From a virus, in IMG/VR virus record IMGVR_UViG_3300025769_000945, positions 1 to 22,158 of that record: a DNA stretch of 22,158 nt. One strand, written 5' to 3'. A program made the position numbers and the translations under genes. The notes below the pieces were generated by a model. That model was not told the DNA's origin, ran no database searches, and saw nothing but the letters and a program-made list of their open reading frames with translations. Shown here piece after piece: positions 1-22,158 of this stretch. Numbering within the stretch: the stretch's first letter is position 1; every line of letters starts with the position of its first letter.

Positions 1-110
1 AATGGCCTAGCAGTTTTGCCTGACATAACGGTGTAAACAACAGGCGGGCCTTCACGCCTGCGATTACGTTCAATCCACAGCTGGCCAGCAGTAAACCGCT
101 CTGCCTTCAT
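1..110 (-). CDS. Partial unknown protein, runs off left edge
   Basis: A minus-strand reading frame starts with ATG at 110-108 and stays open to the window edge (36 complete codons). It begins MKAERFTAGQLWIERNRRR and is followed by GPPVVYTVMSGK, a composition that looks like a real soluble protein. I do not recognise it. It is divergent from the proline-rich gene and the two start codons share the same CATG (108-111), leaving no room for promoters, and neither start has a clear ribosome binding site. The alternative is that a plus-strand gene ends at 36 (last residues NGLAVLPDITV) and this frame is spurious. Confidence 0.4.
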   Translation of the reverse strand, partial: MKAERFTAGQLWIERNRRREGPPVVYTVMSGKTARP

Positions 111-636
111 GGAAATCCGTGAAATCGTTGTACCTGAGATTAACTCTTCTGTTGACTTGCCACCTGTTGCGATTCCGCAGGCGCCGCCGATAACCCTTGA
201 TGTTGGTGTGCCGGTGATCGATTTGCCGCACTTCAACCCAATGGACATGGAACCTGAAGTTGAGCCGCAGCCTTTAAAGCCTGCAAGGCCAAAGCCTGCA
301 GATCCCCCACCAGCTGCAAAACCACCGCCGGTCAAGCTCCCCACAAAAGAGCCACCAGCAGCAACAGCACCAGCGCCAACAGAACAACCACCTGTTGAAT
401 CAAAGCCACTGACTCAACGCATTGTTGAGGCGATTCCAACCATTCCGCAAGCGGTCAACACTGCTGGAACATCAGCTATTGCTGTGTCAGCAGCCTTGGC
501 AACCCCAATACTGCTCAAAGCAATCAGGCCGGCGATAAAGAAGTTGGCGAAGAAACTTCAGCAGGCAATCGGCAAAAAACCGAAACCAGAAAGTGTCAGT
601 GAGCGTCGGAAGTTCCAGAGGTCTTTACGGAAATAG
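109..636 (+). CDS. Proline-rich protein with C-terminal hydrophobic segment
   Basis: Predicted 175-aa protein. Residues 1-45 are rich in hydrophobic, proline-spaced repeats (VPEINSSVDLPPVAIPQAPP), residues 50-100 are a proline/lysine/alanine low-complexity stalk, about residues 120-138 form one hydrophobic helix (SAIAVSAALATPILL), and the C-terminus is strongly basic (KKLAKKLQQAIGKK). I recall proteins of this layout from cyanophages, where they sit near tail or lysis genes and may be virion-associated or membrane-associated; that is memory, not a search. Start chosen at the first ATG; no strong Shine-Dalgarno is visible. The 3' end overlaps the convergent exported-protein gene by about 41 bases. 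Function unknown. Confidence 0.7.
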   Translation: MEIREIVVPEINSSVDLPPVAIPQAPPITLDVGVPVIDLPHFNPMDMEPEVEPQPLKPARPKPADPPPAAKPPPVKLPTKEPPAATAPAPTEQPPVESKPLTQRIVEAIPTIPQAVNTAGTSAIAVSAALATPILLKAIRPAIKKLAKKLQQAIGKKPKPESVSERRKFQRSLRK

Positions 637-1393
637 CGTGTGTGTGGGGTGCAGGTTTATGGATCCGCACGTCGCGGCATACCTTTTCATAAGGGCTGCC
701 CTTGGCGAAACGGATGCCCTTCATCATCAGCTCGCCACAATGCTTGAGCCTTGAGATCTCAAAGTCGAGCCGCTTGTTAGCCAAGTGCTGCTGCTGCAAG
801 GCCAGCTGCGTATCCACTGCCTGTTTGCAGCGATCCTGCAGGCCTTGGTCTAGTGGGATGGTTGCCTGAATCGACAGGCCCAAGTTCCAGTTGTGATTGT
901 CTTTTTGACCGGTTCTTGTGTCTTTGAAAAACAGCACGTCGCCTGGGTTGTCCAACCTGCCGTCGTCATCCAAATCCGACAGGTCATACACCGGGTCTGG
1001 GTAGCTGTATTCGTATGGCAGGCCCCATGACTTGGTTCTATTCAGGTATGGCGTCACGGTCAGCGTCGGCCCTTGGCATTGAATGTTCCCGCCGTAGGTG
1101 TTGGTGATTGCAGAACCCTGCATGATCTGTACAGCCTGATTTGAAACAGATCCGCTGCTGGTTGCTGTTGGGCTTGCCGTTGCAGATATGCCGCCGACAT
1201 CCTGTGCGTTTACTGGTGCTGCGTTAATTATTCCGAGAAGGATGAAACCGTATCCGTAACGCTTGTGATTTCTGTCACGCGTTGGATGGTTGTCACGTTT
1301 GACAGCCCAGGGCCTTTCAGGCTTTCGACAAACTGAAAGGCTTCGCCGGGCTTGGTGATTGACCAATTTGGCCGCTCGCCTAATGAGGTCCAT
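596..1393 (-). CDS. Exported protein, last gene of the secreted-protein operon; start uncertain
   Basis: The open frame with an ATG at 1393 gives 265 residues. A signal-peptide-like core (GFILLGIINAAPVNAQD) only begins near residue 49; everything after it reads as a mature exported protein with an Asp-rich calcium-like stretch (DLSDLDDDGRLDNPGD, about residues 137-152) and a C-terminal Cys/His-containing part. The first 45 residues overlap the upstream gene in another frame and look like non-coding shadow. No ATG, GTG or TTG lies between the TTG at residue 10 and the hydrophobic core. The real start may therefore be a non-standard codon or involve a frameshift. I recall similar proteins next to the two upstream ones in cyanophages. 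Function unknown. Confidence 0.65.
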   Translation of the reverse strand: MDLIRRAAKLVNHQARRSLSVCRKPERPWAVKRDNHPTRDRNHKRYGYGFILLGIINAAPVNAQDVGGISATASPTATSSGSVSNQAVQIMQGSAITNTYGGNIQCQGPTLTVTPYLNRTKSWGLPYEYSYPDPVYDLSDLDDDGRLDNPGDVLFFKDTRTGQKDNHNWNLGLSIQATIPLDQGLQDRCKQAVDTQLALQQQHLANKRLDFEISRLKHCGELMMKGIRFAKGSPYEKVCRDVRIHKPAPHTHAISVKTSGTSDAH

Positions 1394-1620
1394 CCGTTGA
1401 CCGTTGTACTGGAAACTGGATTGATTGGTCCGTCTGGTGTGATGTTGACACCGCTAGCACTGTATTCAAAGCCAGTGGAATAGTTTTCACTGACGATCGT
1501 TTCAGTGACCTTGCTGGTTGTTTCTGTATGGCTGGTCATTGTGCCTTGGGTGAACTGAGGCACCACTGGCACGGCGTTTGCTGCTGGCGCAGAAAACAAC
1601 AGCAGCAAAAACCAGCGCAT
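1228..1620 (-). CDS. Small exported protein with signal peptide
   Basis: Predicted 130 aa. It starts with a signal peptide (MRWFLLLLFSAPAANA, cleavage after the AxA at residues 14-16), followed by a Thr/Ser/Val-rich mature part (TSHTETTSKVTETIVSENY) and the closing stretch GPGLSNVTTIQRVTEITSV, suggesting a beta-rich periplasmic or surface protein. The ATG overlaps the stop of the upstream gene (TGATG), so it is translationally coupled within the operon that starts with the small membrane protein. I recall this family from cyanophages and picocyanobacteria without a known function. An adhesion or host-envelope role is only a guess. Confidence 0.75.
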   Translation of the reverse strand: MRWFLLLLFSAPAANAVPVVPQFTQGTMTSHTETTSKVTETIVSENYSTGFEYSASGVNITPDGPINPVSSTTVNGWTSLGERPNWSITKPGEAFQFVESLKGPGLSNVTTIQRVTEITSVTDTVSSFSE

Positions 1621-2111
1621 CAGTCAACTTCGATGCTGAGAACAACTTGACCTGTTGCGGTAGTACCAGCGCCACCGGCTGTGATTGTCATCGCCCCATC
1701 TGATGCGATCGTTCCAGCAAGGCTTCCGGCTACACCACCTGAAGTCGTCGTCGTGTTGCCAAGCATCGGCAGGCTAGTGACAACACCGCTGCTCACTGAG
1801 GTTGCTGTTGGGGTGGCGTCACCCTCGATGTAGGACTCGCTGTAGCTGAAGGCGTCGCCTGCTGTTGTGATGCTGTAGGCACCTGGCGTATAACCCACAG
1901 CAGAACCAGCAGTGAGAGTCCCGAGCACAGGAGCAGTATCCAGAGTGACGTTGCTGCCACTAACAGAAAGGGTGCTGCCAATTCTTGAAGCTTGGGATGC
2001 AGCGCCATCTACTTGCAGTTGCACAGAGGACTGAATCTTGTGGGTGATGTCTGCCTGGGCAGGCAATGCAGCCGCCAAAGTGATGCCCAATACCAAAAGT
2101 GTGCGGGTCAT
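1620..2111 (-). CDS. Exported Ser/Thr/Gly-rich protein with signal peptide
   Basis: Predicted 163 aa. Signal peptide MTRTLLVLGITLAAALPAQA (cleavage after residue 20), then ITHKIQSSVQLQVDGAAS and long Gly/Ser/Thr/Ala repeats without cysteines, ending VVLSIEVD. The composition suggests an extended beta-rich exported protein. The ATG overlaps the stop of the small membrane protein gene (ATGA at 2111-2108), so it is the second gene of a coupled operon. Related proteins in cyanophages (from memory) carry the same ITHKIQSSVQL opening and have no assigned function. I infer periplasmic or cell-surface action during infection. Confidence 0.75.
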   Translation of the reverse strand: MTRTLLVLGITLAAALPAQADITHKIQSSVQLQVDGAASQASRIGSTLSVSGSNVTLDTAPVLGTLTAGSAVGYTPGAYSITTAGDAFSYSESYIEGDATPTATSVSSGVVTSLPMLGNTTTTSGGVAGSLAGTIASDGAMTITAGGAGTTATGQVVLSIEVD

Positions 2112-2329
2112 TTGATGCCGGCTTTGGTGTCTTTGTTGTCAACGATAGTCGGCTTCTTGTTGCCACCACCATTGTTCTTCCGCTCAATGCCGAACGATGC
2201 CATTGCACCTGTCAGCAGTGATGCGACGAACGTATTGTCCATTTTCATCTGAGGGAAGATGCCCAAGTACGAAGCCGTTAACAGTGCTGCGCTCCAGGCA
2301 AGTACCAAAGCTTTGACGACATCTGCCAT
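2108..2329 (-). CDS. Small membrane protein, holin candidate
   Basis: Begins MADVVKALVLAWSAALLTAS, a transmembrane helix, then a short loop (PQMKMDNT), a second hydrophobic segment (FVASLLTGAMASFGIE), and a hydrophilic tail rich in Asn, Gly and Lys. Two helices plus a charged tail in about 73 residues fits class II holins, and the gene sits back-to-back with a peptidase gene that could be the lysin. I chose the ATG at 2329 because GAAGG lies 7 bases before it; an in-frame ATG at 2374 would add 15 hydrophilic residues but has no ribosome binding site. It heads the operon of three exported proteins. The holin assignment is inference from size and position only. Confidence 0.65.
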   Translation of the reverse strand: MADVVKALVLAWSAALLTASYLGIFPQMKMDNTFVASLLTGAMASFGIERKNNGGGNKKPTIVDNKDTKAGIK

Positions 2330-2416
2330 GCAGATGCCTTCTTTTTCGTGCTGCTCTTCGGGGTTGGTGGCCATAGCAGGACAGAGCTACGCTTTAAGGG
2401 TAACCAAGCCAGGCCA

Positions 2417-2590
2417 ATGCTTCTAATCATCAAGCCCTTGGTCATGACCATGTGGCGCTCGAGGGCTTTCAAAGAGCTGATTGTGGCGATGCTGGAAAAG
2501 ATTGTCACCCGCACTGACAATGATTTGGATGACCTTGCGGTGAAGCACCTGAAGGATTTGCTGTTGCCTGACACAAGAGTTGAAAAGTAG
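2417..2590 (+). CDS. Small conserved-looking protein
   Basis: Predicted 57 aa, MLLIIKPLVMTMWRSRAFKE then an amphipathic helix (LIVAMLEKIVTRTDND), ending with LKDLLLPDTRVEK. The ATG at 2417 follows AGG by 4 bases; the frame also opens further upstream from a GTG that lies inside the divergent gene. I recall proteins of this pattern (LVMTMWRSRAFKEL) in cyanophages, mostly unnamed. It is immediately followed by the peptidase gene, whose possible TTG start directly abuts the stop codon, so the two are probably coupled. Function unknown. Confidence 0.65.
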   Translation: MLLIIKPLVMTMWRSRAFKELIVAMLEKIVTRTDNDLDDLAVKHLKDLLLPDTRVEK

Positions 2591-3337
2591 TTGGCTTCCG
2601 GCATCATCCAAGTGACCTTGCTGGTGATGGCCATGGGTCTAGCCCTACTGCCGTTTTTTACTTTTTTTCGTGGTACGCCCCACCAGCTGGCTGCTATTGC
2701 AGAGCTTGAAAAAGCCCTGCCGCAAAGCGTTCTGGATGAAGACTCCTCTTGGTTTGAGGCATGGCGAGCTAGCGGTATTGACCAAGAGGTCCACATGCCT
2801 ACCTACTTCCGCCAGCTGGACTTACCGAATGGGGCACGAATGTGTTTCACTAGCGCCGCAGCCATGGCAGCAGCCTTCCATGGAAAAGTCGCCAGCGACG
2901 AGGAATACAACCGTATCCGGGAACAGTTTGGCGATACGTCTTCTGTCATGGCTCAGGTCAAAGCTCTCACAAGCCTTGGGCTGAGGGTGCGTTTTACCCA
3001 AACGGCAGACGCCTCAGACATTGAAACTGAGATCGACAATGGCCGTGTCGTTTTAGTGGGATGGCTGCACGCTGGTGATTTGATGCGTGGCGAGCCGCCA
3101 ATGTGCAGCAGTGAAACTTGCGGGCATTGGTCTGTAATCCACGGCTATGCAGGCCGCTACAGCAGTGACAGTGAATGGCTCATGAGCGATCCAATGGGCC
3201 TGCCTGACATGGCTCACGGCGGCCATAACGCTGCATTGTCTGGTCATCGCATCAAGGTTCGCCAAGCTGAGTTTCACCAGCGTTGGCAAGTTGATGGACC
3301 GCGTAGTGGCTGGGCCATTTTTATTGATGAGCCATAG
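2591..3337 (+). CDS. Membrane-anchored C39-like cysteine peptidase, lysis candidate
   Basis: Predicted 248 aa. Residues 8-26 (VTLLVMAMGLALLPFFTFF) form one moderately hydrophobic N-terminal helix, a signal anchor or signal-arrest-release type segment. The papain-like catalytic residues of C39-type peptidases are recognisable: Cys85 in GARMCFTSAAAMAAAFHG, His179 in CGHWSVIHGYAG and Asp200 in WLMSDPMG. Such domains cleave peptides, often at Gly-Gly in leader peptides, or serve as cell-wall peptidases. The neighbouring holin-like gene suggests a role in lysis, but processing of an exported phage protein is equally possible. The start is uncertain: TTG at 2591 directly follows the previous stop; in-frame ATGs at 2627 and 2633 lie within the helix. 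Confidence 0.75.
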   Translation: MASGIIQVTLLVMAMGLALLPFFTFFRGTPHQLAAIAELEKALPQSVLDEDSSWFEAWRASGIDQEVHMPTYFRQLDLPNGARMCFTSAAAMAAAFHGKVASDEEYNRIREQFGDTSSVMAQVKALTSLGLRVRFTQTADASDIETEIDNGRVVLVGWLHAGDLMRGEPPMCSSETCGHWSVIHGYAGRYSSDSEWLMSDPMGLPDMAHGGHNAALSGHRIKVRQAEFHQRWQVDGPRSGWAIFIDEP

Positions 3338-3357
3338 AGTGATGTTTTCGGCAAAGC

Positions 3358-3876
3358 ATGGCGGTCCTGTGTGATTGGGAGATCAAGGCAAGGTGCCGGC
3401 AAAGCCAGATGGTCGTCCCATTCGATGAAGGCTTGTTGAACCCAGCCAGCCTTGACCTGCGCTTGGGCGATCACTTGATGATTGAAAGCATCTACAGCTC
3501 TGAGCTGGTGCGTATCAACATTGCAGACAGAACAGAGGATGACCCGTTCATGCTTCAGTCCGGCGAGTTTTGCCTGGCTGAAACACTTGAGCTGTTTAAC
3601 CTGCCCGACGACATCAGCAGTCAATTTGTACTCAAATCAAGCCGTGCAAGATCTGGTCTTAATCACTTGCTTGCTGGCTGGTGCGACCCAGGCTGGCACG
3701 GATCACGGTTGACACTCGAGCTGAAAAACGAAAGGCTGCACCATGCAATCCCGCTGTTCCCAGGCTTGAAGATTGGGCAGATGGTGTTTCATGCAATGTC
3801 CAAGACCCCAATGAAAAGCTATCGGGAAACAGGCCACTACAACAATCACCTGACCGTGATGCCCAACGTGGCGTAG
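3358..3876 (+). CDS. dcd: dCTP deaminase-like enzyme (dCTP deaminase/dUTPase family)
   Basis: Predicted 172 aa, close to the usual 170-200 of dCTP deaminases. Family motifs in order: NPASLDLRLGD (28-38), LKSSRARSGL (92-101), GWCDPGWHG (107-115), LTLELKN with the catalytic-type Glu at 121, PGLKIGQMVF (135-144) and a Tyr/Gly tail (SYRETGHYNN). Members deaminate dCTP to dUTP, or to dUMP in bifunctional forms, feeding dTTP synthesis in the cytoplasm. A phage copy would shift the pool from C to T precursors during replication. The Glu in the LTLELKN position favours deaminase over pure dUTPase. It follows the peptidase gene by 20 bases. No clear Shine-Dalgarno before the ATG. Confidence 0.85.
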   Translation: MAVLCDWEIKARCRQSQMVVPFDEGLLNPASLDLRLGDHLMIESIYSSELVRINIADRTEDDPFMLQSGEFCLAETLELFNLPDDISSQFVLKSSRARSGLNHLLAGWCDPGWHGSRLTLELKNERLHHAIPLFPGLKIGQMVFHAMSKTPMKSYRETGHYNNHLTVMPNVA

Positions 3877-3928
3877 CTGCGGTTTGCTGGCTATAGCTGG
3901 GCAAATCCTGCAGCTGCTGGAGGTTCTG

Positions 3929-4144
3929 ATGGGCTGGGCCGATTGGATGGTTGTTGAACAAACACTTGAAGAAGAGTTGCAGCTTGAAAAAACAGTGCGT
4001 GAAATCAAAAGCTGTGACGACAAGCAAGCCCTGATGGACCTGTGTGTGGCCATGGCTCAGCAGAACTGGCATCACGCCAAGATGCTGCGACAGGCTGTAA
4101 ATCACATTGCATCAATCGACGCCGCCTTGATGCCTGGTAAGTAA
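3929..4144 (+). CDS. Small helical protein, unknown
   Basis: Predicted 71 aa beginning MGWADWMVVEQTLEEELQLE, continuing as an almost fully helical, Glu/Gln/Lys-rich protein with Trp and two adjacent His residues (QQNWHHAKMLRQ). The ATG at 3929 has the best ribosome binding site in this part of the window (GGAGG, 5 bases upstream), which decides it over a TTG at 3884. It is the last plus-strand gene before the convergent recombination operon. I do not recognise a function; the shape suggests a coiled dimer. Confidence 0.7.
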   Translation: MGWADWMVVEQTLEEELQLEKTVREIKSCDDKQALMDLCVAMAQQNWHHAKMLRQAVNHIASIDAALMPGK

Positions 4145-4151
4145 GATCTGT

Positions 4152-4238
4152 GTCTCATCCTTTTTAAGGGCGAGGACAAGTGACCTGCAGCGGATCAGGT
4201 GTGAGGGGCGTAAGGCGCGCGAGCCTGTCCTAGTCCGC
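4152..4238. other. Stem-loop-rich gap between convergent operons, possible bidirectional terminator
   Basis: The gap between convergent genes (stops at 4144 and 4241) holds two potential structures. Hairpin 4152-4177 pairs GTC with GAC at its ends and CCTT with AAGG around a TTT loop, with one mismatch and one bulge. The second, 4190-4238, is nested: GCGGA/TCCGC, CAGG/CCTG and GCG/CGC. Neither is followed by a good T-run on either strand, so a classic intrinsic terminator is not shown; a structured RNA 3' end is the alternative. Confidence 0.35.
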
Positions 4239-4240
4239 AA

Positions 4241-4396
4241 TCATTTCTTGGCGGTTGCACGGTGCAACCTGAGGCAGGACTCAAAGTGCCACTGAGCCTG
4301 CCAGTCGTTTTTGAAGAAGCGAGTCATGCCTGCGTGGCTGACTTCCCACTGCTGGATGCCGTCTTTCCAAACTTGCTTGATGGTTGGTTTCGTCAT
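4241..4396 (-). CDS. Small protein at the end of the recombination operon, unknown
   Basis: A 51-aa frame starting MTKPTIKQVWKDGIQQWEVS and ending LRLHRATAKK; Trp-rich (3 in 51) and basic at the end. It follows the SSB gene by 46 bases on the same strand. The gap contains a nested hairpin (CGGGG/CCCCG at 4404-4438 around CAGCA/TGCTG). Its size and position fit the run of small accessory genes here. No function recognised. Confidence 0.55.
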   Translation of the reverse strand: MTKPTIKQVWKDGIQQWEVSHAGMTRFFKNDWQAQWHFESCLRLHRATAKK

Positions 4397-4442
4397 TGTT
4401 GAGCGGGGACTTACGCAGACGCCAGCACTGCTGCCCCGATTA

Positions 4443-4763
4443 TCAGAACTCTTCGTCGTCAGCCTTCTTGGGTGTGACTGGCAGCGTGAAGTCAGACACG
4501 TTCAGCTGCAGGCTGTAACCCTTGCCGCCATCTTTGCGGTCATACTCTTGCAGCTTGCCCTGGCCACAGACTGTGATCTTGTCGCCTTTGTGCATGTACT
4601 GCATGACGGTGTCAGCCCGCTTGCCCCAGACTTGGCAGTTGATCCAAGTGGTTTCATCCTTGCCGGTGCGTGTAGCGATGCTGAAGTTGGCGACCTGTGA
4701 ACTGGTGGTTTCCTTGAGTTCTGGGTCTCTGCCGATGTTGCCGTGTGCGGTGATGTTGAGCAT
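4443..4763 (-). CDS. ssb: Single-stranded DNA-binding protein
   Basis: Predicted 106 aa with a complete OB fold: opening MLNITAHGNIGRDPELKET, ANFSIATR (25-32), TTWINCQVWGKRAD (38-51, with the stacking Trp40), MHKGDKITVCGQ (57-68) and a final strand near 84-95. The acidic C-terminal tip DDEEF replaces the bacterial DDDIPF consensus, and the usual long Gly/Gln linker is absent, so the protein is much shorter than host SSB. It coats single-stranded DNA during replication and recombination, probably cooperating with the ERF annealing protein and RusA upstream. Start ATG overlaps the stop of the ribbon-helix-helix gene (TAATG). Confidence 0.9.
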   Translation of the reverse strand: MLNITAHGNIGRDPELKETTSSQVANFSIATRTGKDETTWINCQVWGKRADTVMQYMHKGDKITVCGQGKLQEYDRKDGGKGYSLQLNVSDFTLPVTPKKADDEEF

Positions 4764-4930
4764 TACTTTCCGTTGAAAAACTTGCTGAGGATGATTTTGA
4801 GAGCTTGGTTTTGGTTGTAGTTGCGTGAATCCATGAAGTGGCGCAACTTGTCGGCTAGATGGTCGTCAAGCCGCACTTGAAAGAAGTTTTTGCGCCGCTT
4901 GAGGTCAGCTTCAGCTTGTGACTGTGGCAT
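4763..4930 (-). CDS. Ribbon-helix-helix DNA-binding protein, putative regulator
   Basis: A 55-aa frame, MPQSQAEADLKRRKNFFQVR followed by LDDHLADKLRHFMDS and QALKIILSKFF. It fits a ribbon-helix-helix (CopG/Arc-like) fold: a basic start, a short beta strand (FFQVRL, 16-21), helix 1 (DDHLADKLRHFMDSR) and helix 2 after NYNQNQ. Such dimers bind palindromic operators. It lies between the ERF gene (3-base gap) and SSB (TAATG overlap), so is co-expressed with them. I infer it could act on the TGGCATGCCA palindromes of this phage or on its own operon; there is no direct evidence. Confidence 0.7.
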   Translation of the reverse strand: MPQSQAEADLKRRKNFFQVRLDDHLADKLRHFMDSRNYNQNQALKIILSKFFNGK

Positions 4931-4933
4931 TGA

Positions 4934-5545
4934 TTAGGCAGTGATTTCTTTCATGGCATTTTGGAGGAAAGTGCGATGTGCGTAAGTTTGGATCTTGTCT
5001 TTGACAAGCCCCTCGGGATAGTTGAACTCTTTGCGGAACCGTTTGATCAGCTCTTGCTTGTGGTCTGCTTTGAGTTCCTTGATGACGCCGTGGAGCAGCT
5101 CTTTTTCGTCATCTTTCATTGGGTCATTAGGCTTGGGCTCTGCTGGCTCAGCTTTGCGGGCGGGCCGGCTGACCTTTTTTTCAGGCTGTGGCTCTGATTC
5201 AGCATCAGTATCCATGTCGGCAACGATGCCCAAAATTGAGCAGATTGCGTAACGACGTTGATATGTCACAGCCTTGCCCCATTCCTGGGTTTGGTTGCGT
5301 CCATCGCAGATCATCAGCTGGCAAGAGCTGCTGATGGTTTCACCGCTGGTGTGGTGCAGCGTTGTGACCAGTGCCTGATCGTCGAAGGTTTGGGTGATGG
5401 CCAAACCGTTGGCGTGCAGGGGTGGCGTCACGGTGGACAGCACATTGGCAAGGTCTGCAAACTTGCCGTAGTTAGCTCGTGCGTTTTTGTCGATTTTGTC
5501 GACAGCTTTGTGAAAGCCGATTAGGGCTTTTGTAAGTTCAGACAT
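4934..5545 (-). CDS. erf: ERF-family single-strand annealing recombinase
   Basis: Predicted 203 aa from the ATG at 5545, which overlaps the RusA stop by 8 bases; a longer upstream extension lies in the shadow of RusA and is rejected. The N-terminal ERF domain spans residues 1-112 (MSELTKALIGFHKAVDKIDK; GKFADLANVLSTVTPPLHANG at about 27-47) with the family signature AVTYQRRYAICSILGI at 92-107. A charged linker (Pro, Lys, Glu-rich, 113-145) precedes a small C-terminal domain. ERF proteins form rings on single-stranded DNA and promote annealing, typically for genome circularisation or recombination-dependent replication. Partners here are SSB, RusA and the RecB-type nuclease. Confidence 0.9.
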   Translation of the reverse strand: MSELTKALIGFHKAVDKIDKNARANYGKFADLANVLSTVTPPLHANGLAITQTFDDQALVTTLHHTSGETISSSCQLMICDGRNQTQEWGKAVTYQRRYAICSILGIVADMDTDAESEPQPEKKVSRPARKAEPAEPKPNDPMKDDEKELLHGVIKELKADHKQELIKRFRKEFNYPEGLVKDKIQTYAHRTFLQNAMKEITA

Positions 5546-5984
5546 CAATGGTGGTGATGGTGATGTGGGCACCGTGTGATTCACTGCCGACGGCATATCG
5601 ACGTACAGCGTGAAGGCTGAAGACTTGCGAGTCGTCGTCATATGCAATGCCTGTCAGTGCATCGCAGACAGCTCTACAGAGCTTGTCCAGATCCCCGATG
5701 CGTGTGACGCAATGCTGTGGAGCACTGCCCTTGAGTTCGCCATTGGCACGGAAGTGAGCTTTCGGCCTGGCAAAAACAAAGGTCAACGTCAACGACACGG
5801 GTAGTTTGGCATGCCATTGCTCAGGTTGCAACCTGCGGGCACAGCCGGCAACAACTTTCCTCCACGGATCTACTGCGGCTGAGCTTTCCCCGAGAATTGC
5901 CCTTCCTTTGATGTAGCGGTGGACTTTTTTGCTGCCTTGCGGTGCTGGCTTGCCTGGGGCGAAGAAGGTGTAGCTGTTGAACAC
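5538..5984 (-). CDS. rusA: RusA-family Holliday junction resolvase
   Basis: Predicted 148 aa. Opening APGKPAPQGSKKVHRYIKGR contains the PQGSK motif; the catalytic acidic cluster is in RIGDLDKLCRAVCDAL (Asp98, Asp100) and GIAYDDDSQV (Asp116-118), as in RusA. The enzyme cuts four-way junctions so that branched replication or recombination intermediates can be packaged. The start is GTG at 5984, supported by GAAGG 6 bases upstream. It overlaps the preceding small gene by 115 bases in another frame and the ERF gene by 8 bases. Inside it (5803-5835) lies a degenerate copy of the phage promoter palindrome. Confidence 0.9.
   Translation of the reverse strand: MFNSYTFFAPGKPAPQGSKKVHRYIKGRAILGESSAAVDPWRKVVAGCARRLQPEQWHAKLPVSLTLTFVFARPKAHFRANGELKGSAPQHCVTRIGDLDKLCRAVCDALTGIAYDDDSQVFSLHAVRRYAVGSESHGAHITITTIDV
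5803..5831 (-). promoter_or_regulatory. Possible internal promoter/operator copy within rusA
   Basis: TGGCATGCCA at 5807-5816 is read on the minus strand with TTGCAA at 5831-5826 exactly 17 bases before CAAACT at 5808-5803, the same register as the stronger copies. TTGCAA is also the centre of a 14-base perfect palindrome (5822-5835). The -10 match is poor and the site is in coding sequence (residues WHAK), so it may be an operator only, or chance. Confidence 0.3.
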
Positions 5985-6127
5985 TGCTGCCTTCGTTGAG
6001 CGTTGTAGAACGCTTTTTCTAATGCAGTCAGCTTGGGAGAGCTTTCACTGAGCGCAGCTTTTGCGCTTGCCTTTGCACCGGCAACGTACAGATGCGGTGT
6101 TGTGCTCCAGTAAATGCCCTTGCCCAT
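5870..6127 (-). CDS. Small basic protein, unknown
   Basis: Predicted 85 aa, starting MGKGIYWSTTPHLYVAGAKA, Ala/Ser/Lys-rich with a Gln- and Lys-rich tail. Its ATG overlaps the stop of the membrane-protein gene (TAATG at 6127), which supports it. The last 38 codons overlap rusA in another frame and probably drift freely. No function recognised; the first 45 residues look most protein-like. Confidence 0.5.
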   Translation of the reverse strand: MGKGIYWSTTPHLYVAGAKASAKAALSESSPKLTALEKAFYNAQRRQQCSTATPSSPQASQHRKAAKKSTATSKEGQFSGKAQPQ

Positions 6128-6336
6128 TACTTCAGCTTTTCGCAGGCAGGTTGCCAGCCTTGGGCGCAGTGTTGTGCCTGCTGCTGGTCCAGCGTTGTGG
6201 TGATTGAGTACCAGGCTGCTGCACCGAACAGCGCAAAGGCAACAACAGTGACGATGGCGTTGATTTTGGTGCTGGCTTGTTCAGGGCTGTACATCTTGGT
6301 GCGGCGTTGGCGTGGTCGGTAGGCTCTGTAGTTCAT
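6127..6336 (-). CDS. Small single-pass membrane protein
   Basis: Predicted 69 aa: basic N-terminus (MNYRAYRPRQRRTKMYSPEQ), one transmembrane helix (INAIVTVVAFALFGAAAWY, about residues 25-43), then a hydrophilic tail with two Cys (HCAQGWQPACEKLK). The positive-inside rule predicts a cytoplasmic N-terminus and an outside tail that could form a disulfide. It starts 3 bases after the previous stop and shares TAATG with the next gene. No function recognised; it could modify the host membrane or serve in lysis. Confidence 0.6.
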   Translation of the reverse strand: MNYRAYRPRQRRTKMYSPEQASTKINAIVTVVAFALFGAAAWYSITTTLDQQQAQHCAQGWQPACEKLK

Positions 6337-6339
6337 GAG

Positions 6340-6825
6340 TCAGTTGCGATTTTTGGGTGGACGGCCCCGACGGGGTTTTGATGCTTGAGCTTGCTGTGCT
6401 TTGTACGCTTCCCTTGCTATTTGTCTTGCCTCTGCCAAGAGCTTGCAGTGTTGATGGTTGTTTTCAAGCTCTTTGTATTTCGCCTGGGCTTCAACCACCA
6501 GCGCACACCGGGCCACGATTGATTCTTGAATCATTTCCTGGGCTTGGTGGTGACGCCAGAACCAAGTTTCAGAGTCTTGGTTGGTGTATTCCTTGAGCAG
6601 TTTTTCATGCTCATCCGTGACATCTTCCTGCCTGAACTGGGCGTCAATGGTGGCGTCAAACGCAGCCATCAATGAAGTCACCTTGCGGGCTTCCATGATG
6701 ACGTTGCGGTCTGCCTCACGGATTGCTTCAAACCGTTTGCGATGCGCTGCCAGCTGCTCAATGACTTCTGGGTGCGATTCAACGAAACGATGTTCTGCGG
6801 CGTAATCATTTGGTGGTGTTGTCAT
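6340..6825 (-). CDS. Helical protein with AT-hook-like C-terminus
   Basis: Predicted 161 aa from the ATG at 6825, which lies inside the end of the upstream gene (20-base overlap, different frame). Starts MTTPPNDYAAEHRFVESHPE, is almost entirely helical and charged, with Trp and His clusters (SETWFWRHHQ), and ends ASKPRRGRPPKNRN. RGRPPK is the core of the AT-hook, which binds the minor groove of AT-rich DNA, so the tail likely contacts DNA. A longer frame upstream is a shadow of the previous gene. Function unknown. Confidence 0.6.
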   Translation of the reverse strand: MTTPPNDYAAEHRFVESHPEVIEQLAAHRKRFEAIREADRNVIMEARKVTSLMAAFDATIDAQFRQEDVTDEHEKLLKEYTNQDSETWFWRHHQAQEMIQESIVARCALVVEAQAKYKELENNHQHCKLLAEARQIAREAYKAQQAQASKPRRGRPPKNRN

Positions 6826-7048
6826 AAAACTTGGAAAGGTGTTCTTTGAAGGCGTCTGGCCTTGAGCCGTATGCCTGCAAGGCTTTGCCCAGCAGGTCGG
6901 CTTCCAAGTAGCCCAACGATTGACGGAAAGGTTGAGGCCCGTTGCCTTCACCGATGAGGGTGAGGAACTTGCCCCAAGTGCTTTCGTCTTCGTTGTTCTG
7001 CCAATCAGCCAAGCGATCCATGTGGTACAGGGCCTCTTGGTAATTCAT
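6806..7048 (-). CDS. Small helical protein, unknown
   Basis: Predicted 80 aa, MNYQEALYHMDRLADWQNNE with a Trp/Gly/Pro-rich middle (STWGKFLTLIGEGNGPQPF) and a helical end. Start overlaps the previous stop as ATGA (7048-7045). Fourth position in the operon driven by the promoter near 7456. I do not recognise it. Confidence 0.6.
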   Translation of the reverse strand: MNYQEALYHMDRLADWQNNEDESTWGKFLTLIGEGNGPQPFRQSLGYLEADLLGKALQAYGSRPDAFKEHLSKFYDNTTK

Positions 7049-7227
7049 CGGCGGCGTTGGTGATAAAGGTCAGTGAGCTTGAGGTCCATGAGGGCGACTT
7101 GGTTGGCCCAACTGCCCGGCTCTGGAATGTCGTCCGGGTCAGGCAGGTTGTTGCGTGCATCTCTGGTCAACTCGTAGAGAAGATCTAGTTCTGCACCTGT
7201 GAAGGTGACTGTGTAAACAGGTCGCAT
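7045..7227 (-). CDS. Small acidic protein, unknown
   Basis: Predicted 60 aa: MRPVYTVTFTGAELDLLYEL, then TRDARNNLPDPDDIPEPGSW and a helical end (LMDLKLTDLYHQRRR). The ATG at 7227 overlaps the stop of the upstream 57-aa gene as TGATG; a GTG one codon earlier is also possible. The pattern (beta strand, helix, acidic loop, helix) is compact but not recognised. Confidence 0.6.
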   Translation of the reverse strand: MRPVYTVTFTGAELDLLYELTRDARNNLPDPDDIPEPGSWANQVALMDLKLTDLYHQRRR

Positions 7228-7400
7228 CACATCCCCAGCTTTTGCTTGACCAGCTTGCCGATCATGTTGCGGTACTTGCTGACAGCCTTGCGGTGAGTGG
7301 TCACGGCAGCCATGTCGTTAGCGGCAATGGCGTGGCTGTAAGAAGTTTGTGCGTCATCAAGAAGAAGCTTGATGTCGTCGATTTGCTGTTGGATGGTCAT
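7227..7400 (-). CDS. Small helical protein, first gene of the recombination operon
   Basis: A 57-aa frame, MTIQQQIDDIKLLLDDAQTS and so on to KLVKQKLGM; helical with coiled-coil-like spacing. It is the first gene after the strong minus-strand promoter at 7442-7470 and is preceded by the hairpin and CA-rich leader. An 8-codon frame (MSLTHTNQ) starts in the hairpin loop and its TGA overlaps this ATG, so coupling through a leader peptide is possible. No function recognised. Confidence 0.65.
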   Translation of the reverse strand: MTIQQQIDDIKLLLDDAQTSYSHAIAANDMAAVTTHRKAVSKYRNMIGKLVKQKLGM

Positions 7401-7416
7401 TGGTTTGTGTGTGTGA

Positions 7417-7432
7417 GGGACATCCCTGCCCC
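7417..7432 (-). promoter_or_regulatory. 5' leader hairpin with GGGA loop
   Basis: On the minus strand GGGGCA (7432-7427) pairs with TGTCCC (7422-7417), six pairs including one G-T, around a GGGA tetraloop. It lies a few bases after the predicted transcription start and is followed by TCACACACACAAACC and the ATG at 7400. The same arrangement with different stem sequences occurs before four plus-strand genes. Confidence 0.55.
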
Positions 7433-7441
7433 GTTGAACAT

Positions 7442-7470
7442 ATTATGGCATGCCATTGTCCGTTTGGCAA
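7442..7470 (-). promoter_or_regulatory. Promoter with embedded palindromic operator (minus-strand copy)
   Basis: TTGCCA (7470-7465), 17-base spacer, CATAAT (7447-7442). The perfect palindrome TGGCATGCCA (7455-7446) overlaps the -10 box, as in the three plus-strand copies. The -35 side (GGGATTGCCA) keeps only half of the second palindrome. It should drive the operon from 7400 down to about 4241. It overlaps the last codons and stop of the upstream 216-aa gene. Confidence 0.75.
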
Positions 7471-8093
7471 TCCCATATGCGACCGGATCTCACGGCTTCC
7501 CACATGATTTCATTGCACAAGTCGGGAACCTTAACACCCAGTTTGTGAGCGACAACCTGCAGAACAACGATCAAATCGCGGTCTGTTTTGAGGCGTAGGC
7601 GCGCCTCTGTTTTTGTAAGCATCAAGCCGGGGTTCTCGCCAAAATCAAACAGCCTGTCAATGATTGCGGCCTGATCTTTGGCTTGCTGAGGTGCTTCAGC
7701 TGGCGGCAAATCTTGCTGCTGAAAAACATCTGCCGGTGAACGTTGCTCGGTTAATGCTTTTTGCTGAGCATGCTGGGCAAGAAGCTGCTCAATCACTTTT
7801 TGATCGTTTTCATGCTGCTGCAAAAATGGCAAGGCAGAACCCGAATAGCTTGCCCTTAAGTCGTTTTCGCGTGGCCCGTAGATTCTGACTTGCAGGCGCA
7901 CCGAAGCTTTTGCGAGCAATGGTGTACCAACATTGATCAGCTCAACAAATTTAGGATCAGGATGGCCTTGAGGTCCGGGGAAAACCCTGACCCTGACGTC
8001 CGGATCACCAAAAATAAATCCATACAACTGCGGCTTTTCAGCCAAGAGCGCATGGTCGACAACGACTGTGACTGTTTTGCTTGTGTAATCCAA
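7443..8093 (-). CDS. Unknown protein with C-terminal helical domain
   Basis: Predicted 216 aa if translation starts at TTG 8093 (MDYTSKTVTVVVDHALLAEK). I chose this start because it follows a CATCACACACACGGCA leader like that of other genes controlled by the same promoter type; an alternative TTG at 8132 overlaps the promoter palindrome. Residues 1-90 look beta-rich (YGFIFGDPDVRVRVFPGPQG), residues 95-150 are Gln/Ala-rich and likely disordered or coiled, residues 155-205 are helical (LTKTEARLRLKTDRDLIVVL). Single-gene unit between two promoters. Function not recognised. Confidence 0.6.
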   Translation of the reverse strand: MDYTSKTVTVVVDHALLAEKPQLYGFIFGDPDVRVRVFPGPQGHPDPKFVELINVGTPLLAKASVRLQVRIYGPRENDLRASYSGSALPFLQQHENDQKVIEQLLAQHAQQKALTEQRSPADVFQQQDLPPAEAPQQAKDQAAIIDRLFDFGENPGLMLTKTEARLRLKTDRDLIVVLQVVAHKLGVKVPDLCNEIMWEAVRSGRIWDCQTDNGMP

Positions 8094-8117
8094 TGCCGTG
8101 TGTGTGATGGCCTGCGA

Positions 8118-8146
8118 ATGGTGGCATGCCAATTATTTGCGCGCAA
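8118..8146 (-). promoter_or_regulatory. Degenerate promoter/operator copy
   Basis: TGGCATGCCA (8131-8122) sits just after the stop of the 65-aa gene. TTGCGC (8146-8141) lies 17 bases before CACCAT (8123-8118), the same register as the strong copies but with a weak -10. It precedes the 216-aa gene by about 25 bases. It could be a weaker promoter or a tightly repressed one. Confidence 0.5.
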
Positions 8147-8330
8147 CCCTTGGGATGATTTTTTCTTTTCGTTTGACGCTGCCTTTTGCGCGTTTCTTGC
8201 CGTGTTTGATATACCGCTGCTTGGTTGTTTCTGCTGCAGCCCGAACAGCTTCAGCCCTGCCAGGCGGTTCACCTGGTCCGCCATTTGCAGGGTCGAGAAG
8301 AACAGACCAGTTCAGGCTACTCACCACCAT
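8133..8330 (-). CDS. Small basic protein downstream of nuclease
   Basis: Predicted 65 aa, MVVSSLNWSVLLDPANGGPG, then a helical Ala/Arg part (GRAEAVRAAAETTKQRYIKH) and a Lys/Arg-rich tail. The start overlaps the end of the nuclease gene by 10 bases, so the two are probably coupled. In-frame GTGs at 8327 and 8324 are possible alternatives. The basic tail suggests nucleic-acid contact. The competing frame in the same region on this strand is less protein-like. Function unknown. Confidence 0.55.
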   Translation of the reverse strand: MVVSSLNWSVLLDPANGGPGEPPGRAEAVRAAAETTKQRYIKHGKKRAKGSVKRKEKIIPRVARK

Positions 8331-8983
8331 TCCTCAAGTTCTTTTTGCTCAAATTGATAACGATCCCAGCTGTCAAGCCATGCCTCGATACAATCATCTG
8401 GGTTTTGCCGGATGACGCGGCATTCTTTGGGTCCAGAAACAACGGTCACACATTTGTCGACAAAAACACCTGGATGATGATCGATCAACATTGATAAATA
8501 TGCACCCAGTTGGTCGGTAGCAGCCTCGCGTGTGCGTGCGCGGCTTTTGCTGCCAACTGTCTTCAGGTCGCCCAGCACGATTTCACCCGTTGAAGTCTGC
8601 AGGAGGAAATCAAATGATCCACCCATAGATTTTTTGGCGTCGCACAGTCTGTATTCAGTTGCGATCACTTTTGCACCGCGAAAAAGCTCGCAGTCCAAGA
8701 TCGGATCGACCCAGTCTGTCCAGCGTTCAGCGAACTCAATGGCTTCGCCTTGCAGATGGTTTTCCAGTGCGTTGTGGATTTGCTCGCCTCTGGCAGCCCA
8801 GCCGTTGGGACCGTCCTTGTAACGCATGATGTTGGCCTTTGCATCCGGCGACAGCTTTGCCCCGAGCACGCCAGTGACTGACCTTGCAAGCCACTCTTCT
8901 TTCAGCTTGTAGCGGTGCCATTCCGGGAAGAACGACAAGTCTTTGATGCGATCGATGGTTTTGGGGTTGCCAGGCCGGGTCAT
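8321..8983 (-). CDS. PD-(D/E)XK exonuclease, RecB/Cas4-like
   Basis: Predicted 220 aa from the ATG at 8983 (MTRPGNPKTIDRIKDLSFFP). RecB-type nuclease motifs in order: GEQIHNALE with His70, ATEYRL with Glu110, GGSFDFLL with Asp125, VLGDLKTVG with Asp139 and Lys141, and DQLGAYLSML with Gln158 and Tyr162. All catalytic positions are present, so it should be an active metal-dependent nuclease. Together with ERF, SSB and RusA it probably forms the phage recombination set, acting as the 5'-3' resection partner of the annealing protein. It is divergent from the plus-strand replication genes with only 36 bases between starts. A longer upstream frame overlaps the divergent gene and is rejected. Confidence 0.85.
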   Translation of the reverse strand: MTRPGNPKTIDRIKDLSFFPEWHRYKLKEEWLARSVTGVLGAKLSPDAKANIMRYKDGPNGWAARGEQIHNALENHLQGEAIEFAERWTDWVDPILDCELFRGAKVIATEYRLCDAKKSMGGSFDFLLQTSTGEIVLGDLKTVGSKSRARTREAATDQLGAYLSMLIDHHPGVFVDKCVTVVSGPKECRVIRQNPDDCIEAWLDSWDRYQFEQKELEEWW

Positions 8984-9019
8984 TCTGGGCACACTTCGCC
9001 GGCAAAGCAAGCCCAAAAC

Positions 9020-9184
9020 GTGCCTGAACTGGAACAGATCACCAACACCAGAGTCCTTATCGACCCAAGGGTGATCGCTGAAGTGGATCGCAAAAAACCA
9101 ATCGGCGTCAGCCGCACTGGCTGGGTCAACTTGCTTTTGCAAAAGGCCATCGCATCTGAGCCTGAGCCGTTGGCTCGTGATTGA
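9020..9184 (+). CDS. Ribbon-helix-helix-like DNA-binding protein
   Basis: Predicted 54 aa from GTG 9020. After a short lead (PELEQITNTRVLID), the strand TRVLID, helix DPRVIAEVDRKKP and helix SRTGWVNLLLQKAIASE fit a small ribbon-helix-helix (CopG-like) protein. The pattern VSRTGWVNLLLQKAI resembles the second helix of cyanobacterial CopG-like proteins. It is the first gene of the plus-strand replication unit and overlaps the next gene by 8 bases. A longer frame extends upstream from 8915 but runs into the nuclease gene. I infer a regulatory role, possibly on the divergent promoter region. Confidence 0.6.
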   Translation: MPELEQITNTRVLIDPRVIAEVDRKKPIGVSRTGWVNLLLQKAIASEPEPLARD

Positions 9185-9557
9185 CTACGACAAGGAGCAC
9201 CAGGCATGGCAGCTTCTGCAGTGGCAGATCTGGTCATTGCCTGGTGAGTTTGATGAAGACCTGGCAGCCAAGGGCTATTACACAGACCTGCAGCGCAAAC
9301 GGTCAGACCAAGCTTTAGACACTTGGGATGCTCAGCACCCTGAGGAAACCAGCCCTGAACTTGAAGCTTTCAAAGAGCTTGAGCGGCTGGGTGTTTACGG
9401 ACAACGCACATGGTTCTCGCCTTCAAAGGCCAAAGATGGGTTCTACACACGACGCCTCAAACAACGACAGCAACGCGGATCCAAGCCTTCAGGATTGCCT
9501 GGATCAGGTCGCACAACTCAAAAGCGCAGCCGTAAAAGTCGTTGGCGCAACGACTGA
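9177..9557 (+). CDS. Unknown protein upstream of helicase
   Basis: Predicted 126 aa from GTG 9177 (VIDYDKEHQAWQLLQWQIWS), Trp-rich and helical in the first 80 residues, basic at the end (RRLKQRQQRGSKPS). The GTG overlaps the stop of the ribbon-helix-helix gene. The last 122 bases overlap the predicted start of the helicase gene in another frame, so either the tail of this protein or the first 40 residues of the helicase carry little constraint. No function recognised. Confidence 0.6.
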   Translation: MIDYDKEHQAWQLLQWQIWSLPGEFDEDLAAKGYYTDLQRKRSDQALDTWDAQHPEETSPELEAFKELERLGVYGQRTWFSPSKAKDGFYTRRLKQRQQRGSKPSGLPGSGRTTQKRSRKSRWRND

Positions 9558-11148
9558 CTCTGTTGACCGCTTGTTCATGCTGCGCAACCAAGCCGAAGAG
9601 CTTGGTTGTGCCATCAGCAAATCAGAAGCAGCGCATTACTTAGCGCAGGCCACTGGTCGCAACGTTGGCATCCCTGAGCCGAAGCAGGGCGGGCAGAAGC
9701 TCGATGTTTCGCCTGTCCCTTGGCTGTGGGAAGGCGTCATCATGCGTGGCCGTCAGAACTTGGTAGTCGCGCCACCAAAGGTCGGCAAGTCAGCCCTGAT
9801 GACGGCGATGGCCGCTGCTGCTTTGCGTGGTGATGCTGAGTTCCTTGGCATCCCAATCCACGGGCAGATCAACAAACTGATCATCGTTGGCACAGACCAA
9901 AACGTTTCCGACTGGTGGGTGCTGTTTGAGCGTGAAGGCTTAGGCACCCAGGGCGTTGATGAAAACGGTGAGTGTTTTCACGAGCTGGCGGAAGGCGTCA
10001 TTCTTTGGAGCCTTGAAGATGCAGTGCAGCTCAATGACAACGGTCTTGACGCTATTGCTGCCATGGCGTCCAAGTATCCCGGCTCACTGGTGCTGGTGGA
10101 CACGTATCACGCTTGTGTCGGCCAGCTTGGGATTGAGGAAGCCAGCAGTGACTTCGATATCCCAGCCCGCAAGCTCGAGGTCGTGCTGTCTGGCACTGGC
10201 AGCACCACGGTTCTGGTTCACCACACCAACAAGTCGGTGTCTGGTGGCAATGCCATCACAGCCAGCCGGGGAAGCAACAGCCTCGCAGGCGCTGTCAGCT
10301 GGTCTGTGCTGCTGAACTGGCTGAAGGTGCCTGTTGAAGGGCAGATGCAAACCGATCACCGGATTGCTGTGAAGCCGATGGGCAGAAGCAAAGCCACCAA
10401 CCTGGTGGTTGAGCTGACTGACGACGGTTGGGTCAGTCATGGCGATGGTGACGATGCCATTGCAGCCGAGGCCCGTGCCCAAGTTGAGGAATCGCTTCAA
10501 GGCCGTCAGGAATCTGCTTATGACCACTGCTGTCAGTTGTGGGAAAACAAGGTCCATACAACTGCTGCTGAGATTGCCAGCCAGTGCAACATCAGCAGGC
10601 AGAAAGCACTCCGGACGTTGAAGGCTTTGGCCACCAAGGGGCTGATCGTGCAGGACGGTGAGCTGCCTGCTGACACCGCTGGACGGCCTGCTGCTTTGTA
10701 TCGCCCTGTATTTGACACCCCCAATGACCCATCCAAAAAAACAGGGGGTCAAAAGGGTCAAACGTGTCAAATCAAAGAATCAGCAGCTGATGAGCAAGGC
10801 CCTGGGGGTCAAAGGGGTCAAATACCGTCAGCACTGGGATCTGATGCCTCGCGCGCACATATAAAAAGGGATTTGACACATAAAACACACTTGACCCCCT
10901 CTGACGGCGGAGGGGTGCCTGAGGGTGTCTTATTGCCGGTGCCTGTCGGCACGCATGTTGAACGGTTGATTGGCGACTCTTGGAAAAATGGCTGGCTTGT
11001 TCGTGATGGTTCAAATCCCAACCGGATGGTGATTGCCAAGCTTGGGAACGAGATGCTGACCATGAGTAATCAGCGTTGGGGTGTGGACATCCGTGAAAAC
11101 AAGGGCAGCGTCTTCGCTGCACCAGCAGCAGAAGACGATGAATGGTGA
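9436..11148 (+). CDS. RecA-fold replicative helicase-like ATPase (RepA/AAA_25-like) with C-terminal winged helix
   Basis: Predicted 570 aa from the ATG at 9436 (AAAGG 8 bases upstream). Domains: a disordered start; an HTH-like helical part (about 45-75); a RecA/AAA_25 core with Walker A APPKVGKSA (112-120), TDQNVSDW (about 153-160) and Walker B LVLVDTYH (218-225); sensor-like TTVLVHHTNK (about 257-266); a winged-helix segment TTAAEIASQCNISRQ (about 375-389); a Gly/Gln linker; and a beta-rich end. Hexameric ATPases of this group act as replicative helicases or primase-helicases in phages and plasmids. The linker region coincides with iteron-like DNA repeats, suggesting the origin is inside the gene. 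No primase or polymerase gene is present in the window. Confidence 0.8.
   Translation: MGSTHDASNNDSNADPSLQDCLDQVAQLKSAAVKVVGATTDSVDRLFMLRNQAEELGCAISKSEAAHYLAQATGRNVGIPEPKQGGQKLDVSPVPWLWEGVIMRGRQNLVVAPPKVGKSALMTAMAAAALRGDAEFLGIPIHGQINKLIIVGTDQNVSDWWVLFEREGLGTQGVDENGECFHELAEGVILWSLEDAVQLNDNGLDAIAAMASKYPGSLVLVDTYHACVGQLGIEEASSDFDIPARKLEVVLSGTGSTTVLVHHTNKSVSGGNAITASRGSNSLAGAVSWSVLLNWLKVPVEGQMQTDHRIAVKPMGRSKATNLVVELTDDGWVSHGDGDDAIAAEARAQVEESLQGRQESAYDHCCQLWENKVHTTAAEIASQCNISRQKALRTLKALATKGLIVQDGELPADTAGRPAALYRPVFDTPNDPSKKTGGQKGQTCQIKESAADEQGPGGQRGQIPSALGSDASRAHIKRDLTHKTHLTPSDGGGVPEGVLLPVPVGTHVERLIGDSWKNGWLVRDGSNPNRMVIAKLGNEMLTMSNQRWGVDIRENKGSVFAAPAAEDDEW
10710..10900 (+). repeat. Iteron-like GTCAAA repeat cluster inside helicase gene
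   Basis: GTCAAA occurs in direct orientation at 10748, 10757, 10766, 10808 and 10817, with 9-base spacing inside each group, and inverted (TTTGAC) at 10711 and 10872; TTGACCCCC at 10891 is a further near copy. Two longer words alternate: GGGGTCAAA (10745, 10805, 10814) and GTGTCAAAT (10764 direct; inverted at 10710 and 10871). An AT-rich patch, CATATAAAAAGG, lies at about 10858-10869. This matches the look of an iteron replication origin. The protein reading is a Gly-Gln low-complexity linker. Confidence 0.55.
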
Positions 11149-11181
11149 TGGCTTGCCATTTGCTTGATGGCATGCCATGAT
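11149..11181 (+). promoter_or_regulatory. Promoter with two palindromic operators, copy 1
   Basis: TGGCTTGCCA (11149-11158), nine bases, TGGCATGCCA (11168-11177). The -35 TTGCCA (11153-11158) and the -10 CATGAT (11176-11181) are 17 bases apart, so each box is inside one palindrome. The module begins right after the helicase stop codon and is followed by CTAATCAAG, where transcription should start. It serves the 109-aa gene. Confidence 0.8.
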
Positions 11182-11194
11182 CTAATCAAGTTCA

Positions 11195-11204
11195 GCCGAG
11201 AGGC
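11195..11204 (+). promoter_or_regulatory. 5' leader hairpin with GAGA loop
   Basis: GCC (11195-11197) and GGC (11202-11204) flank GAGA; then CACAC and the ATG at 11210. GAGG within the loop and 3' arm can serve as Shine-Dalgarno, so pairing could hide it. The stem is only 3 base pairs; support comes from the parallel leaders. Confidence 0.45.
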
Positions 11205-11209
11205 CACAC

Positions 11210-11539
11210 ATGACCACCACAGCACTGCAGACCGACCGCTTTGAAGTTGGGCAAATCGTTTGCTCCAGCTACGGATATGACATGACGCTGGTTGAGTACT
11301 ACGTCGTTGACCGCATGACCAAGGCAAGCGTCTGGCTGCGCCCTGTTCATTGCGTCGTCACTGGCGACGATGGCCGGGGTGAAGGCAAGGCGATGCCTGA
11401 TACGTCTTGGCAGGCATCCGACGACAAGGTCTTCCGCAAAAGGATCCAGCTGTCAGAGGGCAAGCAATACGTGTCCGACAGCATCAAGTACTTCCGCATC
11501 TGGGACGGCAAGCCCCAGTACTACAACAGCTGGGATTGA
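11210..11539 (+). CDS. Small protein, unknown, with own promoter
   Basis: Predicted 109 aa: MTTTALQTDRFEVGQIVCSS, then a beta-rich region with many Tyr and Trp (SYGYDMTLVEYYVVDRMTKA; KYFRIWDGKPQYYNSWD at the end). The first part (FEVGQIVCSSYGYDMTLVEY) looks like a small SH3- or KOW-like barrel, but I do not recognise the family. Expressed from promoter copy 1 as a one-gene unit; the next promoter begins 10 bases after the stop. No function assigned. Confidence 0.65.
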   Translation: MTTTALQTDRFEVGQIVCSSYGYDMTLVEYYVVDRMTKASVWLRPVHCVVTGDDGRGEGKAMPDTSWQASDDKVFRKRIQLSEGKQYVSDSIKYFRIWDGKPQYYNSWD

Positions 11540-11549
11540 TTTCAGCCAA

Positions 11550-11582
11550 TGGCTTGCCATCTGCATGGTGGCATGCCATAAT
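11550..11582 (+). promoter_or_regulatory. Promoter with two palindromic operators, copy 2
   Basis: TGGCTTGCCA (11550-11559), nine bases, TGGCATGCCA (11569-11578); -35 TTGCCA (11554-11559), 17-base spacer, -10 CATAAT (11577-11582), then CTAATCAAC. Same geometry as copies 1 and 3. Confidence 0.85.
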
Positions 11583-11591
11583 CTAATCAAC

Positions 11592-11605
11592 GGGGTGGGA
11601 GCCCC
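11592..11605 (+). promoter_or_regulatory. 5' leader hairpin with GGGA loop
   Basis: GGGGT (11592-11596) pairs with GCCCC (11601-11605), four G-C pairs and one T-G, around GGGA. It starts a few bases after the predicted transcription start and is followed by ACACACACAGCACC and the ATG at 11620. Confidence 0.55.
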
Positions 11606-11619
11606 ACACACACAGCACC

Positions 11620-11793
11620 ATGAACAACACCGTTCTTTTCCAAGCCGTCACCACCATCGACTACTGCGGCGAGCAGGTCAGCATGGTTGAAGGACCTGCG
11701 TTCTTCACCCGCCAAGAAGCTGAGGAATGGCTCAAAGCTTCTGACCTTGACGACAGCTACAAAATCCAAGGCGTAAAAGCTTTCCAAATGTGA
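11620..11793 (+). CDS. Small acidic protein, unknown, with own promoter
   Basis: A 57-aa frame, MNNTVLFQAVTTIDYCGEQV followed by SMVEGPAFFTRQEAEEWLKA and YKIQGVKAFQM. The alternation of strand, turn, helix (TRQEAEEWLKAS) and strand suggests a compact alpha/beta fold. It is a one-gene unit between promoter copies 2 and 3. It is clearly placed between promoter, leader hairpin and the next promoter, which supports it despite its size. Function not recognised; small early phage proteins with private promoters often target host enzymes, which is speculation here. Confidence 0.65.
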   Translation: MNNTVLFQAVTTIDYCGEQVSMVEGPAFFTRQEAEEWLKASDLDDSYKIQGVKAFQM

Positions 11794-11799
11794 GGCCAA

Positions 11800-11832
11800 T
11801 GGCTTGCCAATATGCCAATGGCATGCCATAAT
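11800..11832 (+). promoter_or_regulatory. Promoter with two palindromic operators, copy 3
   Basis: TGGCTTGCCA (11800-11809), nine bases, TGGCATGCCA (11819-11828); -35 TTGCCA (11804-11809), 17-base spacer, -10 CATAAT (11827-11832), then AAGTTCAAG. Begins six bases after the stop of the 57-aa gene. Confidence 0.85.
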
Positions 11833-11844
11833 AAGTTCAAGAAA

Positions 11845-11856
11845 GGCAGGGATGCC
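11845..11856 (+). promoter_or_regulatory. 5' leader hairpin with GGGA loop
   Basis: GGCA (11845-11848) pairs with TGCC (11853-11856) around GGGA, followed by AACTCAC and the ATG at 11864. An in-frame ATG at 11852 lies across the loop and 3' arm, so the hairpin could choose between two starts. Confidence 0.5.
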
Positions 11857-11863
11857 AACTCAC

Positions 11864-12043
11864 ATGATCAACCTCTTCAACATCATCGAAACCATTGAAG
11901 CTGAACTGGGTGGTGAACTCACCGCCATTCAGCAGTACAAAATCAAGCAGCAAGCCAAAACCTTCATCGCTCAAGGCATCACCAACGAAGACGACCTGGC
12001 TGGTGAAGTTGCTTTCTGGTTCGCTGCCAACGGCATCTGCTGA
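11864..12043 (+). CDS. Small helical protein, unknown, with own promoter
   Basis: Predicted 59 aa, MINLFNIIETIEAELGGELT, IQQYKIKQQAKTFIAQG and DDLAGEVAFWFAANGIC; three helices with no cysteines except the last residue. An in-frame ATG at 11852 would add MPTH. It follows promoter copy 3; the next gene starts 30 bases later without a promoter of its own. Function unknown. Confidence 0.65.
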   Translation: MINLFNIIETIEAELGGELTAIQQYKIKQQAKTFIAQGITNEDDLAGEVAFWFAANGIC

Positions 12044-12053
12044 TCCACACCAC

Positions 12054-12063
12054 ACCGAGAGGT
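12054..12063 (+). promoter_or_regulatory. Intergenic leader hairpin with GAGA loop
   Basis: ACC (12054-12056) and GGT (12061-12063) flank GAGA, followed by ACACACACC and the ATG at 12073. It repeats the leader layout of the first small gene with a different stem, although no promoter precedes it, so the element seems tied to translation rather than to transcription start. Confidence 0.45.
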
Positions 12064-12072
12064 ACACACACC

Positions 12073-12315
12073 ATGGACCATCACAACTACATGCTCAGCC
12101 TTTTCGAGTCGTTTCAAAAGCATCAAGATGAGCTTGAAGCCACCAACCTTCTGAAGCTTCAAGCCATGGAACCTCAATGCCGCTACTACGTTGAAGCCTC
12201 GCTTGACGGCAGGCTTGAGTGGACTGAATGGGCCTACACCACTCATGAGCGTGACCAGCTGATACAAGACGCCAAGGACTGCGGCTTTTCCTACACCGTT
12301 GAGGAACACGAATGA
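12073..12315 (+). CDS. Small protein, unknown
   Basis: Predicted 80 aa, MDHHNYMLSLFESFQKHQDE, a first helical half, then a beta hairpin and helix (RYYVEASLDGRLEWTEWAYT, HERDQLIQDAKDCGF) ending in VEEHE. Second gene of the unit starting at promoter copy 3. It is followed by about 120 bases of structured non-coding sequence. Function not recognised. Confidence 0.65.
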   Translation: MDHHNYMLSLFESFQKHQDELEATNLLKLQAMEPQCRYYVEASLDGRLEWTEWAYTTHERDQLIQDAKDCGFSYTVEEHE

Positions 12316-12320
12316 TCATC

Positions 12321-12430
12321 AGTCGGGGAGCCTGATGCCTGCCATCCCCAGGCAGGCTGAAAGCTATACAACACCTTGGGTGCAGCAAGGGAAAGCAGGG
12401 CGCCTGTGTGTGGCGATCTATCCCCCGACT
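12321..12430 (+). promoter_or_regulatory. Structured non-coding stretch, possible RNA element
   Basis: AGTCGGGG (12321-12328) is the exact complement of CCCCGACT (12423-12430), an 8-base closing stem for the whole stretch. Inside are GCCTGCC/GGCAGGC (12337-12343 with 12351-12357), CCTTG/CAAGG (12374-12378 with 12386-12390) and CAGG/CCTG (12396-12399 with 12403-12406), giving a multi-arm junction. GGGGA (12325-12329) can alternatively pair with TCCCC (12345-12349), a mutually exclusive fold. No known riboswitch class was recognised. It lies just before the ATG at 12437 and upstream of the base-modification genes. Confidence 0.45.
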
Positions 12431-12436
12431 TCAAAC

Positions 12437-12613
12437 ATGGACCAACACCTCAAAACACAACAACATCTGAACAACCTTCAAGCCTTCTTGGACTATGAGC
12501 AGCGCCTCAGAGATGCCTATGCCAAATGCCAAGATCCGCAACCTCGACGACGGTTGTGTTCAGATAACGATTGGCAACATCAGCGGAACCGTAAGTTCAC
12601 ATCACTTGGTTGA
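12437..12613 (+). CDS. Small helical protein, unknown, overlaps next gene
   Basis: A 58-aa frame, MDQHLKTQQHLNNLQAFLDY, EQRLRDAYAKCQDPQPR, then a basic tail that overlaps the next frame and looks less constrained. The first 35 residues are helical and plausible. No good ribosome binding site. It directly follows the structured stretch. May be real with an overlapping successor, or just a leader frame that opens translation of the next gene. Confidence 0.45.
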   Translation: MDQHLKTQQHLNNLQAFLDYEQRLRDAYAKCQDPQPRRRLCSDNDWQHQRNRKFTSLG

Positions 12614-12671
12614 ACCGAAGCTTCGTCAACTACGGCTACTCTGGAAAGCGAATCCAGATAACTGGCAGTGA
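12513..12671 (+). CDS. Small protein coupled to ParB-like gene
   Basis: A 52-aa frame, MPMPNAKIRNLDDGCVQITI, GNISGTVSSHHLVEPKLRQL, ending LWKANPDNWQ. A beta-rich start and a helical end look protein-like. Its TGA overlaps the GTG start of the ParB-like gene (GTGA), typical of coupled phage genes. It overlaps the previous frame by about 100 bases. Function unknown. Confidence 0.55.
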   Translation: MPMPNAKIRNLDDGCVQITIGNISGTVSSHHLVEPKLRQLRLLWKANPDNWQ

Positions 12672-13261
12672 CAATCGCATCAGACAAAATCGTCCAGCGT
12701 GAAACTGAAGTTCTCAAGCCATACGAAAACAATCCACGGCAACATTCAGAAGCACAGCTTGATCGTCTTGTCCGATCAATCAAGGAGTTCGGTTTCACAA
12801 ACCCAATCCTCATTGATGATGACTGCAATGTGATCGCAGGCCATGGCCGTCTGCTGGCTGCAGAGCTGATGGGCCTAGCCCAAGTGCCGACCATCACGCT
12901 TGGCCACCTCACAGCTGAACAGCGACGGGCCTACGTCATCGCTGATAACCAGCTGGCACTCAACAGCACTTGGGATGACGACGTGCTGCAGGCTGAACTG
13001 CAGGCCTTAGGTGAAGCTGGCTTTGACCTCACGCTGCTGGGCTGGGGTGATGACCTGCCTACCTTTGGTGAGGACATTGACCTGTCCGCATTAGACGACA
13101 TGGACGATGACCCCACAGCAGAGCTGGCTGATGGTGTGATGAAGGCCATCCAGATTGAGTTCCGCCCTGAGGACTACGAAGAAGCCAAGGCCCTAGTGGA
13201 AGCAGCTCGTAAGCGTGGTGAGTACGTGGGGATGAAGCTGATTGAGGCTTTGGCTGCATGA
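12668..13261 (+). CDS. ParB/sulfiredoxin-fold domain protein
   Basis: Predicted 197 aa from GTG 12668. The N-terminal ParB-like domain covers residues 7-100: VLKPYENNPRQHSE, LVRSIKEFGFTNPILID, then VIAGHGRLLAAELMGL with the GHGR signature at 58-61 and RAYVIADNQLALNSTWD (87-103). An acidic linker (DLSALDDMDDDPTAEL) and a short C-terminal helical part (YEEAKALVEAARKRGEYVG) follow. In many phages this N-terminal architecture continues into a DNA methyltransferase, which is missing here. ParB-like phage domains are often linked to DNA modification and may be CTP- or ATP-dependent. It overlaps the glycosyltransferase gene by 4 bases (ATGA), so it likely belongs to the base-modification cassette. 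Confidence 0.85.
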   Translation: MTIASDKIVQRETEVLKPYENNPRQHSEAQLDRLVRSIKEFGFTNPILIDDDCNVIAGHGRLLAAELMGLAQVPTITLGHLTAEQRRAYVIADNQLALNSTWDDDVLQAELQALGEAGFDLTLLGWGDDLPTFGEDIDLSALDDMDDDPTAELADGVMKAIQIEFRPEDYEEAKALVEAARKRGEYVGMKLIEALAA

Positions 13262-14055
13262 TCGACTATCAGATCGCAATCCCCAGCTACAAGCGGCCAA
13301 CGCGTCTGATCACTGAAACGCTTACAACCCTGAAGCGCACCAATGCTGATTTCAGCCGTGTCACTGTCTTCGTGGCTGACAGCAATGAGAAGCACCTGTA
13401 TGACACCGCTCTGCAGGCGATTGGCCTTGGCGTCAAGGTTGTCATCAGCCAGCCAGGGCTGATCAACTCCCGCATCTGGTACAACCTGCATTACTACAAA
13501 CCCGGCACACGCATCCTCAACTTGGATGACGACATTGCTGGGCTGTACGTCAAAGACGGCAACGCCCTGCAGCCGTACACCGGCGACCTTGATCGCTTGG
13601 TGTCAAAAGGCTTTCAGGTCTGCCAAAACACTGGAGCAAGGCTTTGGGGAATCAACCCTGTGGCCAATGGCATGTTCCTCAAGCCAACCATCAGCGTCGG
13701 CCTGCGGTACATCTGTGGAATCTTCCACGGCACGTTTGCAGGTGATCCGGCCATGTGCGGTGATGACCGTCCACGCCAGTCATCTGGTGAAGACTTTGAG
13801 CTGACCCTCAGGTCGTTCAAGCGTTACAAAGGTGTGGTCCGCATTGATGGGTACTGCCCCAAGACCAAGTACTTCGCTGAAGGTGGGATCCAGGCTGAAC
13901 TTGGTGGCAAGGACAAACGTGCGAAAGACCACGAGGCTCAGCTGCAGCAGATCGTCAATCGTTTTCCCAGCATCAGCAAGCTATACATCAAGTCCGGTGA
14001 CGTGCCCAACATCAAGCTCAAAACAATCACCCACGGAAAGCTCCAGTGGATATGA
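13258..14055 (+). CDS. GT-A-type glycosyltransferase, probably TET/JBP-associated
   Basis: Predicted 265 aa. Opens with the nucleotide-sugar-binding strand and loop IAIPSYKRPTRL (7-18), then VTVFVADSNEK (35-45), and the metal-binding acidic motif RILNLDDDIAGL (85-96, Asp90-92). SSGEDFELTLRSFKRYKG (175-192) supplies the downstream acidic pair expected of the catalytic region. This layout matches the glycosyltransferases found next to phage TET/JBP dioxygenases, which add sugar to a hydroxymethylated base in DNA. I therefore infer glycosylation of 5-hydroxymethylcytosine (or hydroxymethyluracil). Overlaps by 4 bases with both neighbours. A role in glycosylating a protein or cell-surface glycan cannot be excluded from sequence alone. 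Confidence 0.8.
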   Translation: MIDYQIAIPSYKRPTRLITETLTTLKRTNADFSRVTVFVADSNEKHLYDTALQAIGLGVKVVISQPGLINSRIWYNLHYYKPGTRILNLDDDIAGLYVKDGNALQPYTGDLDRLVSKGFQVCQNTGARLWGINPVANGMFLKPTISVGLRYICGIFHGTFAGDPAMCGDDRPRQSSGEDFELTLRSFKRYKGVVRIDGYCPKTKYFAEGGIQAELGGKDKRAKDHEAQLQQIVNRFPSISKLYIKSGDVPNIKLKTITHGKLQWI

Positions 14056-14852
14056 AGCTGCCAGTTCTGACCCTGCAGCCCAAGGCGCCAAAGCTCAAGA
14101 TCGGGGACACTTGCCCAACGCTGCAGCCCAACGTCACAGAGTCCTGCATCCTTGCTGACCCTGATGGCACTCAGGTCGGCTTGTTCATCAAGCAACTGCC
14201 TGATGACTTGCGGAACCTGGTCAACATTGCTGACCACGAGGTCAACTCAACTAGGGTGCCGAAAACCATGATGGACCGTAAGCGTCCATTGCCACCAGGG
14301 CCTGACGGCAAACGCCGTTACCTGGTTATCTCGCAGTATTCAGCCATCCTTGGGAGCGTGCCGCCCAAGCCACATATGCGACGGGCCTACGGCACAAGGT
14401 CCTCTGTCCACAGCAGCAAGACCGCTGGCACATTTGTCAAAGCCATGCACAAGGCAGGCATCACCGCCTATCAGCTTGTGCAAGAGCTGGCACCTGAAGT
14501 CACCCAGCTACACAGCAGCAAGGTTCAGGCCCGTGTGCCTGAGAAGTGGCGCTTCGCAAAGCACTTCAGCAGCACCATCAGTAACTGCAACATCGCAGCG
14601 CCAATCCATCAAGATCACGCCAACGTCAAAGGCGCCATCAACATCATCATCACCAAGCGGCGCAACAGCACCGGCGGAAACTTGCATGTCCCCGACTACG
14701 ACGCCACCTTTGACCAAACGGATGGCTCGATGCTTGTCTATCCGGCATGGAGGAACTGTCACGGTGTGACGCCAATAGTTCCCACGCATCAAGGCGGCTA
14801 TCGCAACTCACACGTCTGGTACGCCCTGGATTCATTTGCATCATTAGGCTGA
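14052..14852 (+). CDS. TET/JBP-family 2-oxoglutarate/Fe(II) dioxygenase
   Basis: Predicted 266 aa from the ATG at 14052 (ATGA overlap with the glycosyltransferase stop); a GTG at 14046 with GGAAAG upstream would add two residues. The C-terminal double-stranded beta helix holds the complete active site: the iron-binding H-x-D in APIHQDHANVKGAINIII (His186, Asp188), GGNLHVPDYDATFDQTDG (208-225), the distal iron ligand His237 in RNCHGVTPI, and the 2-oxoglutarate Arg251 in GGYRNSHVWYAL. The H-x-D-x-x-N and HGVTPI contexts are those of TET/JBP enzymes, which oxidise the methyl group of 5-methylcytosine or thymine in DNA. Acting after a methylase and before the glycosyltransferase, it would create the hydroxymethyl acceptor. 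Residues 1-150 are of unclear function. Confidence 0.85.
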   Translation: MKLPVLTLQPKAPKLKIGDTCPTLQPNVTESCILADPDGTQVGLFIKQLPDDLRNLVNIADHEVNSTRVPKTMMDRKRPLPPGPDGKRRYLVISQYSAILGSVPPKPHMRRAYGTRSSVHSSKTAGTFVKAMHKAGITAYQLVQELAPEVTQLHSSKVQARVPEKWRFAKHFSSTISNCNIAAPIHQDHANVKGAINIIITKRRNSTGGNLHVPDYDATFDQTDGSMLVYPAWRNCHGVTPIVPTHQGGYRNSHVWYALDSFASLG

Positions 14853-14856
14853 AACC

Positions 14857-15183
14857 ATGGACAAGAATCCACGCTGCACAAAAGCAGAAAAGCAATTCCG
14901 GACATCGAGGTTTGCCCGGATGATTGCCAATGGGGCAACACGTTCAGACCTTTTGCAATACGCCGCAAGTGAATGGGGGCTGAAGCAAAGGCAAAGCGAT
15001 GAATACATTGCCCTAGCCACAAAGCGCCTTGAAGAAGATTTCAACTTGGATCGCCAAGCTTTTGCCGCAATACTTTTGTCCCAGCTGAACGTCGTCCATA
15101 AGAAGGGCATGGAACAGTCCAACCTTCAAGCTGTGTTGGGCTGTATCAACACCGCTGCCAAGATTGCCAAGCTGTATGACTGA
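14857..15183 (+). CDS. terS: Terminase small subunit-like protein
   Basis: Predicted 108 aa, MDKNPRCTKAEKQFRTSRFA, with an N-terminal helix-turn-helix type segment (ARMIANGATRSDLLQYAASE, about 20-39; WGLKQRQSDEYIALATKRL) and a helical C-terminal part (LSQLNVVHKKGMEQSNLQAV). Length and fold suit a TerS that recognises the packaging site and forms a ring. Its stop overlaps the ATG of TerL (TGATG). The assignment rests on position and domain pattern; sequence-level similarity between TerS families is low. Confidence 0.75.
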   Translation: MDKNPRCTKAEKQFRTSRFARMIANGATRSDLLQYAASEWGLKQRQSDEYIALATKRLEEDFNLDRQAFAAILLSQLNVVHKKGMEQSNLQAVLGCINTAAKIAKLYD

Positions 15184-16532
15184 TGGGTGTTCTGTCCACG
15201 ATTCCAAGGGGCAACATCCTTCAACGGCTTGGGGCTGAGGACAGCCAGATTGATGTAGATCGGCTGCTGCAGCAGGTGAGGGCTGACCTGCACCCTGGCC
15301 AGCTGGCCTTTGTTGAAGACGAACAGACGCAGATCATTGGACTCTCTGCTGGCTATGGCGCCGGCAAGACCAGGGCATTGGCTGCCAAGACCCTGCACCT
15401 TGCAGCTGCTAATCAGGGCTTCATTGGCTGTGTGATGGAGCCGACCGGCCCATTGGTCAGGGACATTTGGCAGAACGACTTCGAGGGCTTCCTAGAGGCA
15501 TATGAGGTGCCGTACACCCACAGGGCATCACCTTTGCCTGAGTACACATTGCACCTGCCTGGTGGTGACACGAAGATCCTGTGCCGCAGCTTTGAGAACT
15601 GGTCACGGATCATTGGCCTCAACTTGGCCTTTGTCCTTGCTGATGAGATTGACACGGTCAACCCCAGCGTTTGCTCAAGGGCGTTTCCCAAGATTCTTGG
15701 CCGCTTGCGTTCAGGCAACGTCAGGCAGTTCGCAGCAGCATCAACGCCTGAAGGTTTTCGTTGGATGTGGCAAACCTTTGGTACGGATGACGCAAAACAG
15801 CGTGATGACCGCAAGCTGATTAGGATGCGATCGGCAGATAATCCACATCTGCCCCAAGACTTCATCGAACGGCTGCAGGCCAACTACGACCCATCACTTC
15901 TCCAGGCGTATCTGGAAGGTCAGTTCTGCAACCTCACAACAGGCCAGGTTTACGACCGCTTCGACCGGGCCAAACACATCACAACAGAACAGAACGATTT
16001 CAGCTCTGAACCTTTGCGGGTTGGCGTTGACTTCAATATTGGCAACATGTCAGCCGTCATCGGTGTCCGTCTTGGCAACCAACTATTGCTGATCGATGAG
16101 GTCAGCGGTGCCCATGACACCGACGCTTTGGGTCAAGAAATACGCAGAAGATTTCCCGACAACCGCGTATATATCTACCCTGACGCATCAGGCGGAGCAC
16201 GATCTACTAACGCCAGCCAGACCGACATCCAGATCTTGGAAACCTATGGCTTCATCAATCAATCGCCAAGGTCAAACCCTCCCGTTCGTGATCGGGTGGC
16301 TGCTGTACAAGCTGTTCTGGAGAACGGCAAAGGTGAAGTCAGGCTGCAGGTAGCAAGCAACTGCAAGCGAACGATTGAGTGCCTTGAGCTGCAGTCATAT
16401 ACAGAACGTGGCGAGCCAGACAAAGATGCTGGCTATGACCACATGAATGACGCCCTTGGTTATTTGATTTGGCGTGAGTTCAATCCGCTGCATCAACGTG
16501 CTGGACGGGGCACAGGCATCAGGCTTTACTAA
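15183..16532 (+). CDS. terL: Terminase large subunit
   Basis: Predicted 449 aa. ATPase domain: Walker A LSAGYGAGKTRALA (54-67, Lys62, Thr63), Walker B AFVLADEID (148-156, Asp153, Glu154), coupling motif AAASTPEG (183-190). RNase H-fold nuclease domain: VGVDFNIGNMSAVIG (279-293, Asp282), YIYPDASGG (329-337, Asp333) and DHMNDALGY (418-426, Asp422), the metal-binding acidic set. It pumps DNA into the prohead and cuts it. Starts with the TGATG overlap after TerS. Length is at the short end of TerL proteins but all motifs are present. Confidence 0.95.
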   Translation: MGVLSTIPRGNILQRLGAEDSQIDVDRLLQQVRADLHPGQLAFVEDEQTQIIGLSAGYGAGKTRALAAKTLHLAAANQGFIGCVMEPTGPLVRDIWQNDFEGFLEAYEVPYTHRASPLPEYTLHLPGGDTKILCRSFENWSRIIGLNLAFVLADEIDTVNPSVCSRAFPKILGRLRSGNVRQFAAASTPEGFRWMWQTFGTDDAKQRDDRKLIRMRSADNPHLPQDFIERLQANYDPSLLQAYLEGQFCNLTTGQVYDRFDRAKHITTEQNDFSSEPLRVGVDFNIGNMSAVIGVRLGNQLLLIDEVSGAHDTDALGQEIRRRFPDNRVYIYPDASGGARSTNASQTDIQILETYGFINQSPRSNPPVRDRVAAVQAVLENGKGEVRLQVASNCKRTIECLELQSYTERGEPDKDAGYDHMNDALGYLIWREFNPLHQRAGRGTGIRLY

Positions 16533-16559
16533 GCTGCAGGAACTGGGTGGTTTGCAGCT

Positions 16560-17996
16560 GTGTACTCGGGTCTTTCTGGTCGCCAACGTGTAGGCAACGT
16601 TACGCAGGTCAATGACCCGAATACTGCCTGGGTAAACATGGAGCCGCATTGGCTCTTGATTGAAACCCTGCTGCTGGGCACGTACGGCATCAGAAAAAAA
16701 CACCGGACATATTTGCCACAAGAACCAAGAGAACTGGATGAGGCATATGACAACCGCCTGCTGAGAAGTGTTCTTGCGCCGTTCTATGTGCGCTTAGAGC
16801 GCATGCTTGCGGGCATGTTGACCCGCAAGCCTGTGCGGCTGACAGACGTATCAGACAACATCCGTGAGCAGTTGTTCGACGTTGACTTGCAGGGCAATGA
16901 CCTGAACGTCTGGACTTATGAAACTGCACGCAAGTGCGTGCGATATGGCCACGTTGGTGTCCTTGTTGATGCGCCTGCCGCTGGTGCTGATGGGCGCCCG
17001 TACTGGGTGACTTATACGCCACGGGACATACTCGGCTGGCGTGTGGAAAACGCTGACGGCAAACAGACCCTGACCCAGCTGCGGTTGATGGAACGTGTTG
17101 TTGTTCCTGATGGCTTGTATGGGGAAAAAGAAGTGCAGCAGGTTCGCGTTCTGACGCCTGGCGCTTTTGAGATCCACCAAAAGGATGCAAAGGGTGATTT
17201 CCGTGTTGTTGAGGAAGGCACGACCAGCCTTAATGAAATTCCGTTTGCCGTTGCTTATGCCAACCGGACCAACGTGCTGGAGTCCAACCCGCCATTGGCT
17301 GACATTGCAGAACTGAACCTGAAGCAGTACCAAGTCCAGTCAGATTTGGACAATCAGCTGCACATCTCAGCTGTGCCGATGCTGGCTTTCTACGGATTTC
17401 CACAGGCCGCTGAAGAAGTGTCTGCAGGGCCTGGTGAAGCTATTGCATTCCCTGCTGATGGCCGTGCTGAATACATCGAGCCTGGTGGCCGCAGCTACGA
17501 GGCTCAGTTCAAGCGACTGGATCAGATCGCATCACAGATCAACGAACTTGGCCTTGCTGCTGTGTTGGGGCAAAAGCTCAGCGCAGAGACAGCAGAGGCA
17601 AAGCGCATTGATCGCAGCCAAGGCGACAGCACCATGATGGTCATCGCACAACAGATGCAAGACCTGATCGACAACTGCCTTGGCTTTCATGCTGCGTTCT
17701 TGCAGGAACAACAGGCAGGCAGCAGCTTTGTGAACCGCGACTTCCTTGCATCACGGCTCGAGCCGCAAGAGATCCAAGCCCTGCTGCAGCTGTACACCGC
17801 AGGCACCATCACTCAAAAGACATTGCTCGACCAGCTTGAGGCTGGTGAAGTGCTGGGTGATGAGTTTGACGTTGAAGAAGAAGTTGAAGCTACTCAGAAC
17901 GGTGGTTTGGTTGACCCCGTTGAGCCACGCCAACCTGCTGCTGAAACCATGCCCGAGGGCCAAGCTGAGGCTGACGATGAGCAGATGCCTGACTGA
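16560..17996 (+). CDS. Portal protein (DUF4055-like)
   Basis: Predicted 478 aa from GTG 16560 (VYSGLSGRQRVGNVTQVNDP). Typical portal features: N-terminal clip/wing region with WLLIETLLLGTYGIRKK (31-47) and LPQEPRELDEAYDNRLLRSV (52-71), a beta-rich wing around 130-230 (YTPRDILGWRVENADG), then the stem/crown helices including LKQYQVQSDLDNQLHISAVP, FKRLDQIASQINELGLAAVL and TAEAKRIDRSQGDSTMMVIA. The acidic C-terminal tail (EVEATQNGG, EADDEQMPD) is usual. The layout matches the DUF4055 portal group of phages that also carry a MuF protein. It forms the dodecameric DNA channel in the capsid vertex. Position between TerL and MuF agrees. Confidence 0.88.
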   Translation: MYSGLSGRQRVGNVTQVNDPNTAWVNMEPHWLLIETLLLGTYGIRKKHRTYLPQEPRELDEAYDNRLLRSVLAPFYVRLERMLAGMLTRKPVRLTDVSDNIREQLFDVDLQGNDLNVWTYETARKCVRYGHVGVLVDAPAAGADGRPYWVTYTPRDILGWRVENADGKQTLTQLRLMERVVVPDGLYGEKEVQQVRVLTPGAFEIHQKDAKGDFRVVEEGTTSLNEIPFAVAYANRTNVLESNPPLADIAELNLKQYQVQSDLDNQLHISAVPMLAFYGFPQAAEEVSAGPGEAIAFPADGRAEYIEPGGRSYEAQFKRLDQIASQINELGLAAVLGQKLSAETAEAKRIDRSQGDSTMMVIAQQMQDLIDNCLGFHAAFLQEQQAGSSFVNRDFLASRLEPQEIQALLQLYTAGTITQKTLLDQLEAGEVLGDEFDVEEEVEATQNGGLVDPVEPRQPAAETMPEGQAEADDEQMPD

Positions 17997-18280
17997 TGGG
18001 ATGGTTGAACCGCAGCAAAAAACGCCCTGACGAGCCATCACGGCAACAGGCGCTGTACTACGTCCAGTCAGAACTGATGGACGATTTTTATGCGGTGATA
18101 CGGACCACTTGGTATTCGGGTGGTGCAGTCTGTGGCATCACCGAATGTGCGATTAGCCAGTCTGACGACCTTGCCTTGATGGAGTTCACGGGCATCGTCG
18201 GTGACGCTTTGCGTGCAGGTGCAGACGTTTCAATCATCTGCATTGATTCATCAGAAGCAGTTGGCATCAAAAAGACATGA
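17996..18280 (+). CDS. Small protein between portal and MuF genes
   Basis: Predicted 94 aa, MGWLNRSKKRPDEPSRQQAL, with a beta-rich middle (YAVIRTTWYSGGAVCGITEC) and ending DSSEAVGIKKT. The ATG overlaps the portal stop (TGATG), and the TGA overlaps the start of the MuF gene (ATGA), so it is part of the head operon. No family recognised; a minor head or connector-related role is a positional guess. Confidence 0.65.
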   Translation: MGWLNRSKKRPDEPSRQQALYYVQSELMDDFYAVIRTTWYSGGAVCGITECAISQSDDLALMEFTGIVGDALRAGADVSIICIDSSEAVGIKKT

Positions 18281-19437
18281 GCGCCCCAGCAGCGGTCTAC
18301 CGCAATGCCATTGACCTGAACCGTTACAGCAACGGTGTCGCCAGGCGGATCATCCGTTCGTACAACGACGTGATCTTGGATGCGATCGACCAGCTGCGAA
18401 GCATTGAGGAAGAGATTCAGCTCACAGGTGTAGTGCGGCAGCCCTTGCGCCAAGCAAGGCTTCGCACGTTGTTGCTTCAGCTCAGGGAATCACTAGCGAC
18501 TTGGTCAGGTGACAGTGCCGCGTTGATGGCAGAGGAACTGCAAGGACTTGCTCAGCTCCAGACTGGTTTTGCTGCTGAACAGCTGCGGCAAGTGCTTCCT
18601 GATGGCAGCAACCGTGTTGTTCGCACTGTTGAAATCAGCCCAAGCTTTGCCCAGGCGGTTGTGACTGCGGATCCAACAGCGATTGGCATTGTTGACCTGA
18701 GCGACAGGCTGGAAAGGCTCGCCCCTGACACCGTCACGTTTCAGCTCACTACTGGCCAGCAGCTGACGCTCCCCAATGGTTCAGTCGTGCGCCAAGCGTT
18801 CGACCGTATGTCCACCAAGCAAGCCGAAGTGTTCAGCCAAGTGCTGCGTGTCGGTGTGTTGGAGGGCAAGTCTGTTGGCAGCATTGTCAGTCAGCTGAAA
18901 GGCAGGTTGCGCCGGGAACAGGCAGGCACTGTTGACAGCATCATTGCTTCTGGCGGCCAAGTGACGGCCATGCCCAACAACCAGATCCGCGCCATTGTCC
19001 GCACCAGCGTCAATCAGGTTGTTGATGCAGCTGAAGAGCTAGTGGCTTTGCAAAACCCAGATATCACAAAGAAATACAGGTACACAGCCCTTTTGGACAG
19101 CAAAACGACGCCAATCTGCAGGGCATTGGACGGCAAGGTGTACGAATGGGGCAAAGGCCCCAAGCCGCCACAACATTTCGGCTGCAGGTCACGCCGTGTG
19201 TCTCTGACCACCGGCTTTGCAGCCAGAACCCTTTCGCTGCGTGAGCCTTATGGCATTTGGTTCGACCAACAGACAGACCTGGTCAAAGAAGACGTCCTTG
19301 GACCCAAGCGCATCCCGTACTACAACTTCCTTGTCAAGAAGTACGGCAAGGAAGACGCTATCCGCAAGTTTGTTGACAAGGACGGTGCAGAGCTAACTTT
19401 GAAGCAACTAGCCGACCGCTATCCCAATGCACAGTAA
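18277..19437 (+). CDS. MuF-like minor head protein
   Basis: Predicted 386 aa. Long helical N-terminal part (residues 15-105, IIRSYNDVILDAIDQL; LIMIT-type leucine-rich pairs around LRTLLLQLRESL) and a C-terminal Mu F domain at about 237-312: NQIRAIVRTSVNQVVDAAEE, KYRYTALLDSKTTPICRALD, KPPQHFGCRSRRVSL. The spaced Cys/His (TPICRALDG and PPQHFGCR) are the MuF signature. MuF proteins are minor capsid components, associated with the portal and sometimes ejected with DNA. A lysine-rich tail follows. Starts with ATGA overlap. Confidence 0.88.
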   Translation: MSAPAAVYRNAIDLNRYSNGVARRIIRSYNDVILDAIDQLRSIEEEIQLTGVVRQPLRQARLRTLLLQLRESLATWSGDSAALMAEELQGLAQLQTGFAAEQLRQVLPDGSNRVVRTVEISPSFAQAVVTADPTAIGIVDLSDRLERLAPDTVTFQLTTGQQLTLPNGSVVRQAFDRMSTKQAEVFSQVLRVGVLEGKSVGSIVSQLKGRLRREQAGTVDSIIASGGQVTAMPNNQIRAIVRTSVNQVVDAAEELVALQNPDITKKYRYTALLDSKTTPICRALDGKVYEWGKGPKPPQHFGCRSRRVSLTTGFAARTLSLREPYGIWFDQQTDLVKEDVLGPKRIPYYNFLVKKYGKEDAIRKFVDKDGAELTLKQLADRYPNAQ

Positions 19438-19537
19438 GTACCAGTTCACAGTGCAGGGCGAAACCGCTGCTCCTGCCCGCAAACCCGCTGCCAAGAAAAA
19501 GCCTGCTAAAAAAGAGGTGTCATCTGCTGAAGACTGA
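19427..19537 (+). CDS. Short Lys/Ala-rich protein
   Basis: A 36-aa frame, MHSKYQFTVQGETAAPARKP, then AAKKKPAKKEVSSAED. It overlaps the end of the MuF gene by 11 bases and shares TGATG with the next frame. The AAKKKPAKK pattern resembles histone H1-like or AlgP-like tails that bind DNA. Very short, so support comes mainly from the unbroken chain of overlapping stop/start codons. Confidence 0.45.
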   Translation: MHSKYQFTVQGETAAPARKPAAKKKPAKKEVSSAED

Positions 19538-19611
19538 TGCCCCGTTACAGCGGTCCGAAAAAGCCCCAATCAACGATGGGCAAGAAAAAGCCTAAGAAAA
19601 AGAAGAAGTGA
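19537..19611 (+). CDS. Very short Lys-rich peptide
   Basis: A 24-aa frame, MPRYSGPKKPQSTMGKKKPK then only lysines. TGATG at both ends links it to neighbours. Nearly half the residues are lysine. It may be a genuine basic peptide packaged with DNA or just a link that keeps ribosomes moving along the operon. Confidence 0.35.
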   Translation: MPRYSGPKKPQSTMGKKKPKKKKK

Positions 19612-19850
19612 TGGCAGCCAAGCGTCGCCCACCAAAGGACAAGAAGACGGGCCTGCCTAAGGCTTATCTTGCTGGTGCCAAGAACAAGGCGGCCAAGGCC
19701 AGCGAAATCAAGCGCACTGCTGCCCTTTACAAGGCTGGCAAGAACATCGACATTGCAGCTGTCTCCAAATCGAGGACTGAGCAAGGTGGCAAGACCAAAA
19801 GCAAAACCACTAAGCGACGCCGTAAAGGCAACGCTAAGAAAAAAGGCTGA
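19611..19850 (+). CDS. Small Lys-rich protein (DUF5872-like)
   Basis: Predicted 79 aa: MAAKRRPPKDKKTGLPKAYL, KNKAAKASEIKRTAALYKAG, then IDIAAVSKSRTEQGGKT and a Lys/Arg tail. From memory this resembles the small viral/cyanobacterial DUF5872 group (PxKDxxTGLPxxYxAG...EIKRTA...Y...SKSR); no function known. The start overlaps the previous stop (TGATG). The last 65 bases overlap the next gene in another frame. Confidence 0.6.
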   Translation: MAAKRRPPKDKKTGLPKAYLAGAKNKAAKASEIKRTAALYKAGKNIDIAAVSKSRTEQGGKTKSKTTKRRRKGNAKKKG

Positions 19851-20040
19851 GGGCACTCGGTTCACCTACGGGCAGCTTGCTGCTGTGTATCGCCGTGGCC
19901 AGGGCGCATACTTGTCCAGCGGCTCACGCAATGTGCCAATGGCTGCCTGGGCAATGGGCCGGGTCAACAGCTTTGTGTCTGGCAAAGGCGGCGCACGAAA
20001 GGCCGACGCTGACTTGCTCAAAAAGCGCAAAAAGAAGTAA
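19786..20040 (+). CDS. Small basic protein with GAYLSSGSR motif (DUF5824-like)
   Basis: Predicted 84 aa if started at GTG 19786 (GAGGA about 10 bases upstream). Conserved-looking core: FTYGQLAAVYRRGQGAYLSS, GSRNVPMAAWAMGRVNSFVS and GGARKADADLLKKRKKK. I recall this motif set from DUF5824-type proteins of cyanophages and giant viruses, function unknown. The frame is open further upstream without a better start, so a ribosomal frameshift from the overlapping gene could create a fused protein. The stop overlaps the next ATG (TAATG). Confidence 0.65.
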   Translation: MARPKAKPLSDAVKATLRKKAEGTRFTYGQLAAVYRRGQGAYLSSGSRNVPMAAWAMGRVNSFVSGKGGARKADADLLKKRKKK

Positions 20041-20321
20041 TGGCAATCAAACGCGGTGGCCACACCTTCAAGGGCTACAACAAGCCAATCAGCACGCCAA
20101 ACCACTCAAGCGGCAAGTCACACGCTGTTGTCATCAAGGATGGCGGCAAGGATCGCCTGATTAGGTTTGGGGCACAGGGCGCAAAGACAAAGCCGCCACG
20201 CAAGGGTGAGTCTGCTGCTGACAAGGCAAAGCGAGCATCATTCAAAGCACGTCACGCAAAAAATATCGCTAAGGGCAAAACATCTGCTGCATATTGGGCG
20301 AACAAAGTAAAGTGGAGCTGA
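20040..20321 (+). CDS. Small basic protein, RGGHTFKGYNKP family
   Basis: Predicted 93 aa: MAIKRGGHTFKGYNKPISTP, SHAVVIKDGGKDRLIRFGAQ, then KGESAADKAKRASFKARHAK and SAAYWANKVKWS. From memory, close relatives are common in phages near structural genes (possibly DUF6321), with no established function; the high Lys/Arg content suggests nucleic-acid binding or an internal virion role. Overlaps previous stop as TAATG. Confidence 0.7.
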   Translation: MAIKRGGHTFKGYNKPISTPNHSSGKSHAVVIKDGGKDRLIRFGAQGAKTKPPRKGESAADKAKRASFKARHAKNIAKGKTSAAYWANKVKWS

Positions 20322-20342
20322 AAACAACCTTATGGGTTATTC

Positions 20343-21020
20343 ATGGCTGAAGAACAAGTGCAGGAGTCTATGGCTCCTGAAACAACATCTTCAAACGAAG
20401 TTGATGCACTGAAAGCAGAGCGTGAAGCACTGCTGAAAAAAAATTACGAACTGATCGGCAAGCTCAAAAACGCAAAAACTGTCCCTGATGGCGTTGATGT
20501 TCAGGAGCTACTGGACTTCAAAGCTGCGGCAGAACAGGCAGATCTGGAAAAACAAGGCAAGTACACCGAAGCCCGACAGGCTTTGGAGCAGCAGTTCCGT
20601 GAGGCGGCGGAAGAAAAGGACAAGCGCATTGCAGAACTAGAAGCCCGTGTGCGTGAGCTTGAAATCCTCAGTCCTGCTGCAACTGCTCTGCGGGATGTCG
20701 TTCATGACCCAGACATGATCTTGAACACCCAAGTGGTTAAAGAACAAATCCAGCGTGATGCTGATGGAACCGTTGTTGTTGTCAACGGCTATGAGCGCAC
20801 GCCGATTGCAGATTGGGCCAAGTCATTGCCCGCATGGATGCAGAAGCAACCAAAGCCTCAAGGCAGTGGCGCACCTGCAGGCCGCAGCACTGGCGGCGAT
20901 GTGCCCCCTGGTGTTCGCAATCCCTTTGCGAAAGATACTTTCAACCTCACAGAACAATCCCGGCTCTACAAAACAGATCGGGACATGTATGACAGGTTGA
21001 AAGCTGCAGCTGAGCGTTAA
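20343..21020 (+). CDS. Head scaffolding-like protein
   Basis: Predicted 225 aa: MAEEQVQESMAPETTSSNEV, then a long charged coiled coil (about residues 20-115, for example VDALKAEREALLKKNYEL and EEKDKRIAELEARVREL), a short globular segment (TVVVVNGYERTPIADWAKSL) and a disordered Gly/Pro-rich stretch before a basic end. Coiled-coil acidic proteins just before the major capsid gene are typically scaffolds that guide prohead assembly. No protease gene is visible next to it. Assigned by composition and position. Confidence 0.8.
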   Translation: MAEEQVQESMAPETTSSNEVDALKAEREALLKKNYELIGKLKNAKTVPDGVDVQELLDFKAAAEQADLEKQGKYTEARQALEQQFREAAEEKDKRIAELEARVRELEILSPAATALRDVVHDPDMILNTQVVKEQIQRDADGTVVVVNGYERTPIADWAKSLPAWMQKQPKPQGSGAPAGRSTGGDVPPGVRNPFAKDTFNLTEQSRLYKTDRDMYDRLKAAAER

Positions 21021-21039
21021 TATGACCGGAAGGGCGGAA

Positions 21040-21069
21040 GGTTATGCCGACTGGCCATAGGGTTATGCC
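21040..21069 (+). repeat. Direct GGTTATGCC repeat before the capsid gene
   Basis: GGTTATGCC occurs at 21040-21048 and 21061-21069, 21 bases apart (two helical turns), in the 81-base gap before the major capsid gene. The spacing fits a protein binding to one face of DNA. The capsid start has its own ribosome site GAGGAT, 6 bases before the ATG. Confidence 0.4.
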
Positions 21070-21101
21070 CGCACCGTAAAACCATTCACTGAGGATTTGT
21101 C

Positions 21102-22124
21102 ATGGCGACTCTTCGCTCTGACATCATCATCCCTGAGGTATTTACGCCGTATGTCATTGAGCAAACCACCCAGCGTGATGCCTTCTTGGCTTCCGGTGTG
21201 GTGCAGCCGATGGCTGAGCTGAATGCCGCTGAGGATGGTGGTGACTTCATTCAAGTGCCTTTTTACAAGGCCAACCTGTCGGGCGATTTTGAGCGTCTGA
21301 CAGATTCCAGTTCTTTGACACCTGGCAAGATCACTGCAGACAAGCAGGTTGCTGCTGTCCTGCACCGTGGTCGTGCTTTCGAGTCACGCGACCTCGCCGC
21401 ACTGGCCGCAGGTTCTGACCCGATGGCTGCCATTGGTTCCAAGATTGCTGACTACATCGCCAACCAACGCCAGAAGGACCTGCTGTCCTGCCTGGCTGGT
21501 GTGTTCGGTGCTGTAGATGACAACAGCTCTGCCTGCTACTCAGCACTGACTGTTGACGGTGCCACTGGTGACACCCCGACGGTTCTTGGCCCCCGCCAAA
21601 TCGTTGAAGGCAAATCCATCCTGGGCGACCAAGGCGAAAAGCTGACTGCTATCGCCATGCACCCCAAGGTCTACTACGACCTGATGGAGCGTCGTGCGAT
21701 CGACATGATCTACGACAACACTGGCGCGCCTGACACCGCTGCTGCCCAGGGTTCTACTGCGCCTGCCTTTGGTGCGGTGCAAGTTCCCACCTTCATGGGC
21801 CTGCGTGTGATCGTTTCTGCTGACGTGCAGACGACTGGCTCTGGTGCTTCCACCGAGTACGCCACTTACCTGTTCACCCAGGGTGCTGTGGCATCTGGCG
21901 AACAGCTGGGTCTGCAGACTGAAACTGATCGCGACATCCTTGCCAAGAGCGATGCGATGTCAATCGATCTGCACTATGTGTACCACCCTGTTGGTTCGAA
22001 GTTCTCGACGTCTGTTTCCAACCCCACTCGGGCACAACTGGAAACCGTTGGCAACTGGACCAAGGTGTACGAGACCAATAACATTGGCATCGTGCGGATT
22101 ACCAACACCAGCAACCTTGACTGA
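21102..22124 (+). CDS. Major capsid protein
   Basis: Predicted 340 aa, MATLRSDIIIPEVFTPYVIE, with LASGVVQPMAELNAAEDGGD and FIQVPFYKANLSGDFERLTD early, KQVAAVLHRGRAFESRDLAA (85-104), a spine-helix-like part (DPMAAIGSKIADYIANQRQK), central beta domain (LTAIAMHPKVYYDLMERRAI) and C-terminal strands (YHPVGSKFSTSVSNPTRAQL). These are features of an HK97-fold coat protein of the group that opens with IIPEVFTPYVIEQT. GAGGAT lies 6 bases before the ATG. Position after the scaffold and composition agree. Assigned as capsid with high likelihood, although the fold cannot be proven by eye. Confidence 0.9.
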   Translation: MATLRSDIIIPEVFTPYVIEQTTQRDAFLASGVVQPMAELNAAEDGGDFIQVPFYKANLSGDFERLTDSSSLTPGKITADKQVAAVLHRGRAFESRDLAALAAGSDPMAAIGSKIADYIANQRQKDLLSCLAGVFGAVDDNSSACYSALTVDGATGDTPTVLGPRQIVEGKSILGDQGEKLTAIAMHPKVYYDLMERRAIDMIYDNTGAPDTAAAQGSTAPAFGAVQVPTFMGLRVIVSADVQTTGSGASTEYATYLFTQGAVASGEQLGLQTETDRDILAKSDAMSIDLHYVYHPVGSKFSTSVSNPTRAQLETVGNWTKVYETNNIGIVRITNTSNLD

Positions 22125-22135
22125 GGGTAATCACC

Positions 22136-22158
22136 ATGGCATCCATTTTTGAGGCAAC
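22136..22158 (+). CDS. Partial gene after capsid, runs off right edge
   Basis: ATG at 22136 with GAGGG about 8 bases upstream; visible codons give MASIFEA. Position suggests another head or head-tail connector protein. Too short to identify. Confidence 0.5.

Follow-up and report, generated by a model that had tools for sequence, protein, structure and literature searches.

An exchangeable tailoring gene between ParB and TET in cyanosiphoviruses, and a probable route to modified thymine in phage DNA

The 22,158-base stretch analyzed here (the window), an IMG/VR virus record that represents a fragment of a cyanosiphovirus genome, carries at positions 12668-14852 a three-gene cassette encoding a ParB-like protein, a TET-associated glycosyltransferase (TAGT), and a TET/JBP dioxygenase. 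The cassette is translationally coupled and almost certainly devoted to DNA hypermodification. Associations of TET, TAGT, and ParB in phages are already known; what is new is that the position between ParB and TET is an exchangeable tailoring slot, which also exists in an FkbM methyltransferase form in isolated Prochlorococcus phages. We found no description in the searchable literature of such a ParB/TET slot with FkbM as its commonest occupant (among the loci sampled). The chemistry that we consider probable is the conversion of thymine into 5-hydroxymethyluracil (5hmU) and then into a base-J-like glycosyl-5hmU in the phage's own DNA, carried out by a ParB-TET core and the swappable slot enzyme.

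The window covers 22 kb of an expected genome of ~39 kb. Judged by the dioxygenase, its closest isolates are MED4-117 and P-HS2/MED4-184, two phages of Prochlorococcus (66% identity across the whole protein), and the DNA of the terminase/portal region is ~70% identical to that of the Synechococcus phages KBS-S-2A and S-H1. Upstream of the cassette lie a primase-helicase gene (at 9328) and small genes, and packaging genes follow directly downstream, the order being a gene for a 108-aa protein, the terminase large subunit, the portal (at 16560), and head genes (Table 1). The 108-aa protein lies where a small terminase subunit would be encoded and may, judging from this location, have that function. 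A dCTP deaminase is encoded elsewhere in the window (3358-3876; phrog_1663, 2.5e-47) and could supply thymidine nucleotides.

Table 1. Positions of the cassette, its junctions, and the adjoining packaging genes in the window.
Feature	Position	Strand	Basis
ParB-like protein, 197 aa, GTG start	12668..13261	+	Pfam ParB_N 4.8e-7, phrog_620 1.6e-48
ATGA overlap, ParB stop / glycosyltransferase start	13258..13261	+	sequence
TET-associated glycosyltransferase (TAGT type A), 265 aa, ATG start	13258..14055	+	Pfam TAGT 1.2e-7; GT-A fold
Slot	13262..14051	+	DNA homology to type B relatives ends at ~13262 and resumes at 14052-14058
ATGA overlap, glycosyltransferase stop / TET start	14052..14055	+	sequence; kept across slot types (90/102 scored loci)
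TET/JBP-family Fe(II)/2OG dioxygenase, 266 aa	14052..14852	+	Pfam Tet_JBP 1.2e-7, AlphaFold2 model, Foldseek
108-aa protein between TET and terminase large subunit	14857..15183	+	phrog_34910 1.4e-27; adjoins TET in nearly all cyanophage-clade loci
Terminase large subunit	15183..16532	+	Pfam Terminase_6N 5.1e-9, Terminase_6C

The four-base overlaps reported in the first-pass annotation are present at both junctions, each as ATGA, and the motifs that it listed can be read intact in the window proteins: GHGR, of the GHxR type, at residue 58 of ParB, LDDD, of the DxD type, at residues 89-92 of the glycosyltransferase, and HxD...H...R in the dioxygenase. The ORF finder picks a GTG at 14046 as the start of the dioxygenase, and we adopt the ATG at 14052 instead because the four-base overlap requires it. 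The order of the three genes is the same in dozens of relatives, and dN/dS lies between 0.01 and 0.15 for all three genes wherever dS was measurable, two of the glycosyltransferase comparisons being saturated. All three genes are under purifying selection, and this, together with the conserved order, argues that the cassette is real and selected rather than a product of chance.

In the dioxygenase, the catalytic residues H186 and D188 (HxD), H237, and the 2OG-binding R251 are invariant across an alignment of 39 sequences (A4). Its match to Tet_JBP (PF12851) scores 31.5 bits against a curated cut-off of 34.9, which is a database threshold and not a biological feature; the relative L045 exceeds it with 35.7 bits. 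In a Foldseek search of the PDB with the AlphaFold2 model (pLDDT 94.4), the top 26 hits are all TET2, CcTET, CMD1, and NgTET1, while FTO and AlkB come after. Membership in the TET family is settled by the predicted fold, a TET-type double-stranded beta-helix, and an affiliation outside TET/JBP, for example with prolyl hydroxylase-like enzymes, is not what the search returns. The glycosyltransferase passes the TAGT cut-off (PF20691, 32.3 bits against 27.5), its model (pLDDT 89.6) has a GT-A fold according to Foldseek, and full-length homologues (30-31% identity) directly follow TET in mycobacteriophages. The earlier assignment of the dioxygenase to the TET family and of its coupled neighbor to the TET-associated glycosyltransferases agrees with the TAGT match and with both folds. 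The ParB-like protein passes the ParB_N cut-off (PF02195, 30.2 bits against 26.3). ParB is encoded within 6 kb of 188 of the 197 distinct TETs and is a constant upstream partner of the dioxygenase. The ParB gene of MED4-117 (CPWG_00024) is labeled "DNA methylase"; position and similarity identify it as the ParB homologue, and the label probably reflects fusions between ParB domains and methyltransferases (phrog_498).

The cassette had been expected to be unusual in a phage with cyanophage-like genes, which turns out not to be the case. From an IMG/VR scan with the window dioxygenase, the best 80 of 146 relatives were kept, and three further scans were added. The matches listed comprise 206 distinct TET neighborhoods, 108 belonging to the cyanophage clade and 98 to a second, actinophage-like clade, and the cassette core is also present in the Prochlorococcus isolates MED4-117 and P-HS2. 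No TET was detectable in the sister cyanophages KBS-S-2A and S-H1, and the cassette is therefore dispensable. Among bacterial genomes, the TET family was found in 1 of 397 and in 1 of 396, in both cases the seed genome. A Pedobacter locus (L293:7010-9916) contains, as judged by eye, a ParB-like ORF before TET, an ORF resembling a terminase small subunit after it, and also an integrase-like ORF, and by the same inspection may be a Bacteroidota prophage sharing the ParB-TET core.

As to the base that is modified, the first-pass annotation had predicted glycosylated hydroxymethylcytosine. Formation of 5-methylcytosine (5mC) needs the prior action of a C5-methyltransferase. None is encoded in the window (22 kb of the expected ~39 kb); one could lie on the remaining part of this phage's genome, and 5mC may also be supplied by the host. 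In the cyanophage clade, PF00145 occurs in 3 of 69 records (2/22 and 1/47). Of the ten records that reach 35 kb or more, eight are without a C5-methyltransferase, including MED4-117 and P-HS2, and neither of the two that have one is a Prochlorococcus isolate. Seven actinophage genomes with ParB-TET contain none, and with a locally built profile just 5 of the 197 distinct TETs are seen to have the enzyme within 6 kb. It lies ~4 kb upstream of TET in three records with an FkbM slot (G010, G011, G060) and somewhere in the record in 8 of 50 cases from the second clade. S-H1 carries one as well, although TET is undetectable there, and the enzyme is therefore a stand-alone gene of the neighborhood. 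We conclude that the C5-methyltransferase is a sporadic neighbor, unlike in the phage clusters as far as these are summarized in PMC12730594. A search for 5mC-linked phage TETs that could serve as a contrast gave none in four further viral scans and in the 397 and 396 bacterial genomes.

The nearest homologues outside the cyanophages provide a second indication. Behind the TET gene of the second clade come an amino acid:DNA transferase (ADDT) and a P-loop kinase annotated as a 5-hmU DNA kinase, and in the actinophage homologues the order is ParB-TET-ADDT-kinase-terminase, a gene set that the authors of the Tonitrus genome describe as a possible thymidine hypermodification system (PMC11955845). 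These markers of a thymine pathway are present in many second-clade loci. Their absence from the 6 kb around TET in cyanophage-clade loci counts against the thymine reading.

The third indication comes from the base-reading residues, which in the window enzyme are N191 and L259. Eight residues after the 2OG-binding Arg (Arg+8), TET2 and NgTET1 have a His (H1904 and H297, respectively), which contacts the 5mC base; it aligns with Leu in the phage profile, Leu259 in the window. Of the 193 readable phage TETs, 181 have Leu at Arg+8 and none has His, in a comparison whose only 5mC TETs are TET2 and NgTET1. By analogy, the Arg+8 His may be a mark of 5mC TETs. The residue at HxD+5 was also considered as a base discriminator and proved uninformative, being Asn in 195 of 197 TETs, with Asn191 of the window matching N1387 of TET2. 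Taken together, the rarity of the C5-methyltransferase, the kinase/ADDT context, and the replaced His favor thymine over cytosine as the base, and glycosylated hydroxymethylcytosine becomes the less favored product; none of the three is proof.

An alternative that we have also considered is that TET oxidizes 5mC to 5-hydroxymethylcytosine, which TAGT then glycosylates, the 5mC originating from the host or from an unlinked phage methyltransferase. The nearest solved structures are indeed those of 5mC enzymes, and to our knowledge few or no structures of thymine hydroxylases are available for comparison. Those phage TETs that have been characterized use 5mC as their substrate (Burke et al. 2021, cited in PMC12730594), and the records with a C5-methyltransferase mentioned above, three in the cyanophage clade and 8 of 50 in the second, are in line with such a pathway. 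However, the methyltransferase shows neither linkage to TET nor regular co-occurrence with it, the cytosine-reading His is replaced, and homologues reside in kinase/ADDT clusters. We therefore regard this alternative as unlikely, if still worth serious attention.

The evidence for the exchangeable slot comes from comparison of the loci. Among the matches listed, the 108 cyanophage-clade loci have in this position TAGT type A in 24 (the window included), TAGT type B in 13, and an FkbM methyltransferase in 66, while the slot is empty in four and one locus is truncated. The three types of occupant have no mutual matches at E below 1e-3; types A and B both match the TAGT profile, and the FkbM proteins match PF05050 at 1e-9 to 1e-11. 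In a blastn comparison of the window with L020, homology extends over 12080-13262 (89%) and 14052-17500 (82%), whereas the slot DNA in between is ~43% identical, the level of unrelated sequence. Even a type A occupant can differ, as in L009 and L006, where the slot protein is only 56% identical while TET is 99% identical. When mapped on the TET tree, the slot labels change at least 10 times, several of the changes being forced by well-supported branches; because the tree is built from TET, which adjoins the slot, it counts moves of the slot gene relative to TET. The window glycosyltransferase thus sits in an exchangeable slot, in which the gene is swapped singly and the homology breaks coincide with the gene borders.

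It could be argued that this position is a hot spot where unrelated accessory genes insert and that the glycosyltransferase is unconnected with TET, as the occupants share no sequence similarity and some slots are empty. Such an explanation is very unlikely, since almost all occupied slots hold just one ORF, the enzyme classes found are all hydroxyl-modifying, and the slot gene is joined to TET by ATGA in 90 of the 102 scored loci, whichever the occupant. In addition, homologues of the window glycosyltransferase adjoin TET in actinophages and in S-CBWM1, and the family itself is named TET-associated. TAGT and FkbM are mutually exclusive in the slot (17 larger records), with one record having an extra, unlinked FkbM gene. 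A second FkbM methyltransferase outside the slot was also noticed on the minus strand of L045 (404-844), a locus whose slot contains TAGT type B.

Some further observations on these loci can be mentioned here. In the four loci with an empty slot (L248, L261, L263, L264), ParB and TET have no tailoring gene between them, which would leave the 5-hydroxymethyl pyrimidine bare. The GC content is mostly low in loci with an FkbM slot (median 38%) and high in those with TAGT type A (median 54%), as if the slot type tracked the host, Prochlorococcus versus Synechococcus. In L039, L041-L044, and L047, the terminase large subunit is only 23-29% identical to that of the window, while the flanking TET (68-81%) and portal (~75%) are conserved; from these identities, the terminase gene looks to have been likewise exchanged in some members.

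The idea that TET acts on a deoxynucleotide or on RNA, such as tRNA, instead of phage DNA can draw on the name queuine tRNA-ribosyltransferase given to it in RefSeq records and in phrog_6059, but it is extremely improbable, as Pfam gives no queuine-transferase match, the fold is that of TET, the terminase adjoins, and the ADDT and DNA kinase partners of the homologues point to DNA. The queuine name itself is rejected on the same Pfam and fold results. The TET-like genes of Cr30 and S-CBWM1 carry instead the label "SNF2 DNA repair protein". These labels, together with "DNA methylase", are spread over NC_020857.1, NC_020847.1, NC_047987.1, and other RefSeq phage records as well as phrog_6059, and look like propagated misannotations.

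On the basis of the above, we propose a mechanism for the thymine pathway in which the hypermodified base would be made after replication, close to packaging. In the first step, the TET-type dioxygenase would hydroxylate the 5-methyl group of a DNA pyrimidine, most likely thymine, to give 5hmU. In the second step, the slot enzyme would cap the new hydroxyl, the GT-A enzyme of the window adding a sugar to yield the base-J-like glycosyl-5hmU. TAGT and FkbM-type O-methyltransferases both act on hydroxyls, which fits the CH2OH product of TET; the FkbM protein would, judging from its family, perform an O-methylation. Because the slot is exchanged as a single gene, related phages would decorate this hydroxyl differently, with another sugar, possibly with a methyl ether, or with nothing. 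The ParB-like protein probably serves to target the enzymes to phage DNA or to load them there; that it is constant, co-translated, and encoded near the terminase suggests a part in DNA loading, in choosing sites, or in a connection with packaging. What we infer from these data is DNA as the substrate, thymine as the modified base, a sugar as the added group, the part played by ParB, and a protective or packaging purpose. The full scheme, a modular base-J-like decoration of thymine in which one repeatedly recombined gene next to a fixed ParB-TET core sets a sugar (of two kinds) or a methyl ether, is put forward only tentatively. If true, the methyl ether variant would be 5-methoxymethyluracil, and we know of no DNA that contains this base.

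The cassette can be compared with several known systems. The actinophage ParB-TET clusters (Tonitrus, Wooper, and Prince, with Indlovu and Prairie representing a TAGT + PIG-L form) likewise have ParB just before TET, tailoring genes followed in most by the terminase, no C5-methyltransferase, and Leu or Ile at the base-reading position. They differ in that the tailoring genes come after TET rather than between ParB and TET, in their use of a 5hmU kinase, ADDT, and PIG-L, for none of which the cyanophage clade gave a match within 6 kb, and in their TETs, which are only ~22-28% identical. The phage 5mC-TET clusters of Burke et al. 2021 similarly combine TET with glycosyltransferases for DNA hypermodification, but their defining partner, as far as the source conveys it, is a C5-methyltransferase, which the window cassette lacks. 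Kinetoplastid base J (JBP1/JBP2 and JGT) follows the proposed logic of thymine hydroxylation in DNA and subsequent glycosylation by a separate enzyme; the window cassette has no recognized base-J-binding domain and has instead ParB and a phage packaging context. In T4 (dCMP hydroxymethylase and alpha/beta-glucosyltransferases), a sugar is also placed on a hydroxymethyl pyrimidine of phage DNA. However, T4 modifies at the nucleotide level, and base synthesis of the thymidylate-synthase type was rejected here, as no enzyme of that family (PF00303) is found in 22 related records. The T4 glycosyltransferases moreover have a GT-B fold, unlike the GT-A enzyme of the window. In the T4-like cyanophage S-CBWM1 (gp8-gp9), a TET-like protein adjoins a TAGT of the window's type, also with no C5-methyltransferase; it differs in belonging to another TET lineage (478 aa), annotated as SNF2 repair protein, and in having no adjacent annotated ParB. 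At this locus (L372:3729-6061), TET (Tet_JBP 4.3e-18) and TAGT are followed by glucose-1-phosphate thymidylyltransferase and other sugar genes.

Protection against host nucleases, the purpose given in the first-pass annotation, is possible, but the argument for it is weakened by the scarcity of restriction-modification systems: many Prochlorococcus have few or none, and in marine Synechococcus they are rare (PMC8262939, PMC9910659); plain restriction escape is therefore no obvious reason for the cassette. Since isolates that share this core exist among the phages of Prochlorococcus MED4, the question of the base is testable on real virions. The persistence of repeatedly swapped DNA decorations in phages whose hosts are often without restriction-modification is a puzzle, and it hints at packaging, phage-phage competition, or unrecognized defenses.
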